A program made the translations under genes and the position numbers. The notes under the pieces were generated by a model. It was not told where the DNA came from. It saw only the letters and a program-made list of their open reading frames with translations, and ran no database searches. Positions 1 to 64,000 of a stretch of 64,000 bases of DNA are shown here, in pieces. How positions within the stretch are numbered: the first letter of the stretch is position 1; the number at the start of each line of letters is the position of its first letter. The stretch is from positions 186,001 through 250,000 of the forward strand of contig JAHBSJ010000002.1 of NCBI GenBank assembly GCA_019639155.1, written 5' to 3'. This stretch comes from Acidobacteriota bacterium. GTDB lineage: Bacteria > Acidobacteriota > Blastocatellia > Pyrinomonadales > Pyrinomonadaceae.

Positions 1-909
1 CGCGGCCGATGCTGAAAATGCCGCGTTTGAAAGCGTCATCTGATCCGGATGAGCGACGTCGCCAACCGCGTAAATTCCCTCCAAGTTGGTCATACCGTTC
101 TTATCGGTAGCGATATATCCGTCTCGATCCAGCGTTATCAGATCCGCAAATTCTTCGGAATTCGGCACCACACCGATCCGTATCAGTGATGCTTCGGCAG
201 CGTACTGAAAACGCTCACCGGTCTCGATATCCTCGGCTTCAACGGCAGTCAGCGATGAATCGCCGATGAATCGCCTAACCCGCATATTTTCAATCAATTG
301 CACGTTCGCCTGCCTTGCCGCGTGATCAAGGAAATCAGATCTTGCCCTGAAGTGACGGCTTCGGTTCAGGACGGTCACATGACCGGCCGTTTTCGACATC
401 ATTGAAGCATTCTCAAGGGCTGCGTCTCCGCCGCCTATGACCACGACATTCTTTCCGGCGACACGTCCGATCTCTCTCGCCCCCGAGGACAAAATGCCGC
501 GGCCTGCGAATTCTATTTCGCCCGGCACCTCTAACGTCCGCCTTCTGACCCCTGTCGCAATTACCAATGCGCCGAATCTTAGCTGCTCACCGCTGTTAAG
601 TCCAACTATTCTCTTATTTAGATCGACAAAAGCAACCGAAGAACTCGTTCTGATATTTGCAGCAATGGCATTGGAATGGGAGCGTAAATGCGTCAGCATT
701 TCCGCGCCGTTGTCCATGAGCAAGCCCGGATAATTCACTATACGATTGAACGTCCAGTTCAATTGCCCGCCAATCTCATCGTCTTTCTCCAAAACAACAT
801 GGCTGAGGCCGAAGTCGGCGCACCAGATCGCCGCAGAGATGCCTGCCGGACCAGCACCTATGATCACCGCATCAAATGTGCTCACATCGTCAACTTGGGT
901 CTCGTTCAT
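1..909 (-). CDS. Thioredoxin-reductase-like FAD/NAD(P) oxidoreductase lacking CxxC (3' end cut by window)
   Basis: The gene starts at the ATG at 909 and runs off the left edge, leaving about 303 codons. The N-terminus has an FAD-binding dinucleotide fold (VIIGAGPAGISAA, residues 13-25). A second, NAD(P)-binding fold lies near residue 155 (VVVIGGGDAALENA), and a C-terminal FAD motif (YAVGDVAHPDQ) near residue 280. The order and spacing match low-molecular-weight thioredoxin reductases. However, the segment just before the NAD(P) motif, where those enzymes carry the redox CxxC, reads GRGILSSGAREI and has no cysteine. It is therefore probably not a classical thioredoxin reductase; a ferredoxin/flavodoxin-NADP reductase or another TrxR-like flavoprotein is more likely. 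It is divergent from the TPR/receiver gene to its right. The electron acceptor cannot be told from sequence. Confidence 0.85.
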   Translation of the reverse strand, partial: MNETQVDDVSTFDAVIIGAGPAGISAAIWCADFGLSHVVLEKDDEIGGQLNWTFNRIVNYPGLLMDNGAEMLTHLRSHSNAIAANIRTSSSVAFVDLNKRIVGLNSGEQLRFGALVIATGVRRRTLEVPGEIEFAGRGILSSGAREIGRVAGKNVVVIGGGDAALENASMMSKTAGHVTVLNRSRHFRARSDFLDHAARQANVQLIENMRVRRFIGDSSLTAVEAEDIETGERFQYAAEASLIRIGVVPNSEEFADLITLDRDGYIATDKNGMTNLEGIYAVGDVAHPDQMTLSNAAFSASAA

Positions 910-1178
910 CAGTCTGCAATTCTACTATTTTTGTCATCAGAATATGCCGTTTTTTGTCACAATTCTGTCTTGCGGCGGCCTCGGCTTGAGCTTCACACTT
1001 TGACAATGCCTCCTAACTAGTGTGTTTGCAGATATTTAGCATCATATGCTCTCGCTTTACGGTCGTATTTATGATGGCATCAGTATTGCCATCAGAATGT
1101 GATGACTATTGCGCCGTGCGCTCCCGCAAAACCCACCGCAACGGCCCCACTAAAGCTGATCAGCAAATTGAAAAGACC

Positions 1179-3098
1179 ATGAGACTCGATATCGAATCAC
1201 CCGCCCAGTCTATTCCCTCGTCCACGGAAATTTTGCATTCTAACGGCGCTTCACCGTCTGAAAAGGCCCAGGTCCTGCTCGATAACGGCATCGCCGCCGC
1301 ACAAAAAGGCGACCGCCGCTCGGCCCGTCTGCTCCTGGACCTCGCCGTCGAGGCCGAGCCGCATCTTGTCGACGGCTGGATGTGGCTTGCATCCATAAGC
1401 GAGTATCCTGAGGAACTGCTGTCGTATCTGGACAAGATCCTGGAGATCGACCCTCAAAATCAAAAAGCGATCGACTGGCAGATATCGACCCGCTCCCTAA
1501 TGGCAAAGACGCTTGTTCAGAAGGCGGTCGAAACAGATCGGAACGGTGAGCGTGAGGGAGCTGTGTCGCTTCTCGACCAAGCACTCGAATACGACGAAAA
1601 ATGTATCGTGGCCTGGTCGTGGAAAGCAACGCTCGAAGAAGATAATGATAAAAAGATAGAACTTCTGTCGAAGGTCATCGAGATCGATCCCGAAAACAGC
1701 GAAGCCGCGGCTGCGATCGAGTCGATCAATAAAGAAAAGATACACCGAAAACGCAGCGAAGCAGGTCAGGCCTTTATTAACGGATCTGTGGAAGAGGCAC
1801 TTGGTCTTTTCGAAGAGCTTTCCGAGATCGAAGAATATCGGTTCGAATCCTTACTTGTGGCCGGGTTCTTCGCGGAATCGCTTGAATCAAAACTCGAAGC
1901 ATTCAGAAGCGCCGCTTCGATGGCAGGCGAAGATTCGATGTCTGCCCTCGCTGTCAACTTCCTCGAGAGGCTGAGTAACCCCGAAACCGAGCCTTTCGCC
2001 GTCGCTGAGGTGCCGGCTCCGAGCGAGCCTGCAGCGGAGGCGGCCAAAATAGCCGCAGAGGAGTTCAAAGAAGAGCCGGCGGAAGATTTCGATACCGAGC
2101 CGCCGGTCGAAACGGCGGAATTTGAAACGGGAGAGCCCGAAACGACTCTCGAGTTCGACCCATATTCGACCATCGCTCCGTCTGATTCGACCGAACATCA
2201 CTTTGATGAAAGCGGTGAAGAAGTATCGGCGCACCAGGTCGATACAGAAGAAACGCACGAATATCGTGCTGAGCAAATCTTCATCCAAGCCGGCGAAGAA
2301 GAGATCTTTGGGGCGGCACCTTCCGAAAAAGCGGCTTCGGTCAGTGAATGCTGCATATACTGTGATTCAAACATCGATCACGGTTCGTTTCAATGTTCTT
2401 CGTGTGGATCCGCGTTGACCCTTGCGGACCTTGAGATGCTGTTGTCACCGCGGCTGATTGACAAAGATGCCGTTTCGAACGCAGTGATCGCGATGGAAGC
2501 CGAATGGAACCTGCGCGAACTCACTGTGAAGGAGCTTGTCGGACTCGGCATCGGTCATTTCAACTTAGGAAATTTTGACGAGGGACTGAAATATCTCGAA
2601 CAAGCCTCGAATATCGATGCGAATGATGTCATTCTCGCGGGCCAGATCAACGCAATCGCGATCAGGTTGGAAGAGCTTCGGCGCCAGAACGAATTGCATG
2701 GCTCATCGCCTCGCGGCAAGACGATACTTGTGATCGACGACAGCGCGACGATCCGCAAGCTGATCTCGGCAAAACTCGAAAAGTCCGGGCATGCGGTTGT
2801 TACTGCGGAAGACGGCGTCGAGGGTCTTGAAAAGATCGCTGAAAAGACACCCGACCTTGTCCTTCTCGATATCACGATGCCGAAAATGGACGGCTACGAG
2901 GTCTGCAAAGAAATACGTGCAAATCCGGAAACCAAAGATATTCCTGTCGTGATGATCTCCGGTAAAGACGGATTTTTCGATAAGGTCCGCGGCAGAATGG
3001 CAGGTGCTACGGGCTACGTAACCAAACCCTTCGGCCCGGAGACGCTCATGAAGGCACTTGACACCTATTTGATAGCAGACGACTCTGTCGTTAATTAG
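1179..3098 (+). CDS. TPR / zinc-ribbon / response-regulator receiver protein
   Basis: This is a cytoplasmic signalling protein of about 639 residues from the ATG at 1179. That start is chosen because the upstream in-frame extension (from 1020) is Cys/Arg-rich and does not look like protein. The N-terminal third has TPR-like helical repeats (for example ALEYDEKCIVAWSWKATLEE). A Glu/Pro-rich acidic linker follows, then a zinc ribbon near residues 391-412 (CxxC ... CxxC in CCIYCDSN and FQCSSCGSA). One more TPR pair comes next, and a CheY-like receiver from about 515. The receiver keeps the acidic pair (VIDDSATIRKL), the phospho-acceptor Asp near 564 (LLDITMPKMDG), the Ser switch residue and the Lys in VTKPF. 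The CheA-like kinase starts 35 bp downstream, so the two probably form one operon and a phosphotransfer pair. The output is unknown; TPRs and the ribbon suggest protein docking. Confidence 0.88.
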   Translation: MRLDIESPAQSIPSSTEILHSNGASPSEKAQVLLDNGIAAAQKGDRRSARLLLDLAVEAEPHLVDGWMWLASISEYPEELLSYLDKILEIDPQNQKAIDWQISTRSLMAKTLVQKAVETDRNGEREGAVSLLDQALEYDEKCIVAWSWKATLEEDNDKKIELLSKVIEIDPENSEAAAAIESINKEKIHRKRSEAGQAFINGSVEEALGLFEELSEIEEYRFESLLVAGFFAESLESKLEAFRSAASMAGEDSMSALAVNFLERLSNPETEPFAVAEVPAPSEPAAEAAKIAAEEFKEEPAEDFDTEPPVETAEFETGEPETTLEFDPYSTIAPSDSTEHHFDESGEEVSAHQVDTEETHEYRAEQIFIQAGEEEIFGAAPSEKAASVSECCIYCDSNIDHGSFQCSSCGSALTLADLEMLLSPRLIDKDAVSNAVIAMEAEWNLRELTVKELVGLGIGHFNLGNFDEGLKYLEQASNIDANDVILAGQINAIAIRLEELRRQNELHGSSPRGKTILVIDDSATIRKLISAKLEKSGHAVVTAEDGVEGLEKIAEKTPDLVLLDITMPKMDGYEVCKEIRANPETKDIPVVMISGKDGFFDKVRGRMAGATGYVTKPFGPETLMKALDTYLIADDSVVN

Positions 3099-3133
3099 TC
3101 CCAAACCGATCGACACATTCTCCCGGCCGACGG

Positions 3134-5161
3134 ATGCATCGAATTGATCCAACATCCTTCGTCGCCCAAACCGGCGCCGATCTCGCATCTATTCGCAGTT
3201 CACTGCTGATAGCCGCTCAGACCGGCGACAAGACCGGATTAAGGCAAGCAAAGACCCGCCTCAGCCGTATTGCAAATGTCGGCTCACTCGGCGGGCATTT
3301 GCACATTGCCTCAATGGCAGGGGAATGTCTCGAGGCTATCGATCAGCTGGTCGATACTCCGGACGCGGATCTCGCGTCTGCAAACGGTGCATTGGACTCC
3401 CTTGCAAAGATCGAGGCGGCGATACTCGATCTTTCCCTGCTTTCCGATGAGAACGAGGCGAGCGACCTGAATTTTGACGCGGCATTCGACCTGCTTGTAC
3501 CCGATAAGGCGGGGCAAAAGGTCGAGGACGAAGACGATGAATTCGCCGTTGATGAGGAGACACTTGAGATCTTCCGCTCAGAAGCCGATGCCCTTCTTGC
3601 GAACATCTCGCTCGCGCTTACCGCATTGGCAGCATCGCCCGATGACAAGCATTCATTGTGGGAGATCCGCCGTAACGCACACACTCTAAAGGGATCGGCC
3701 GGCATAGTCGGGCTCAGCCAGGTCGCAACGCTTGCACACCGTGCAGAGGATCTGCTCGACCATTTGGTTGATAAAGGTGCTCCGGCGAATGACAGGGTGA
3801 TCGAATTTCTCAATACGACCGTCGAATACATCAGCAACCTCCTCGCGGGCAGTTCCGGCTCACTTTCCGAAAAGATCATCGACCCTCTCGCATCGACTGA
3901 AGGAGATGGAGTTCCGGCAGATCTGGAAGTTGACGACCCTTCGATAACGGTTCAACCGGCTGCTGTGCTTCAAATGCCGCCGATCGTGAGGGTTTCGCTT
4001 GAGAAGATCGACGAGATACTTCATCTCTCAACCAAGCTGGTCGAATTCCAACGTACGGCAGGCACCTTGATCGCCGACACTGCCCGCGCATCTCGAGAAG
4101 AGGACCTCCGGAACGCAATTCTTGCTCACGCCGAGATGGCGGCTGAGGTGCACCGGAAGCTCCTCCGCATTCGCATGGTTCGTTTTGGAAATCTTGAAAC
4201 ACGGCTGGCGCGGAACATTAATGTCACTTGCTCGGACGAAGGCAAGAAGGCCGTTCTCGCCCTGCACGACCCCGAGGTTGAGGTTGACACGCTGATCATC
4301 GATGCCCTGATAGAGCCCATGCTTCATCTGATCAAGAACGCGGTGGTCCACGGTATAGAACCGCCGGAAACGCGACGACTGATCGGCAAGCCTGAAGTAG
4401 GAACAGTTTCTGTCTCGGTCAGTGCTGACGACGATGCAGCGGTTGTGAGCATTTCCGATGACGGCGGCGGACTGTCAACCGCGAAGATCATCGAAAAGGC
4501 CCTTGAAACCGGCATCTTGACGGAAGAAAAAGCCTCGGCGATGAAGGAAAAAGACATTCATCAGCTGATCTTCTCACGCGGCCTGACCACGGCCGAAAAG
4601 CTAGACCTGAACGCAGGACGCGGCGTCGGTATGAGTATCGTTAAGGAAAGTATCGAAGCAAAGGGCGGTTCGATCCATGTCGAAACCATCCCGCAGCAGG
4701 GATCGACCTTTACGCTGATAATGCCGGCGAAAGTCGCTGTGAATGAGAGGCCCGACGATGTTCCCGACGAGAATGGCCCTCATGATTCACCGCTTGTTCT
4801 CATAGTTGACGACAGCGCTGCGATAAGGCATCAAACGACGAAGTTCGCAGCTTCCGCAGGCTGCAGAACCATAACAGCAAATGACGGTGCCGAAGCATTG
4901 GAACTCCTGCTTTCCGGCTCATACGAACCTCATCTTATCTTTTCTGATGTAGAGATGCCGAATATGGACGGCTGGGGACTCTTGGAATACATCAAGACCG
5001 ACGACAATCTCGGCCACATTCCTGTGGTGATGATCACTTCACTCGACGATGCGGAATATCGCCAAAAGGCAAAAGAACTCGGTGCCGCAGAATACATGGT
5101 AAAGCCCGCGACCGCAGAAAAGATCGCAGGCTGTATTGAGAGAACCTTGGCTGTCGCTTAA
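3134..5161 (+). CDS. CheA-like hybrid histidine kinase with Hpt and receiver, no CheW domain
   Basis: The protein has 675 residues from the ATG at 3134. Residues 1-105 look like a degenerate Hpt-type helical bundle without a phosphorylatable His motif. A true Hpt follows with His183 (AHTLKGSAG). A CheA-type dimerisation helix pair lies at about 285-350, and a HATPase domain has the N box (HLIKNAVVHGIEPPE, Asn402/His406), G1 (DDGGG) and G2 (GRGVGMSIV). The HATPase ends near residue 530, and an acidic linker leads straight into a receiver with phospho-Asp605 (IFSDVEMPNMDG) and Lys in VKPA. The CheW-like domain that normally ends CheA and couples it to chemoreceptors is absent. With the TPR/receiver gene upstream it resembles a Pil-Chp- or Frz-like pathway, but no receptor, cheW or methylation gene is nearby. 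The 3' end overlaps the convergent SDR gene by 4 bp. Confidence 0.9.
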   Translation: MHRIDPTSFVAQTGADLASIRSSLLIAAQTGDKTGLRQAKTRLSRIANVGSLGGHLHIASMAGECLEAIDQLVDTPDADLASANGALDSLAKIEAAILDLSLLSDENEASDLNFDAAFDLLVPDKAGQKVEDEDDEFAVDEETLEIFRSEADALLANISLALTALAASPDDKHSLWEIRRNAHTLKGSAGIVGLSQVATLAHRAEDLLDHLVDKGAPANDRVIEFLNTTVEYISNLLAGSSGSLSEKIIDPLASTEGDGVPADLEVDDPSITVQPAAVLQMPPIVRVSLEKIDEILHLSTKLVEFQRTAGTLIADTARASREEDLRNAILAHAEMAAEVHRKLLRIRMVRFGNLETRLARNINVTCSDEGKKAVLALHDPEVEVDTLIIDALIEPMLHLIKNAVVHGIEPPETRRLIGKPEVGTVSVSVSADDDAAVVSISDDGGGLSTAKIIEKALETGILTEEKASAMKEKDIHQLIFSRGLTTAEKLDLNAGRGVGMSIVKESIEAKGGSIHVETIPQQGSTFTLIMPAKVAVNERPDDVPDENGPHDSPLVLIVDDSAAIRHQTTKFAASAGCRTITANDGAEALELLLSGSYEPHLIFSDVEMPNMDGWGLLEYIKTDDNLGHIPVVMITSLDDAEYRQKAKELGAAEYMVKPATAEKIAGCIERTLAVA

Positions 5162-5874
5162 CGCTTTGGCGGCTTACTCGGACGCAGTTCGACCTTGCTC
5201 GGCAACGCGCGTTCGTCCATCTCCAGCAAGCCTATTACAACCTGTGCCACGTCCGCCGGCTGTAGCTGCCACGCCTTATCGTCGCTAGGCGTGTCGCCGC
5301 CGAAATACGTATTTACGCTGCCGGGGCATATATAGCTGACCTTGATGTTGTCGTGTCGGACCTCCTGCATAAGCGCTTCGGAAAACCCGTTCAATCCGAA
5401 TTTCGACGCATTGTACGCCGCCATTCCGGGATGCGCATTCTGCCCGGCGAGCGACGAGATGTTGATGATATATCCGCCGCCGCGAGTCTTCATCTTAGGG
5501 ATAGCGTGATGACAAGCGTAATAGGTCCCGAACAGATTCGTCTCAAGCGTTTCGCGAAACTCGCCGGGCGTCGTATCTTCAACGGTTTTGCCCATATAGC
5601 CGACGCCGGCGTTGTTGATCAGAATATCGACGCCGCCGAAATGCCGCTCGCAGCTTTCCAGGACTGCCTTGACGTTTGCCTCGTCGCGCACATCACACAT
5701 TTTCCCAGCCGCCGAACCAAGCGCCGATAACTTATCGATCGCAGACTCTAACTCGTCTCGATTCCGCGAACAGATGTAAACACTCGCACCGGCCTTTGCC
5801 AAAGCTTCGGCGATCGCGTAGCCGATGCCTTTTGAGCCGCCCGTTATCACGGCCGCTTTGCCTTCGAGATTCAT
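5158..5874 (-). CDS. Short-chain dehydrogenase/reductase (FabG-like)
   Basis: A classical SDR of 238 residues. It has the Rossmann motif GGSKGIGYAIAEAL (TGxxxGxG), the NNAG motif (NNAGVGYMG), a catalytic Ser in NISSLAG, and the YxxxK catalytic pair in AAYNASKFG. This fold reduces carbonyls or oxidises alcohols with NAD(P)H; the substrate cannot be told. Its ATG overlaps the gatB stop in an ATGA junction (5871-5874), so it is probably translated by coupling from gatB, although no functional link between the two is evident. It converges with the CheA-like gene, sharing 4 bp at the stops. Confidence 0.9.
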   Translation of the reverse strand: MNLEGKAAVITGGSKGIGYAIAEALAKAGASVYICSRNRDELESAIDKLSALGSAAGKMCDVRDEANVKAVLESCERHFGGVDILINNAGVGYMGKTVEDTTPGEFRETLETNLFGTYYACHHAIPKMKTRGGGYIINISSLAGQNAHPGMAAYNASKFGLNGFSEALMQEVRHDNIKVSYICPGSVNTYFGGDTPSDDKAWQLQPADVAQVVIGLLEMDERALPSKVELRPSKPPKR

Positions 5875-7340
5875 AGTTTTGCCCTCAAGATCTCATTTAC
5901 TATCTTTGGATTCGCCTTGCCTTGCGATGCCTTCATCACTTGGCCGACGAAGAATCCGAACAAGGCGTCCTTGCCGCCGCGAAACGCCGCTGCCTGATCG
6001 GGATTTGCTGCGATGACATCGTCAACGATCTTTTCGATCGCTGAAGTGTCAGAAACCTGTTCGAATCCTTTCTCCTTGATGACCGCAGGCGCCGCTTTCC
6101 CCGTTGCGAACATTTCCGCGAGTACTTCCTTCGCCTGATTGTTCGTGATGTCGCCTTTGCCGACGATGGTGATCAGCTCCGCAAGATCTTCCGCAGTGAC
6201 GAGCGAATCCTCTATTAGCTTGTTCGCGGCGTTCAGTTCTTTGGTCAGCTCACCAAGTATCCAATTTGCTGACGCTTTCGGATCGGCGGTGATGCGTGCC
6301 GCCGTTTCAAAATATTCGGCGGTCGCGAGCGACGACGTAAGCTGTGATGCATCACCAAAACCTAATCCGTAGGTCGCGATGAACCGCTCACGCATCGCAT
6401 CCGGCAGTTCGGGAAGCTCGGCTTTTACCGCGTCGATGAACTCACGGCTCACACGCAGCGGCTGCAGGTCAGGCTCAGGAAAATAGCGGTAATCGTGCGC
6501 GTCCTCTTTCGAACGCATCACACGCGTACGATTGTTTTTCTCGTCCCATAAACGAGTTTCCTGACTGACGCCTTCGCCCGATTCATGCGCCTCTATCTGC
6601 CTTTCGATCTCGTATTCGATGGCCTTTTGCATAAAGCGAACCGAATTCAGATTCTTCAGCTCAACCTTGTTCCTAAACGCCTCCTCGCCTTTCTTCCTGA
6701 CCGATACGTTTGCCTCGCAGCGGAGATTTCCCTTCTCCATATCCGCGTCGCTCGCACCGACCCATTGCAGGACTCGGCGGACGTGATTCACGTAATCGTA
6801 TGCTTCCCAAGACGAACGAAAATCCGGCGCCGTAACGATCTCACCGAGCGGCGTACCGGCACGATTGAGATCGACGTATGAATATCTATCAGTATCGGGC
6901 AGCCCTTCGTGGACGTTCTTTCCGGCGTCCTCTTCCAAATGCATCCGCTCAATGTGGATAGTCATTGGCCGCCACGTTTTCGCGTGGCCGTGATCGTCGC
7001 GGTCGGCGGTCATTATCGTCAGCGTGCCGTTCGCCGAAAAAGGCTTGTCGTACTGCGATATCTGATAGCCTTTCGGCAGGTCGGGATAGAAATAATTCTT
7101 TCGCGAAAATATCGAAACCTCTTGTATCTCAAGTCCCAACGCAAGCGCCGCACGGGCGCCCAGTTCGACCGCACGCTTGTTCAGTACCGGCAAAGCGCCG
7201 GGCAGGCCGAGACAGGTCGGGCAAGTGTTCGAATTCGGCTCGCCGCCCGTCTCGACCGCACAAGAACAGAATATCTTGGTCTTGGTCGCAAGCTGCGTAT
7301 GAATCTCCATCCCGATGATGGCTTCCCAGTCACTGTTCAT
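5871..7340 (-). CDS. gatB: Asp-tRNA(Asn)/Glu-tRNA(Gln) amidotransferase subunit B
   Basis: GatB, about 489 residues, is the tRNA-binding kinase subunit of the GatCAB complex, which turns misacylated Glu-tRNA(Gln) or Asp-tRNA(Asn) into the amidated form. The start is the ATG at 7340 because the family begins with MNSDWEAIIGMEIHTQL; the reading frame stays open upstream to 7484, but that extension lies over the neighbouring gene and is not GatB-like. Family motifs seen are the zinc-site cysteines (FCSC and TCPTCLGLPG), the GatB signature CEANVSV, and the C-terminal YqeY-like tail ending in IVNEILRAKL. gatA and gatC are not in the window. The small exported protein upstream ends 5 bp before this start. 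Confidence 0.97.
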   Translation of the reverse strand: MNSDWEAIIGMEIHTQLATKTKIFCSCAVETGGEPNSNTCPTCLGLPGALPVLNKRAVELGARAALALGLEIQEVSIFSRKNYFYPDLPKGYQISQYDKPFSANGTLTIMTADRDDHGHAKTWRPMTIHIERMHLEEDAGKNVHEGLPDTDRYSYVDLNRAGTPLGEIVTAPDFRSSWEAYDYVNHVRRVLQWVGASDADMEKGNLRCEANVSVRKKGEEAFRNKVELKNLNSVRFMQKAIEYEIERQIEAHESGEGVSQETRLWDEKNNRTRVMRSKEDAHDYRYFPEPDLQPLRVSREFIDAVKAELPELPDAMRERFIATYGLGFGDASQLTSSLATAEYFETAARITADPKASANWILGELTKELNAANKLIEDSLVTAEDLAELITIVGKGDITNNQAKEVLAEMFATGKAAPAVIKEKGFEQVSDTSAIEKIVDDVIAANPDQAAAFRGGKDALFGFFVGQVMKASQGKANPKIVNEILRAKL

Positions 7341-7345
7341 AACTT

Positions 7346-7837
7346 CTATCGTTTTCGTTTCGGTGCGAACATCGGAGCAGACGGCGTTCGCGGCCCCGTC
7401 GGCCAGAACTGCCCGCCTGCAAAATAGCCCGGCTGCTGATATCGCCACGGAAATGGACGCCGCCAGTTGTTCCGCGGATACCAATAGCCGCCGACGATCA
7501 ATGTTTCGGTCGTTTGCGGCGTTTGATAGACCGGAACTACCAATGTAGCGGCTCTTCGCTGCTCCTCGGCGAGGCGGGCCTCGCGTTCGAGCCTGTCGCG
7601 GCGGAGTTTCGCCGACAGGTCGAACATCTGCTCGCGAGATTCCGCTTCGCGTTTCGCCATCTCTTGCGGCGACACGAACCCAAGACGCTCGTAATTTTCA
7701 CGAAGCTCACGCTCTGCATTTAAACGCTCAGTTTTGTAACTTGCCAAGTCGGCGTTGGTGACGACCTTAGTTTGGGCGACCGCCGCCGATGTCGACAATG
7801 CTGCCAGACAAAAAATAATGCTTAGTTTCTTTGCCAT
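7346..7837 (-). CDS. Small exported protein with charged coiled-coil segment, unknown function
   Basis: I do not recognise this protein (about 163 residues). The start at 7837 gives a clean signal peptide (MAKKLSIIFCLAALSTSAAVAQ) and follows a G-rich ribosome site; a longer frame begins at 7879. After the signal comes a highly charged helical stretch rich in Arg, Glu and Lys (residues about 30-95) that could form a coiled coil. The C-terminal 60 residues are rich in Pro, Trp, Tyr and Gly (WYPRNNWRRPFPWRYQQPGY), typical of exposed, poorly ordered envelope proteins. It lies just upstream of gatB on the same strand. Confidence 0.65.
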   Translation of the reverse strand: MAKKLSIIFCLAALSTSAAVAQTKVVTNADLASYKTERLNAERELRENYERLGFVSPQEMAKREAESREQMFDLSAKLRRDRLEREARLAEEQRRAATLVVPVYQTPQTTETLIVGGYWYPRNNWRRPFPWRYQQPGYFAGGQFWPTGPRTPSAPMFAPKRKR

Positions 7838-7901
7838 TAAAGGTTCCCCCGGAAACTCCGATTTTATCACAATCGGCATTTCTCCCTAGGGAGCCTGACG
7901 A

Positions 7902-10028
7902 TCAGAAGCTGAACGCCAAACCGACACGGCCGTTCACGCCCGCGGTTCGGAAACCGTTCTCGTAGTATTCGTTATCGAACACATTCTCGATCGTACCAAA
8001 AACCCGAAGCCCGTAGCGTTGGCTCTTCAACCGAAACGTGTAGCCGCCCGTCAGGTCACCGCGGCGGTTGCCGTCGAAGCGATATAGGTAGGTCGTGAAG
8101 GTCGAATTGCTGAATATCGGAGCGATATATGACGATGTAACGAGCAGGTCAAAATTGACCCATGCACGCCCGAAACGCTGCGTCGCAACGATCGTGAATT
8201 GATGCTCCGGAATTCCTAGCGTCTTTAGGACGCCGCTGCCGGAAACCTGCGGCGTCCGCTGTCGGCTCTTTGTCAGCGTGTACGAAGCGAAAAGATCCGT
8301 TGACCTCACCGGGCGAAAAGTCACACTGAATTCGCCGCCTTTCGCCGTGCCGCCTTTTTGATTTTCATAGCCGCCGAAAGGCCTCGGCGTATTGCCGATG
8401 TTGGGAACGACGTTGCCGTAGCCGATGACATCGATCAGCTTTGTTTGAAAAAATACGCCGGTTATTTCTACCTTTTCACCCATAGCGTATTGCTCGATGC
8501 CGATATCGGCCGCGATACTCTTTTCGGGTTTCAGCCTCGGATCACCGAGTGCGACGAAATTTGCCGACGGGAACGTACTGAAAAAGGTCCCGTATCTTTC
8601 ATAAAGGGACGGCACGCGATAGCCGTTGCCGACGTGAGCACGCAATTTTGTTCCTGACGTCCGAAAGAAATACGAAACCGCACCGTCGAAAGTAACCGCC
8701 GACGGCGGATCGCTGACCGTAACGCCCGCATACGGCGCATTCGTCAGGCTGAACGTCGGCTGATCAATATTGAAGAACTGTGCCCTGACGCCGCCCGCGA
8801 GCTGCAGCCTGCCGTCTAATGCTCCGTACAACTCCTGCAGGAAGAACGTGTTGCTCGATTGCCCGGCACGCGTGAAAAAGTTCCCCGCACCGCTAGGCGT
8901 AACGCCGTCGTTGCCATAGCTCTCACGTTCGTACTCGTAGCCTATGCGAAGGTTATGCGTGACCGGCGTCCAATTGAGCGATGCGTTCGCAGTGTTTATC
9001 GTACCGCTGAATACGGACGTGGATGCCGATTGAAAGCCGACGCCGAGCGGGCCGTTGACGTTCTCGCGTTCCGTTCTCAGGCCCGAATATCCCGCGTTCA
9101 GACTTAACTCATTCGTAAAGGCGTGCGACATTGTGAATTGCGCATTGAGGAACTGCGACTCCTGCGAATTGTCCGGATCGTCAACATCGGGGCGGAAATT
9201 GACATTGGGAACGGCATTGATGATCGTCGAGTTCGTCGGCGGCATCGTGCCAAGCGTGTCGGGACCCGAATTGAGCTTCACAAATGCGTCCGAAACAAAA
9301 AAACGTACCGAAAACGCCGTATTTTCGTTCGGCCGAGCATTGATGCGGCTCTGAAAATTGGTATTTCGGGCGTCGTCGTTTCCGTCTATTCCCTTCGTAT
9401 AAAACGTTCGCGAGCCTGCAAGATTGAAACCGAACTTTCCGCCTTTGGTGCCGTGCGACAAATTACCGCGAAACCTTTGCAGCCCAAGCCCGCCGACCGC
9501 ATACGAGACCTGTCCGTTCGTTCCCGGCTGCGGATCCGGCGTAATGAAATTCACCGTCCCGCCGATGGAGTTCGTGCCGTAGAGCGAACTGCCCGAACCC
9601 CGCAAAACCTCGATCCTGCTGACGCTTGTCAGCGTAATGTCACTCAAAAATGGCGAAACATCGCCGGTGATAGCGGCCGTATCGCGCAAGCGAAACCCGT
9701 CTATCAATATCGCGGTATCCTGATTCCGCAGCCCGCGAGTTTTGATGTTCGCTGTCCTCCCAAAACCGCCGAGCTGCTGCACTCTAAATCCCGGCATCGA
9801 ACGCAGCGTTTCGACCAAAGAAAAATCGGCACGCTCACGCATTTCTTGTCCGGTTATCGTGTTAACCGTCTTCGACACTTCGTCGATCGGCTGCGGAAGA
9901 TCCGCAGGTACGATGACAGTTTCGCGGATCGGCTGCGGGGTCGGTGATGGTGACGTCATAGGATCGGTCTGAGCCCATATTCCTGATACGCCACAAAATG
10001 TACAGATCAATAGAAAGTAGATTTTCAT
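7902..10028 (-). CDS. btuB: TonB-dependent outer-membrane receptor, probably for cobalamin
   Basis: About 708 residues from the ATG at 10028, which follows a good ribosome site (AGAGGAAAT). A signal peptide ends near WAQ. The TonB-box-like ETVIVPADLP, a plug domain (residues about 55-165, with LRSMPGFRVQQ and VLRGSGSSLYGTNSIGG) and a long beta-barrel follow. The chain ends in Phe (GRVGLAFSF), as outer-membrane barrels do. The assignment to cobalamin rests on context: a cobalamin-riboswitch-like leader precedes it and ABC-type B12 uptake genes are encoded directly upstream on the same strand. The longer frame up to 10142 is rejected because it would translate the riboswitch. Another corrinoid or siderophore as substrate is possible but less likely. 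Confidence 0.88.
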   Translation of the reverse strand: MKIYFLLICTFCGVSGIWAQTDPMTSPSPTPQPIRETVIVPADLPQPIDEVSKTVNTITGQEMRERADFSLVETLRSMPGFRVQQLGGFGRTANIKTRGLRNQDTAILIDGFRLRDTAAITGDVSPFLSDITLTSVSRIEVLRGSGSSLYGTNSIGGTVNFITPDPQPGTNGQVSYAVGGLGLQRFRGNLSHGTKGGKFGFNLAGSRTFYTKGIDGNDDARNTNFQSRINARPNENTAFSVRFFVSDAFVKLNSGPDTLGTMPPTNSTIINAVPNVNFRPDVDDPDNSQESQFLNAQFTMSHAFTNELSLNAGYSGLRTERENVNGPLGVGFQSASTSVFSGTINTANASLNWTPVTHNLRIGYEYERESYGNDGVTPSGAGNFFTRAGQSSNTFFLQELYGALDGRLQLAGGVRAQFFNIDQPTFSLTNAPYAGVTVSDPPSAVTFDGAVSYFFRTSGTKLRAHVGNGYRVPSLYERYGTFFSTFPSANFVALGDPRLKPEKSIAADIGIEQYAMGEKVEITGVFFQTKLIDVIGYGNVVPNIGNTPRPFGGYENQKGGTAKGGEFSVTFRPVRSTDLFASYTLTKSRQRTPQVSGSGVLKTLGIPEHQFTIVATQRFGRAWVNFDLLVTSSYIAPIFSNSTFTTYLYRFDGNRRGDLTGGYTFRLKSQRYGLRVFGTIENVFDNEYYENGFRTAGVNGRVGLAFSF

Positions 10029-10034
10029 ATTTCC

Positions 10035-10152
10035 TCTTCTGCCCACACGCAGAATGGTTCTAAAGCCACAGCGGCCGGGCGATGTTCCCGACTGTAACGG
10101 TTGCGTGGGCAGCGCCGGATTCTCACCGGGCTTCCATCGCAACGGCCGCCAA
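10035..10152 (-). promoter_or_regulatory. Cobalamin riboswitch upstream of the TonB receptor
   Basis: Read on the minus strand, this leader has the conserved cobalamin core: GGAAGCCCGGTGAGAATCC followed by GGCGCTGCCCACGCAACCGT. Flanking complementary arms (GCGGCCG with CGGCCGC; GCGATG with CATCGC) close the core. Just before the start codon, GCGTGTGGGCAG (10039-10050) is complementary, with a 2-nt bulge, to CTGCCCACGC in the core (10103-10112). In known cobalamin riboswitches such a loop-loop contact masks the ribosome site when the ligand is bound. The B12 box proper is less canonical than in the second riboswitch. The likely effect is repression of receptor synthesis when B12 is plentiful. 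Confidence 0.8.
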
Positions 10153-10926
10153 CTAAAACACGTTCGTCACACGAACGTTCCCGCTTGCAGGATTCGCATC
10201 CAGCAAAACCTTCACGCCGAAAACCTCGGCAATATTCTTCTCGGTCAATACCGCTTCCGGCGATCCTGAAGCCGCGATGCGGCCGTCGCGGAGCATTACG
10301 ATCTCGTCCGCGAATTCCGCCGCCAGATTAAGGTCGTGCGTGATAACGACCGCAGCGGAACCGCACGAACCGCAACGCTCACGCACCAGCCGAAACATCA
10401 TCGCCTGATGTGCGATATCCAGATTCGCCGTCGGTTCGTCGAGCAGCAATATGCGCGCATTCGTCGCCATTGCCCTAGCCAACACGACACGCTGCCGCTC
10501 TCCACCCGAAAGCTCGTTCATTAGGCGGCCCGCAAAGCCGCTTAGGTCACAATCGTCTAATGCTCGTTCGGCCGAAGCGATATCCGCCTGCGTCTCCCAT
10601 CCCAACGCACTACCGTGGACAAAACGGCCGGCAATAACAAATTCCAATACTGTTATCGGGAACCGTGTCTCGTTCTCCTGAGCGACTACCGCGATCCGGC
10701 TTGCGATCTCTCGACGCGACAACTGCCCCAGATCGTTGCCGTCAACATAGATCTCGCCGTCAACATCGGCCGCGATGCTGCCGTTCAATGCGCGAATCAG
10801 CGTCGTTTTTCCCGCTCCGTTCGGCCCTACCAACGCGATAACCTGTCCCGATCGCACCTCCAGCGAAACGCCGCTCAAAACGGCGCTCTCACCATAACGA
10901 ACCGAAATGTTCTTCACGGTCAGCAT
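10153..10926 (-). CDS. btuD: ABC transporter ATPase, cobalamin type
   Basis: About 257 residues from the ATG at 10926; a GTG at 10947 is an alternative start. It carries all ATPase motifs: Walker A (GPNGAGKTTLI), Q-loop (VAQENETRF), signature (LSGGERQRV), Walker B (RILLLDEPT) and H-loop (VITHD). The sequence type is that of BtuD/FhuC/HmuV importers of cobalamin, siderophores or haem. Placement after the FecCD-type permease and binding lipoprotein, with a cobalamin riboswitch at the head of the run, argues for vitamin B12. A short tandem repeat (10933-10964) fills the gap to the permease stop and lies just before the start codon. Confidence 0.92.
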   Translation of the reverse strand: MLTVKNISVRYGESAVLSGVSLEVRSGQVIALVGPNGAGKTTLIRALNGSIAADVDGEIYVDGNDLGQLSRREIASRIAVVAQENETRFPITVLEFVIAGRFVHGSALGWETQADIASAERALDDCDLSGFAGRLMNELSGGERQRVVLARAMATNARILLLDEPTANLDIAHQAMMFRLVRERCGSCGSAAVVITHDLNLAAEFADEIVMLRDGRIAASGSPEAVLTEKNIAEVFGVKVLLDANPASGNVRVTNVF

Positions 10927-10932
10927 CTTCGA

Positions 10933-10964
10933 CTTATCACTTGTCACTTGTCACTATCCACTGT
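10933..10964. repeat. Short 7-bp tandem repeat between permease and ATPase genes
   Basis: The sequence repeats a heptamer of the type CACTTGT two to three times with degenerate edges (TTATCACTTGTCACTTG followed by TCACTATCCACTGT). It occupies most of the 33-54 bp gap and overlaps the alternative GTG start of the ATPase. Short direct repeats like this are common intergenic fillers in several phyla; no function is known. Confidence 0.6.
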
Positions 10965-10980
10965 ATGAACCCGATTCAGC

Positions 10981-11931
10981 CTAACTTCTCCGAAGCAAAT
11001 AAATGAACAAAGGTGCACCGATCAATGCCGTTATCGCACCGACGGGCAGTTCTCGCGGTGCTATCGCCGTCCTTGCAACGGTGTCCGCCAAAACAACGAA
11101 CATCGCCCCGACCATCGCGGACAACGGCACGACAAGTCGATTGTCGCTTCCGACAGTCAGACGCACGATGTGCGGCACTATTAGCCCGACGTAGCCGACC
11201 GACCCGCTTGCGGCGACGGATGCACCGACCACCAAACTCGCGGCACCAAAAACGATCAGCCGTACACGGCCAACCTCCACACCAAAATCAAGTGCGTCGC
11301 GCTCGCCGACCATCATCAGATTGAGTCCGCGTGCCTGCGACGCGATCAAGAGTGTGCCGACAACCGAAGCGGCAAAGCTGACATAAATACCCGTCGTCGT
11401 GGCCTGCGACAGATCGCCGAGCAGCCAAAACGTAAAACTCCGCAACCTTACCGCGTCGAGCACCGTCGTCAGCATTACGATTATCGAAGAAAGGAATGTC
11501 GTGATTATGACCCCCGACAGCACAAGCCGCTCGACGCTCATTCCCGCACGCGAACGCGCCATTTGATAAACCGCAATACTCGCAAGCCCTGCACCCGCGA
11601 ACGCCAGAACAGGCCGCGACCATTCGAACGCACCAAAGAAAACGAACGCGACCATCGTCCCCAACGCAGCACCGTTCGAAACACCGAGCAAGTACGGTTC
11701 GGCAAGCGGATTGCGAAGCAATGCCTGCAAACCTGCACCCGCAACCGCAAGGCTCGCACCTACACACGCCGCAAGAAAAATGCGCGGCAGGCGAATGCCG
11801 AACAAAATTGAACGCGTCTGATCGTCGAGCGAGAGGATATTCACACGCTCGGCACCGAGCATAGACGCCGCGAATAGCACCGCGACCAAGGCGGCAGAAA
11901 GAATAAGTATGTAGCGGAGGAGTTTGGACAA
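10981..11931 (-). CDS. btuC: FecCD-family permease, cobalamin type
   Basis: A polytopic inner-membrane permease of about 316 residues, with around nine or ten hydrophobic segments starting with YILILSAALVAVLFAASML. The family-typical motifs are GIRLPRIFLAACVGASLAVAGAG near the N-terminus and GSVGYVGLIVPHIVRL toward the C-terminus. I chose the TTG at 11931, which lies 1 bp after the binding-protein stop and follows a good ribosome site (AAGGAAG). The frame also stays open to an ATG at 12000, but that would overlap the preceding gene by 68 bp and add a non-membrane tail. It works with the ATPase downstream and the binding lipoprotein upstream to import B12. Confidence 0.92.
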   Translation of the reverse strand: MSKLLRYILILSAALVAVLFAASMLGAERVNILSLDDQTRSILFGIRLPRIFLAACVGASLAVAGAGLQALLRNPLAEPYLLGVSNGAALGTMVAFVFFGAFEWSRPVLAFAGAGLASIAVYQMARSRAGMSVERLVLSGVIITTFLSSIIVMLTTVLDAVRLRSFTFWLLGDLSQATTTGIYVSFAASVVGTLLIASQARGLNLMMVGERDALDFGVEVGRVRLIVFGAASLVVGASVAASGSVGYVGLIVPHIVRLTVGSDNRLVVPLSAMVGAMFVVLADTVARTAIAPRELPVGAITALIGAPLFIYLLRRS

Positions 11932-11932
11932 T

Positions 11933-12895
11933 CTATTCTTCCTTATCCGGCTTTCCGAAAAGCTCTGGATGGAGCATTGCAGATAATTTCTCCAACGCAT
12001 CTACCAGTCGGGGGCCCGGCCGCGAGATCAGATCTGCGTCGATGCGGTACACTCTGCCGTTCTTCAACGCCGGCGAGTTTCGGAAAACCTCGTTCGGTTC
12101 GCGGTTGTCCTCGCTGTCCGAAAGAATTATGACGTCGGGACGCAGTGCAAGGGCAGACTCTTTGCTGAGCCGCGGAAATGCGGTCTCGACGTCTGCCGTT
12201 GCCGAAATAGCGCCTGCCTTTGCAAGCGGTTCGTTCAGAAACGAATCCCTGCCGATCGTAAAGAGCGGCTCACGCGATATCTGCACAAACACACGCACTT
12301 TCTCCGCCGGCCGCGTCTTTGTCCAGACCTTTCCGATACGTTCCCGGAGCGATGCGATCACAGGCTCAGCCGTGTCTGTCGTTCCCAGAATGTCCGCGAT
12401 CTGGCGAATGTTGTATAGCACGCCGTCGAGTGTGGTCGGGTTCGTCACATATACGAGAATGCCGTTCTGTTCGAGCGTTCCCGCGAACGCCTCCACTTGT
12501 GAAGCTGTCGAAACGAAAACGACGTCAGGTTTCATCGCGACGATGGTCTCCATATTCGGGTTCATCGTATCGCCGATCTTTGCGATGCCTTTCGCCTGGT
12601 CCGGAAAATCACAAAACGAGGTTACGCCGACCAGACGGTCGCCGCCGCCGGCCGCAAAAACAAGCTCCGTTACGCTCGGCGCCAGCGAAACCACACGTCG
12701 AACCTCGCCCGTGATCTCGATAGTTCGGCCGAGGTCGTCCATGAAATTACGAGTGCTTGAAGCGGGAACTGATGTCGGCTGTGGATCGGGAAGATCTGAT
12801 ACGGCATTCGACGTCTTGTTGCCTGAACAGGCCGCCGCGACCAATACCGCCGCCAAGACAAGCCATCGAGATCTACTTTGAACTTCCTTTACCAT
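11933..12895 (-). CDS. btuF: Periplasmic cobalamin-binding lipoprotein
   Basis: About 320 residues from the ATG at 12895. It has a lipoprotein signal with the lipobox VAAAC (WLVLAAVLVAAACSGN) and a class III periplasmic-binding-protein body typical of BtuF. That body opens with the strand/turn RRVVSLAPSVTELVFAAGGGDRLVGV, and a DVVFV strand follows. The helix-linked two-lobe architecture suits captured cobalamin. It heads the uptake run and is preceded by a strong cobalamin riboswitch. The open frame reaches a GTG at 12991, but starting there would bury the lipoprotein signal. Confidence 0.9.
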   Translation of the reverse strand: MVKEVQSRSRWLVLAAVLVAAACSGNKTSNAVSDLPDPQPTSVPASSTRNFMDDLGRTIEITGEVRRVVSLAPSVTELVFAAGGGDRLVGVTSFCDFPDQAKGIAKIGDTMNPNMETIVAMKPDVVFVSTASQVEAFAGTLEQNGILVYVTNPTTLDGVLYNIRQIADILGTTDTAEPVIASLRERIGKVWTKTRPAEKVRVFVQISREPLFTIGRDSFLNEPLAKAGAISATADVETAFPRLSKESALALRPDVIILSDSEDNREPNEVFRNSPALKNGRVYRIDADLISRPGPRLVDALEKLSAMLHPELFGKPDKEE

Positions 12896-13049
12896 TGTGA
12901 TCGATGAAAAAACCGAAAACCCCGTCTTCCCAAGCCCGAAAACGGCCGGAAAGACAGGGCTGATAAAAGCTGCTGTCAGGGAACGCTTCACGTCCCTTTA
13001 TAATTCCTTTTCCGCCTGCGGCGCCTTTTCGCGAAACACCTTGATCGGC

Positions 13050-13170
13050 TGTTCGTTCAAAACAGGCATCCTGACTTTACCGAAGATATCGGCTCACAGT
13101 GACGCGATCGTGCGGGAATCTCACCCGCTTCCCCTGTTTCCCGGCCTACAGATTGCAGCCCGAACGAACA
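13050..13170 (-). promoter_or_regulatory. Cobalamin riboswitch upstream of the B12 ABC uptake genes
   Basis: On the minus strand this leader has the three diagnostic blocks: GGGGAAGCGGGTGAGATTCC (13115-13134), then CGATCGCGTCACTGTGAG, then the B12 box AAGTCAGGATGCCTGTTTT (13059-13077). A perfect 8-bp closing stem joins GTTCGTTC (13162-13169) to GAACGAAC (13051-13058). About 155 bp separate the box from the binding-protein start, and this stretch contains a G/C-rich inverted segment near 13010-13035 that may be the expression platform. It lies in the 323-bp gap after the formamidase gene. The likely role is to reduce uptake-gene expression when cobalamin is abundant. Confidence 0.92.
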
Positions 13171-13219
13171 ACGCTCCATTTGGGAGCAACTTAGATTCTT
13201 ACCTTGAAAGGAACGCAAG

Positions 13220-13984
13220 TCAATCCGTCGACTTTTGGAGCAGTATCGGCCGCGAGGGCGCACAATCCGAATCAAAGGGAGCGATCTGTAAATTCAGCAA
13301 ATATTCGCCGTCGGGAACGTCGTTCGGAATGTATGCCAGTTCAGTGATCGTAGAATTGATCCGCGTGGCATCGGAAACTTCATGGCTGCCGGCATCGACG
13401 CTCCAAAAAATGCGGTGATTTTCCAGCTTTCCGTCGTCAGAGATACGGTCGATCGACGGCAGATCGCATACTAAATGTGTAAAACCCGCTTCGACGATCA
13501 GCCGCATCGCATCGGCGGAGAAATAAGGCGGGATATTCGATTCGCCGTATTCGGCGGTCAGCTTTGCATCATCATTAGGGAGTGTTCGGACGATCAATGC
13601 CTTTTGCCCTATGTTAGAACCACCTGCGGTGGCGGGTGGTTGAACGCCGGCATTTTTCAAGGAAATCAGGGTGATCGTTTTCTCTCTTCCTGAGAGTTCC
13701 GATTCAACCGACACCAACACCGCCGGAACGATCACATCCCTCAGACAGTCGCGAACCGATATCCGTTCATCAGTAATATGGCCGACGCATTCGGTATGCG
13801 TTCCGTTGCAATGCGGTATAAAGGTATATCTCTCAAAATTCACACTCCCGCCCTGACGCGTATCGCCGATCAGCGAACCCGCACGAACCGGCTCCGAAAC
13901 AGCCCGCTCTACTCCATAGGCATTCGGCTGCGGGCCGTTGAACCGCAATGGGATCGAGATGTCGACTGGGAAAATGTTTCTCAT
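13220..13984 (-). CDS. Cyclase-family hydrolase, probable kynurenine formamidase
   Basis: 254 residues of the cyclase (PF04199-type) superfamily, to which bacterial kynurenine formamidase KynB belongs. The metal-binding signature appears as HCNGTHTECVGHI (HxGTHxDxxxH type, with Glu in place of the usual Asp). KynB splits N-formyl-L-kynurenine into kynurenine and formate. The assignment leans on context: it lies 24 bp after kynurenine 3-monooxygenase, at the end of the ACMSD-kynU-FDH-kmo run. At 254 residues it is longer than typical KynB (about 210). Part of the excess is an in-frame hairpin element (13613-13645) that adds QPPATAGGSN. Other cyclase-family amidohydrolases remain possible. Confidence 0.75.
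   Translation of the reverse strand: MRNIFPVDISIPLRFNGPQPNAYGVERAVSEPVRAGSLIGDTRQGGSVNFERYTFIPHCNGTHTECVGHITDERISVRDCLRDVIVPAVLVSVESELSGREKTITLISLKNAGVQPPATAGGSNIGQKALIVRTLPNDDAKLTAEYGESNIPPYFSADAMRLIVEAGFTHLVCDLPSIDRISDDGKLENHRIFWSVDAGSHEVSDATRINSTITELAYIPNDVPDGEYLLNLQIAPFDSDCAPSRPILLQKSTD
13613..13645 (+). repeat. Hairpin element, copy 1 (in frame in the formamidase gene)
   Basis: On the plus strand GTTAGAACCACC is followed by TGCGGTGGCG and GGTGGTT. AACCACC (13618-13624) pairs with GGTGGTT (13635-13641), and inner GC/GC pairs close a GGTG loop. It belongs to the same family as copies at 14349, 14663 and 27212, but in the opposite orientation relative to its gene. Read in the gene's frame it encodes QPPATAGGSN. 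Confidence 0.8.
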
Positions 13985-14008
13985 TCACTTTTCGCGTTAT
14001 ACGCCGAT

Positions 14009-15400
14009 CTACAACTTTCGAATATCGATCATGACCTGCTCCAAATCAACCTCGCCGGCATTATCTATGCCCTCGCAAATGTTCATCAGCAGTGTATCCT
14101 GCGCATTCCCTTGTCGCTTGGCTTCGGAATAGGGCATATCCTCACGGAATGTGACCATCGAATATTTTGAATAATAGTCCGGAAACTCGCGTTCAAGCCG
14201 TGTTTCAAGTTCGCGTTTGCGTTGAAATACGGGATCGGCCGTGGCATCGCGCATCTCGTAGAAATTCTCTTCCGCTAGGTCTGCGATCGCGTCGGTGTTG
14301 ACCTTGCGGAGCTTACCGTATTCCGCAAAGACCGATGTCCAATCGATACTGCCGCCCGCCACCGCAGGCGGTTCTGACATTTGCCCGTCGATCAGTCCTG
14401 CAAGCACACGAACATCCTCGAACGAGCAATTCATTCCCTGCCCGTAAAACGGCACGACCGCATGTGCCGAATCGCCCAAGAGCAGCACTTTGCCGTCGAT
14501 GCTCCACGGCCAGCATTTTACAGTGCCGAGATGTCCGGTCGGATTAGCGAAGAAATCTTCAGTAAGCGTAGGCATCAGCGGAACTGCATCGGGAAATTCG
14601 CGATCAAAAAACTCAATGACGGCGGCATCATCGGTTAAAGACTCGAATGAGGGTTCATCGTTGTGACCGTCTGCTAACGCAGACGGTTCTGACCGGTGTG
14701 CCAGAAAAAGCGTACACGTAAAGCTTCCGTCGAAATTCGGCAATGCGATCATCATGAATCGGTGCCGCGGCCAAATATGGAGAGCATTCTTTTCTAGTAA
14801 GAACTCACCGTTCGGCCCCGGCGGAATATGCAGTTCTTTGTAGCCATGATCGAGAAAAACCGACGAGAACTGAAAATCCGGCATCTGCCGCTGCATCGCC
14901 TGACGGATCGGCGATCCCGCACCGTCCGTAGCGAAAACAGTTTCAGAGTCTATTCTCTTACCGCTCTCGAAGGTCACTTCACCGCTGACGACGTCAAGAT
15001 CGGTGCATCGCTCATTGAAGACGAATCGCACATTCTCATGCTTCTCCGCCTCGTTCATCAGGGCGATGTTCAGCCCGGCACGCGAAACGGAATTTATGTA
15101 CTCGCCTTCGCGGCCGCTGTAGGGCAGCAGCTTGGTGTTTCCCGCGATGTCGTGGATCATGCGGCCATACATCGGAACTGCCTCGGCAAGCATATAATCG
15201 TCCATACCGACCTCGCGAAGCGCCGCTATGCCGCGATCGGAAAGCGCGAGATTTATCGAACGCCCGGCCTCCACATTGTCCTTGCGCATGTCGCCGCGGG
15301 CCTCAAAGACGTTAACGCGAAACCCTCGGCGGGCGAGATAAATTGAAAGAAGCGAGCCTGCCAGGCCCGCTCCTACGATGGTTATGCTGCTTTCTGACAT
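14009..15400 (-). CDS. kmo: Kynurenine 3-monooxygenase
   Basis: A class A flavin monooxygenase of 463 residues that hydroxylates L-kynurenine to 3-hydroxykynurenine with NADPH and O2. It shows the FAD fold at the N-terminus (ITIVGAGLAGSLLSIYLARRG), the KMO-typical AGRSINLALSDRGIAAL, the mid-protein DGAGS motif and the second FAD motif (VLLLGDSAHAVVPFYGQGMNCSFED). Two stretches look inserted compared with the family: HRSEPSALADGH after the TLFLA strand, and SEPPAVAGGS near residue 345. Both are encoded by hairpin elements and fall in surface loops. It starts 7 bp after the formate dehydrogenase stop and is followed by the formamidase gene. Confidence 0.96.
   Translation of the reverse strand: MSESSITIVGAGLAGSLLSIYLARRGFRVNVFEARGDMRKDNVEAGRSINLALSDRGIAALREVGMDDYMLAEAVPMYGRMIHDIAGNTKLLPYSGREGEYINSVSRAGLNIALMNEAEKHENVRFVFNERCTDLDVVSGEVTFESGKRIDSETVFATDGAGSPIRQAMQRQMPDFQFSSVFLDHGYKELHIPPGPNGEFLLEKNALHIWPRHRFMMIALPNFDGSFTCTLFLAHRSEPSALADGHNDEPSFESLTDDAAVIEFFDREFPDAVPLMPTLTEDFFANPTGHLGTVKCWPWSIDGKVLLLGDSAHAVVPFYGQGMNCSFEDVRVLAGLIDGQMSEPPAVAGGSIDWTSVFAEYGKLRKVNTDAIADLAEENFYEMRDATADPVFQRKRELETRLEREFPDYYSKYSMVTFREDMPYSEAKRQGNAQDTLLMNICEGIDNAGEVDLEQVMIDIRKL
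14349..14378 (-). repeat. Hairpin element, copy 2 (in frame in kmo)
   Basis: Minus strand: GTCAGAACCGCC then TGCGGTGGCG then GGCGGC. Arms CCGCC (14352-14356) and GGCGG (14367-14371) pair. Compared with copy 1, both arms changed together (ACC to GCC, GGT to GGC), so the stem is preserved. The encoded peptide is SEPPAVAGGS. Confidence 0.82.
14663..14693 (-). repeat. Hairpin element, copy 3 (in frame in kmo)
   Basis: A perfect 9-bp stem: ACCGTCTGC (14666-14674), loop TAAC, GCAGACGGT (14679-14687), followed by the shared flank TCTGAC on the plus strand. On the minus strand it begins GTCAGAACC like copy 2. The encoded peptide is SEPSALADGH. Confidence 0.82.
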
Positions 15401-15407
15401 CTGTTGT

Positions 15408-18083
15408 CTAGGCGATCTTTTCCACGCGAACCGCCGTCACTTTGAACTCAGGCGCCAGCGTGAAGCGATCTCGGACTGGGCTCGTCGCGTAGTTCAAAAA
15501 TACTTTGGGATCGTGGAACGTCGCAAATAGCTCACCATTTTTCACTTTCTGCGAGATGGCGACCGGAAGCTCGGCCTTCCCGTGTGCGCTTATCATCACT
15601 ACCCGTTCGCCATTCGAGAACCCGAGCCGTTCGGCATCGTCCGGCGACATCATCAATTCATCTGTCGGACGAAGCTCGACATTCGGCGTACGCATCGTCA
15701 TCGTGCCTGCGTTGAAATGATAAAGAGCCCTGCCGGTCGTCAGCATGAACGGGAATTCATCGGAAACAGCTTCGGGCGACGGGCGATATTTTATCCGCCG
15801 CAGCGATGCCCGTTTGCCTATGGAGAAACTCTCGCCATGCAGTACCGTTTCACCCGGGTGCTCCTCGTCGGGACACGGCCATTGCAGTCCGTGATGCTCG
15901 ATGCGCGGATATGAGATGCCGCGGCCTGCCGGCCAAACCGCACGGATCTCATTCCATATATCCTCGGCGGAACCGAAGTCGAAATATTCGCCTTTACCCA
16001 TCGCCTTCGCCACATCGCAGACGATCTGCCAATCCGTTCGCGCGTTCCCGCGAACTTCGACTGCCTTCCGGATACGCTGAACGCGACGTTCGGCATTCAT
16101 GAACGTGCCGTCTTTTTCGAACGATGACGCCGCGGGCAGGAACACGTCGGCGAACCGCTTAGCGGTTTCGTTGAAGAACAGATCCTGCACTATGCAGAAC
16201 TCGAGCCCATCGAAAGAACGTTCCGTCTCGTGCGAATTGGCGTTGGACAAAAATACGTCGTAACCGATCGCCCACAATGCTTTCAGCTTGCCCGCTTTGG
16301 CGGCATCGACCATCTGGAGCTGATTCAGCCCCTTCGATTCGGGCACACGCGTCCGCCAGACAGATTCAAAAAGTTCACGGCCATCTTCCACCGCGATCGA
16401 GCCCGTCAGAATGCCCGGATCGCAGCCCATATGTGCCGAACCCTGAACATTATTCTGCCCGCGAAGCGGATTGACGCCCGTTCCCGGCTTTCCGATATTG
16501 CCCGTCAGTAACGCTAGATTGACGACGGTCATCACGCCTTCGGTTCCCTGCAAATGCTCTGTCATTCCGAGGCCGTGCAGCGACATCGCGGGCTTCGCGG
16601 TCGCGTACATTCTGGCCGCAGTCCGAATATCTTCGGCCGTCACGCCGCATCTCTCCGCTACAGCTTCCGGCGAATATTCCGCGACAAATTCGCGATACAG
16701 CTCAAATTCATCGACACGCTCAGCTATGAAATCTGCGTCGGCCAGGCCTTCGTCGATGATCGCGTGAGCGAGTGCGTTGAACAGCAAGATGTTTGTACCC
16801 GGACGCAATTGCAGATGAATATCCGCGTATTTTGTAAGCTCCGTTTTGCGCGGATCAATAATGATCAGATTGGCACCGCCGTTGACGGCCGCCTGCTTGA
16901 TACGGGCTCCCGGGATGGGATGATTTTCTGTCGGATTAGCACCGCAAAGCAAGATCGTCTTTGCTATCTCTATATCATCGAACGAATTCGTCGCCGCACC
17001 GGTGCCAAGCATCATCTTCATCGCGGCGGCTGTCGGTGTGTGGCAAACGCGAGCACAGCAATCGACGTTGTTGGTGCCTAAAGCGACGCGTGCAAATTTC
17101 TGCGCGATGTAATTCTCTTCATTCGTCGCTCGGGCCGAGCCAAGCACGGCAACGCTGTCCGATCCGTATTCCTCGACAAACCCGCTTAATTTATCAGCGG
17201 TGTATCTGATCGCTTCCTCCCAGGTAACGACACGCCATTCGCCGTTCTCACGGATCATCGGCTCGGTCACGCGATCATCGGCATCGTTGAATCCGAACGC
17301 ATATCGCCCTTTGACGCAAAGGTGGCCGCTGTTCACGGGTGCATCGTTGACAGGCCGCACCTCGACCATCTTGCCGCCGCGTGTGCCGACTTCCATTTCG
17401 CAGCCTGTGCCGCAATACGGGCACGTCGTCCGTGTCCATTCATCCGCAGGCCCATGCTCGATCACGCTTCTGTCTTCGAGTGCGCCGGTCGGGCAAACAT
17501 CGGAGCAGGCACCGCAGGAAACGCACGAACTTTGGCCAAACGCACCGAAATTGTCTGGCACGACCGACGAATGTTCCCCGCGGCCGGCGACCTGCCAGAC
17601 ATATTGACCCTGCACCTCGTCGCAGATGCGAACGCATGCATAGCAATCGATACACCGAGCCATATCGACACGAATGTAAATGTGCGAATCGTCAACCAGA
17701 TGCCCGTTCACGCCCGCCGCAAAATCCGCAGCGGTCAGGCCGTATTGCCTTGCCAGGCTATGAAATGGTTTGTCGGGAAACTGCTCGAACGCCGAAGCGG
17801 GATATGACCGAGCCAACATTCTGAGGTTCCATTTGCGCGTCTCCTCGATCTTTTCGGAATGCGTTTCGATCGTCATTCCGTCCGCGACTTTTGCTGTACA
17901 TGAAGCCGTCTCCCGCGAAGAGCCCGATGCTTCGACCAAGCACATCCGGCACGCCCCAACCGGTTTCAAACGTGCATCGTCGCACAGCGTAGGGATCTCG
18001 ATCCCGCACCTACGTGCCGCTTCGAGGATCGAAATGTCGTCGGGAAATTCGCGTGTTGTTCCGTTGATGGTCGCCCTGATCAT
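15408..18083 (-). CDS. NAD-type formate dehydrogenase alpha subunit (molybdopterin, Cys form)
   Basis: About 891 residues from the ATG at 18083. The N-terminus is a 2Fe-2S ferredoxin domain (Cys34, 45, 48, 62). A NuoG-like segment follows, then two 4Fe-4S motifs (CIDCYACVRIC, CVSCGACSDVC) and the Mo-domain cluster (CPYCGTGC, with Cys256). The active-site region reads DCCARVCHTPT, with Cys347 where selenoenzymes have selenocysteine. The C-terminal molybdopterin-dinucleotide domain is intact. It would oxidise formate to CO2. It sits between kynU and kmo, so it probably removes the formate released by kynurenine formamidase. No beta or gamma (NuoF/NuoE-like) FDH subunit is adjacent; the electron acceptor is unknown. 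Confidence 0.93.
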   Translation of the reverse strand: MIRATINGTTREFPDDISILEAARRCGIEIPTLCDDARLKPVGACRMCLVEASGSSRETASCTAKVADGMTIETHSEKIEETRKWNLRMLARSYPASAFEQFPDKPFHSLARQYGLTAADFAAGVNGHLVDDSHIYIRVDMARCIDCYACVRICDEVQGQYVWQVAGRGEHSSVVPDNFGAFGQSSCVSCGACSDVCPTGALEDRSVIEHGPADEWTRTTCPYCGTGCEMEVGTRGGKMVEVRPVNDAPVNSGHLCVKGRYAFGFNDADDRVTEPMIRENGEWRVVTWEEAIRYTADKLSGFVEEYGSDSVAVLGSARATNEENYIAQKFARVALGTNNVDCCARVCHTPTAAAMKMMLGTGAATNSFDDIEIAKTILLCGANPTENHPIPGARIKQAAVNGGANLIIIDPRKTELTKYADIHLQLRPGTNILLFNALAHAIIDEGLADADFIAERVDEFELYREFVAEYSPEAVAERCGVTAEDIRTAARMYATAKPAMSLHGLGMTEHLQGTEGVMTVVNLALLTGNIGKPGTGVNPLRGQNNVQGSAHMGCDPGILTGSIAVEDGRELFESVWRTRVPESKGLNQLQMVDAAKAGKLKALWAIGYDVFLSNANSHETERSFDGLEFCIVQDLFFNETAKRFADVFLPAASSFEKDGTFMNAERRVQRIRKAVEVRGNARTDWQIVCDVAKAMGKGEYFDFGSAEDIWNEIRAVWPAGRGISYPRIEHHGLQWPCPDEEHPGETVLHGESFSIGKRASLRRIKYRPSPEAVSDEFPFMLTTGRALYHFNAGTMTMRTPNVELRPTDELMMSPDDAERLGFSNGERVVMISAHGKAELPVAISQKVKNGELFATFHDPKVFLNYATSPVRDRFTLAPEFKVTAVRVEKIA

Positions 18084-18167
18084 AATTTCAGACGAGCACA
18101 AGGTTCGTGTTTGCCTTTACCTGATCTCGCGCCGACCGGCAGAACTCTTTGTGATCCAACGTTTATT

Positions 18168-19433
18168 TTAGCGCAGACAGTCCTCGAGAATCTCACAGAA
18201 GCGGCTAACATCCTCAAAAGTGTTATAAAGCGGCACGGGAGCGACACGAATTACGTCCGGCTCGCGCCAATCGGCAAAAACCCCGCGTGCCGTGATTGCT
18301 TCAAACAAACTCTTATCTGCATTCCGTACTCGGATCGATAGCTGACAGCCGCGCTGTTCGGGGTCTGAGGGCGTTATGATCTCTATGCGGTCCGTGTCGA
18401 TCTGGCGAAGCGAGTGTTCAAGATAACCGGTTAGTTTGACGGACTTTTCGCGAAGCGCGGGCATTGTTGCCTCGTCAAAGATCTCAAGCGACGCCCGCAA
18501 TGCCGCGAGTTGAAATATCGGCGGGTTTGAAAGCTGCCAACCCTCTGCACCGGCAAGCGGAACGAATTCGGGTCCCATCAGAAAGCGCGTTTCTTTATCG
18601 TGGCCCCACCAGCCGGCGAATCGCGGCAGATCGAACGATCGCGCATGACGTTCGTGGACGAACGCACCGGCGATGCCGCCCGGCCCGGCATTCAGATATT
18701 TGTACGAACACCACGCAGCGAGATCGACATTCCAATCGTGCAATTGAAGCTCAAGATTTCCGGCAGCGTGTGCCAGATCGAAACCGACCACGCATCCCTT
18801 TCGATGCCCGGCCTCCGTGATCGTCCGCATATCAAACGCCTGACCGGTGTAATAATTCACGCCGCCGAGCAATATCAACGCGATCGAATCGCCCTCGCGG
18901 TCGATAGTTTCGAGAATATCTTCGGTTCGCAGACACGATTCACCCTCACGCGGAGCAAGCTCGATCGATCCTGTTGCCTTTTCAAGACCATGAAACCGCA
19001 GTTGCGATTCGACTGCGTATTGATCCGAGGGAAAAGCACCTTTTTCGATAGCGATCTTGTATCTGTCGGCGGTCGGTCGATAGAACGACACCATCAGCAG
19101 ATGCAGATTGACCGTAAGCGAGTTCATCGCCACGACCTCGATCGGCTTTGCGCCGACCAGCCGTGCAAGCGACTCCGTCACAAACTCGTGATATGGCAGC
19201 CACGGATGCCGAGCGTGCAAATGCCCTTCGACACCCAAAAGCTCCCAGTCGTCCAGTACTTCTTCGATGTACTTTCTCGCGGACTTCGGCTGCAGGCCCA
19301 GCGAATTCCCGGTGAAATAGACCGCATCACGGCCAGCGTATTTCGGGATAAGAAAGTTCTCGCGAAATTCCCGCAGCGGATCCGTTTCGTCCATCGATGC
19401 CGCAAACTGTACTGTTTTCGAAGTTTCGCTCAT
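18168..19433 (-). CDS. kynU: Kynureninase
   Basis: 421 residues, a PLP-dependent fold-type I enzyme. It cleaves kynurenine or 3-hydroxykynurenine to (3-hydroxy)anthranilate and alanine. Family features are YFTGNSLGLQPK near the N-terminus, the cofactor-contacting Asp in VGFDLAHAAGN, and the PLP lysine Lys245 in CSYKYLNAGPGG. GWWGH and FVPLAGAEGWQLSNPP follow, as in characterised kynureninases. Its ATG directly abuts the stop of the upstream ACMS decarboxylase gene (no spacer), pointing to coupled translation. Formate dehydrogenase follows after 84 bp. Confidence 0.97.
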   Translation of the reverse strand: MSETSKTVQFAASMDETDPLREFRENFLIPKYAGRDAVYFTGNSLGLQPKSARKYIEEVLDDWELLGVEGHLHARHPWLPYHEFVTESLARLVGAKPIEVVAMNSLTVNLHLLMVSFYRPTADRYKIAIEKGAFPSDQYAVESQLRFHGLEKATGSIELAPREGESCLRTEDILETIDREGDSIALILLGGVNYYTGQAFDMRTITEAGHRKGCVVGFDLAHAAGNLELQLHDWNVDLAAWCSYKYLNAGPGGIAGAFVHERHARSFDLPRFAGWWGHDKETRFLMGPEFVPLAGAEGWQLSNPPIFQLAALRASLEIFDEATMPALREKSVKLTGYLEHSLRQIDTDRIEIITPSDPEQRGCQLSIRVRNADKSLFEAITARGVFADWREPDVIRVAPVPLYNTFEDVSRFCEILEDCLR

Positions 19434-20447
19434 CTAGGTAGTCGTAAACGCGGAACGTTCTAAGCCCAGCCAGTTAAGTGCGGCTCCATGGAGGAGCATT
19501 TCAATGATCAACTCATCATAGGGCATTGACTCTATTAGGCTTCCCGGCTCCAATTCGCCGAGCGGGAACGGGTAATCGGTCCCGAGCATTACCTGATCGG
19601 CCCCGACCAGCTTTATCAGGTAATCTAGTTTCGCCTTTCCATGAACGAGAGAATCGAAGTACATCTTGCTCAAATATTTACGCGGACTGTGCGGATTATC
19701 CGGGAAAAGGTCGGGACGGACATTGAATCCATGCTCAATGCGGCCGATCGTCGCCGGGAACGAACCGCCGCCATGTGCAAAACATACTCTCAGACGCGGG
19801 CATTTTTCCAACGTTCCCGCAAAGATCAGCGAGCAAATAGCCCGAGAAACTTCCGCCGGCATACCGACCAGCCACGGCAGCCAATATTTCTGCATATGCT
19901 CCTCTCCCATCATCGCCCACGGATGTACAAAAACCGACATCCCAAACTCTTCACACGCTTGGAAGAACTCGAGAAATTCCGGCTCTCCGAGGTTCAGTTG
20001 ATTGACGTTAGTTCCGATCTGCACGCCGGCCATTCCGATCTGTTTGCAGCGTTCGAGTTCGGCAATGGCGATCTTGGGCTCTTGCATGGGAATCGTGCCA
20101 AGCCCAACGAAACGGAGCGGGAATTCTGAGACGATCTCGGCTATATGGTCGTTTAGAAACTTTGATATTTCCAGGCAATGATCCGGTTCGGCCCAATAGC
20201 TGAACATCACCGGCACGGTCGAAAGCACCTGCACGTTGACGCCGTGAGCGTCCATCTCCTCGATGCGCTTCGCCGGATCCCAGCAATTCGATTCGATGTC
20301 GCGAAATTGCTTGCCGTCGTCACGCACCATGTGAGCCGAACATGGCTGATAATGATCTAGGTAGATAAAACCGCCATAGCCGAATCGGTCTTTCCACGCC
20401 GGGATGTCTTTGGGAAGTATATGCGTGTGAACGTCGATCTTGAGCAC
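19434..20447 (-). CDS. 2-Amino-3-carboxymuconate-6-semialdehyde decarboxylase (ACMSD)
   Basis: 337 residues, an amidohydrolase-fold zinc enzyme. It decarboxylates ACMS to 2-aminomuconate-6-semialdehyde, steering 3-hydroxyanthranilate away from quinolinate and NAD. Metal ligands are visible: His7 and His9 (DVHTHILP), a mid-protein His in FVHPWAMMG, and the Asp in LGTDYPFPLGE. The ACMSD-typical KDRFGYGGF and PMQEPKIAIAELERC are also present. The start is a GTG at 20447. It leads the tight run ACMSD-kynU-FDH-kmo-formamidase. Confidence 0.95.
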   Translation of the reverse strand: MLKIDVHTHILPKDIPAWKDRFGYGGFIYLDHYQPCSAHMVRDDGKQFRDIESNCWDPAKRIEEMDAHGVNVQVLSTVPVMFSYWAEPDHCLEISKFLNDHIAEIVSEFPLRFVGLGTIPMQEPKIAIAELERCKQIGMAGVQIGTNVNQLNLGEPEFLEFFQACEEFGMSVFVHPWAMMGEEHMQKYWLPWLVGMPAEVSRAICSLIFAGTLEKCPRLRVCFAHGGGSFPATIGRIEHGFNVRPDLFPDNPHSPRKYLSKMYFDSLVHGKAKLDYLIKLVGADQVMLGTDYPFPLGELEPGSLIESMPYDELIIEMLLHGAALNWLGLERSAFTTT

Positions 20448-20506
20448 GTCAACATTTTGGCATTAAACGCGGCTCAAGGAAAATCACATGCTGATGCAGG
20501 GCGAAG

Positions 20507-21478
20507 CTAGCGTTTTCCGATAGCGATGCCGTCGGGAGTTTTTCCGACCGCTGTCTTCGCTATGGTCTCTCCGGTCTCCATATCGATCTTTAGTACGACG
20601 TCCTCATTTGATGCGGTCACATATGCCGTCTTTCCGTCCGGAGTAAAGATCAGCCCGAGTGGTGAGCTTTCAAGCTTGATACGCTTTGTTTCCTTTCTTG
20701 TCGCAGCGTCGATTAAGATCAGTTCTTTTGTATTCGGCATCGTCGCCATCACCAGTCTGCCGTCCGGCGTGAACCGCACGCGATACGGCCGCTCACCCAG
20801 TTTTACACGGTCAATGACCTTGTTAGTCGCCGTATCGATCACGTCGATGCCTGCGTCGCCATTCAAACCGGCCCAGACCTGCTTGCCGTCCGGCGAGATG
20901 TCGATCGCCTCGGGCTGCTTGCCGACGGGAATATGTGTCGTCTTGGACGCCGCGGGCGGGACATTGTTGAACTCGATCGCCGTAACGGTGTCTGAACCGA
21001 TGTTTGGCGTGTAGATCTTCTTTTGGTCCGCCGAGACGACGACCATATGCGAGACCGATTGTCCCGTGCCGATCAGCCAATCGACCTTGCCGGCAGCAAT
21101 GTCATAGCGGCCGACAGCATTATTCGCTTCGGCCGAAAAGTAGATCTTTTCGCCTAATACGACCATCCCGTGCGGCCGCATCAGCGGCATAAGGTCAAAA
21201 CGCTTTAGTTCCTTCTGCGTCGCGACGTCAAAGATAGCCAGCATACTTCCCGGCTGCTGCGTGCCGTAGATCGAAACGAACGCCGTCTTGCCGTCAGCCG
21301 ACGTGACGACCTCGTGCGGCCCTGACGCCGTCGGCACGGTCGCGATCAGCTTCATCTCCTTTGCATCGACGAATGACATTGTTGACTCACCGCGATTGAC
21401 GATGACCAGAATGTCATTTGCCAATGCCGCACTCGTCAAAAGGACGGATAACAACAAAACTGCGATGGTTCTGAACAT
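20507..21478 (-). CDS. Exported YVTN-type beta-propeller protein
   Basis: 323 residues with a signal peptide ending near LANDI. The mature part consists of about seven 40-residue blades in the YncE/YVTN style, with recurring SADGKTAFVS, SPDGKQVWAG, TPDGRLVMAT and TPDGKTAYVT turns. Such proteins act in the periplasm as binding or scaffold propellers; a ligand cannot be assigned. It is embedded in the kynurenine array between the dioxygenase and ACMSD genes, but nothing in it shows a catalytic role. A role in that pathway is an open guess. Confidence 0.85.
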   Translation of the reverse strand: MFRTIAVLLLSVLLTSAALANDILVIVNRGESTMSFVDAKEMKLIATVPTASGPHEVVTSADGKTAFVSIYGTQQPGSMLAIFDVATQKELKRFDLMPLMRPHGMVVLGEKIYFSAEANNAVGRYDIAAGKVDWLIGTGQSVSHMVVVSADQKKIYTPNIGSDTVTAIEFNNVPPAASKTTHIPVGKQPEAIDISPDGKQVWAGLNGDAGIDVIDTATNKVIDRVKLGERPYRVRFTPDGRLVMATMPNTKELILIDAATRKETKRIKLESSPLGLIFTPDGKTAYVTASNEDVVLKIDMETGETIAKTAVGKTPDGIAIGKR

Positions 21479-21553
21479 ATTTCTCCTGCCTCTCGGCCCG
21501 TATTTATCTTACGGGTAGGCGTATGGTTTGGTTTCGTTATCGTAGTGGCTGGG

Positions 21554-22075
21554 TCACGAAACGACCGGCGGCGGTTCCATCACGGCGCCGCATTCTTTGC
21601 AGGTGCGTAAGGCTTCGGAGCCGTAGAATTTCTTGAAAATACCTTGGAACTGCGTTGTTATGTCGCCGAGTTGGAAATATTCCTCGTAGAGCTTCTCGTT
21701 GCAGTTCTCGCAAAACCACATCAGCCCGTCGAGTTCGCCCTCGCGGCGTTTGCGTTCGATAACGAGTCCGATGGTGTTCTCGCCGCGGATCGGATTATGC
21801 GGGATCCGTGGCGGCAGCAGGAACATCTCGCCCTCGCGTATCGGAACATCGACCGCCTTTCCGTCTTCCTGGATCTTCACAAGCAGATCGCCCTCGATCT
21901 GATAAAAAAGCTCCTCGCCCTCGTCCCAGTGATAATCCTTACGCGAATTCGGTCCGCCGACGACCATCACAATAAAATCCTCATCCGCGTAAACACACTG
22001 GTTCCCGACCGGTGGCTTGAGCAAATGCCTGTGCTCGTCTATCCATTGTTTGAAATTGAACGGACGTCGAATCAT
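21554..22075 (-). CDS. 3-Hydroxyanthranilate 3,4-dioxygenase
   Basis: 173 residues, a cupin-fold Fe(II) extradiol dioxygenase. It opens 3-hydroxyanthranilate to ACMS, the substrate of the ACMSD encoded downstream. The iron ligands expected for the family are His49, Glu55 and His93 (KDYHWDEGEELFYQ and PRIPHNP). The bacterial form carries a C-terminal rubredoxin-like iron site, and all four cysteines are present (Cys122, 125, 159, 162 in CENC and CKEC). The sequence is complete for this bacterial class. Confidence 0.96.
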   Translation of the reverse strand: MIRRPFNFKQWIDEHRHLLKPPVGNQCVYADEDFIVMVVGGPNSRKDYHWDEGEELFYQIEGDLLVKIQEDGKAVDVPIREGEMFLLPPRIPHNPIRGENTIGLVIERKRREGELDGLMWFCENCNEKLYEEYFQLGDITTQFQGIFKKFYGSEALRTCKECGAVMEPPPVVS

Positions 22076-22109
22076 ACGAGAATTAAACCACGAAATACAC
22101 GAATTATGC

Positions 22110-22634
22110 TCACAAAACTGTGAGCTTTTCGACAGTTCGCCAGTTTCGTGCGGTTACGGCGAGCTTCAATTTCTTTTCGATGTAACTCTTGCCGAGCAGG
22201 CTGTTCGCGACTCCCATCGGCAAGTGGCAAAAGATCTCGCGGCCAATGACGGCAAAACGTTCCGGCGGCTCAACAGCTTCCATCAACTCAGCCATCTTGT
22301 CGGTCGGCATTTCTTCCTTGAGGAAAAGCACATGCATTTCCTTGTGGTTTTCGAATTCGCCGTCGAAGGGATTCGCCGAAATTATTCTCGCTATGTCGGC
22401 TTGGGCACGAACGATCACCGGCACTTGTTTTTCAAACTCAGCCGCGATCGCCGATTCGATAGAGGAAACGAGATCGCTCTCCGATCGTTCACTGTCAAAC
22501 CCGACGTTGCCGCTGTTAATATACGTCACGACATTTTCAAAGCCTGCTTGTTCGCGACAGGCTTTGAGCGCCGACATCTTTAACATCGTGTTCCCACCGA
22601 CGTTGATCCCACGCAAAAGAGCGACGTAACGCAT
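22110..22634 (-). CDS. DUF1697 family protein
   Basis: About 174 residues from the ATG at 22634, chosen because the family begins MRYVALLRGINVGG. The motifs ALLRGINVGGNT, FENVVTYINSGNVGF and the C-terminal NSLLGKSYIEKKL...TARNWRTVEKL identify DUF1697, a family of unknown biochemical role. It interrupts the kynurenine array between the alcohol dehydrogenase and dioxygenase genes. A low-complexity inverted repeat (22636-22710) separates it from the gene upstream. Confidence 0.88.
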   Translation of the reverse strand: MRYVALLRGINVGGNTMLKMSALKACREQAGFENVVTYINSGNVGFDSERSESDLVSSIESAIAAEFEKQVPVIVRAQADIARIISANPFDGEFENHKEMHVLFLKEEMPTDKMAELMEAVEPPERFAVIGREIFCHLPMGVANSLLGKSYIEKKLKLAVTARNWRTVEKLTVL

Positions 22635-22635
22635 A

Positions 22636-22710
22636 AAAGTGAAAAGGTGAAAAAGTGAAAGCTTGATCGTAAAAAGTCGAACGCCACTTTTCACCCCTTT
22701 CACTTTTTCA
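22636..22710. repeat. A/G-rich short repeats arranged as an inverted repeat
   Basis: The left arm repeats GTGAAAAGGTGAAAAAGTG (22639-22657). The right arm reads CACTTTTCACCCC then TTTCACTTTTTCAC (22684-22710), largely complementary. Together they could fold into a long imperfect hairpin in the gap between two same-strand genes. It may act as a terminator or attenuator, but the repeat looks like one of the short tandem-repeat families scattered in this window. Confidence 0.6.
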
Positions 22711-22718
22711 CATTTGGG

Positions 22719-23771
22719 CTACGCCCGTCCCATATCGATCACGAAACGATACCGCACGTCCGCCTTGATCGTGCGGTCGTAGGCCTCTTCGATGCGGTCG
22801 GGTGAAATGACCTCGACATCCGCAACGACACCGTGTTCGGCACAGAAATCGAGCATCTCCTGCGTTTCCGCGATGCCTCCGATCAGCGAGCCCGCGATCG
22901 ACTTATTGCCCATGATCAGCGATGCCTGATGTATTGTCGCGGGCAATTCCGGCATGCCGACGACGACGAGGACGCCGTTCAATCCAACCATGTTGATATA
23001 CGGATTCAGGTCGTGATTGGCAGAGACGGTATCGATTATCAGGTTGAAACTGTTGGCAAGCGGTGCGAGATTTTCCGGGTCGCTTGTGACCACAAAATTA
23101 TCCGCTCCCAATTTGCCCGCATCCTCGGCCTTTCCGGGTGAAGTACTGAAAACCGTCACCTCCGCACCCATCGCTTTCGCGATCTTTACGGCCATGTGTC
23201 CGAGTCCGCCAAGACCGACGACGCCGACGCGCTGTCCCGGCCCGACGCCGAATTTTTTAAGCGGTGAATACGTTGTGATCCCCGCACACAGCAGCGGCGC
23301 GACACCGGAAAGATCCCCATCCGCGGTCACTTTCAGTGCATAGTTCTCGTCGATGACATAATGTTTCGAATAGCCGCCATATGTCGGCGTGGTGCGGTCC
23401 ATTTCGGTACCGTTGTAGGTCATCGCCATGCCGTTCATGCAGTACTGCTCAACGCCGAATCCGCACGCGACACATTCGCGGCAGCTGTCAATAAAACATC
23501 CGATGCCGGCAACGTCACCTACTGAGAACTTCGTCACGGCGTCGCCCACCTGGGTCACGCGTCCGACGATCTCGTGCCCGGGCACCATCGGATACATAGC
23601 CGGCATCAGGTCGTGCCATTCATCCTTTGCCAGGTGAATGTCCGAATGGCAGATTCCGGCGTATTCGATATCGATCAAGATGTCATTCGGACCGACATCG
23701 CGGCGTTCAAATTCGAACGGCGAAAACGTAGCACTCGGGTCATGTGTTGCGTAACCTTTTGTTTGGATCAT
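22719..23771 (-). CDS. Zinc-dependent alcohol dehydrogenase (YahK/CAD type)
   Basis: 350 residues, a medium-chain dehydrogenase that interconverts aldehydes and alcohols with NAD(P)H. Catalytic zinc ligands are in GICHSDIH and PGHEIVG. The structural zinc lobe has three or four cysteines (CFIDSCRECVACGFGVEQYC), and the Rossmann motif is VVGLGGLGHMAVKIAKAMGA. The type is closest to cinnamyl-alcohol/YahK aldehyde reductases. In this neighbourhood it might reduce an aldehyde formed in aromatic ring cleavage, but the substrate is unknown. Confidence 0.92.
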   Translation of the reverse strand: MIQTKGYATHDPSATFSPFEFERRDVGPNDILIDIEYAGICHSDIHLAKDEWHDLMPAMYPMVPGHEIVGRVTQVGDAVTKFSVGDVAGIGCFIDSCRECVACGFGVEQYCMNGMAMTYNGTEMDRTTPTYGGYSKHYVIDENYALKVTADGDLSGVAPLLCAGITTYSPLKKFGVGPGQRVGVVGLGGLGHMAVKIAKAMGAEVTVFSTSPGKAEDAGKLGADNFVVTSDPENLAPLANSFNLIIDTVSANHDLNPYINMVGLNGVLVVVGMPELPATIHQASLIMGNKSIAGSLIGGIAETQEMLDFCAEHGVVADVEVISPDRIEEAYDRTIKADVRYRFVIDMGRA

Positions 23772-23789
23772 TTCTTCCTCTTAAGTTGA

Positions 23790-24218
23790 TTATTCTATCG
23801 TTGCTATAACTTTTAATTCGATGGCGATCGGCGTTGGCAAACTGCTGATCTCGATCGTCGTCCGGCATGGCTGATTATCGGCGAAATATTCCGCGTATAG
23901 CCGATTATACGCCGCAAAATCGGCCTTCATATTCGTCAGGAACACCGTTACATCTACTATCTTATCCCACGAAGAGCCCGCGTCCTCTAAAATGTATCTT
24001 ACATTTTGAAAAACCGACCGGCACTGAGTTTCGATGTCATACGAAACAATATTTCCGTATTCGTCCAGCTCGACGCCCGGGATCTTCTTAGTTCCGCGTT
24101 CGCGAGGGCCGACACCTGAAAGAAACAACAAATTCCCCACACGCCGTGCATGCGGATACAGGCCGACCGGTTCGGGAGCACGCTCTGAATTCATCATCTG
24201 TGCGTCGTCGTCGCTCAT
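23790..24218 (-). CDS. RidA-family protein, probable 2-aminomuconate deaminase
   Basis: 142 residues of the RidA/YjgF/UK114 trimer family. The core FLSGVGPRERG...SVFQNVRYILEDAGSSWDKIVDVTVFLTNM and the C-terminal SSLPTPIAIELKVIATIE are clear. A RidA member in the 3-hydroxyanthranilate meta-cleavage pathway hydrolyses 2-aminomuconate to 4-oxalocrotonate. Placement among dioxygenase, ACMSD and semialdehyde dehydrogenase genes supports that role here. The Arg expected to bind the substrate carboxylate is present (PCRTTIEI). Its start overlaps the preceding gene by 4 bp (24215-24218). Confidence 0.9.
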   Translation of the reverse strand: MSDDDAQMMNSERAPEPVGLYPHARRVGNLLFLSGVGPRERGTKKIPGVELDEYGNIVSYDIETQCRSVFQNVRYILEDAGSSWDKIVDVTVFLTNMKADFAAYNRLYAEYFADNQPCRTTIEISSLPTPIAIELKVIATIE

Positions 24219-24787
24219 AGCCGTCTCAAAGACCTTAGTATTCTCTCAGTATCTGACAGCGAGATCATTGCCAGATCGTCGGCAGCCTCATCATATCCGT
24301 ACATACCGATGTAATGCCAATCGAGACGTCCCACCTGAAACCACTCGGTCATGACATAGTTTTCGAGCTTCTTATTCTCATCGGCATCGAAAGGTTCATA
24401 GAGAAGATATATCTTACCTAGTGGCGTTGAGATCGTATTTGCTCCCTCGTACATCAGGTCGCCGAGCCCGTCGAATCCTGCTTCGAATGCAAACCGCTGC
24501 ATCTTTCCGTTCGGCAGCGTCCGCGAATAGATGATAACGAACTCGCGGTCCTCGATCGCGACTCCGCGGCCAAGCCGCGACTTGATACGTTCGACCTTGA
24601 AACCGGCAGGCACCCATGTCGGGAGTCCGATCTGAAGCACCTGCTTGGCGGCGATCATTTGCTCCATGTGCGCCTTTGAGACGCCGGGGAACTTTTTCAT
24701 CGCCGCTTGAACACTCGCCTTTGACTGGGCGGATGCGGCCGCAGCCAGCGAAAGCACGATCACGCTGAATAAGAATATTCTCTTCAT
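24215..24787 (-). CDS. Exported protein of unknown function
   Basis: 190 residues with a signal peptide (MKRIFLFSVIVLSLAAAASAQ). I do not recognise the mature domain. It is a mixed alpha/beta sequence with WVPAGFKVERIKSRLGRG, an aromatic-rich middle and a C-terminal DTERILRSLRRL. Its stop overlaps the start of the RidA gene in an ATGA junction, so the two are likely co-translated. It lies 4 bp after pepT, also encoding an exported product. Confidence 0.7.
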   Translation of the reverse strand: MKRIFLFSVIVLSLAAAASAQSKASVQAAMKKFPGVSKAHMEQMIAAKQVLQIGLPTWVPAGFKVERIKSRLGRGVAIEDREFVIIYSRTLPNGKMQRFAFEAGFDGLGDLMYEGANTISTPLGKIYLLYEPFDADENKKLENYVMTEWFQVGRLDWHYIGMYGYDEAADDLAMISLSDTERILRSLRRL

Positions 24788-24791
24788 GAAA

Positions 24792-26105
24792 CTATTTGGA
24801 TCTTTCAGCCCAGATCTGCACCAGATTGACCAGCATCTCAGTCGATTTTTCCAGGCCGCGGCGTGAATTCCATTCGAGCTTGCCGTGGAAATTATGTCCG
24901 CCTGTGAACAGGTTTGGCGTCGGCAGACCGCGGGCGGTCAGCCGCGATCCGTCAGTCCCGCCGCGGATCGGCTTCATTTTGGGTTTCAGTCCGGCACGAG
25001 TAGTAGCTTCCTTGGCATATTCGACGAGTTTCGGATGATCCTTGAGGATCTCCTTCATATTCAAATATCCCAACACACTCGAATACTCGACGCGGACATT
25101 GGGGAACTTGATGCGGACAGCCTCGGCCATTTGTCTGAGCATGTTCTCTTTTGCCTCTACACCGCTCAGGTCGAAATCGCGGATCAGAACCTTGACGGTC
25201 GATGTCTCGACATCGAGATTCGCAATGTATGGATGGACAAACCCGACCCGCTCTGATGTGGTTTCAGGCAGCATATTCGGCGGAAATCGCGTAAGAAAAT
25301 CTGCTGCGGCGTATGCCGAATTGACCATGATCCCCTTTGCGTAGCCGGGATGCGTCGATTTGCCGTGGAATGTAAGCGTCGCGGTACGTGCCGACCAAGT
25401 TTCGTCCGAGATCTCGCCGAGTTCGCCGCCATCGACCGTATAGGCGTATTTCGCACCCCAGCCTTCGATGTCGAAAAGGTCCATCGGCCCGCCGACCTCT
25501 TCATCCGGTGTGAATGCTATGGCAATGTTGCCATGTTTGACCGACGGATTTTGCCGGAGAATGTCGATCATCGTCATTATCTCCGCAATGCCCGATTTGT
25601 CATCCGAACCTAGCAGCGTCGTGCCGTCCGCCGTGATAATGTCGTCGCCGATGAGGTCTTTCAATGCCGGATTTTGCTCGACCGTGATGATCTGCGTCGG
25701 GTCTTTTGGCAGAACGATATCGCCGCCCTGATAGTTTTTATGGATGATCGCGTTCACATTCGCACCGCTGACCGCCGGCGAAGTGTCCATGTGGGCGATG
25801 AACCCGATCGTCGGCACCTTTGTGTGATCAGGCAAATTCCCCGGCACCATTCCGTAAACAATGCCCTCGGCACTGATGCGAACATTCTGCACGCCGAGAG
25901 CCTTCAGCTCGCTCTCGAGCATCCTCGCCAACACGAGCTGCTTCTCCGTGCTCGGAAATTTACCGGCTTCCTCAGCCGACTGCGTGTCGATCTTCACATA
26001 CCGCAAAAACCGATCCATCGCGGATTCCGACGGAGCTTTCTGCTGCGCAGGAGCAACAGCTGCAAAAAAAGAAATCAATACGATCCCCGCAAATATTTTG
26101 TACAT
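24792..26105 (-). CDS. pepT: Peptidase T-like tripeptidase with signal peptide
   Basis: 437 residues of the M20B family, a dinuclear zinc aminotripeptidase. Zinc and catalytic residues are seen in FIAHMDTSP (His, Asp), GSDDKSG (Asp), FTPDEEVG (Glu-Glu), YTVDGGELGE and the C-terminal FTGGHNFHG. RGGTDGSRL is typical of PepT. Unlike the usual cytosolic enzyme it begins with a Sec signal peptide (IFAGIVLISFFAAVAPAQQ), so it probably acts in the periplasm or outside. A RAYT element lies immediately upstream. Confidence 0.94.
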   Translation of the reverse strand: MYKIFAGIVLISFFAAVAPAQQKAPSESAMDRFLRYVKIDTQSAEEAGKFPSTEKQLVLARMLESELKALGVQNVRISAEGIVYGMVPGNLPDHTKVPTIGFIAHMDTSPAVSGANVNAIIHKNYQGGDIVLPKDPTQIITVEQNPALKDLIGDDIITADGTTLLGSDDKSGIAEIMTMIDILRQNPSVKHGNIAIAFTPDEEVGGPMDLFDIEGWGAKYAYTVDGGELGEISDETWSARTATLTFHGKSTHPGYAKGIMVNSAYAAADFLTRFPPNMLPETTSERVGFVHPYIANLDVETSTVKVLIRDFDLSGVEAKENMLRQMAEAVRIKFPNVRVEYSSVLGYLNMKEILKDHPKLVEYAKEATTRAGLKPKMKPIRGGTDGSRLTARGLPTPNLFTGGHNFHGKLEWNSRRGLEKSTEMLVNLVQIWAERSK

Positions 26106-26162
26106 AATTGTTCAATTAGTAACTGTATAATCTGAATCATACGCCGTCATAAGCCATCGACT

Positions 26163-26261
26163 GTCGCCAACGGCGACTGACCTATAAAGCCCAAGGTTAA
26201 GGCCGTTTCGGCCGCAACCCTGGGGATCACACCCAATTATACCCCCGTCGCTGAAAGCGAC
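26163..26261. repeat. Left inverted hairpin arm of the RAYT element
   Basis: It contains hairpins at 26163-26177, 26195-26219 and 26247-26261, separated by TATAAAGCC and an A/T-rich spacer. The order is inverted relative to the right arm. It begins 58 bp upstream of the pepT start codon, so it may carry or affect a promoter. Confidence 0.8.
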
Positions 26262-26266
26262 GAATA

Positions 26267-26710
26267 TCAATCCCAACAATATCGCTCGTCTATCTCCACC
26301 TCATACCGACGGCACAACGAGCGAAACTCATCCTGAAACGTCTGCCTCTTGTGGTGCTCCTTCTGATCGCGAATATACTTCGAAACGACGTCAACCAGTG
26401 ATTGCCCGACCGAAAAAGCTCCGTAGCCCCGCTGCCAATAGAACTTTCGGACGCCGTTCTCTTTCATCCATTTTGATGTTTCACGTTTGATGGTTCCGAT
26501 CAGCTTTGTGAGATCGCATTTTCCGATTGAGATAAGAATATGAATGTGATCGCCATCGCCTCCTGCGGTCAACATCTTTCCGCCGTTGTTTGTTATGATG
26601 CCGCTAATGTAGCCGTACATTTTTGGTTCCATCTCGGCGGGTATCAGACGAACCCGATCCTTGGTTGACCATACGACGTGAACTAGGATCTTGACCAATG
26701 ATTGCGGCAT
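26267..26710 (-). CDS. REP-associated tyrosine transposase (Y1/IS200-like, RAYT)
   Basis: 147 residues from the ATG at 26710 (MPQSLVKILVHVVWSTKDR, the usual start of this family). The HUH metal motif is GDHIHILIS (His55, His57) and the catalytic Tyr is Tyr112 in SKYIRDQKEHH. The sequence is complete and catalytically intact by eye. Y1-type RAYT proteins nick and join single-stranded REP hairpins, and this copy is flanked on both sides by such hairpins. It sits inside the kynurenine array on the same strand as the enzymes. Confidence 0.92.
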   Translation of the reverse strand: MPQSLVKILVHVVWSTKDRVRLIPAEMEPKMYGYISGIITNNGGKMLTAGGDGDHIHILISIGKCDLTKLIGTIKRETSKWMKENGVRKFYWQRGYGAFSVGQSLVDVVSKYIRDQKEHHKRQTFQDEFRSLCRRYEVEIDERYCWD

Positions 26711-26721
26711 CGGAAATGTTC

Positions 26722-26821
26722 GTCGCATTCAGCGACGGGATCGGGGGTTTATCCACGTCCTAGGGTTGCGGCCGAAACGGCCTTAACCCCTAGGCTTTAT
26801 ACGTTTGTCGCCGTTGGCGAC
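26722..26821. repeat. Right inverted hairpin arm of the RAYT element
   Basis: Hairpins at 26722-26736, 26764-26788 and 26807-26821 mirror the left arm with small differences that keep base pairing (for example CATTC versus TGAAA in the loop region of the inner hairpin). The outermost hairpin ends 8 bp from the dehydrogenase stop codon. Confidence 0.8.
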
Positions 26822-26829
26822 AACTACAA

Positions 26830-28347
26830 TTACAATTTCACGCAAACATTCTTTTCTTCCGTAAAGAACCGTAGAGCTTCGAAGCCGCCTTCGCGGCCGA
26901 TGCCGCTGTCTTTTACGCCGCCAAATGGTGTGCGGAGGTCGCGGAGCATCCAGCAGTTTACCCAGACGATGCCGGATTCGAGTTTAGCTGAGATGCGGTG
27001 AGCACGCGAAAGGTTTTCGGTCCAAACGGTCGCGGCGAGGCCGTAGCGGACACTGTTGGCATAGCCAAGAACTTCGTCTTCCGTGTCGAACGGCATTATT
27101 GTGACGACCGGGCCGAAGATCTCTTCTTGGTTCGTGCGGCAGTCGTGCGGCAGCCCCTCGACAACGGTCGGCTCGATGAAATGGCCTTTTTTGCATCGTT
27201 CCGAATCCACGCGGAACCCAGTCGCTATCGCTCCCGGTTCTGACTCGTCTCCGGGTCTTTGCGTCTCTGCGGTTACGGCTTTCCCGCCGCAAAGGATCGT
27301 GCCGCCTTCTTCTTTCGCGAGGTCGATATATGACAAGATCTTCTCGAAATGCTGTTTTGAGACGATCGCTCCGACGTCCGTAGCCGCGTCGGTTGGATCG
27401 CCAATTTTCAAAGCGGAAACACGTTCGACAAAATCCGTTTTGAACATTTCATAGATCGGGCGTTCGACGAAGATTCGCGAGCCGCAGAGACAGATCTCGC
27501 CTTGATTTGAGAACGATGAACGCACGGTCGTCGCCAGCATTTCTTCGTAATTGCAATCGGCGAAGATGATGTTCGGGTTCTTGCCGCCGAGTTCGAGCGA
27601 GAGCTTTTTGAACATCGGTGCGGCGGTGCGGGCGATCTCTTCGCCGGTCTTTGTGCCGCCGGTAAACGAAATTGCCTTGATGTCTTTGTGGCCAACGATC
27701 GCCGATCCGACCTTCGGACCGGTGCCGTGGACAATGTTTAGCACGCCCGCCGGCAAACCAGCTTCAATGCAAAGCTTTGAAAGCATAAATGCCGTCATCG
27801 GCGTGACTTCCGATGGCTTCGCGACGACGGTGCAGCCTGCGGCAATTGCCGGAGCGATCTTCCACGTAAACAAATAAAGCGGCAGATTCCACGGTGAAAT
27901 GCAGCCCGCGACGCCGAGCGGCTGCCGCAAAGTGTAATTGATCGCGTGGACGCTGTTCGCCCCAAACGTCTCGTGCGATTCGTTCGCGAGGTGCATCGCG
28001 GCGGTCGCATAGAATCTAAAATTCGCGGCAGCACGCGGGATATCGACCATTCTCGCAAGCGAAACCGGTTTGCCGTTGTCTTTCGATTCGGCCTGAGCAA
28101 GCGGTTCGAGGTCACGCTCGATCAAGGCGACGAGCCGCATCAATATCGCGAATCTTTCTTCCGGCGGAGTTGACGACCATGCAGGAAAAGCCGCCTTCGC
28201 CGCATCCGCCGCGAGGTTCACATCGCGATCATCCGAATCCGGTATCAGCGAATAAACATCGCCCGTCGCAGGTTCGAAGTTATCGAAATATTCGCCCGAA
28301 GCCGGAACAACCAGTTCCCCGTCGATGTAGTTTTCGATCATTTGCAT
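26830..28347 (-). CDS. Aldehyde dehydrogenase, probable 2-aminomuconate/2-hydroxymuconate semialdehyde dehydrogenase
   Basis: 505 residues of the ALDH superfamily. The NAD fold is seen in SFTGGTKTGE, the general-base Glu in LELGGKNPNIIF, and the catalytic Cys in NQGEICLCGSRIF. The C-terminal PFGGVKDSGIGREGG is typical of muconic semialdehyde dehydrogenases. The reaction oxidises 2-aminomuconate-6-semialdehyde, the ACMSD product, to 2-aminomuconate, which the RidA-family enzyme then deaminates. A stretch between CGGKAV and KKGHFIEPTV is longer than usual. It is encoded by a CGCAGAGACG-type repeat plus a hairpin element (27212-27275). Its start directly abuts the S58 peptidase stop. Confidence 0.92.
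   Translation of the reverse strand: MQMIENYIDGELVVPASGEYFDNFEPATGDVYSLIPDSDDRDVNLAADAAKAAFPAWSSTPPEERFAILMRLVALIERDLEPLAQAESKDNGKPVSLARMVDIPRAAANFRFYATAAMHLANESHETFGANSVHAINYTLRQPLGVAGCISPWNLPLYLFTWKIAPAIAAGCTVVAKPSEVTPMTAFMLSKLCIEAGLPAGVLNIVHGTGPKVGSAIVGHKDIKAISFTGGTKTGEEIARTAAPMFKKLSLELGGKNPNIIFADCNYEEMLATTVRSSFSNQGEICLCGSRIFVERPIYEMFKTDFVERVSALKIGDPTDAATDVGAIVSKQHFEKILSYIDLAKEEGGTILCGGKAVTAETQRPGDESEPGAIATGFRVDSERCKKGHFIEPTVVEGLPHDCRTNQEEIFGPVVTIMPFDTEDEVLGYANSVRYGLAATVWTENLSRAHRISAKLESGIVWVNCWMLRDLRTPFGGVKDSGIGREGGFEALRFFTEEKNVCVKL
27212..27275 (-). repeat. Hairpin element, copy 4, fused to a CGCAGAGACG-type repeat (in frame in the aldehyde dehydrogenase)
   Basis: Minus strand: ACCGCAGAGACGCAAAGACC precedes the shared flank GTCAGAACC, then GGGAGCGATAGCGACT and GGGTTC. 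The flank, GC-loop-GC core and closing GGTTC match copies 1-3, but the middle of the stem pairs poorly. The encoded peptide is ETQRPGDESEPGAIATGF, falling where other aldehyde dehydrogenases have a short loop. Confidence 0.72.
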
Positions 28348-29541
28348 CTATTTCGCCCGTCCGTATTTTTTCATAGCCTCGCGAACCTTTTCGATCGAGA
28401 TCGCTTCGACGGTGCGGCCGTTGCCGGTAACGGTCGTGGCTTTTAGCATTGAGTTGATTATCGCTTCTTCGGTTGCTTCGATGACGGCTTGGAAGAGCGG
28501 CGACATCGCGTCGTTGCCTAAAACTTTCAGATCGCGCAACGTTTGCGATGCGTCGATGCGGTTCGCGGTCGAGAACGCGATGGCGTAGTCGCCGCTGCCG
28601 TTGGTCATAGAGGCACCGGTTCGTCCCAATCCGATCATCGAACGCGAAGCAATGCGATTCAGTTGCCGATGATCAAGCGGCGCGTCCGTGGCGATGACGA
28701 TGATGATCGAACCGTCGGCGTTCAGAGTTCCGGCTTCAGCCGGGATAATTCCCTTCTGTGCCGGTTGCCGGCCAGAAACCACATTCTTCAAATAATATTG
28801 CCCAAGTTCTTCGCCGACCGGAACACCGTCGATCATCAGCACGCCGCCGAAGTTTGATTGGACGAGCACTCCGAGCGTGTAGCCGCCCAAGTTTGCGGGA
28901 AGTTTTCGCGAAGCGGTTCCGATCCCGCCTTTCCAGCCGAACGCGACCGTTCCGGTGCCGGCACCGACCGAACCTTCTTCGACAGGACCGGCGTTCGCGT
29001 TCTTGAGTGCGTTGAAAACGTCCTCGCGTGTGACGTGCCGCCCGCGGCCGTCGTTCAGGCCACCGTCGTTCGTTTCAGCGACGAGCGGATTTATCGAACG
29101 CACGTTTTCATTGCCCTTGAGGGCGAGCATGTGATCGATCAGGAAATCCGCAACGCGCGGCACCGACAGCGTTGACGTCAGCAAGATCGGCGTTTCGATC
29201 TCGCCGAGTTCATTTACCTGCGTCGAACCGGCGAGTTTTCCGAAACCATTGCCGACAAAAACGGCTCCGGGAACCTTTTCCTTAAACAGATTTCCGCTAT
29301 GCGGCACGACCGCCGTCACGCCGGTGCGGACATTTTCGCCGCGAATTATCGTCGTCTGTCCGACCGTCACACCCTCGACGTCCGTTATCGAATTTTGCTC
29401 GCCCGTGGGCAAAATTCCGATCCTGATCCCGAGCTCACGAGCCCTCGGACGATCATTTTTGAGCGTTTGGGCGGCTCCGCCGGTCGCGAATGCCGCGATC
29501 AGCCACGCTGCCAGCAAAAACTTGTGCGTTTCTGATCTCAT
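28348..29541 (-). CDS. P1 (S58/DmpA) family peptidase, exported
   Basis: About 397 residues from the ATG at 29541. A signal peptide (FLLAAWLIAAFATGGAAQ) is followed by an S58 domain of the L-aminopeptidase D-Ala-esterase/amidase type. The fold matures by self-cleavage before a nucleophilic Ser; the likely site is in MTNGSGDYAIAFST. Other family motifs are ITDVEGVTVGQTTI near the N-terminus and FGWKGGIGTASRKL. These enzymes release N-terminal residues from peptides. Its stop codon directly abuts the ATG of the semialdehyde dehydrogenase, so it may be the first gene of this part of the array. Confidence 0.9.
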   Translation of the reverse strand: MRSETHKFLLAAWLIAAFATGGAAQTLKNDRPRARELGIRIGILPTGEQNSITDVEGVTVGQTTIIRGENVRTGVTAVVPHSGNLFKEKVPGAVFVGNGFGKLAGSTQVNELGEIETPILLTSTLSVPRVADFLIDHMLALKGNENVRSINPLVAETNDGGLNDGRGRHVTREDVFNALKNANAGPVEEGSVGAGTGTVAFGWKGGIGTASRKLPANLGGYTLGVLVQSNFGGVLMIDGVPVGEELGQYYLKNVVSGRQPAQKGIIPAEAGTLNADGSIIIVIATDAPLDHRQLNRIASRSMIGLGRTGASMTNGSGDYAIAFSTANRIDASQTLRDLKVLGNDAMSPLFQAVIEATEEAIINSMLKATTVTGNGRTVEAISIEKVREAMKKYGRAK

Positions 29542-29685
29542 ATCACGCTTAAAACCCCAAATTCGCGACAAACAAAGGCTATTTCGAGTTTTCTGACCAT
29601 AATTTTCGGTCGCCGAGCAGGCTTAGTTGCCCCTCGATCCCCTTTGATCATGTTCCACGCCGCCATATTGGGGTTCCGACTCGTC

Positions 29686-29990
29686 TTCGTTGGCTTTCTG
29701 GTCGCTTTCGTTGGCTTCCTGGTCGCTTTCGTTGGCTTCCCCGCCGCTTTCGTTGGCTTCCCCGCCGCTTTCGTTGGCTTCCTGGTCGCTTTCGTTGGCT
29801 TCGTGGTCGCCTTAGTGAGCTTCCCACTCGCCTTCGTGAGTTTCCAACTCGTCTTCGTGAGCTTCAAAGTCGCCTTCGTGAGCTTCCAAGCCGCTTTCGT
29901 GAGCTTCCAAGTCGCTTTCGTGAGCTTCCAAGTCGCTTTCGTGAGCCTCCAAGCCGCTTTGGTGAGCTTCGAAGTTGCCTTCGTGAGCTC
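29686..29990. repeat. 21-bp minisatellite, about 14-15 units
   Basis: The 476-bp space between the S58 peptidase and dcd genes is largely filled by units of 21 bp. On the minus strand a typical unit is GAAGCTCACGAAAGCGACTTG (in parts), with a second type near 29686-29810 reading GAAGCCAACGAAAGCGACCAG. Open frames exist on both strands. Minus strand: a basic KLTKATW/KPTKATR series ending at 29538, and an acidic heptad ESDLEAH series broken by a stop near 29815. Plus strand 29644-30114: hydrophobic VGFLVAF/VSFQVAF. No frame has a good start with a ribosome site, so I do not call a gene. Confidence 0.85.
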
Positions 29991-30018
29991 AAAAAGTACC
30001 GTTATTAGCCCGCAAAGA

Positions 30019-30612
30019 TCAAACTTTCGCGTATGTCAGGCCTGTTTGACCCTGATATTTGCCGCCGCGGTCTTCGTAACTGACGGCGCAATCCTCGTCG
30101 GATTCGAAAAATAGTATCTGGCCGATCCCTTCGTTCACGTAAACGCGCAAAGGGAGATTTGCGAGGTTCGCGATCTCGACAACGAGGCGTCCTGTCCAAC
30201 CGGCCTCGAGCGGAGTTGTGTTCACGAGCAATCCGGCGCGTGCGTACGTCGATTTGCCGAGAGCGACGCCGGTCACATTTCGCGGCATCTTGAAAGTTTC
30301 GACCGTCACGCCGAGCCCGTAATGATGGCCGGGCAGGATGTAATATTTCGAACCGTCCTCAGCCGTCTGCAGCTCAGGCTCGATCAGCGAATACTGCTCG
30401 TCAAAGCGTTTCGGGTCGATCTCTTTGCCGTGAACCGATGAAAATATGCGAAATCCGTCGTCCGCCAGCCGCATATCGTAACCGTAGCTCGAACAGCCCG
30501 CCGAAATGATCCTGCGGCCATCGATCTCGCGGACAAGTTCAGGCAAAAACGGCGAGATCATTTGCTGCTCTTCGGCCATCCGACGCAGCCAGATATCAGA
30601 TTTAATGGTCAT
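30019..30612 (-). CDS. dcd: dCTP deaminase
   Basis: About 197 residues from the ATG at 30612. The enzyme deaminates dCTP to dUTP (or to dUMP in bifunctional forms) in pyrimidine nucleotide synthesis. Family hallmarks are SSYGYDMRLADDGFRIF, LPGHHYGLGVTVETF, GKSTYARAGLLVNTTPLEAGW with the catalytic Glu, and RVYVNEGIGQILFF. A start at 30648 is possible but adds a nonconserved tail. The downstream gap holds the minisatellite. Confidence 0.95.
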   Translation of the reverse strand: MTIKSDIWLRRMAEEQQMISPFLPELVREIDGRRIISAGCSSYGYDMRLADDGFRIFSSVHGKEIDPKRFDEQYSLIEPELQTAEDGSKYYILPGHHYGLGVTVETFKMPRNVTGVALGKSTYARAGLLVNTTPLEAGWTGRLVVEIANLANLPLRVYVNEGIGQILFFESDEDCAVSYEDRGGKYQGQTGLTYAKV

Positions 30613-30678
30613 AAAAAATGGCGATAAACCCGAACAGTTTATCACCAAATCTTGCGGGGCTAGAAACTCTCGCGAGCA

Positions 30679-31533
30679 TCAGATCTCGAACGGGAGCAGC
30701 CTAATGCTTCCGTCGCCGACCGTGAATTTCACACGCGGCCCACCGACGCCAGCCTTCATCTGCATCAGACGCTCTGTCGGCTCGACCTTGCGGTCACGCG
30801 GCGTCATGCCTTCGATAATGTTGTAGATCGCTCCTGTCCGTAGTATGACCGCGTCAAGTTCGGCGGAAAAATTCGCAGGAAAACTTGCGATAATGTCGCC
30901 CTTCGCAACGCTGACATCAGCGGTCCGTGCCCGCCAGCCTTTCGTGCCGAGGGCGATGTCCACTGAACCTTGACCGACCGTAATATTGACCGCTCCGCTT
31001 ATGATCCTTATTACCGCAGCCGATTCAATGAAGTTGACGCTGAGCGAACCTTCAAGGCCTTCGACGGTCAGATCACCCTTTCCGCCGTTAAGAACAAGGT
31101 CGCAATATTTCGGCACCTCGATCTCAAAGTCGATCGAATAGGGTAAAGAAGCAAGTTTCGCTGCGGTCTTTTTCGGGATCTTCTTAAAAATGCCCTTCGT
31201 ATGCGCGCCGACCGCTGTGATGGCGATGCGGCTGAGACTCTCTTCGGTGATGTAGCCTGTGATCTCGGTCAGTTTCGCGAGTTCCGCTTCATTATCCGCT
31301 TGGATCTCGATCTTTGCATTGATGACGACCTCGTTACCCGCCGACGGTTTGATGCGGATCGCTCCCAACGGTGCTCCTGCAACCGTAACGGTACCGCCAG
31401 CTCCAAATGGAATTCGTTCGGTTTTCGTGACCGTCCTTTTGATGCCGGCCGTTTGCTTAACTGCCTGGCCTTGAGCCGGGTATGCAAACAACGCGAACAA
31501 CGCGATCAAATATAAAAAGGGCATCTGTCGCAT
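30679..31533 (-). CDS. Exported DUF4097-like protein
   Basis: 284 residues with a signal peptide ending near AQGQ. The mature part is a series of short beta-strand repeats (VTVAGAPLGAIRIKPS, DLVLNGGKGDLTVEGL, VNITVGQGSVDIALG, VKFTVGDGSIRLL), the pattern of the DUF4097/adhesin-like beta-helix family. No catalytic motif is seen. It is the last gene of the sigma/anti-sigma cluster and follows a second protein of the same type, suggesting an envelope product of that regulon. Confidence 0.75.
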   Translation of the reverse strand: MRQMPFLYLIALFALFAYPAQGQAVKQTAGIKRTVTKTERIPFGAGGTVTVAGAPLGAIRIKPSAGNEVVINAKIEIQADNEAELAKLTEITGYITEESLSRIAITAVGAHTKGIFKKIPKKTAAKLASLPYSIDFEIEVPKYCDLVLNGGKGDLTVEGLEGSLSVNFIESAAVIRIISGAVNITVGQGSVDIALGTKGWRARTADVSVAKGDIIASFPANFSAELDAVILRTGAIYNIIEGMTPRDRKVEPTERLMQMKAGVGGPRVKFTVGDGSIRLLPFEI

Positions 31534-31567
31534 AGAACCTCGTTTATCAGGAAATTAAAAGGCGCTT

Positions 31568-32338
31568 CTAACGACGCAGGAAAGAGATCGATCCGCGCTG
31601 GTTCGTCACGGAAAGTGTAGCACTGCCGTCGCCCATCCTTCCAACGACGCGGCGGCCGTCGCCGAGATAGTTGGTATTGGGATTGACGAACGCCCCAAGC
31701 GAGATATTGCGTGTAGACGGAGCGGTAGCGACAAATCGGAAAGACGCGGTCACAGGAATTCGAATATTGATATTCCCACGTGTTGACGAGAAGCGATAAC
31801 TTCCTCCGTCAACTATCTCGCCATCGAAGAAGATGTCGCCGATGACGTTCTCGGCAGAAACCGCGCTGGCACCAATGTTTGTCAGCGTAATGTCGCCCTC
31901 GCTTGAAATGTAAGCCCTCACTAACCCTCCACGCACATTGGTCACGTTGAGGTTCCCGATCTTGGTCTCGATATCGACCATGGCCGTGAACGGAACGCGA
32001 ATAGTGAAATTAACGTTGCCCACCTCGTTCCGGCCGGCATTGTCCTTCACCAGATTTATCACGATGGTTCCGCCGACGGTCTGCGGGTCAATGTTCGCCG
32101 CGGGCGATTCGAGCGATGCGGTTATGCTGACCTCGGGGCGGTTCCAGCCTTCTACCGTTACCGTTCCTGTGCGATTCATGAGCTGCAGGCGAACGTTTTG
32201 GCCGGCCGGAAATGTACGCGAGAAGCGCTTTTGAGCCGTGATCTCGGCGGCTGAGAGCGCAAAGAAAAAAACTACGCTCATCAGGATCGTAGCTTTTCCG
32301 GCAATCACTGCTGAGATCAGGTGGCCGCCAAACTTCAT
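31568..32338 (-). CDS. Exported DUF4097-like protein
   Basis: About 256 residues from the ATG at 32338. A hydrophobic segment (ATILMSVVFFFALSAAEITAQ) serves as signal peptide. The body has short beta repeats (GTVTVEGW, GNLNVTNVRG, GDITLTNIGAS, GNINIRIPV, GSATLSVTNQRGSISFLRR) of DUF4097 type. It lies 7 bp after the anti-sigma gene and so is probably co-transcribed with it. Its role is unknown; in similar loci these are membrane-stress or surface proteins. Confidence 0.78.
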   Translation of the reverse strand: MKFGGHLISAVIAGKATILMSVVFFFALSAAEITAQKRFSRTFPAGQNVRLQLMNRTGTVTVEGWNRPEVSITASLESPAANIDPQTVGGTIVINLVKDNAGRNEVGNVNFTIRVPFTAMVDIETKIGNLNVTNVRGGLVRAYISSEGDITLTNIGASAVSAENVIGDIFFDGEIVDGGSYRFSSTRGNINIRIPVTASFRFVATAPSTRNISLGAFVNPNTNYLGDGRRVVGRMGDGSATLSVTNQRGSISFLRR

Positions 32339-32345
32339 CAATAGA

Positions 32346-33095
32346 TCAAAGGGCAGCAAAATCCCTCAGTAAATTCATTTTATCGTTGAGGACAGCATCA
32401 AGCATCTCCTCAGAAAGCTGGTCTTCAGGATCGCTCTGCAAAATATTCGTGTATTCAAATAACGACTCGTCTATCGCCCGCAAGTTCCTGTCAAACGCTT
32501 CACGGGTCGTCCTGTCCCACTGCATGCGTCGCACCTGGACCTTTGCGTTCCAATAGTCGATCGCTGCTTGACGCTCGCGCAACCGGCGTTCCAACTTTTC
32601 CGCCGGGCTTTCCGCAAAACCGAACCTGATCAAAACACGGTCAACTATTCCCGGCTGCTGAACTGTTCGTGTGACCATCACCGTATCAGGCTCAGCGTTG
32701 TAGTTTCGGATCGCGACGAATGTTAGGAGCGAACTAACGATAGCAACGCATGCCAACGCGGCAGATACCTGAAAAAAGCTCAGTCCCCACGTGCGGCGAG
32801 TTTCCGGAAGAGAAGGCGGCGGAGCCTTGATCTCGGCTTCTAGGACATTATTGATGCGTTTCCACATCGCATCCGCGTTGGGCGGCGCGGCATCGGCGAC
32901 GGCTTCAGAAGGCTCCTCGCCGCAGAATTCGAGTATTGCCGACAACTCCGCACATAGGTCCGCACATTCACCGCATGCAGAAAGGTGTTCGCGTATCATC
33001 GACGCTTCTGCCGCCTCGAGCTCATCGTCGAGGAAGCCGCTCATCAGGTCACGGCACTTTTCGCAAGCGTTATGTTGAGTATCGTCGAACATCAT
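32346..33095 (-). CDS. Membrane anti-sigma factor with zinc-finger (ZAS) domain
   Basis: About 249 residues from the first of two adjacent ATGs (33095), which has a GGAAG ribosome site at good distance. The N-terminus carries the anti-sigma zinc motif HxxxCxxC (REHLSACGECADLC), preceded by CEKCRDLMSGFLDDEL. A single membrane span (FFQVSAALACVAIVSSLLTFVAI) follows, then a periplasmic region with a charged coiled-coil (LERRLRERQAAIDYWNAKVQVRRMQ, given in part). Such proteins hold their cognate ECF sigma factor at the membrane. The sigma gene is directly upstream on the same strand. Confidence 0.88.
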   Translation of the reverse strand: MMFDDTQHNACEKCRDLMSGFLDDELEAAEASMIREHLSACGECADLCAELSAILEFCGEEPSEAVADAAPPNADAMWKRINNVLEAEIKAPPPSLPETRRTWGLSFFQVSAALACVAIVSSLLTFVAIRNYNAEPDTVMVTRTVQQPGIVDRVLIRFGFAESPAEKLERRLRERQAAIDYWNAKVQVRRMQWDRTTREAFDRNLRAIDESLFEYTNILQSDPEDQLSEEMLDAVLNDKMNLLRDFAAL

Positions 33096-33280
33096 TTGCA
33101 GCTTCCGGCCTGCTGCCGGACATCGCTTCGATTGCGACATTTCTGCTGATAGATAGATTAGCTAAAGTCCGCAATTAGTTGCCTGACACGTCCTCGAATT
33201 TCAACAATAAACAGGGCTCCAAAGAAAAAACGAACGAGCCTTTCGGTTTCGTCCGTCTTCAGTGTCAGGTCCTTAGCTTC

Positions 33281-33928
33281 TCAACCCTTGCTTTCAAGCA
33301 GTAAAGCCCTCAATTTTAGCCGTGCTTTGTGCAGCTGCGACTTTGAAGTGCCTACCGAAATGCCCATGATACGGGCTACCTCTTCATGTTCGTATCCTTC
33401 AACGTCGTGAAGCATAAATACATTCTTATAGCCTTTCGGCAGCTTCGAAATGGCGTTCTTAAGTGCAATGCGGTCAACGATCGGCATCTTGCTCGGATTA
33501 CCGGTTCCGGCGACCGCCTGATCGGGCAGTTCGCCGTCCTCACTCGTTCTCTCGCTTTTGACGCTGCGTTTGCGAAAGTGCATGAGGACCTGATTGACCG
33601 TCATCCGATGGAGCCAGGTCGAAAAGGCGGAATCACCTCGAAAACTCCCGATCTTCTTATAAAGCTGGACAAAAACGTCCTGCGTCAGGTCTTCGGCCTC
33701 GGTCTGATTGCCGAGCATCCGCAAGCACAAGCTGTAAGTGCGGCGATTATAACGCTCGTAAATGACCTCGAACGCAGCAAGACTGCCATCGGCCGCCAGC
33801 CGGCAAAGGTCTATATCCGGTGAATTGCGGTCGACCGCAGAAGCTTCCGCCATCGGGGCACGCACCGGCGAAGGTGCTGCAAGGTTAATTGCACCCTCAT
33901 TTTCCAGAACAGCCGTGTTCAGCGTCAT
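33281..33928 (-). CDS. ECF RNA polymerase sigma factor
   Basis: About 215 residues. The start at 33928 is chosen over the longer frame to 34015 because it follows GGAGCAGGT, a strong ribosome site. Region 2 is clear ([20 protein letters not shown]...[23 protein letters not shown]...[20 protein letters not shown]) and region 4 ends in a helix-turn-helix ([33 protein letters not shown]). The 185-bp gap after it contains an inverted pair CCTGACAC / GTGTCAGG around a hairpin (ACGAA...TTCGT). The zinc anti-sigma factor is the next gene. Confidence 0.94.
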
Positions 33929-34078
33929 ACCTGCTCCGTTAAAGCCAGTCTCTGCTTGTAGTACTTCTTCGGCGGCTATGATGTTTGCCCTCCAGTTTCG
34001 GTTGCTTCGGTCCAAAACACTTTTGCTCCCGTAATTCTAATCAAAAATAGAACGAAAGGTAAAGCTTTTTTCGACGTA

Positions 34079-36622
34079 CTATTCAACCTCTTCGTCAACC
34101 GCCAGCAGTGTCGCACTGGTAACCAGATCGTCCTCACCGCATTTGATCAGCGTTACGCCCTGAGCAGAACGGCCCGTTTCGCGTATCTTGTCAACGCCTA
34201 AACGTATCAGCTTTGCCTGCTGCGTGATGATCATGATCTCGCTGTCGTCCTCTACCGGAAATGCGGAAACGACCTTGCCGGTCTTTTCGGTCGTTTTCAT
34301 GTTAATAACACCGATGCCGCCGCGTTTTGTCAGGCGATAGCTGGATACTTGGGTCTGCTTGCCGAATCCTTTTTCCGACACCGAAAGGATCTTCTCCGTG
34401 CCTTCCTGTGATACGGAGCAAACGGAAACTACAAAATCGCCTTCGCGCAGATTCACACCGCGAACGCCGCGCGTCGCACGGCCCATCGGCCGAACGTCCG
34501 ATTCATTGAACCGAACGGCCATGCCGTCGTGCGTGGCTACAAAGATCTGCCGTTTTCCGTCCGTCCTGATCACGTCCAACAGCTCATCGCCCTCGTCAAT
34601 ATTGATCGCGTTGATGCCGCTTGAGCGTATGTTCTGGTAATCGGCAAGTGCCGTCTTTTTGATGACGCCATTCTTTGTGACCATCGTCAGATAGACCTCT
34701 TCACCGAAATCGCGCACGGGCATCACGGCGACCAACCGCCTCTCAGACGACAGTTGGACCAGGTTGACCACGGCCTTGCCTCGAGCTGCAGGAGCGGCCT
34801 CCGGTATCTCGTGAACCTTGATCTTGAAGACCTGTCCGTCGTCTGTGAAGATCATCAGGAATGCGTGTGTCGATGCTACGAAGAGGTGCTCGACAAAATC
34901 CTCATTTTTCGCCGTTGCACCGAGCCTGCCTTTACCGCCGCGGCCCTGTCGCGAATATGTGGAAACCGGCGTCCGCTTGATATAGCCTGCTTTGGTGACG
35001 GTTATCGCAACGTCTTCGTCCGGAATGAGATCCTCAATGCTCAACTCGACGCCCGCATCCACGATCGTTGTTCGGCGAGTGTCGGCGTACAGCCTCCGCA
35101 CCTCCTTGAGTTCATCCGCGATCACCTGACGCAGGACGCTCTCATTAGCGAGGATGTTCTCAAGTTCGGCGATGTATTTGATGATCTCGGCGTATTCGTC
35201 GAGGATCTTCTGTCGCTCAAGCGCCGACAGCCTGCGAAGCTGAAGATCAAGGATCGCCTGCGCCTGTATCTCGCTGAACTCGAGACTGGTAATTACCTTC
35301 TTCAGCTCTTTGACGAATTGGTCGTCAGATTTCGTTCCGGTTATGCCGCGCCATTTTTTCACCTCGTCGATCGCGGCAAAGTTGGACGTCAGCCAGTTTC
35401 GCGATTCTTCGACCGAGCGTGAATTTCGGATCAGCGGGATTATGTAGTCCAACGCGTCGATGGCCTTGTTCAGCCCCTCTAAAATATGGGCGCGTGCCTG
35501 TGCTTTTCTGAGGTCGAATTCAGTCCGGCGTCGAACCACACTGCGGCGAAACTCGACGAAGGCCTCCAATATCTGTTTCAGATTCAGCAGCTTAGGCTGT
35601 CCGTCAACGATGGCGATATTGATGATTCCGAACGACGACTGCATCGGCGTCAGCTTGTAAAGCTTGTTCAGGATCACTTGAGGGATCGCATCGCGTTTCA
35701 GCTCGATGACGATCCGCATGCCTTCGCGGTTCGATTCATCGCGTATCTCCGAAATGCCGTCGAGCTTTTTCTCGTTGACAAGCTCGGCCATCTTTTCGAT
35801 TAGCCTTGCCTTATTTACCTGGTACGGTATTTCCGTCACGACGACAGCGTTTCGAACGCGATCACCGCGTCCTATCTCGTCAACTACCGCTTTCGCACGC
35901 ATTTGTATGACGCCGCGGCCTTCACGATATGCACGGTGTATCTCTTCCCTGCCGTAAATAAAGCCCGCTGTCGGGAAATCCGGCCCCGGAACGATCTTTA
36001 TCAGCTCATCGATCGAGATCTGCGGATTGCCCAAAAGCTCTATCAATGCATCGACGACCTCGCCAAGATTGTGAGGCGGTATTTTCGTCGCCATGCCCAC
36101 CGCGATGCCTTCGGAACCGTTGACCAGCAGATTCGGGATCCTGGTTGGAAGCACCTTCGGTTCTGAAAGCGAGTCATCGTAGTTAGCCTGAAAATCGACG
36201 GTCTCCTTTTCGATATCGGCCAGGACCTCGTTCGTGATCTTGGCAAGGCGGACCTCCGTGTAACGCATCGCGGCCGGATTATCACCGTCTATAGAGCCGA
36301 AATTACCCTGGCCGTCGACCAACGGGTACCGCATAGAGAAATCCTGCGCCATCCTGACGACGGTGTCATAAACCGCTGTATCGCCATGCGGATGATATTT
36401 ACCGATGGTGTCGCCAACGACGCGAGCGCTCTTTTTGTAGGGCTTGTTGAAGGTATTGCCGAGCTCGTGCATCGCCCAGAGGACCCGCCGATGAACGGGC
36501 TTTAGCCCGTCGCGTACGTCGGGCAGCGCCCGGCCGATGATGACCGACATCGCGTAGTCGAGATACGACCGCCGCATTTCATCTTCGATGTTTATCTGAT
36601 CGCGTTCCAGTAATGAATCCAT
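34079..36622 (-). CDS. gyrA: DNA gyrase subunit A
   Basis: 847 residues. GyrA cuts and rejoins DNA in the gyrase heterotetramer. The N-terminal [14 protein letters not shown], the quinolone-determining region [14 protein letters not shown] (Thr at the position of E. coli Ser83), and the catalytic Tyr region [10 protein letters not shown] are all present. The C-terminal beta-pinwheel has six repeats and a GyrA box as QGRGGKG, which supports gyrase rather than topoisomerase IV. gyrB is not in the window. The 221 bp to the next, divergent gene hold two small hairpins (36638-36648 GGCTTTAAGCC; 36741-36757 ACAGGC-GCCTGT). Confidence 0.97.
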
Positions 36623-36843
36623 TTGTGTATCCTAAAAAAGGCTTTAAGCCGCGAAAATGGCAGGTTTTCCGCACATCTTTTATCTTCGGCGGAAGCAGCG
36701 AATTGTGGAAATCGCGGCTGCTTGACTGTTTCTTTATTTTACAGGCGTGAAGCCTGTCCCGCAACCAGGACGAACCCGTCGCGGAATCCTACTTCGACCA
36801 TTCGCATCAAATGCTGCAGCAACACGCAGACACTACCAGGCCC

Positions 36844-37617
36844 ATGGCCTCTCAGGCAGGAACAACACCGCCCGAAAAGGAGAATCGACGGATACAGCGC
36901 ATCTCTCTTCCGCTGCCTGTCCGAGTCGAGGTGCGCGTTGACCCGAAGGTGAGTTGGTATGAGGTCACCCGTCTGAACGACGTCTCGGCATTCGGTGCAG
37001 GATTCGTTTTGAAAAGGCCCGTAAAACGCGGCCGCATTATCCAATTAACGATCCCTATGCCGCGGCAGTTAAGGTCTTTTGACTACAGCGAGCCGCAATA
37101 CAAGGTCTGGGCTCTTGTCCGCCGCTGCATCGTCATTACAAAGCCCGGTGCCGACGACGAATATTCCGTCGGTGCCGCATTCATCGGCCGCAATCCGCCT
37201 ACTGACTTTCTTGAGCATCCGTCGCGTCTTTACGATCTGCTGCAAAAGGACGAATCCGGAGCGGGATTCTGGCACATCGGCGAGGCAAATCTTCGTGCCG
37301 ATGACAGCCATTTGCCCAAGGACCTGCGCAAGCAGACCAGATACTCGATACCGGAAACACTCGTCCTGTCGCAGGTTGATGAGGAAGGAAATGTTCTCCA
37401 TTCAGAAGCGACAGTGACAGAGAACATCAGCCTCGGCGGTGCATCGGTTTTTTCTTCATTCAATATCGAGGCCGGTACATTTCTGCGTGTATCCAGCGAA
37501 CGATTCGGCGTTGAGATATTATCGGTTGTTCGCGGATCCCGAAAAGGCAGCGATGGGATCCCGCGCCTTCATTTGGAGTTCATCGACCGTCTATTCCCAC
37601 TTGAAGGCATTCAATAG
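36844..37617 (+). CDS. Tandem PilZ-domain protein
   Basis: About 257 residues from the ATG at 36844 (an in-frame ATG also exists at 36811; neither has a strong ribosome site). Two PilZ-like modules are visible, each with the c-di-GMP-binding pair. The first has ENRRIQRISLP with NDVSAFGAGF, and the second has RKQTRYSIPE with TENISLGGASVF. PilZ proteins sense cyclic-di-GMP and alter motility, secretion or polysaccharide output. No effector domain is attached. It is divergent from gyrA. Confidence 0.82.
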   Translation: MASQAGTTPPEKENRRIQRISLPLPVRVEVRVDPKVSWYEVTRLNDVSAFGAGFVLKRPVKRGRIIQLTIPMPRQLRSFDYSEPQYKVWALVRRCIVITKPGADDEYSVGAAFIGRNPPTDFLEHPSRLYDLLQKDESGAGFWHIGEANLRADDSHLPKDLRKQTRYSIPETLVLSQVDEEGNVLHSEATVTENISLGGASVFSSFNIEAGTFLRVSSERFGVEILSVVRGSRKGSDGIPRLHLEFIDRLFPLEGIQ

Positions 37618-37668
37618 ATTTGAATAGCACGCCGCAAGAAATTAGCATTAAGGGCTGAAGCAGAGACT

Positions 37669-38337
37669 TTGGCCCTTTTTATCTTGAACCGTAACGGCGC
37701 ACCCAATTTCCCTTCCCCGATGGTCTTCGAGCCGTTGAGATATTTTGCGCTCGGCATTAGCAAGCTGCTCTGGTTCATACGCTATCGCGGAAAGGAAAAT
37801 ATCCCTTCTGTATCTGAGGGTCCATTTCTGATCGCCGCTAATCACCAAACGTATTTCGACCCCGCATGGATCTGCGCTCCGGTCAAAACCAAATTCCGGT
37901 TCATGGCATGGGATCGGGCATTTGAATGGCGTTTTGTCGGCTGGTTCATCAGATCACTGGGGGCATTTCCGGTTTCGCTGGAAAAAGGCGGCTCGCTGAG
38001 TGCCTTAAAAGAGGCTCTCGCGACGTTCAAGGCAGGCGGGGCTTTGGTAATTTTCCCCGAAGGAGCCCGCGAATTTAGCGATGGCCGCCTCTTAGGCTTC
38101 AAGCAAGGTGCAGTTCGCATCGCAATGCAGGCAAATGTGCCGATCTTGCCTGTGACCATCCGAGGCGGCAACCGCGTTTGGCCTCAAAAACAGAAATATC
38201 CAAAGTTCTTTCGACCGATTGTGGTCAAATATCATCCGCTGCTTCACATTGAAAAGAACGGTTTGGACGAGAACGAGGCCGCGGAAAGGTACACTAGGAT
38301 ACTCAGCGAAATTATTGCGGACACGACAGACGGCTGA
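37669..38337 (+). CDS. plsC: 1-Acyl-sn-glycerol-3-phosphate acyltransferase (PlsC family)
   Basis: 222 residues if the TTG at 37669 is used; the ATG at 37720 (MVFEPLRYFALG) would give 205 and is an equally reasonable start. Acyltransferase motif I is NHQTYFDP (HxxxxD), with motif III as FPEGAREFSDG and a later PVTIRGG. It adds a fatty acid to lysophosphatidic acid or a related acceptor at the inner membrane. The gene ends against the stop of the convergent Ser/Thr kinase with no spacer. Confidence 0.9.
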   Translation: MALFILNRNGAPNFPSPMVFEPLRYFALGISKLLWFIRYRGKENIPSVSEGPFLIAANHQTYFDPAWICAPVKTKFRFMAWDRAFEWRFVGWFIRSLGAFPVSLEKGGSLSALKEALATFKAGGALVIFPEGAREFSDGRLLGFKQGAVRIAMQANVPILPVTIRGGNRVWPQKQKYPKFFRPIVVKYHPLLHIEKNGLDENEAAERYTRILSEIIADTTDG

Positions 38338-39981
38338 TCATTGCTCCGGCTCCAGGCTCATCTTGAACTGAAACTCGGAACCCGGCGAAGTTTCAGGAGC
38401 AGGAGACGGCCGCGGGCGGCTTCTTCGCATTAGGTCATTTATCCGCCGCTGCTGCTCCGGCGTCAATTTCGTCATGTCGAGGTCTCTCGGCAGCCAGTCG
38501 CTCGCGGGAGGCATTGGAGGCCTTTGAGGCCTCTCTCCCGGATTTACCTTCATAGTTGTGATCTTGCCGTCTGCTTCTCGCCGAGTAATGATCATCCCGC
38601 CCGGAGGCAGGTCAGGCTCGGTCGAAACGTTTGCAGCGGCTTTTCGAGACGCTCCAACATTTGCCGGCAGATCCTTTTCCCTGCCGGTCTTTGCCGCGGT
38701 TTCCTTTTCCACGGGCTTGGGCTGCGGAACATCCTTTTGCCCGGGTACAGCTGTCTTGATATTCTCGGTCGACGAATTAGACAACAGATCCGAGGCTGAG
38801 TTTGAAGCCCTCGGTTCCGGCGGCGATGTCGCTACACGCTGTACGGGCTCCGAAATATTCGAGACATTGCCGCTTCCGAATACCTCAGGCCTGAACACAT
38901 AAACGCCGCCGGCGAAGATTCCAAGGGCCAAAACAACGATCCCTGCTCCCGCTGCCATTGCTCCTCCGCGGGATGCGGGGGCTTGTGTGATCTGTCCCGT
39001 ATTGACATCAGACCTAGGATCACCGGAATGCAGACTTGCGAAAGGCTGCGTGCCCGCCCGGGTTCCAATTGGCATCAACTGAGTCGGTTGTGCGAACACC
39101 CTTGCATCCGCTCCGCTGCTGCCCGCGGGAGCCGCATCTGCAAGGTATTCATAGTCGGCCAAATTTGTGAGCATCGAGCGCATCTCGGCTGCCGATGCAG
39201 GGCGATTTTCAGCACTCAGGTCCATCACCGAACGCAAGATCCCCGCGAGTCCCGCAGGCACTTGCTCGTGCAAAACACTCGCCGGGATCAGCGGGTCCGG
39301 ACGATTGGAAAGAACTGACATCGCACGCGTCAGAGCATCCTCGGGCGGAACACCTGTCACAAGGTGATACAACGTGGCCGCCAGCGAATAGAGATCGCTG
39401 CGCGGGTCGGTGCCCGTTCCCTGTATCTGCTCCAACGAGGCGTAATTACGCGAATAGCCGAAGATGCTCTTTGCGGCGGTCTTATGACTGGCGTCGGTCG
39501 GACTTCCTTTTGCCAGTCCAAAATCCAAGAGCATAATTCTCCCGTCTGGCGTTATCTTGAGGTTCTGCGGCTTAATGTCGCGGTGGATGACCGGCAGGCT
39601 TTGGTTATGCAGATAGTCCAAACCGTCCAAAAGATCGTCTGCCCATGCCAACACCTTGTCTACCGGGAACGGCCGCCCTTCGCGTTCTAAAATACTCGCG
39701 ACATCGTCTCCCTCAATGAATTCCATCACTAGGAATTGGCTGTCGTTCTCTTCGAAATGGTCGCTGACTCGCGGAAGCGACGGATGTGTCAAACTGCTTA
39801 GTAACCGAGCTTCACGTTCGATCGCTTTTCGGAAATTGTCGTCCATGCAGAGCGTTTCCTTGATGGCGACAGTCGTATCAAAGCGCTCATCAAGAGCAAC
39901 ATAGACCGCTCCCATGCCGCCCTGGCCAATTTGGCGTTCGACACGGTATCTATTCTGTAATGTCTCTCCCGGCTTGATCAT
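38338..39981 (-). CDS. Membrane Ser/Thr protein kinase (Hanks type)
   Basis: About 547 residues from the ATG at 39981. The kinase core includes the glycine loop GQGGMGAVY, VAIKE (Lys), the catalytic HRDIKPQN, DFGLAKG and YASLEQ near the activation segment. After a linker comes one transmembrane helix (MAAGAGIVVLALGIFAGGVYVF) near residue 355. The extracytoplasmic part is Pro/Ser/Lys-rich and ends EFQFKMSLEPEQ; no PASTA repeat is seen. The role is signalling by phosphorylation of Ser or Thr; partners are unknown. Such kinases are numerous in acidobacteria. Confidence 0.94.
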   Translation of the reverse strand: MIKPGETLQNRYRVERQIGQGGMGAVYVALDERFDTTVAIKETLCMDDNFRKAIEREARLLSSLTHPSLPRVSDHFEENDSQFLVMEFIEGDDVASILEREGRPFPVDKVLAWADDLLDGLDYLHNQSLPVIHRDIKPQNLKITPDGRIMLLDFGLAKGSPTDASHKTAAKSIFGYSRNYASLEQIQGTGTDPRSDLYSLAATLYHLVTGVPPEDALTRAMSVLSNRPDPLIPASVLHEQVPAGLAGILRSVMDLSAENRPASAAEMRSMLTNLADYEYLADAAPAGSSGADARVFAQPTQLMPIGTRAGTQPFASLHSGDPRSDVNTGQITQAPASRGGAMAAGAGIVVLALGIFAGGVYVFRPEVFGSGNVSNISEPVQRVATSPPEPRASNSASDLLSNSSTENIKTAVPGQKDVPQPKPVEKETAAKTGREKDLPANVGASRKAAANVSTEPDLPPGGMIITRREADGKITTMKVNPGERPQRPPMPPASDWLPRDLDMTKLTPEQQRRINDLMRRSRPRPSPAPETSPGSEFQFKMSLEPEQ

Positions 39982-40058
39982 TCCTAATCTTCTTACGCTC
40001 TTTGCTTTCGCAAAGTTTACACCAATAAACACCGCTCGGCGGCTAAAAATGACATTAG

Positions 40059-40961
40059 TTAGACGTCAGCGGCTGCATTTTGGCTATTTAGATACCAGTC
40101 CCGGTTCATGTCGCACCAAATCGCCAAGCCCTTCCATTCGCCGTAGCCAACATAATGCTTTTCTATCTTCCCGTCGGGGCAGGGCCTTCCGTTATTGTAC
40201 CGCTCATAAAATCTCGCCCGCAGCCAAGAATCCAAAGCAAGGCCGTCATATCGGCCGAGAAGTTTCAAAAGATTTTCTGCCGCGTAGTCGCCAACGCCTT
40301 TGACGCCTTTGATAGCTTTTTTCAGCTCATTGGTTGCCAACTCCGTTGAGAGCCAGCTTTCAGGATCGATCTCCCCAATGCAGACCCTTTTTGAGAGTTC
40401 AAGGAAATACGGCGAGCGATAACCTGCACGTATCTCATTTCGGTAGAAATCCTCGTCAACCGCCGCCATAGCGTCGGGTGTGGGGAAAGCCCGATCACCG
40501 TTCCCGTCAGATTCACCAAGCTTTTCGACCAGATTGGATACCATCTTGAGGGTCAGCCCCCAAGAGCAATTTGTAGTACACAGCGTTTTTACGAGGTCTT
40601 CCCACACCGTTGGCGACCGCACGAGCCGCCCCGCACCAACGCGGCCTACCCATTCAAGCTCAGCGTCATTTTGCGTTTTGCTGTAGAAACCGCTGAGGTT
40701 CTCATCTAAACGAAAGATGCGGATCATTGCATCCTTCAGGCAGCGGTTGTCTGCGGTCTTTTTCCGTGCCCGTGCCTTCAACTTGTTGCCTTCGGGGCCT
40801 TGCGAAACGTCAAATCTAGCGACCGAACCATCGAGAGCCAGGACGCCTGTCAATTTATCTTGAGTTACTCCGAATGGTGCAAGGTCCACCCAGCCGTGGC
40901 TCCTGAGGCACGACGCAAAGTTAAATTCCGCGGGTGTTCTGATCGTCACAATGCTGGACAT
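40059..40961 (-). CDS. HhH-GPD superfamily DNA glycosylase-like protein
   Basis: 300 residues. The C-terminal half has the helix-hairpin-helix and following acidic residue of the HhH-GPD fold (IKGVKGVGDYAAENLLKLLGRYDGLALDSW), with the Asp of LALDSW as candidate catalytic residue. The N-terminal half is AlkA/OGG-like in arrangement. No catalytic Lys before that Asp is evident, so a monofunctional AlkA-type glycosylase removing damaged bases is more likely than a lyase-type enzyme. The terminal iron-sulphur cysteines of MutY/Nth are absent. It is read away from the DUF1800 gene. Confidence 0.82.
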   Translation of the reverse strand: MSSIVTIRTPAEFNFASCLRSHGWVDLAPFGVTQDKLTGVLALDGSVARFDVSQGPEGNKLKARARKKTADNRCLKDAMIRIFRLDENLSGFYSKTQNDAELEWVGRVGAGRLVRSPTVWEDLVKTLCTTNCSWGLTLKMVSNLVEKLGESDGNGDRAFPTPDAMAAVDEDFYRNEIRAGYRSPYFLELSKRVCIGEIDPESWLSTELATNELKKAIKGVKGVGDYAAENLLKLLGRYDGLALDSWLRARFYERYNNGRPCPDGKIEKHYVGYGEWKGLAIWCDMNRDWYLNSQNAAADV

Positions 40962-41057
40962 ATTAAGATATCCTTTACTTTAATTCGGCTAAACGAGTAT
41001 ATTTCTCATCTAACGTTTTGCAAAGAACATTTGCTGATCTTGGGGGCGAGATTTATC

Positions 41058-41086
41058 TTGATTTTTGGGCTGATATACGGTATCTT
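41058..41086 (+). promoter_or_regulatory. Putative sigma-70-type promoter of the DUF1800 gene
   Basis: TTGATT (41058-41063) and TATCTT (41081-41086) are separated by 17 bp, about 95 bp before the DUF1800 start codon. This is a match by eye to the general bacterial consensus; the real transcription start is untested. Confidence 0.4.
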
Positions 41087-41181
41087 TTATCATTGTAAAA
41101 CAGGCTTTAACAAGCACTCCTTCAGGCAGTTTCGTTAAGTTCACATTTCCTATTTGTTTGCGTTGATTTGGAGGGTCGCAA

Positions 41182-43413
41182 ATGCTTAGCTCAAGTTCGA
41201 GTTTCTCGGCAAAACTCACTCTAATCACTGTTGCTGCATTGTTTCTTTGCAGCACCGCTTTCGGGCAAGGGGACCCGGACCCGAATTCACCGACCCCTTA
41301 TCTTATCACGTTAGATACATCAGCAGAGGCCAGGATCGGCTTGGACGATGGAGTGAGAACCCCACGGGCGCGCGGAGTCGAAAGAGTCTTTACCCGGGGC
41401 TCTATGATCGTTCTCTATGTCGCTAACGTAAGGCTCGCCGACGGCGAAGGCCCGAAGGCATTTCGGGTTTACGCTGAGGCTTCAGGCGGGCGGCTGTACC
41501 GTTTCCCCGTTGAGGACATCTCGTCGTCGGATCTGTCGCGGAACCTTTTGGCGTTGAAGGTCAGGCTTGACGACGAATTGCGTTTTTGGGAATTGCCTGA
41601 CGCCGAGACAGAGATACAGGGCTATTTGACCTGGCGCGGACTTTCGAGCAACAAAGTGATCTTTGCAAGAGGGAGCGGCACGTCGTTAGAATCAGCGGGA
41701 CTCGAGCCGTTCCCTCTCGGCAAAGCATTGTCTTTCAAAGGTTCGGCTTCTGGTGCGAACCCTGAATATATCGGCTATCGATGGTCCGGCGACCGTATGC
41801 GTTTCATGAAACAGGCTACGTTCGGCCCGACCATGGAACTGGATTCCAGATTGCGGCGAATAGGTCTGCGAACATGGCTCGCGGAGCAATTTGAAGCACC
41901 ATACCCATCTGCCGCAAATCCGTATCCGAACCAGCCTCTGAAACCCGCGAACGCACCTTCGGACTGCGACGGCAACCAAACCGTCCCGGATGTCCCCGTT
42001 ACGTGTTTTCGCGATACATACACAATGTATCCGTTGCAGACCTGGTTTTTCCGTGAGGCTCTCTACGGAGACGCTCAGCTGAGGCACAAGGTGGCGTGGG
42101 CGTTGAGCCAGATCTGGGTGACGTCAGGTGTCGATATTCAGCAGTCGCGGCACATGGTCGAATATCACAAAGTGCTCTCGCAGAATGCATTCGGCAACTA
42201 TCGCGATCTGATGTACCAGATGACGCTGCATCCGACGATGGGTGAATATTTGGACATGGTACGCAGCACACGAAACAGCCCGAACGAAAATTATGCCCGT
42301 GAACTGATGCAGCTCTTCTCGGTCGGGCTTTTCAAGCTCAACCAGAACGGTACGATCATATACGAGAATGGCGAACCCGCTCCGACCTATACACAGGAAG
42401 ATGTGAACAACCTGACCAAGGTGCTGACCGGATGGACCTTCTGCAACCAGGCAGCGACTTGTCCCAATTTGGTCTCAGGTGCGGTGAATCACATCGACCC
42501 GATGCGGTTGAACACGAACAACCACGACCTGACCGCCAAAACTCTTTTGGCTTATCAGGGATCGACAACTACGAACATCGCAGCATGCACTAACTGTACC
42601 AACGCTACGAATACCACGACCTACGCTTTTAACTCGCTCAATCAAGCGATCGACAATCTTTTCTATCACCCGAATGTAGGCCCGTTCGTCAGCAAGCTTC
42701 TGATCCAGCATCTGGTCACCAGCGACCCGACGCCGCAATACGTTTCTGACGTCGCAGCCATATTCAATAACAACGGAGCCGGAGTCCGCGGCGATCTGAG
42801 GTCAGTGGTTCGTGCGGTCCTCTTGCACCCCGAGGCCCGCGGCGATCGGAAGACCGATCCCAATTACGGCAAGCTGATGGAACCGGTTCAGCTCACCACC
42901 AGCTTCCTTCGAGCATTCAATGTCCGAGGTGCCGTCGCAGGTACGCTCAGTGACGGATTCCTTACCGGAAGGGCCGAATTTACCGGCATGGGACAGAATC
43001 CTTTCCGCTCTCCGACAGTTTTCAACTACTACCCGCCTGATTTTGTCGTACCGGGAACATCACTTCTCGGGCCTGAGTTTGCATTGATGACCACCGGAAC
43101 TTCGATCCAAAGGGCCAATTTCTCGAACCGCTTCGTATTCACTGCTCCCGCTATTGCCGGCGGAACGACCGATGCACCGAATGGCACCGCGGTCGATTTC
43201 AGCGATCTGCAGGCACTCTCAACCGCTGACCCGACTGGGAATCTCCTTCTCGATGAGCTCAACAAACGTCTTATGCAATACACGATGTCTGAGCAAATGC
43301 GGAACACCATAAGGCCCGTAGTTACAACGGTAAATGCTACCGACTCGCTCGGCAGAGTTCGGCAGGCGGTCTATCTGGTGACGACCTCGTCACAATATCA
43401 GGTACAGAGGTGA
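41182..43413 (+). CDS. DUF1800 family exported protein
   Basis: 743 residues. A signal peptide (LTLITVAALFLCSTAFGQG) is followed by a 150-residue N-terminal domain and a DUF1800 body from about residue 210 (RFMKQATFGPTMELDSRLRRIGLRTWL, in part). The characteristic DUF1800 features follow: QTWFFREALYGDAQLRHKVAW, NSPNENYARELMQLFSVG and LTKVLTGWTF. DUF1800 and DUF1501 genes travel as pairs; their biochemical job is unknown, though export is clear. The stop overlaps the ATG of the DUF1501 gene (TGATG at 43411-43415). Confidence 0.92.
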   Translation: MLSSSSSFSAKLTLITVAALFLCSTAFGQGDPDPNSPTPYLITLDTSAEARIGLDDGVRTPRARGVERVFTRGSMIVLYVANVRLADGEGPKAFRVYAEASGGRLYRFPVEDISSSDLSRNLLALKVRLDDELRFWELPDAETEIQGYLTWRGLSSNKVIFARGSGTSLESAGLEPFPLGKALSFKGSASGANPEYIGYRWSGDRMRFMKQATFGPTMELDSRLRRIGLRTWLAEQFEAPYPSAANPYPNQPLKPANAPSDCDGNQTVPDVPVTCFRDTYTMYPLQTWFFREALYGDAQLRHKVAWALSQIWVTSGVDIQQSRHMVEYHKVLSQNAFGNYRDLMYQMTLHPTMGEYLDMVRSTRNSPNENYARELMQLFSVGLFKLNQNGTIIYENGEPAPTYTQEDVNNLTKVLTGWTFCNQAATCPNLVSGAVNHIDPMRLNTNNHDLTAKTLLAYQGSTTTNIAACTNCTNATNTTTYAFNSLNQAIDNLFYHPNVGPFVSKLLIQHLVTSDPTPQYVSDVAAIFNNNGAGVRGDLRSVVRAVLLHPEARGDRKTDPNYGKLMEPVQLTTSFLRAFNVRGAVAGTLSDGFLTGRAEFTGMGQNPFRSPTVFNYYPPDFVVPGTSLLGPEFALMTTGTSIQRANFSNRFVFTAPAIAGGTTDAPNGTAVDFSDLQALSTADPTGNLLLDELNKRLMQYTMSEQMRNTIRPVVTTVNATDSLGRVRQAVYLVTTSSQYQVQR

Positions 43414-44915
43414 TGAAAATGAAAGAAACAAGACGCGATTTTCTGAAGAAAACGGGCGGCTGTGCCCTTGGCATGGTTACGCTTGCGACGCAAATGCATC
43501 ACCTCGGTGCGATGAACGCCCTCGCGCAAAGAGCGATCGACGCTACAAAAGAGGGCGGAGAGAATTACAAAGCCCTCGTTCTGCTCTTTTGGGCGGGCGG
43601 CAACGACGGCAATAACATGGTCGTCCCGAATCATAACGATTCGCAGGTCAGCAACTACGCTCTATATGCGTCCGCACGCAGTACCCAAGGCCTGGCGATA
43701 CCGCAGAACGATCTGCTGCCGATCAGCGTTCCCCGCCTCGGCGGGCTGACGTTCGGATTCAACCCCGCACTTGGGCCGGGAGCGGCAGGCGCGATCAATA
43801 ACGGCATACACGAGCTCTACGGCCAGGGAAAGCTGGCGGTCGTTGCCAACGTGGGCACACTGGTTCAGCCTCTTACAAAAACTCAATATCAGAACTCCGC
43901 GTTCAAAAAGCCGTATCAGCTTTTCTCGCATTCGGATCAGGTCACGCAGAACCAGACCAGCGTTTCTAATACGCAGGCCTTCACGGGCTGGGGCGGACGC
44001 ATATCGGACCGCATGACAGCCGGCAGCAATCCCAACGGCCTGGTCCCGATGATCACGTCCATCGCCGGTGCTCAGCTTTTCACTTCAGGCCAACTGACGC
44101 TGCCGCTCGCGATCGCTGATTCGAACACAACGCTTGCAAATGTACTTAATCCGGCGGGCTATGGAACTAATCCGACCGGCGTGAACCTTGCGCGGCTAAA
44201 CGCTTTCAATGCGCTCCGCACGCAAGACCTCGATTCGAGCTACGTCGCCGCCGCAAGCCATGTGACAGACCTGGCAATGCAGGCAAACGCCGCGCTGCAA
44301 ACGTCTCAGGACACAACCGTACCTTTTCCTAATACAAGTATCGGCAGGCAGCTTCGGCAGGTCGCCAGGCTTATCAAAAAGCGTCTCGACCTGAACATCA
44401 ACCGTCAGATCTTCTATGTTCAGATCGGCGGTTTTGATACCCATACGAATCAACTGACCAACCAAACGAATCAAATGGGCCAATTCAGCCAGGCGATGCG
44501 TTCTTTTTACGACGAAATGGTCACGCAGGGTGTTTCGAATGATGTCACGCTATTCTCGTTGTCAGATTTCAATCGCACGCTCGATCCTGCCGGCAACGGA
44601 GCAGCGGTCGGATCCGACCACGCTTGGGGCAATCACATGTTCGTAATGGGCGGAGCGGTCGCGGGCGGCGACTTTTACGGGAGCCTACGCCCCGACGGCA
44701 GCGGCACCTATTTCCCGAACATGACCAAAGGCGGCGTGGACGACACCGATTCAGGCACCGCGCCCCGCGGACGCTGGATACCCACGACCTCCGTCGAGCA
44801 ATACTGCGTCCAACTGGCACGTTGGTTCGGCCTGCCGCAAAGCGAAGAACTGGCGGTTTTTCCGAATCTGAATAATTTTACCGGAACACATTCGCAGTTG
44901 AGCTTTATGACCTAA
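43413..44915 (+). CDS. DUF1501 family protein with Tat signal
   Basis: About 500 residues from the ATG at 43413. The N-terminus has a twin-arginine signal (ETRRDFLKKTGGCALGMVTL), so it is probably exported folded. DUF1501 proteins are distantly related to alkaline-phosphatase/sulfatase-fold enzymes. Motifs seen are ALVLLFWAGGNDGNNMVVP, IGGFDTHTNQ and GSDHAWGNHMFVMGG, which resemble metal-binding spots. Overlap with the DUF1800 stop suggests coupled translation. A strong terminator follows at 44939-44971. Confidence 0.93.
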   Translation: MKMKETRRDFLKKTGGCALGMVTLATQMHHLGAMNALAQRAIDATKEGGENYKALVLLFWAGGNDGNNMVVPNHNDSQVSNYALYASARSTQGLAIPQNDLLPISVPRLGGLTFGFNPALGPGAAGAINNGIHELYGQGKLAVVANVGTLVQPLTKTQYQNSAFKKPYQLFSHSDQVTQNQTSVSNTQAFTGWGGRISDRMTAGSNPNGLVPMITSIAGAQLFTSGQLTLPLAIADSNTTLANVLNPAGYGTNPTGVNLARLNAFNALRTQDLDSSYVAAASHVTDLAMQANAALQTSQDTTVPFPNTSIGRQLRQVARLIKKRLDLNINRQIFYVQIGGFDTHTNQLTNQTNQMGQFSQAMRSFYDEMVTQGVSNDVTLFSLSDFNRTLDPAGNGAAVGSDHAWGNHMFVMGGAVAGGDFYGSLRPDGSGTYFPNMTKGGVDDTDSGTAPRGRWIPTTSVEQYCVQLARWFGLPQSEELAVFPNLNNFTGTHSQLSFMT

Positions 44916-44938
44916 GCGGCTTTTCATCCGCTATCCGC

Positions 44939-44971
44939 TGAGGCTGCCTCGAAAAGGCAGCCTCTCTTTTT
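44939..44971 (+). terminator. Rho-independent terminator after the DUF1501 gene
   Basis: A perfect 9-bp stem GAGGCTGCC (44940-44948) / GGCAGCCTC (44956-44964) with loop TCGAAAA is followed by TCTTTTT. It lies 24 bp after the stop codon and about 15 bp before the pgsA start. Confidence 0.9.
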
Positions 44972-44985
44972 GAGCGTAGATCATC

Positions 44986-45714
44986 TTGAACGCCGCCACA
45001 GTACGGAATAAACTGCTTGTTGTCGTGAATTTGCCGAACTGGATATCGCTGGGCCGCATCATCGTCGTGCCGCTGTTGGTCGTCGTACTCCTTACGCCCG
45101 TCGCAGAGCGTTGGTTCGGCATCAGCGGCTATGCTCTGGCTATCGTTATCTTTATTCTCGCGTCGCTTTCGGACATAGTTGACGGCAGACTTGCCCGCAG
45201 CCGCAAACAGGAATCCACGCTTGGAAAATTTCTCGACCCCGTCGCGGATAAACTGCTCATTTCCGCCGCTCTCATTGTCCTCGTAGAGAAACACCTCGCT
45301 CCGTCGTGGGCGGTCGTGATCATTTTGGGACGTGAGTTCATCATCACCGCACTTCGCTCCATTGCTGCAAGCGAAGGGATAATCATCGCGGCTCAAGGGC
45401 TGGGCAAACTCAAAATGTGGGCACAATGCGTCGCCGTGGTCGCACTGCTCGTTGCAGCGGCCAACGGCACGCCGCCCGTTTCGAATTTCGGCCTTGATTA
45501 TCCGGTGGCGTTTTGGGAAGTTCCTGAGGTCAAGGCGGCGTTTGCCGGCCTGGCAAAATTCACACTCAATTCAAATGATTGGAAGGTTTTCGGCTACCTT
45601 GTCGGACGCGGAGCACTTTGGCTTGCCGTGATCCTGTCGATCTGGTCAATGTACGGCTATTTCTCCTACTTTTTCTCGGAGCGAAAGAGAATTGCGATCG
45701 AAGAAACAAAATAG
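44986..45714 (+). CDS. pgsA: CDP-diacylglycerol-glycerol-3-phosphate 3-phosphatidyltransferase
   Basis: 242 residues, starting at a TTG (44986). The CDP-alcohol phosphotransferase motif is complete: DGxxARxxxxxxxxGxxxDxxxD in VDGRLARSRKQESTLGKFLD followed by PVADK. Several membrane helices flank it. The enzyme makes phosphatidylglycerophosphate for phosphatidylglycerol synthesis in the inner membrane. At 242 residues it is longer than typical PgsA (about 180-200) because of an insertion around residues 155-205. A terminator overlaps its stop codon. Confidence 0.93.
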   Translation: MNAATVRNKLLVVVNLPNWISLGRIIVVPLLVVVLLTPVAERWFGISGYALAIVIFILASLSDIVDGRLARSRKQESTLGKFLDPVADKLLISAALIVLVEKHLAPSWAVVIILGREFIITALRSIAASEGIIIAAQGLGKLKMWAQCVAVVALLVAAANGTPPVSNFGLDYPVAFWEVPEVKAAFAGLAKFTLNSNDWKVFGYLVGRGALWLAVILSIWSMYGYFSYFFSERKRIAIEETK

Positions 45715-45749
45715 GCCGCAGCATCCGCCGCGGCCCATTCATTTTTTTT
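45714..45749 (+). terminator. Rho-independent terminator after pgsA
   Basis: GGCCGC (45714-45719) and GCGGCC (45730-45735) form a 6-bp G/C stem with a 10-nt loop, followed by CATTCA and a run of eight T (45742-45749). It lies 10 bp from the stop of the convergent gene at 45760. Confidence 0.75.
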
Positions 45750-45759
45750 GATCCGTTTT

Positions 45760-46734
45760 CTACTGCACTTCCACCCAGTCTCCGGTATGGATCTCCTGTC
45801 CTGTTTTGGTGATCAGGATCGTCGCGGTACGTTCTTTAACGTTGAGGATAACGGCCTCGCCAACTACTTTCCTCAATCCTGCGGGCCGATTGTTGCGGAT
45901 GTCTCGCGTCCTTATCTCTTGGCCGGTTGCCTTGTCGCCGGATTTCGCCGCAGATTGGTTTGAGAATTTGCCGCCCTTGTACACCTCACTCTCAAATCCG
46001 TAATCACGGCTGCTGACAGCCTCCCGATCCGGACTCAAAGTAATGTTTCCTTTCGGAAGGTATCGGTAGATCGTCAGGTAATCGCCGATACGGACATTAT
46101 CTTCGGCACCAAGATCTACGTAAGCGATGAAATCGCGTGAGAGCATTTCCGCATTGTCACGTGCAAGCACGATCCTGCCCTTCGCCTTACCGGTCGGGTC
46201 GGCAAATCTGTCGATCTCGCCTTTCCGCGCAAATGCCGGGCTTTCGCGGCGTTCGACCAATTGAACAAGATCCCCCAGCAGAAAGTTATCGCACGACGAA
46301 CTTATCCGAGCCACAGAGACCTCGGACTTAACGTCGATCACCTCAAGAGCACCGACCTCCTGAACATAAAAGCCCAGGTTACCTTTGTTCGACCATTTGC
46401 TCTTTACGGTGCCTCGCGGACGAACTACAGCAAATACATCGCCGACATTCACGCCCTTGTTACGCCCCATATTGATGAATACGAAATTGTTCTGCGAATA
46501 GATGAACCCGTCCGCTTCGTCATGGCCGCCTATGATCTTGTTTGCCGTACTTATGGCGCTCGTTTGAATATAACCTGCACAATACAGGTTGTTGCCCACT
46601 GCCAATGAACGAGGGCCTTTATCAGCCTCAGGAACCATGGTTGGCCGCGTCTGGCCTTGCGAGATCAAGACGCCCGCTGCCAGCAATAACAAAACAGGGA
46701 CGATACGATTGCCGAATGTGGATAAAAACTTCAC
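45760..46734 (-). CDS. Exported protein of unknown function
   Basis: About 324 residues if the GTG at 46734 is used; this follows a strong ribosome site (AAGGAGAAC). A signal peptide (IVPVLLLLAAGVLISQGQ) is followed by a conserved-looking beta-rich body with INMGRNKGVNVGDVFAVVRP, YVDLGAEDNVRIGDYLTIYRYLP and a C-terminal ILNVKERTATILITKTGQEIHTGDWVEVQ (given in part). The repeated pattern of a short 'GxxxGD' turn followed by a beta-strand resembles LysM-adjacent/FlgT-type domains. The precise family is not recognised. Confidence 0.75.
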   Translation of the reverse strand: MKFLSTFGNRIVPVLLLLAAGVLISQGQTRPTMVPEADKGPRSLAVGNNLYCAGYIQTSAISTANKIIGGHDEADGFIYSQNNFVFINMGRNKGVNVGDVFAVVRPRGTVKSKWSNKGNLGFYVQEVGALEVIDVKSEVSVARISSSCDNFLLGDLVQLVERRESPAFARKGEIDRFADPTGKAKGRIVLARDNAEMLSRDFIAYVDLGAEDNVRIGDYLTIYRYLPKGNITLSPDREAVSSRDYGFESEVYKGGKFSNQSAAKSGDKATGQEIRTRDIRNNRPAGLRKVVGEAVILNVKERTATILITKTGQEIHTGDWVEVQ

Positions 46735-46946
46735 GATGTTCTCCTTTTTGGGTTTCCGATAAGACACGGCGGCAAAGCAGCGGCCGCACGGAAGGAAATG
46801 TTGTAGACAGGCCCGAATCTCGGGCTTTCTCCATTTTATGCGTTTTTTGTACGAATGGTCAACATTTTTTTACATTGCCAAACACATAACATCACCCCAC
46901 TGAAGACCCGATCTGGCCATCTCATGTCCTCCTCTTCTCCTCTTCT

Positions 46947-46982
46947 CCCCGTCTCCCCGTCTCCCCGTCTCCCCGTCTCCCC
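46947..46982. repeat. 8-bp tandem repeat, potential G-quadruplex on the minus strand
   Basis: Five CCCC runs (46947, 46955, 46963, 46971, 46979) are spaced by GTCT, a perfect 8-bp tandem array. On the minus strand this gives five GGGG tracts with 4-nt loops, a textbook quadruplex pattern. It lies about 80 bp before the tRNA-Thr gene in a 326-bp gap that otherwise holds only a C/T-rich stretch (46925-46946). Confidence 0.85.
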
Positions 46983-47060
46983 GTTTCCACTCTTGCCACC
47001 CCCGACACCATTTTGCTAGTATTTCAGTTCGCCCGTCGGCACCCACGCCGACAACACCAA

Positions 47061-47136
<76 letters not shown>

Positions 47137-47263
47137 TGATCCTATTTCTTTAGATAAAGGTAGAAAACTTTCCTTACAGAAACGAACCCATAATAGACCG
47201 CAGCTAAACCGCGGAGCCATTTGGCAGGCCTGGCGGTATTCGGGGGAAACCCGACAAAAAGTG

Positions 47264-47292
47264 TTTACAATCTTGGGCGATTTTCCTAGGAT
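47264..47292 (+). promoter_or_regulatory. Putative promoter of the lectin-like secreted protein
   Basis: TTTACA (47264-47269) and TAGGAT (47287-47292) are 17 bp apart, about 90 bp before the start codon at 47383. This is a by-eye match to the general -35/-10 pattern; the gap from the tRNA (47137-47382) shows nothing else. Confidence 0.4.
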
Positions 47293-47382
47293 AATAGGCA
47301 GTGCTTGCCTTTATGCCGTTGGGCGCGAGTTCTATCAGCAACTCTTCACACGAAATATTCATCACTAGCGATCGGAGGAAAA

Positions 47383-48135
47383 ATGTTTTCACTAACCGGT
47401 TTACTTAGGACAGGGCTTTGCCTATTGCTTATGGCGGTACTTGCCGTCGGGGCTTTTGCGGACACGATCCGTCTGAAGAACGGCAGCATAATCAAGGGCA
47501 AGATCACAAAGTTCGCAGGCGGCAAGTTCACGGTCGAGGTGGGCGAGGGTCCGCGGCGGCGCGAGATGACATTTGCCGCCAGCGAGATAGAATCAGTTGT
47601 TTTCGAAGAAAAGCCATCGGCACCGCAGCTTTCGGCGTCAAGTCGAAATAATAGCGCGGCAAAAACACCGTCAACCGGCACTTCAACTCAGCAGCAGCCG
47701 ACGAAAGTCGTTCTGACCGGAGCGAATGACCGTCCTGCGACTCCTCCGAGAACAACTGCCGCAGCAAAGCCGATAGAATGGCAGATACGCGTCACAGCAG
47801 ACAACACGGCGAACGGCTGGACGAATACAGGCTGGGTCGTCAAGAAAGGTCAGAAGATCCGAATATCGGGCGATGGACGCATTTCACTGGGACGCGGGAA
47901 CATGTCGACACCGGCAGGGCTTCCTAATTTACGCGATGATCAAAAGCTATTGTCTAACGTCCCGACCGGTGCTCTTATCGCCGTAATTGGGGACGACAAC
48001 AATGATTTCATCTTCATCGGTTCAAGCCGCGAATTCACCGCTACCCGCGACGGGGCTCTTTTCCTGGGCATCAACGAAGGAAACTTGGACGATAACTCCG
48101 GTATCTTTAATGTAAAGGTCGAGATCTTTCCGTAG
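47383..48135 (+). CDS. Exported protein with C-terminal PA-IL (LecA)-like sugar-binding domain
   Basis: About 250 residues from the ATG at 47383, which follows CGGAGGAAAA. A signal peptide ends near AFADT. A small beta domain (residues about 25-75, TIRLKNGSIIKGKITKF) follows, then a Ser/Thr/Gln/Pro linker. The final 120 residues resemble the LecA/PA-IL jelly-roll: TADNTANGWTNTGWVVKKGQ, RISGDGRISLGRG, GALIAVIGDDNN and a C-terminal LFLGINEGNLDDNSGIFNVKV. PA-IL domains bind galactose with calcium; the Asp/Asn-rich loops fit. The ligand is an inference. Confidence 0.82.
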   Translation: MFSLTGLLRTGLCLLLMAVLAVGAFADTIRLKNGSIIKGKITKFAGGKFTVEVGEGPRRREMTFAASEIESVVFEEKPSAPQLSASSRNNSAAKTPSTGTSTQQQPTKVVLTGANDRPATPPRTTAAAKPIEWQIRVTADNTANGWTNTGWVVKKGQKIRISGDGRISLGRGNMSTPAGLPNLRDDQKLLSNVPTGALIAVIGDDNNDFIFIGSSREFTATRDGALFLGINEGNLDDNSGIFNVKVEIFP

Positions 48136-48154
48136 CCAGTAAGACAACAGCAGA

Positions 48155-49717
48155 TCAGGTGCCGGCTCCGGGCTGCAGCTCACGCCGGCTTATCTTTTGC
48201 CGACGGCGTGCGGCACGCCAAGTTCGCAGTCCCTCAAGTGTGAGGCTGATTATCGGCCTGCGGTTTTGAAACAGCAGCTTGATCCACGCCATAGTTCCCA
48301 TTTGCGGGAAATAGATCCCGCGAAAGAAAAGCCTCGCCGCAAGGTGGCTGATCCGTGTTTGGATCGGGGCTTCCCGAATGGACTCTATAGCCTGCTGATT
48401 GCGTTCGGGGCTGTACGATCGCGACCATGCCTCGCGGGTCTCGTCACCTGCTTGTTCGATGCTGATCTTCAGAGGATCGTGGGCCATTACGAACGGTGCA
48501 AAATCAAGCCAGTGCTTCGGCCGCTGCAGCCTACCCGCCTTTTGCAGGCGATCGTAAAGCGGTGTTGCGGGGAACGGTGTCAATTGCCCGAAAACCGGCA
48601 GCCCCGGCGGCCAACTTTCAATGGCTTCAACCGTTCGCGACGCAACGCCCGGCGTGTCGTTGTCCATACCGAAAATGAATGACGTAATGGCGTAAATATC
48701 ACGCTTTCGCAGGCCTTCGAGAACGGTTCCGTAATTTTCCGGCCGGGAGAAATTCTTGTTGACGTCAGCCATGTTCGCGGGGTCGATGGACTCCATCCCG
48801 ATGAAGATCCAGCGTCCGCCCGAGAGCGCGATCAGATCGACGAGTTCGTCATCCGCAAGCAAATTTGAACTGATCTGGGCCACCCACGGCAGCTGTGCGT
48901 CCGCCGCAATGATGTCACGAAGCAAGCCTTTTAACCTCTTCTTATTGATCGCCAAATTATCGTCGATAAAGAAGACAGCGATCTGGCCTTTCTCTCGTCT
49001 TGCCCGCTCCTTCAGCCGAAGCAGCTCTTCGACCACGCTTTCATTACTGCGGAATCTGATCGAATCGCCGAAAAAGCCCGTCACAGTGCAGAACTCGCAG
49101 CCGTACGGACAGCCGCGGCCGGTCTCGATGGGCACAACGAAGAACTTGCCCCAGCCTTCACCCATTCGCGAAAGCACGGGGCGCAGGAATTTTGGCACGA
49201 GCGAGAATTGTTCCAGATCCAGAGTTTCCCAAGGAATATGCGGGTATGGCTGAAGAGACGGCTTGAAGTCGTTTCCCTTTTCGTCGGTTTTGGGCTGGTA
49301 AACATCCTTCAATTGTCCGTTAGCAGCGTCGTTGACGATATCTGCCCAATATTCGTCTGCTTCGCCTAGTGCTACAGCATCGGCATGCCGCGGCCCTCCG
49401 TCGCGGCCGAGTGCTTCGTCCGGACATTCGGTAACGTGCGGCCCGCCCATGACGACCTTAAAGCCTGCCTCGCGGAGCGAATCTGCAACGCGATATGCAC
49501 GGGCGATCATTCGCGTCATCGAGCCGATCCCGACCAAGCCGATATCGTTGTCGCGACAGAACTGAACCAGTTCCGCCCGTGACATCGCCTTTGCGTTGCC
49601 GTCGATCAAAATGACCTCGTGTTCCGGCGGAGTCAGCGACTGCAGCAGGAACATCCAAAGGTGCGGCATGAAGTTCCGCGTTATGCCATTGTCGGGATTG
49701 TAAAGAAGTATTTTCAT
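48155..49717 (-). CDS. B12-binding-type radical SAM protein
   Basis: About 520 residues from the ATG at 49717 (MKILLYNPDNG). The N-terminal domain is a cobalamin-binding fold as in BchE/HpnJ-type enzymes, without the classical DxHxxG. The radical SAM triad is in GCPYGCEFCTVTGFFG (CxxxCxxC), followed by SVVEELLRL and FIDDNLAINKKR typical of the class. A C-terminal extension follows. These enzymes perform radical methylations or ring changes on lipids and natural products; the substrate is not predictable. It is a potential user of the B12 imported by the uptake locus. Confidence 0.92.
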   Translation of the reverse strand: MKILLYNPDNGITRNFMPHLWMFLLQSLTPPEHEVILIDGNAKAMSRAELVQFCRDNDIGLVGIGSMTRMIARAYRVADSLREAGFKVVMGGPHVTECPDEALGRDGGPRHADAVALGEADEYWADIVNDAANGQLKDVYQPKTDEKGNDFKPSLQPYPHIPWETLDLEQFSLVPKFLRPVLSRMGEGWGKFFVVPIETGRGCPYGCEFCTVTGFFGDSIRFRSNESVVEELLRLKERARREKGQIAVFFIDDNLAINKKRLKGLLRDIIAADAQLPWVAQISSNLLADDELVDLIALSGGRWIFIGMESIDPANMADVNKNFSRPENYGTVLEGLRKRDIYAITSFIFGMDNDTPGVASRTVEAIESWPPGLPVFGQLTPFPATPLYDRLQKAGRLQRPKHWLDFAPFVMAHDPLKISIEQAGDETREAWSRSYSPERNQQAIESIREAPIQTRISHLAARLFFRGIYFPQMGTMAWIKLLFQNRRPIISLTLEGLRTWRAARRRQKISRRELQPGAGT

Positions 49718-49834
49718 CTGCAAGTTACGATAGGCAACAACGGAAGTAGGGACGATAATTCGCGACCGAAATTTGCGCAAAGATCGAGCGGAGGGCTTCG
49801 ATTGGCAAATTATCGCACCTTTCGCCGTCTAACG

Positions 49835-50641
49835 CTATTTCAACATAATGGTTTTTATTGCCCTTCTGAACAGACTCTCCGGCAATATCGTTCGCAGCAC
49901 GAATATGCCCTTTGTATTGACGCCATATCGGAGCCGATTTGAACCGTCCGTAACCGAAGCATAGATAGCCTCGGCGACCGTTTCGCCGTCAGGTGCCTCC
50001 TTGCCCGCTTTTTCCATATTTGAAGCATAGCGTTCCCACGCCGCGTCGTAAGCCGTGAGGCCTTCGTTTTTCGCCACATCCTGAGAACGGTCATAGAAAT
50101 CGGTCCTTATCGGGCCTGGCTCGATTATCTTGACTTTGACGTTGAACGGTTCAAGCTCGTAAGAAAGTGATTCGGAAAAGCCCTCGACCGCCCATTTTGT
50201 TGCGTTGTAAAGGGTCGAGAACGGAAACGTCATTCTGCCGCCGACAGAGGCGACGTTGACGATGTGCCCGCGTTTCTGTTCGCGAAAATACGGTATGACC
50301 TCGCGGCAGACGTTCATCAGGCCGAATACGTTCGTCTGAAACTGACGATCTATTTGTTCGTGCGTTGCGGCCTCAAAAGGCCCGAGCAGTCCATAGCCGG
50401 CGTTGTTCACGACGACGTCGATTCGGCCGAATTTATCGAGCGTGGCGGCGATCGCGTTTTTTATCGAATCAAGGTCAGTTACGTCCAGACGAAAACACTC
50501 GATGTCAGCGACCCTTCCCAACTCGCTTTTCTCCGGCGAACGCATCGTCGCCGCGACCTTCCAATTTTTCGACTGAAAGAGCCTTGCAGTATGCAGCCCA
50601 ATACCGCTCGAGGCTCCCGTGATCAAAACAACCTTTTCCAT
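49835..50641 (-). CDS. Short-chain dehydrogenase/reductase
   Basis: 268 residues of the classical SDR family: TGASSGIGLHTARLF (cofactor fold), NNAGYGLLG, NVASVGG with the catalytic Ser, and the YxxxK pair in LYNATKWAV. The EPGPIRTDF segment and a longer C-terminus are like those of retinol/steroid-type SDRs. The substrate is unknown. It is divergent from the LON-domain gene. Confidence 0.92.
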   Translation of the reverse strand: MEKVVLITGASSGIGLHTARLFQSKNWKVAATMRSPEKSELGRVADIECFRLDVTDLDSIKNAIAATLDKFGRIDVVVNNAGYGLLGPFEAATHEQIDRQFQTNVFGLMNVCREVIPYFREQKRGHIVNVASVGGRMTFPFSTLYNATKWAVEGFSESLSYELEPFNVKVKIIEPGPIRTDFYDRSQDVAKNEGLTAYDAAWERYASNMEKAGKEAPDGETVAEAIYASVTDGSNRLRYGVNTKGIFVLRTILPESLFRRAIKTIMLK

Positions 50642-50798
50642 AGGAATAAAGTTACCCCACGTTCACCTCCATACAAAGCCCGTATATGGACAAAGACGAC
50701 TGCGGTTTCTGACGCATTGGCTTATACTTGTCTTGTTCCAAGTTCGCTGTTGCTCGGCGGCGGACGCCCTTGAACGCCGAGCCGAATGTGAGATCGCT

Positions 50799-51497
50799 AT
50801 GCCTGAGACACCGGAAAGAGTTCGCGGGATCAAACAGTTGCCGATATTCCCGCTTCCGCTTGTTTTGCTCCCGAACGAACTATTGCCGCTTCATATTTTT
50901 GAACCCAGATATCGCAAGATGTTTGCGGACATAGAGGCCGGTAATAACCTGTTCGGTGTCAGTTGGCAACCGGACGACGGTCCCGTGACGCAAATGCCGC
51001 AGCCCGGAAGCACAGGCTGCGCCGCGGAAGTTCGTGAAAAAGAGACGCTCGAAGACGGAAGGTCGAATGTCCTTACGCTCGGTGTTGCACGGTATGTGCT
51101 GCTCGATTATATCGACATCGATGAACCGTATGCGGTAGGTGACGTGGAGTTCTTTGTAGATGACCCGGGCGATGAAGCCGCCATCGCGTTAGCTGCCGAC
51201 AACGTTTTCCAGAAATTTCGCCGAATGGCGGCCGCCGCATTCAAGCTCGCCGGAAACCGCGGGGCGCCGCCTGAACTTGCAAGTGCCGACCCTGAACCGC
51301 TTTCGTTTCTTGTCGGAGCGGCGATGAATTTTGATGCCGCCTCCAAATATAAATTGCTGACTATGCGTTCAACCTATGACAGATTGACACGCATCGACGA
51401 AAATCTCGCGGACATCGTTCAGCGAATTGAGAGCCAAGCCGAGGTCGCCTCAGTTTCCAAAACCAACGGACATGGCGGCAGGATGCCTGATCTTTAG
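50799..51497 (+). CDS. LON substrate-binding-domain protein
   Basis: About 232 residues from the ATG at 50799; an open frame from 50619 is rejected because it lies over the divergent SDR start and is not LON-like. The core KQLPIFPLPLVLLPNELLPLHIFEPRYRKM is the hallmark of the Lon N-terminal domain, here without ATPase or protease parts. Stand-alone LON-domain proteins probably bind unfolded protein segments. It overlaps the convergent hydrolase-like gene by 4 bp at the stops. Confidence 0.9.
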   Translation: MPETPERVRGIKQLPIFPLPLVLLPNELLPLHIFEPRYRKMFADIEAGNNLFGVSWQPDDGPVTQMPQPGSTGCAAEVREKETLEDGRSNVLTLGVARYVLLDYIDIDEPYAVGDVEFFVDDPGDEAAIALAADNVFQKFRRMAAAAFKLAGNRGAPPELASADPEPLSFLVGAAMNFDAASKYKLLTMRSTYDRLTRIDENLADIVQRIESQAEVASVSKTNGHGGRMPDL

Positions 51498-52459
51498 TTA
51501 GTGCCCAGGGCTCCACGGAAAAAATCGATGAGGCGTTGCTCGTAGGACTCGCTCTTTTCCATCGAAGCGTTGATGATATTGAAACCGGACGGACTAAGGT
51601 CGGTTTTCGATTCGATACGGCTAGAATCCGGAAAACATTTTGCGAGTTTGGTCGTTGATTCGCGATGCTCGTCCGCATCGACACCTGCAAGCAGAAGCAC
51701 GTCCCGCTCGGTTACCTTTCTTGCTATATCACATGAGGGATCCCTTCGATAGCAGCCGTCAAAATAGTAGAAATGCGTGCCGAGTTTCGAGAGAGGCTGT
51801 GTCACGAAACCCGCGAAAGGATAAAGCCGCCTTACCGAAGAAGCAAGGACCGCGTCAGAGCTTGAGGGAACTCCGTCTAGAGCGATCGCCTTGATCGACG
51901 GATCGCTTGCAGCAAGGTTGAGAGCCGTCAGCGCGCCCATTTCAACCCCATAAACACCCAGATCCGCTCCGACCAGAGCTATGCCGTTAGGGGTTCGAAG
52001 TTCACGCAAAAAGCGGACGGCCGCTGCTAGGTCCTCAGCCTCGCAGCCGCCAAAAGAAGCATTCTCGACCGGCGGGCTCTCCCCATGGCCGCGAGCGTCG
52101 GGCATCAGGATCGTGAAATTCGTTGATTCGTTCAGCTTAACGCCAAGGTTGAGAACGTAGGACCGGTCGCCGCCAAATTTGTGCAGGAGAATAACTGCAG
52201 GAGCGTTCTCTGCTCCGCGAAGCAGCCATGCTCGAGCAGTCGTACCGTCTCGATTTGTCCAGGTCTCTTCGGTAATTGTTGCCGCCCGAGTGCTCAGCTG
52301 CCCGTATTTTTCGGGTCGAACTAGGTATGGTGCGGGCATCGGCCGGGCTCCGGTATAGACAAGGTAGACCGACCCGCCGATTACGGCACCGGCGGTGATA
52401 AAAATGATCGGCAGAAAAAGCCGAACCAGGCTTTTTGCAAGGCGAGTTGTCTTTGCCAT
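51494..52459 (-). CDS. Membrane-anchored alpha/beta-hydrolase-fold protein lacking the catalytic Ser
   Basis: About 321 residues from the ATG at 52459. An N-terminal membrane anchor (FLPIIFITAGAVIGGSVYLVY) is followed by an alpha/beta-hydrolase core (PAVILLHKFGGDRSYVLNLG, ILMPDARGHGESPP). The nucleophile elbow, normally GxSxG, reads VYGVEMGALTAL, with Glu where the Ser belongs. The region that should carry the catalytic His shows none (DLSPSGFNIINASMEKS), while an Asp is in AGVDADEH. The fold is convincing but hydrolysis is unlikely; it may have become a binding or regulatory protein. The gene is intact, so loss of function rather than pseudogenisation is suggested. Confidence 0.8.
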   Translation of the reverse strand: MAKTTRLAKSLVRLFLPIIFITAGAVIGGSVYLVYTGARPMPAPYLVRPEKYGQLSTRAATITEETWTNRDGTTARAWLLRGAENAPAVILLHKFGGDRSYVLNLGVKLNESTNFTILMPDARGHGESPPVENASFGGCEAEDLAAAVRFLRELRTPNGIALVGADLGVYGVEMGALTALNLAASDPSIKAIALDGVPSSSDAVLASSVRRLYPFAGFVTQPLSKLGTHFYYFDGCYRRDPSCDIARKVTERDVLLLAGVDADEHRESTTKLAKCFPDSSRIESKTDLSPSGFNIINASMEKSESYEQRLIDFFRGALGTN

Positions 52460-52594
52460 AGCGATAGAGAAAAATGCGAAAAACGAGGTCGGCGGCAACC
52501 GCCGGACGGTCTGAAAGCCTCTAAACTGAAGCTTTCGGCAAGCTGACTAAAATGTTACCATATTTGGCACAATACTAGGAAAAGTTTTTTAATC

Positions 52595-54421
52595 ATGTTA
52601 AACGCTATATCTCGCCTTGTGATCGTTACGCTGATCGCTTCTTCGGCCGTATTTGCTCAAACCACCTCTACGGCCAATTCACCGCGAACGGCACCGAACT
52701 TCCCTGTATCGGAACTGCGGGAAGGTATGCGTGGAACGGCGAAAACGGTATTCAAAGGGAACAAGAGCGAAGAGTTTGGCGTTGAGATACTCGGGGTCTT
52801 GCCCAACTGGATCGGTCCCAAACAAGACCTGATTATTGGTAAATTGTTTGGTGAGAATGCCGAGCGGACCTTTGTATTTGCCGGGATGTCCGGCTCACCG
52901 GTCTATATTGACGGCAAGCTGGTCGGTGCGATCTCATACAGTTTTCCTTTCGCAAAGGAGCCTATTTGCGGCATTACGCCGTTTGAGCAGATGACGGCAG
53001 ACGTTGAGCGTTTCACTTCCAATGGCCCGGCCAATTTCGTTCCGCCGATATTCACGGCAGCAGAATTGACCTCACCGATCTGGAGGCCATCGGCGGCTAT
53101 ACCGCAGACACTTTCCGCATCACGCGGCGGTGCTTTTGATACGTTCCGCCCGATCGCTACTCCTGTATCGTTTGCAGGCATTTCGCAAACGGTGCTTGAT
53201 CTGTACGCTCCGCAATTGACGGCAGCCGGCATCGTGCCGGTTTCGGCCCCGACGGGAAAAAGCAGCCGTTTGGGAGGGCTGAAAGCCGCAACGCCGACGA
53301 CACTGCTGGGCGGCGATTCTGTGGTCGTACATCTGGCACGCGGAGATATCCAACTGTCAGCCGCCGGAACAGTGACCGCGAGGGATGGCGACAACATCTA
53401 TGCTTTCGGCCATCCGTTCTTCAGTTTGGGCTCTTCGGATCTCCCTATGTCCGAATCGCACGTGGTCACGGTCGTGCCCAATGCGAATAACTCTTTCAAA
53501 CTCGCAGTTCCGGATGACATGGTCGGATCGATGACACAGGATCGTGCGACCGGGATCCTCGGCCAATTGGGCACCGCTCCGAAGATGCTTCCCGTGAGGA
53601 TCAACTTTACGAGCAGCCGCGGAAAACGCGAAGAACTGATATTCGAATCCGCGATCGACGAATTTCTGACACCGCTGATCATGAGTGTCGGAGTTACAAA
53701 TATCCTGTCGTCAAACGAGCGATCCATCGGCAATACTACGATCGAAATGAAGGGCGAGATCCGCATCAAAGGCGAAAAGCCGATCGATCTGACGCGGCGA
53801 ATTTCCAGCGGACAGGCGATCCTTTTCGCCGGTGGGGCTCCGGCGGTACCGCTGGGTGCTTTGTTGAGAGCAAATTATCCGGGTGTCGAGGTCGAAGGGA
53901 TCAATTTGAACATCAAGGTTTCAGAGGGTGCCCGCCTGGCTTCGGTTGATAAGATCTGGATCGATAGGCAGCAAGTACGGCCGGGAGATAATATCAATCT
54001 CTCGATAGCGGAAAAGGCGGCGGGTGGAAAGATCTCGGTCAGGACGGTTCCCGTCACCATCCCTCGCGACGCAGCCCCTGGAAATGTCACATTGACGGTT
54101 GGGGACGGAAGTCTGGTGCAGGCGCTGGCAGCAACCACCCAATTCTCGCCAAAGACTCCGGAGGCGTTCGTTGAGACCTTCAACGGCCTGAAAAAACCGG
54201 ACCGACTTTACGTTCTGATCACGTCGGCCAAGCCGGGGCTTGTCATCGGATCCAGCGAATTGGCGAATCTGCCGCCGTCGGTTGCCGCAACCTTTGGCAG
54301 CGATCGAGCTGCGGGAGCCACAAAAGCCACGTCCAACACGATCCTGCTCGAAATGGAACTGCCGCAGGGCGAGAACATCGTTGGCGGCTCGCAAACACTC
54401 ACGCTTGAGATCATCAGGTAG
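52595..54421 (+). CDS. SpoIVB-like (S55) peptidase-domain exported protein
   Basis: 608 residues with a signal peptide (LVIVTLIASSAVFAQ). The N-terminal half contains the S55 pair: GMSGSPVYIDGKLVGAISY with the candidate Ser, and YAFGHPFFSLGSSD with the candidate His. SpoIVB is a signalling protease in sporulating Firmicutes; homologues in non-sporulating bacteria are exported proteins of unknown target. The C-terminal half is beta-rich, without a recognised domain. A small HD protein follows 42 bp downstream. Confidence 0.85.
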   Translation: MLNAISRLVIVTLIASSAVFAQTTSTANSPRTAPNFPVSELREGMRGTAKTVFKGNKSEEFGVEILGVLPNWIGPKQDLIIGKLFGENAERTFVFAGMSGSPVYIDGKLVGAISYSFPFAKEPICGITPFEQMTADVERFTSNGPANFVPPIFTAAELTSPIWRPSAAIPQTLSASRGGAFDTFRPIATPVSFAGISQTVLDLYAPQLTAAGIVPVSAPTGKSSRLGGLKAATPTTLLGGDSVVVHLARGDIQLSAAGTVTARDGDNIYAFGHPFFSLGSSDLPMSESHVVTVVPNANNSFKLAVPDDMVGSMTQDRATGILGQLGTAPKMLPVRINFTSSRGKREELIFESAIDEFLTPLIMSVGVTNILSSNERSIGNTTIEMKGEIRIKGEKPIDLTRRISSGQAILFAGGAPAVPLGALLRANYPGVEVEGINLNIKVSEGARLASVDKIWIDRQQVRPGDNINLSIAEKAAGGKISVRTVPVTIPRDAAPGNVTLTVGDGSLVQALAATTQFSPKTPEAFVETFNGLKKPDRLYVLITSAKPGLVIGSSELANLPPSVAATFGSDRAAGATKATSNTILLEMELPQGENIVGGSQTLTLEIIR

Positions 54422-54463
54422 GTCAGTTTTTGACTCTGCCTTTGCGCTTTGGCAAACTGATAT

Positions 54464-55045
54464 GTGAACAATACAAAACTGATAATAAAAGCGGCCTCGT
54501 TTGCTGCAGATCGACATCGGACACAGCGTCGAAAAGGCACCGAGGCTCATCCGTATATTAATCATCCGCTTCACGTTGCGGAAATGCTGAGCGAGGTCGG
54601 CCGGATCGACGACGCCGAGGTTCTCGCTGCGGCGATACTGCACGACACCGTTGAGGATACAGATACAAAGCCGGAAGAGATCCGCGAGCTTTTTGGTGAA
54701 CGCATTGCCGCCTACGTTGCCGAGGTGACCGACGACAAGAGCTTGGAAAAGCACGTGCGAAAACAGCTTCAGGTCGAGCACGCGCCCCACCTGACGCCCG
54801 GTGCAAAGGCGATCAAACTTGCCGACAAGATCAGCAACGTCACCGATGTAACCAACGACCCACCGTCCGGTTGGCCGCATCAACGAAAAATGGAATACAT
54901 CGATTGGGCGGAAAGGGTAGTGGAGGGATTACGGGGAGTGAGTCCGGCACTCGAGGTTAAATTTGACGAGGCGGCTCGGCGTGCACGGGAGGTTTTTGCG
55001 GCTCAGGCGGATTCGCCTTCGGCCCAAGCCTCGCCATCGGCGTAA
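54464..55045 (+). CDS. Small HD hydrolase, probable (p)ppGpp hydrolase (MESH1/SAH type)
   Basis: 193 residues starting at a GTG (54464). The HD domain carries NHPLHVAEML, AAILHDTVEDTDT and the C-terminal KAIKLADKISNVTDV, as in the hydrolase half of SpoT and in MESH1. No synthetase, TGS or ACT domain is present. It would cut (p)ppGpp to GDP/GTP with a metal ion. The last 43 bp overlap the convergent moaE gene on the other strand. Confidence 0.87.
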   Translation: MNNTKLIIKAASFAADRHRTQRRKGTEAHPYINHPLHVAEMLSEVGRIDDAEVLAAAILHDTVEDTDTKPEEIRELFGERIAAYVAEVTDDKSLEKHVRKQLQVEHAPHLTPGAKAIKLADKISNVTDVTNDPPSGWPHQRKMEYIDWAERVVEGLRGVSPALEVKFDEAARRAREVFAAQADSPSAQASPSA

Positions 55046-55437
55046 ACTTCTTTTTTCCAGATCGGAACGGTGTGTTTCAGCTCTTTGATGAGCCATTCGC
55101 AGGCGGCAAAGGCGGCTTTTCTGTGCGGAGCGGCAACCGAAATGACGACGCTGGTCTCGCCGATCTCAAGCCGGCCCAGCCGGTGCACGATTCCGACATT
55201 TGAAATTTCAAATTTAAGACGCGCCGCCTCGATCAGCTTCGCCATCTCCTTCAAAGCCATCGGCTCATACGCCTCATAAACTAAATATTCGGTCTCTCGT
55301 GTCGTCCCGTCCTTTTCCCTGGTGAACCGCCTGGCGTAACCATCCAGCGTGACCGTCGCCCCACACTCCGCCGGCACAATCCGCCTCGCCACAGCGTTTA
55401 TATCGATCGGTTCGGTTGTGAGTTCGTAAAGATCCAT
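55003..55437 (-). CDS. moaE: Molybdopterin synthase catalytic subunit
   Basis: 144 residues. MoaE transfers sulphur from MoaD thiocarboxylate to precursor Z to form molybdopterin. Motifs are YEAYEPMALKEMAKLIEAA, IVHRLGRLEIGETSVVI, PHRKAAFAACEWLIKELKHTVPIWKKE with the active-site Lys. The usual hydrophobic 'GAxVxFxGxVR' start reads GATVTLDGYARRFTR, slightly atypical. It follows moaD after a hairpin-bearing gap and converges with the HD gene. Confidence 0.95.
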   Translation of the reverse strand: MDLYELTTEPIDINAVARRIVPAECGATVTLDGYARRFTREKDGTTRETEYLVYEAYEPMALKEMAKLIEAARLKFEISNVGIVHRLGRLEIGETSVVISVAAPHRKAAFAACEWLIKELKHTVPIWKKEVYADGEAWAEGESA

Positions 55438-55461
55438 AACTTTCTCGGGCTTCGCACATCA

Positions 55462-55514
55462 GCACTGCGGTCGGGCTATTGCCCGACCGCAGTGCATCGC
55501 GGCTCTAGCCGCGT
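55462..55514. repeat. Two adjacent hairpins between moaD and moaE
   Basis: GCACTGCGGTCGGGC (55462-55476), loop TATT, GCCCGACCGCAGTGC (55481-55495) is a perfect 15-bp stem. A second hairpin CGCGGCT/AGCCGCG follows at about 55498-55513. There is no T-run, so it is not a classical terminator; it may be a REP-like element or an RNA-stability or translation-uncoupling hairpin in the moaD-moaE message. Confidence 0.85.
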
Positions 55515-55754
55515 TTAGCCACCCGAAACTGCTGTAAATATTGCGACCTCATCGCCGTCCTTAATTATTGTGTCGGTCTCGGCGTATTCCTCGTTTAACG
55601 CAAAAAGGAGTTTGTGAGTGGCGAGACCGGTATAATCGGTTCTTAGCTTTTCGATCAGTTCTCTGACCGTCGTACCGTCGTTGATAGCAATCTTGGCCTC
55701 GCGCGTTCCGGCGGCATCGGCGGTCGCTCCGAAGAATAAAGTCGTGATCTGCAT
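55515..55754 (-). CDS. moaD: Molybdopterin synthase sulfur-carrier subunit
   Basis: About 79 residues from the ATG at 55754 (MQITTLFFGATADAAG). A ubiquitin-like fold ends in the required diglycine (IFTAVSGG), the site of thiocarboxylation. It pairs with MoaE encoded downstream. Its position just after thiG, another sulphur-transfer gene, makes shared sulphur activation plausible, but no moeB/thiF is in the window. Confidence 0.94.
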   Translation of the reverse strand: MQITTLFFGATADAAGTREAKIAINDGTTVRELIEKLRTDYTGLATHKLLFALNEEYAETDTIIKDGDEVAIFTAVSGG

Positions 55755-55785
55755 AGATGCCTTACTCACGCGCGGGCTACTGACA

Positions 55786-56556
55786 CTATTTGATCGCTCC
55801 CGCGATCGGGCTTGAGGCTGAGGCGTAGAGGCGTTTGGGCATGCGGCCGGCGAGGTAGGCCAGTCGTCCGGCTTCGACGGCGAGTTTCATCGCGGTTGCC
55901 ATTTGGGCCGCATCGCCGGCTTCGGCGATCGCTGTATTCATCAGGATCGCGTCGGCGCCGAGTTCCATCGCGATCGCCGCATCCGATGGCACGCCGACCC
56001 CGGCATCGACGATGATCGTCGCGTCCGGCAGTTGCTCGCGCATTATTCGCAAATTTGCCGGGTTCTGCACACCGAGCCCCGAACCGATCGGCGCCGCCAG
56101 CGGCATCACTGCCGGGCAGCCCGCATCGAGCAGTTTTTTCGCCATTATCAGGTCGTCAGTGAAATACGGCAGCACGATAAAGCCCTCCTTCACCAGCACT
56201 TTCGCCGCTTCGAGCGTCTGTTCATTGTCAGGCAATAATGTGATTGGATCGCCGATTACTTCGAGCTTTATCCATTCGGTTTCGAGAGCCTCGCGAGCGA
56301 GCCGCGAGGTGCGGATCGCGTGTTCTGCATCGTAACAGCCGGCTGTGTTCGGCAAAATTCGCATTGACGGATCAAGATGATCGAGGAACGATTCCGCCGA
56401 ACCGTCGAGCGGCACTCGATTCACCGCGACGGTCACCATCTCAGCTCCGGACGCCTTGTGCGCGGACTTCATCTCGTCGTAACTGCGATATTTGCCGGTT
56501 CCGATTATCAGCCTCGAACTGAACGAAACACCGGCAAGTTGAAAACTATCGGACAT
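55786..56556 (-). CDS. thiG: Thiazole synthase
   Basis: 256 residues. ThiG condenses deoxyxylulose phosphate, dehydroglycine and ThiS-bound sulphur into the thiamin thiazole. The TIM barrel carries the Schiff-base Lys in [11 protein letters not shown], plus [16 protein letters not shown] and the phosphate-binding [12 protein letters not shown] and [12 protein letters not shown]. The sequence is complete. thiS lies upstream after a 166-bp gap that holds two CCACAGAG-type repeats. Confidence 0.97.
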
Positions 56557-56579
56557 AGAGAAAATTTACCACAAAACCC

Positions 56580-56714
56580 TCAGCCACAGAGTCCACAGAG
56601 AGAACCGAGGCAGGAATCTTGGATCGGCGTACGAAAAGCGATCAGCAGATCATTTGATGCGGCAGGCTGCAAAAGAAAATCCTACTCTCACAGTCTCTGT
56701 GCTCTCTGTGGTGA
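56580..56714. repeat. CCACAGAG-type short repeats in the thiS-thiG gap
   Basis: Left block CAGCCACAGAGTCCACAGAG (56580-56600) and right block CACAGTCTCTGTGCTCTCTG followed by TGGTG (56688-56712) are largely inverted copies. This short CACAGAG pattern is seen between genes in many unrelated bacteria. A coding-region relative (CGCAGAGACGCAAAGA) sits in the aldehyde dehydrogenase gene. Confidence 0.7.
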
Positions 56715-56722
56715 AATAGTTC

Positions 56723-56926
56723 TTACCCGCCGCCGACGAAATGCACGACCTCCAGCCGGTCGCCGTCGCCCAGGTTCACTTCCCGCCAACGCTGTTTGCT
56801 GACGACCTCGCCGTTGTATTCGACAGCGATGCGTTTCGCCGGCAGGTCTAGTTCGTACAGAAGTTCGTCTATCGTTACGCCGTCTGCGACACTGCGCGCT
56901 ACGCCATTGATGCGGATCTCAGCCAC
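56723..56926 (-). CDS. thiS: Thiamin sulfur-carrier protein
   Basis: 67 residues with the ubiquitin-like ThiS fold (IRINGVARSVADGVTIDELL, GEVVSKQRWREVNLGDGDRLEVV) and a C-terminal diglycine (FVGGG) for thiocarboxylate formation. It supplies sulphur to ThiG. No thiF, thiO or thiI is in the window, so activation must be encoded elsewhere or done by a moeB-like enzyme. Confidence 0.93.
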   Translation of the reverse strand: MAEIRINGVARSVADGVTIDELLYELDLPAKRIAVEYNGEVVSKQRWREVNLGDGDRLEVVHFVGGG

Positions 56927-56961
56927 AACATCATTCTAAACCTTTAAGTTATGAAATTGAA

Positions 56962-57837
56962 TCAGCCGGGCGTTACGAGCTTTCTCAGCTCTACCTCTTC
57001 GCCGCCCGCGATCGCACGAACTAACAATGCCGCGCGGCCTGCCTGAAAATTCGGAAGTTGGAGATGTATGCGGGCGAGCCCATTGTTATCGGTCTTTGAA
57101 TGAAAAATTATCGGGCGAAATGCCGATCCCAGCACCTTGACCATGATCTGGGCGTCCTGAACGACCTTACGCTCGGTGCCTCTGCAGATCATCAAGTTGA
57201 TGGTCTTGCGGTCGCCGCCTTTGAATTTGGTTTCGCCCAGCAATTCGATCGTAAGCTTATCATTGACCGGCCGCGACCTTCCCGAAAATTCGCTGACCAC
57301 CTCCGCGATATCAACAGTGAGTAATTCGGAGTCGTCGATCACCGTGACGTCGTCGATGACCGGCTCGTCAAAAATGAACTCCAGCGGCATAAGCGGAACC
57401 ACCGAGTCCACATCAATATCGAAAACGGGCTGCGGTATCGCAGGAAGAGCGGGTTCTGCGGCGGGCTGCGGCAGCGGCAGAACCGGAGTCGCCGGAGCGG
57501 ACGGGACCGCGGCAGGTTCAGGCGCGTTTGTACTTGTTGGTGCGGTTTCGGCGGCGGAGATCTTTCGTCCTGCTGCCTTTGCGGTCATTTGCTTGAGGTC
57601 TTCGAGCCGGCCTGCCCGGATCGCGGCGCATATGAGCTTGTGCTGACGCTGAACGCGTTCAGCGATCTCTGTTTCTATGCCGACTATATCCTCGTAGGTC
57701 GCTCTTTTGCTTGCGAGGATAGTTCCACGGTCATATACGAGCGACATTATCATGTGCGCGGGCGCACCTTTGTCCTCGGTCTGGACGTGATAGGTCGTGC
57801 CGTTGTATTCGATGTCTGTATTGAAACCGGCTATCAC
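56962..57837 (-). CDS. Protein of unknown function with Pro/Ala linker
   Basis: About 291 residues from a GTG at 57837 (the frame stays open to a TTG at 57903). The N-terminal 85 residues are compact and conserved-looking (GFNTDIEYNGTTYHVQTEDKG and a helix pair through IRAGRLEDLKQMTAKA, in part). A Pro/Ala-rich linker (residues about 90-150) follows. The C-terminal third is beta-rich (SRPVNDKLTIELLG, HSKTDNNGLARIHLQLP) with an Ig-like look. I do not recognise a family with a known role. It lies divergent from the nuo operon. Confidence 0.75.
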   Translation of the reverse strand: MIAGFNTDIEYNGTTYHVQTEDKGAPAHMIMSLVYDRGTILASKRATYEDIVGIETEIAERVQRQHKLICAAIRAGRLEDLKQMTAKAAGRKISAAETAPTSTNAPEPAAVPSAPATPVLPLPQPAAEPALPAIPQPVFDIDVDSVVPLMPLEFIFDEPVIDDVTVIDDSELLTVDIAEVVSEFSGRSRPVNDKLTIELLGETKFKGGDRKTINLMICRGTERKVVQDAQIMVKVLGSAFRPIIFHSKTDNNGLARIHLQLPNFQAGRAALLVRAIAGGEEVELRKLVTPG

Positions 57838-57964
57838 TATTGTTCGAAAGCGCGAGAGCGAGAGAAAATTACGGAAAGAGGGCGAAACAAACCCATCTTT
57901 CAAGTTAACATACGGCTTTCGCGAGGGTCAATCACTAATTCCCCGCCACGCCGGGCAGTTTGGT

Positions 57965-57993
57965 TTGACAGTCCATAGGGCTTAAACTACGAT
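57965..57993 (+). promoter_or_regulatory. Putative promoter of the nuo operon
   Basis: TTGACA (57965-57970) and TACGAT (57988-57993) with an exact 17-bp spacer is the best sigma-70-like match noticed in the window. It lies 94 bp before the nuoA start. Evidence is by eye only. Confidence 0.6.
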
Positions 57994-58086
57994 TTGATTT
58001 GAGCGGTTTTTGTGCGGTTTTTTGCTTAGGGATACCAGTCATCCCGCTGACAAATATTGACCAACCCTATTAAGGGGCCAAAACGA

Positions 58087-58584
58087 ATGTCCGAATTTAA
58101 CATCTTAGATTACGCTCCGCTTGCGGTCATGTTCCTCGTAGCCGCGGGTTTCGGCGCCAGTCAATTGCTGGTAACGCAGTTAATGGGTCCGCGTAAACGC
58201 ACCGCGACGAAGCTTATGCCGTACGAATGCGGTAAAGACCCCGTCGGCTCGGCGCGTGAACGTTTTTCCATCAAATTCTACATGGTGGCGGTCACGTTCC
58301 TGCTCTTTGACCTCGAAATATTGTTCTTAGTTCCCTTCGCGGTAGCTTTTAAGGACCTTTTAGGTATTGAGAAAAGCACCGGCGTTATGTTCGGCACGAT
58401 CGCGTTCTTGGGCATCTTGGCATTTCTAGCCACGGTTGTCGTCGGGCTGATATACGACTGGAGGAAAGGGGCGTTCGACTGGGGTTCGCAGGCAAAAGCA
58501 TCGGCTCGAGCGATCGCGATCAAAAAGCGAGAAGGCGAACTTCCCGGCCATCCCGATCACGTGGAGTGGCAAAAGGCGGCCTAA
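58087..58584 (+). CDS. nuoA: NADH-quinone oxidoreductase subunit A
   Basis: About 165 residues from the ATG at 58087 ([16 protein letters not shown]). Three membrane helices and the NuoA hallmarks [26 protein letters not shown] (in part) and [13 protein letters not shown] place it in the membrane arm of complex I, near the quinone site. It is the first gene of a nuoABCDEF run. Confidence 0.95.
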
Positions 58585-58605
58585 TTTTGGCACAGACATT
58601 TATAT

Positions 58606-59253
58606 ATGGGTTTAGAGAACAAGGTATTCGAATCTTTACCTGACGTAATAACGGTCAATCTGGATGCGGTGGTCAATTGGGCGCGTAAATCGAGCCTTTG
58701 GCCGGCCACTTTCGGACTCGCTTGCTGCGCGATCGAGATGATGAATACCGTTTCGGCGCGCAACGACCTGTCGCGTTTCGGAGCGGAAACATTCCGCGCG
58801 AGCCCGCGTCAGGCTGACGTTATGATCGTTTCAGGCCGCGTCTCGCGAAAGATGGCTCCCGTTCTGCGGCGAATTTACGATCAGATGCCCGAGCCGAAAT
58901 GGGTGATCTCGATGGGCGCGTGCGCCACGTCAGGCGGGGTATTTGATAACTACGCGATCGTCCAGGGCGTTGATAAGGTCGTGCCCGTCGATATTTATGT
59001 GCCCGGCTGTCCGCCGCGTCCGGAAATGCTTGTCCATGCCATCACGATGCTGCAGGACAAGATAATGAAGGAATCGGTAAAGGATCGAAAGGATACTTAC
59101 GAGGCCGAATCACGCGAATCCATTACGCCCGGAACTCTTCCCGTGACAGAAGGCACCGCCCTCGAACGCGAGACCGCCGAAGAGGTCGCCTCGGGCGATA
59201 TCGCAAGGCCTTACACTGTGCCTTCGAAGCACGAGCGAAGGAGATCGTCGTAA
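58606..59253 (+). CDS. nuoB: NADH-quinone oxidoreductase subunit B
   Basis: 215 residues. NuoB holds the N2 4Fe-4S cluster next to quinone, and its ligands are visible: [10 protein letters not shown] (two Cys), GACATSGG and [28 protein letters not shown] is typical. A C-terminal extension of about 45 charged residues (from [14 protein letters not shown]) is longer than in E. coli. It follows nuoA by 21 bp. Confidence 0.97.
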
Positions 59254-59259
59254 TACAAT

Positions 59260-59739
59260 ATGACCGAGAAATTACACGGTTTCGTTGAAAAAATGAGAGA
59301 AAAGGACGCCGCGTGGATAACGGACGTTGTTGTCGCTCTCGGCGAGGTTACGGTTTGCGTTCCGCGTGAGCACATCGTCGATGCGTGCCGTTTTCTGCGT
59401 GATGAGCAGGGTTTCGATATGCTTGCGGACCTCTGCGGTGCGGACCGCGGACCGGAAGAGGACCCGCGTTTTGAGGTGAATTATCACCTGTTCTCGACCA
59501 CACATCACAACCGTTTGCGTTTGAAGGTGCTTACATCAGAGGACGACGCGAACGTACCTACTGTCACCGATCTGTGGGCGACGGCCGATTGGCACGAACG
59601 CGAAACATACGATCTGGTCGGTGTGACGTTCGAAGGCCATCCGGACCTTCGCCGAATTCTGCTGCCGTCGGATTTTGACGGACACGCACTGAGAAAGGAT
59701 TACCCGCTGCGCGGCTACGAGCCGTACAGTCTGAACTAG
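59260..59739 (+). CDS. nuoC: NADH-quinone oxidoreductase subunit C
   Basis: 159 residues of the complex I 30-kDa subunit: DLCGADRGPEEDPRFEVNYHL, VTDLWATADWHERETYDLVGV and HPDLRRILLPSDFDGHALRKDYPL (in part). It is separate from NuoD, not fused as in E. coli. It begins 6 bp after nuoB. Confidence 0.96.
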   Translation: MTEKLHGFVEKMREKDAAWITDVVVALGEVTVCVPREHIVDACRFLRDEQGFDMLADLCGADRGPEEDPRFEVNYHLFSTTHHNRLRLKVLTSEDDANVPTVTDLWATADWHERETYDLVGVTFEGHPDLRRILLPSDFDGHALRKDYPLRGYEPYSLN

Positions 59740-59756
59740 GGTCAGTAAACGATTCT

Positions 59757-60977
59757 ATGAGCACTGCAGTCGACACAGTTTTGCCGGATATTGAGGCGAT
59801 AGATCAGCCGCTCGAGACCGAAATGACGCTCTCGATGGGGCCGCAGCATCCCAGTACGCACGGCGTTCTGCGGCTCGATCTGCGGCTTGACGGCGAGCTG
59901 GTAACAAAGGCCATTCCCGACATCGGCTATCTGCATACGGGAATGGAAAAGCTCTTTGAATACAAGAAATATCAGCAGGGCATCGTCATAACCGACCGCA
60001 TGGATTATCTGAATCCGCTCGGCAACAACCTTGTCTATGTGATGGCTGCCGAAAAGCTGCTTCAGATCGAGATCCCCGAGCGGGCGCAGGTGATACGCGT
60101 TCTTATGTGCGAGCTGCAGCGTATCGCGTCGCACATGGTCTGGCTGGGAACGCACTGTCTGGATATCGGCGCGATGTCGGTCTTTTTCTATTGTTTCCGG
60201 CAGCGTGAAAAGATACTCAACCTGATCGAGGCCGCGTCAGGCGGACGCATGACGCCGAGTTATTTCCGCATCGGCGGGCTGATGATGGACCTGCCCGCGG
60301 GGTTTGACCGCCGCGTAAATCAGTTTTTAGAAGATTTTCCTGAGGCTTTATCGACATTCGACACACTGCTCACAGGAAACCGCATCTGGCAAAGCCGTAC
60401 AAAAGAAATTGGCTATATCAGCAAAGAAGACGCAATTTCGTGGGGCGTGACGGGACCGTGCCTGCGTGCAAGCGGAGTCGAGCTGGATCTGCGACGGCAT
60501 AACCCCTATACGGGCTACGAGACTTATGATTTCGAAATTCCTGTAGAGACGGGCTGCGATGTTTGGGCCAGATATCTGGTCAGGCTCCGCGAACTGACGG
60601 AATCTTACAAGATCGTCCGTCAGGCTATGGAACGTCTGAAACCGGGTCCGATCAAGGCGGATGCTCCAAAGGTCGTTCTGCCCGACCGCGACGATATGCG
60701 GAAACATATGGACTCGCTGATCCACCATTTCCTGATCGTCGCCGAAGGATTCAACGTACCGCCGGGCGAGGTCTATCACGCGATCGAGGCGTCAAAAGGC
60801 GAGATCGGGGTTTATATGAAATCGAACGGAGGCCCGAAACCGGAACGCGTGCATTTCCGCGGGCCCTCGTTCGTAAACCTGTCGGCGCTGCCGATCATGG
60901 TCGAAGGCGAAATGATCGCCGACGTCGTCGCGATCATCGGCAGTTTGGATATTGTTTTGGGTGAGATCGACAGATGA
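59757..60977 (+). CDS. nuoD: NADH-quinone oxidoreductase subunit D
   Basis: 406 residues of the 49-kDa subunit that forms the quinone pocket with NuoB. Typical motifs are LSMGPQHPSTHGVLRLDL, YLHTGMEKLFE, and the conserved end GSLDIVLGEIDR. It follows nuoC by 17 bp. The 67-bp gap after it holds a short CTGACTACTGACT-like repeat before nuoE. Confidence 0.97.
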   Translation: MSTAVDTVLPDIEAIDQPLETEMTLSMGPQHPSTHGVLRLDLRLDGELVTKAIPDIGYLHTGMEKLFEYKKYQQGIVITDRMDYLNPLGNNLVYVMAAEKLLQIEIPERAQVIRVLMCELQRIASHMVWLGTHCLDIGAMSVFFYCFRQREKILNLIEAASGGRMTPSYFRIGGLMMDLPAGFDRRVNQFLEDFPEALSTFDTLLTGNRIWQSRTKEIGYISKEDAISWGVTGPCLRASGVELDLRRHNPYTGYETYDFEIPVETGCDVWARYLVRLRELTESYKIVRQAMERLKPGPIKADAPKVVLPDRDDMRKHMDSLIHHFLIVAEGFNVPPGEVYHAIEASKGEIGVYMKSNGGPKPERVHFRGPSFVNLSALPIMVEGEMIADVVAIIGSLDIVLGEIDR

Positions 60978-61000
60978 GACTGTAAGTTTGGAATATTCGG

Positions 61001-61044
61001 GTAGTCAAACTGACTGCTGACTTCCGGCTACTGACTACTGATTT
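61001..61044. repeat. Short CTGACT-type repeat between nuoD and nuoE
   Basis: The gap reads GTAGTCAAACTGACTGCTGA then CTTCCGGCTACTGACTACTG then ATTT before the nuoE ATG. It is a degenerate tandem of CTGACT/ACTGACT units, immediately upstream of a start codon, as with the repeat before btuD. Confidence 0.6.
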
Positions 61045-61575
61045 ATGGCAGCAGCAACACCGACAAGTTATACAGACCAGATAGTTTACACGGACGAAGT
61101 GGCGGAGTTCTCCGACGCGGTCGTCGAGGAAATGCGCTCGCATCTCGCAAAGTACCCGCCCGAGCGGTCGCGGTCGGCGTTGATACCGCTGCTGTTCGTC
61201 GTTCAGCGTGAGCGCGGCTACGTGGACAATGCGGGCGTGAATTTTTTGGCAAAGTTCCTCGGGCTGGAAGTTTCGGATGTGTGGGAAACGGCGACTTTCT
61301 ATTCGATGTTGAATCTTCGCCCCGTTGGCCGTCATCACATACAGATCTGCAAGACGCTGTCATGCAAGATCATGGGCGAACCCGACATCACTAACCACAT
61401 CTGCTCAAAACTCGGCATCAAACCGGGCGGTACGACCGATGACGGTAAGTTCACCGTCTCGATGGTCGAATGCCTCGGCTCGTGTGGTACCGCACCGATG
61501 ATGCAGATCGGCTTTGACTATTACGAAGACCTGACCATTGAGAAAGTGGACAGTATTCTCGATAAATGTGACTAG
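61045..61575 (+). CDS. nuoE: NADH-quinone oxidoreductase subunit E
   Basis: 176 residues of the 24-kDa 2Fe-2S subunit. Cluster ligands are CKTLSC (two Cys) and ECLGSCGTAP (two Cys). LPLLFVVQRERGY is replaced here by IPLLFVVQRERGYVDNAG, and ETATFYSMLNLRPVGRHHIQ is typical. With NuoF it forms the NADH-oxidising module. It ends 2 bp before the SnoaL-like gene. Confidence 0.96.
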   Translation: MAAATPTSYTDQIVYTDEVAEFSDAVVEEMRSHLAKYPPERSRSALIPLLFVVQRERGYVDNAGVNFLAKFLGLEVSDVWETATFYSMLNLRPVGRHHIQICKTLSCKIMGEPDITNHICSKLGIKPGGTTDDGKFTVSMVECLGSCGTAPMMQIGFDYYEDLTIEKVDSILDKCD

Positions 61576-61577
61576 CT

Positions 61578-61970
61578 ATGACCAACGGCGAAATAATAAA
61601 AGGACTCTATGATGCGTTCGCTACCGGTGATGTGGCAGCGGTCTTGGGTGCCTTTGACCCGAATATTGAGTGGACGGAAGCCGCGGGATTTATGTACGGC
61701 GGAACGTATAACGGCCCCGATGGTGTATTAGCTAGTGTCTTTATGAGATTGGCGACCGAATGGGAAGGCTTTGGTGCCGTTCCAGATAAGATCGTAGACG
61801 GCGGCGACGGCAACGTTATCTCGACTGGCACATACTCCGGCAAATATTTGAAGACTGGCAACAGCACAAAAGTACCGTTTGCCCACGAATGGGAGTTGAA
61901 CAACGGCAAGATCGTAAGGTTTCGGCAGCACACCGACACCGCTGTAATTGAAAGAGAATTGGGACTGTAA
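61578..61970 (+). CDS. SnoaL/NTF2-like protein inside the nuo operon
   Basis: 130 residues of the NTF2-like (SnoaL, ketosteroid-isomerase-related) fold: IIKGLYDAFATGDVAAVLGAFDPNIEWTEAAG (in part), and FAHEWELNNGKIVRFRQHTDTAVIERELG at the end. It starts 2 bp after nuoE and ends 2 bp before nuoF, so it is almost certainly co-translated with them. Such folds serve as small-molecule enzymes or binding proteins; it is not a known complex I subunit. Its function is unknown. Confidence 0.85.
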   Translation: MTNGEIIKGLYDAFATGDVAAVLGAFDPNIEWTEAAGFMYGGTYNGPDGVLASVFMRLATEWEGFGAVPDKIVDGGDGNVISTGTYSGKYLKTGNSTKVPFAHEWELNNGKIVRFRQHTDTAVIERELGL

Positions 61971-61972
61971 TA

Positions 61973-63283
61973 ATGGAAATACGTGCCATCGGCTGCGAGC
62001 CTCTTACTCTGAAACGCGTGCTCATGGAAAATGGGCACACGCTGGACGTTTTCAAGAAAACGGGCGGCTACAAGTCGCTGGAAAAGGCGTTTGGAATGAC
62101 GCAGGACGCGATCATTCAGGAGGTAAAGGATTCTGCGCTTCGCGGACGCGGCGGTGCGGGATTCCCGTCGGGAATGAAATGGTCGTTCGTACCGCGCGAT
62201 TCGCCAAAGCCGAAATATATCGTCTGCAATGCCGATGAATCAGAGCCGGGCTCGTTCAAGGATCGCTATATCATGGAAGGCGACCCGCATTCGCTGATCG
62301 AGGGAATGCTGATCGCGGGCTACACCCTTGGCGCAAGCACCGGCTACATCTACACACGCGGCGAATACAAATATCTGATCGACATCATGGACGCGGCCTT
62401 GAAAGAGGCCCGCGATGCCGGCTATGTCGGCGAAAATATCCTTGGTTCGGGCTTTTCGATGCAGATATACACGCACACCGGTGCCGGAGCGTATATCTGC
62501 GGCGAGGAAACTGCGTTGCTGTCGTCGCTTGAAGGTTTTCGCGGCCATCCGCGAATGAAGCCGCCGTTCCCCGCGGTCGAAGGCCTCTATGCTTGTCCGA
62601 CCGTTGTGAACAACGTCGAAACCCTGACCAGCATCCCGCAGATCATCGATATGGGCGGCATAAAATGGCGCGATCTCGGAACGGAAAAGTCGGGCGGAAC
62701 GAAACTATGGTCGATCAGCGGCCACGTCAAAAAGCCGGGCGTTTACGAGCTTCCGATGGGCTATGCCGACATGGAAAAGTTCATCATGGAAGACTGCGGC
62801 GGCATGCTCCGCGATGACAAAAAGCTCAAAGCGGTCATTCCGGGCGGCTCGTCGGTTTACATCATGAACGCAGGCCAAATACTCGGGCAAAACGTCACGC
62901 TCGACTATGAAGGCCTTGTCGCTGCCGGCTCGATGCTCGGTACCGGCGGCATGATCGTGATGGACGAGACCGTCGATGTGATGGAATCGACCAAAAACCT
63001 GACCGAATTCTACAAGCACGAATCATGCGGCTGGTGTACGCCTTGCCGTGAAGGAACTGATTGGCTAGTGAAGATATTCGACCGTATCGCAGCCGGCGGA
63101 GGCAAGCCCGAAGACGCTCAGCTGCTGCTTGATATTTGCGACAATATCGAAGGCAAGAGCTTTTGCCCGCTCGGCGACGCTGCGGCTTGGCCCATCCAGT
63201 CCGCTATTAAGCAGTTCCCTGACGATTTCAAGAAATGGCTGGCAAATAACACCAACGGAGACATTCAGCCCAACGTTCAATGA
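61973..63283 (+). CDS. nuoF: NADH-quinone oxidoreductase subunit F
   Basis: 436 residues of the NADH-oxidising 51-kDa subunit. NAD/FMN-binding motifs GRGGAGFPSGMKWSF, CNADESEPGSFKDR and GAGAYICGEETALLSSLEG are clear. The 4Fe-4S ligands are in HESCGWCTPCREGT and the later SFCPLGDAA. It is expected to be followed by nuoG, but here the next gene is a lipase/acyltransferase overlapping its stop by 4 bp (ATGA, 63280-63283). Confidence 0.97.
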   Translation: MEIRAIGCEPLTLKRVLMENGHTLDVFKKTGGYKSLEKAFGMTQDAIIQEVKDSALRGRGGAGFPSGMKWSFVPRDSPKPKYIVCNADESEPGSFKDRYIMEGDPHSLIEGMLIAGYTLGASTGYIYTRGEYKYLIDIMDAALKEARDAGYVGENILGSGFSMQIYTHTGAGAYICGEETALLSSLEGFRGHPRMKPPFPAVEGLYACPTVVNNVETLTSIPQIIDMGGIKWRDLGTEKSGGTKLWSISGHVKKPGVYELPMGYADMEKFIMEDCGGMLRDDKKLKAVIPGGSSVYIMNAGQILGQNVTLDYEGLVAAGSMLGTGGMIVMDETVDVMESTKNLTEFYKHESCGWCTPCREGTDWLVKIFDRIAAGGGKPEDAQLLLDICDNIEGKSFCPLGDAAAWPIQSAIKQFPDDFKKWLANNTNGDIQPNVQ

Positions 63284-64000
63284 GCGTAACGCCGACACAT
63301 CGCCGACGACCTTTGCTCAACGCCCTCGCGGCGTTGCTGCTCGTCGTTTTCGCTGCGTCGTCGGCCATCGCTCAGGAACGAAATCCCGTTATTCTTATTC
63401 CCGGCCTCACGGGCTCAGAACTCGTAGATAAGAAGACCGGTGAACGCGTGTGGTTCAAGACGCGTCGTTCGCGTTCTGAAGACCTTCGGCTGCCGCTATC
63501 GCTTGACATCACGAAGACCGGCGATAACCTTGAGGCTACAGACGTTCTCAGAAATGTTAAGATCGGCCCGTTCCCGGTTGTTGACGTTTACGGCGGCTTT
63601 ATCCGTGCGATGGAGCAAAGGGCCGGCTATCGGGAAGAAAAATGGGATTCGCCGAGCGAAGATGCCGGCCGGAATTCGCTTTTTATCTTTCCTTATGACT
63701 GGCGGCTCGACAATGTGGCTAATGCCCGCCGACTCGTTCGTCAGGTCGAAAGCGTAAAGAAAAAACTGAATAAGCCGGATCTGAAATTTGATGTCGTCGC
63801 CCATTCCATGGGCGGAATCATAACCCGATATGCCGTGATGTACGGGGACGCCGAACTGCAAATGGGGCGGACCGAGCCTAAGCCGACATTTGCGGGTTCC
63901 AAGCATTTCGACAAGGTCGTCCTGCTCGGAACGCCGAACGAAGGCTCGCATCTTGCTCTCGGCTCGCTTATTGACGGATTCAGGCTGGGAGGCCTGCGGA
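63280..64000 (+). CDS. Exported LCAT-like lipase/acyltransferase (3' end cut by window)
   Basis: About 240 codons are visible from the ATG at 63280. A signal peptide (LLNALAALLLVVFAASSAIA) is followed by an alpha/beta-hydrolase of the lecithin:cholesterol acyltransferase type. NPVILIPGLTGSELVDKKTG gives the oxyanion region, FPYDWRLDN is typical of the family, and the nucleophile elbow is VVAHSMGGIITRY with the active Ser. VLLGTPNEGSH follows. It would cut or transfer acyl groups of lipids outside the cytoplasm. Its ATG overlaps the nuoF stop, so it is co-transcribed with complex I genes, for no evident reason. Confidence 0.87.
   Translation, partial: MSVTPTHRRRPLLNALAALLLVVFAASSAIAQERNPVILIPGLTGSELVDKKTGERVWFKTRRSRSEDLRLPLSLDITKTGDNLEATDVLRNVKIGPFPVVDVYGGFIRAMEQRAGYREEKWDSPSEDAGRNSLFIFPYDWRLDNVANARRLVRQVESVKKKLNKPDLKFDVVAHSMGGIITRYAVMYGDAELQMGRTEPKPTFAGSKHFDKVVLLGTPNEGSHLALGSLIDGFRLGGLR

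Follow-up and report, generated by a model that had tools for sequence, protein, structure and literature searches.

The unit at positions 26161-26823 of the window (the whole stretch of 64,000 nucleotides that was analysed) consists of an arm, a Y1 transposase gene and a mirrored arm that is the inverse of the first, and is, with a probability that we would put at roughly 0.77, the gene-bearing (“master”) locus of a REPtron/REPIN-like system having three-hairpin, GTT-tagged repeats and an enzyme of subclass 1.2. The structure of the arms, their covariation, their sharp ends, their dispersal, the match between arm type and transposase clade, and the presence/absence differences between relatives are all supported by the data. 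What is new here is that a subclass-1.2-like group, at any rate in this Acidobacteriota family (Pyrinomonadaceae) and in a Persicobacter relative, is accompanied by cognate repeats; no published report of cognate repeats for subclass 1.2 was found in the literature searched, which largely excludes subscription journals.

The unit in the window and its enzyme

The transposase gene (26267..26710, minus strand; 147 aa) matches Pfam PF01797 (Y1_Tnp) with E=1.4e-24 and carries the HUH motif and the catalytic Tyr of a TnpA-Y1/HUH transposase. While the mechanical open reading frame extends to 26728, the likely start codon is the one at 26710, because all of the orthologues open with MPQSLVK, and with this start the numbering of His55, His57 and Tyr112, by which the preliminary description had judged the enzyme intact, holds; the orthologues have these three residues as well. 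The arm 5' of the gene (26712..26823, minus strand; cmsearch R1 103.5 bits, fold z=-6.2, covariation) and the mirrored arm 3' of it (26161..26271, plus strand, that is, in inverse orientation; cmsearch R1 99.9 bits, fold z=-5.4, inverted repeats I1-I3) each comprise an outer, a middle and an inner hairpin and measure ~107 bp, in good agreement with the two inverted ~100-bp arms of three hairpins initially described. Three inverted-repeat pairs connect them: 26162-26196/26788-26822 (86% complementary), 26195-26224/26759-26788 (97%) and 26244-26267/26716-26739 (92%). As the inner hairpin of the 5' arm stops a few nucleotides ahead of the start codon, translation of the transposase gene could be affected by it.

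Both neighbours lie on the same strand (minus) and keep their adjacency in relatives: an aldehyde dehydrogenase gene upstream (ALDH, 26830..28347; PF00171, E=5.9e-165) and an M20 peptidase gene downstream (pepT-like, 24792..26105; PF01546/PF07687), the unit being ~8 bp away from the ALDH stop (26830) and ~56 bp away from the pepT start (26105), much as first reported. Elsewhere in the window, at 29538-29950, short coding-like tandem repeats (KLTKA/FVGFLVA readings on the two strands) lie between an S58 peptidase gene and the gene next to it.

The motifs of the enzyme (DHIH, YWQ (WQ) and YIRDQKEHH), together with its length, fit TnpA-Y1 subclass 1.2 when compared with Table 1 of PMC6006769, where this subclass is described as having ~148 aa, DH[IV]H, WQ, Y---Q--HH and a low copy number and as occurring mostly in Cyanobacteria and Bacteroidetes (Quentin et al. 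2018); the enzyme can, hence, be called subclass 1.2-like, by motifs and length set against a published definition. It scores above the cut-off of the NCBIfam transpos_IS200 model and does not reach that of REP_Tyr_transpos (the RAYT model), so that it appears to resemble IS200 transposases more than classical RAYTs. Among solved structures, those of IS608 transposases come nearest to it (E=5e-5). The name “RAYT” given to it at first is, thus, apt insofar as this is a RAYT-like transposase with cognate repeats, and misleading insofar as its motifs are those of subclass 1.2, nearer to IS200.

The arms as maintained structures

The outer hairpin of the arm is GTCGCC-AAC-GGCGAC, the middle one is CCTAGGGGTTAAGGCCG...CGGCCGCAACCCTAGG and the inner one is CGTCGCTGAAtGCGACG. 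DNA folding z-scores of the arms range from -4.9 to -6.2, with none of the shuffles folding equally well. That differences between the arms compensate one another, as had been noticed for the window copy, is seen well above the level of shuffles: a set of 20 arms, drawn from seven species and with two gene-less host pairs among them, contains 29 double-changed cells versus 9.4 in shuffles, and 141 arms contain 369 versus 114, with 17 of the 24 base pairs altered on both sides, in an alignment that was fitted to the covariance model and, therefore, leans towards structure. In the 141 arms, the signal is lost as soon as the partner is shifted by 1-3 bases; the hairpins are, therefore, maintained as structures. 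Across 20 pairs from G006 and G030, which have the element alone in common, conservation ends ~5 nt beyond the outer hairpin (consensus end TTCTT, then GTCGCC) and the information content falls to nothing there, so that the unit is a discrete one. AAC follows the inner hairpin in most of the arms and, less sharply, the outer one, which is equivalent, on the opposite strand, to GTT as a tag on the 5' side of the hairpin foot; the GTAG (GTRG) tetranucleotide 5' of a hairpin is absent from the arm consensus, which has AAC/GTT at the foot instead. No Rfam family scored above its gathering threshold, so a known structured RNA was rejected, as were ordinary terminators or promoters, for which scans stayed at background level.

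Arm copies and their link to a transposase clade

A covariance-model search of the 3.2-Mb host genome (G000) returned ~19 convincing arms, 14 of which form seven inverted pairs of the same geometry (outer hairpin outward), one of these being the window unit; the ~17 further arms are mostly gene-less pairs, and uniqueness of the arms, which would have spoken against mobility, is not what was found. A gene-less head-to-head pair is ~215 bp long, and seven of the nine other host arm sites examined are clear of open reading frames of at least 150 codons, two overlapping one. In the genus set (41 genomes, including named Pyrinomonadaceae MAGs), 34 genomes bear arms, up to 78-81 per genome, and the arm model also finds matches, though weaker ones, across many further genera of the family. 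Gene-less pairs are far more numerous than gene-bearing units, and the pairs that were read showed no remnants of a gene. Inverted pairs that are mostly intergenic, many per genome and linked to a Y1 gene are what defines a REPIN population, and all of this is seen here. A different arrangement was encountered at G018 C19:20219-20653, where five arms stand in tandem in one orientation with a period of ~82 bp.

In a 37-row tree of Y1 homologues, a single clade (support 94/82) takes in all 24 rows, homologues from the genus, that have these arms on their flanks, mirrored and cognate in every case; more distant homologues fall outside it, and those inspected mostly have their own, different inverted repeats. 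In the host genome itself, four more Y1 homologues, 33-42% identical (C20:50597, C23:1950, C23:222253 and C21:210972), each lie near inverted repeats of differing sequence, and no gene-less copies of the arms of the C23:1950 paralogue were found in that genome. Genomes with a close homologue have a median of ~11 arms versus 1 in those without (p=1.5e-4, phylogeny ignored; p=1.0e-4 in genomes at least 90% complete, likewise uncorrected for relatedness). The exceptions are three genomes with 15-31 arms and no close full-length homologue detected, all of them incomplete bins, which might be explained by either bin incompleteness or loss.

It could be argued that the arms are structural regulators (of transcript ends or mRNA stability) spread by recombination, the transposase being just one of their neighbours, as most of the host arms examined lie between genes or at gene ends, one arm is 8 bp from the ALDH stop, and REPs elsewhere influence mRNA (PMC8266576). 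The presence of mirrored cognate arms at 24 of 24 clade gene rows and the tracking of arm numbers with gene presence, however, make us regard this as very improbable, even though secondary regulatory effects of the arms would be compatible with the arm-gene association.

An old gene-bearing copy and dispersing gene-less pairs

Orthologues of the window gene, 75-79% identical, sit in the same ALDH/pepT gap of five other species (G016, G018, G027, G028 and G039) and form one clade with the window copy (support 98/95), so a recent insertion at this site is ruled out and the gene copy is an old, long-kept occupant of the gap. Where measurable, dN/dS is 0.04-0.13 (dS to the window copy being saturated), and by these sequence comparisons the gene is under purifying selection. 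The ALDH and pepT trees are poorly resolved and disagree on the nearest relatives of G000, which made them unsuitable as a species tree and leaves strict vertical descent at the site beyond proof.

ALDH and pepT are also adjacent, with no unit between them, in at least ten other species (gaps of 41 bp and more), so that comparison with the empty site, as proposed in the preliminary description, reveals a site far from being occupied in all relatives. In G006, a member of another subclade occupies the gap at a different position, which is best read as an independent insertion, and across the genus the armed gene is found in 16 different neighbourhoods: over longer times, gene-bearing units have changed place, settling at many loci. 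By visual reading of the sequence, the gaps of G005, G035 and G009 seem to contain, instead of the transposase, a small gene resembling an antitoxin together with a toxin gene of PIN-domain-like type, and the ALDH/pepT gap, therefore, looks like an insertion hot spot. The G018 assembly has two ALDH/transposase/pepT loci (C36 and C49, the gene in the latter being frameshifted), which could be either a duplication or mixed strains.

On a shorter time scale, the dispersing form is the gene-less arm pair: a ~209-bp pair, 96% identical, is present at G018 C31:134335 and G039 C10:306566, these sites are non-orthologous, and each of them is without the pair in the other species, as would be expected if such pairs transpose. 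The orthologous gaps in this comparison are filled by other palindromic repeats, because of which the exact insertion points and any target duplication are unreadable. A different palindromic repeat of ~34 bp (e.g., L143 ~1645-1678 and 1818-1851) is abundant in G027, G028 and G039. The initial proposal of a mobile or recently mobile unit rather than a lone domesticated RAYT, therefore, survives as regards the cognate, dispersed repeats, and has to be given up as regards “recently mobile” for the gene-bearing copy, whose orthologues hold the same site.

A single-strand nuclease that the host has domesticated for some cellular task, with the arms left behind as mere relics, would likewise be under purifying selection and stay at one locus for long, and genomes such as G020 and G029 do keep distant homologues without having arms. 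We hold such domestication to be a marginal prospect, as the arms are intact and strongly covarying, and sister species carry arm pairs at different places, so that within the genus they are not just relics.

An ordinary IS200-like insertion sequence, with arm-gene-arm as the transposon and the gene-less pairs as its internal deletion derivatives, deserves somewhat more credit: the closest solved relatives are IS608 transposases, units are scattered over those 16 neighbourhoods, and two units are present in G018 and G039. Near-identical multiple copies of the gene-bearing element were, however, not encountered in the host genome (the other four genes being as divergent as stated above), the gene persists at one locus under the low dN/dS given, and the gene-less pairs outnumber the gene units by far while showing no gene remnants where read. 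Long ends that mirror one another, such as these arms, are not a trait of IS200-type elements, and we, therefore, consider the insertion sequence explanation unlikely.

Under the preferred master-locus reading, the enzyme would bind the arm hairpins when single-stranded, by analogy with IS200/IS605 and TnpA-REP enzymes (PMC8266576), cut beside the arms with the help of the short tag located 5' of the foot of the hairpin (GTT, or AAC when read on the opposite strand, with GTT as the putative guide), and join the DNA ends as those enzymes do. The gene-less head-to-head pairs would then be non-autonomous elements spread, i.e., moved or copied, by this enzyme.

Comparison with known systems

The published account of subclass 1.2 matches the enzyme and not its surroundings: no REP sequences, generally no terminal IS200 structures and no IS properties were ascribed to this subclass (PMC6006769), whereas here there are intact mirrored arms and dispersed gene-less copies in an Acidobacteriota host, the lack of REPs and of terminal secondary structures being a descriptive trait rather than a sequence criterion. 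With REPtrons and RAYT-REPIN systems (PMC8266576, PMC8049555, PMC3116915), the system shares a Y1 gene of low copy number with cognate hairpin repeats on either side, inverted pairs scattered through intergenic regions, a repeat number linked to gene presence, and long inheritance. It departs from them in its GTT-like rather than GTAG tag, in an arm of three hairpins (~107 bp) rather than a single REP of 20-50 nt, in a protein below the REP_Tyr_transpos model, and in the tight arm-gene-arm unit being found at many loci. TIRYTs/TIRtrons (Di Nocera et al. 2013, PMC3733652) likewise have long inverted repeats on both sides of a Y1 gene, some of these repeats recurring elsewhere, and are known from Acidobacteria as well, but those described belong to subclasses 2.1, 2.2 and 2.5 (PMC6006769), and their GGGGWSAS motif was not noticed here in the course of an unsystematic look. 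The system, thus, differs from REPtrons/REPINs and TIRYTs alike in enzyme subclass, tag and three-hairpin arm. With IS200/IS605 (IS608), the system has in common the HUH/Tyr fold as well as subterminal hairpins that have a 5' guide; unlike theirs, its ends are inverted copies of one another and comprise three hairpins, its copy number is low, and there is no tnpB in the unit.

Subclass 1.2 had been set apart as IS200-like while lacking both IS behaviour and REP partners, which left its role a blank; cognate, dispersed and strongly covarying arms constitute a candidate substrate for it that is directly testable. Given the described closeness of the enzymes of this subclass to true IS200 transposases, the system might, in addition, be used as an intermediate for understanding how insertion sequence enzymes became long-kept RAYT/REPIN systems.

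A counterpart from another phylum is found on the plasmid CP012861 of Persicobacter sp. JZB09 (Bacteroidota), which encodes a 43%-identical enzyme with mirrored three-hairpin arms, the inner hairpin of which, AACCCTGAAGGGGTT-GAAC, has the same loop and tag as the Acidobacteriota arm. We see slightly better than even chances for the generalization that, in two phyla or more (Acidobacteriota and Bacteroidota), Y1 transposases of subclass 1.2 generally come with their own three-hairpin, GTT-tagged arms and spread gene-less ~215-bp pairs, making up a separate REPIN-like lineage that is closer to IS200 than the known RAYTs are and whose master gene can relocate. Seven gene-less inverted pairs are present on the same plasmid, and in at least one of these Persicobacter copies the shared sequence runs on past the arms, which makes local duplication a contributor there as well.
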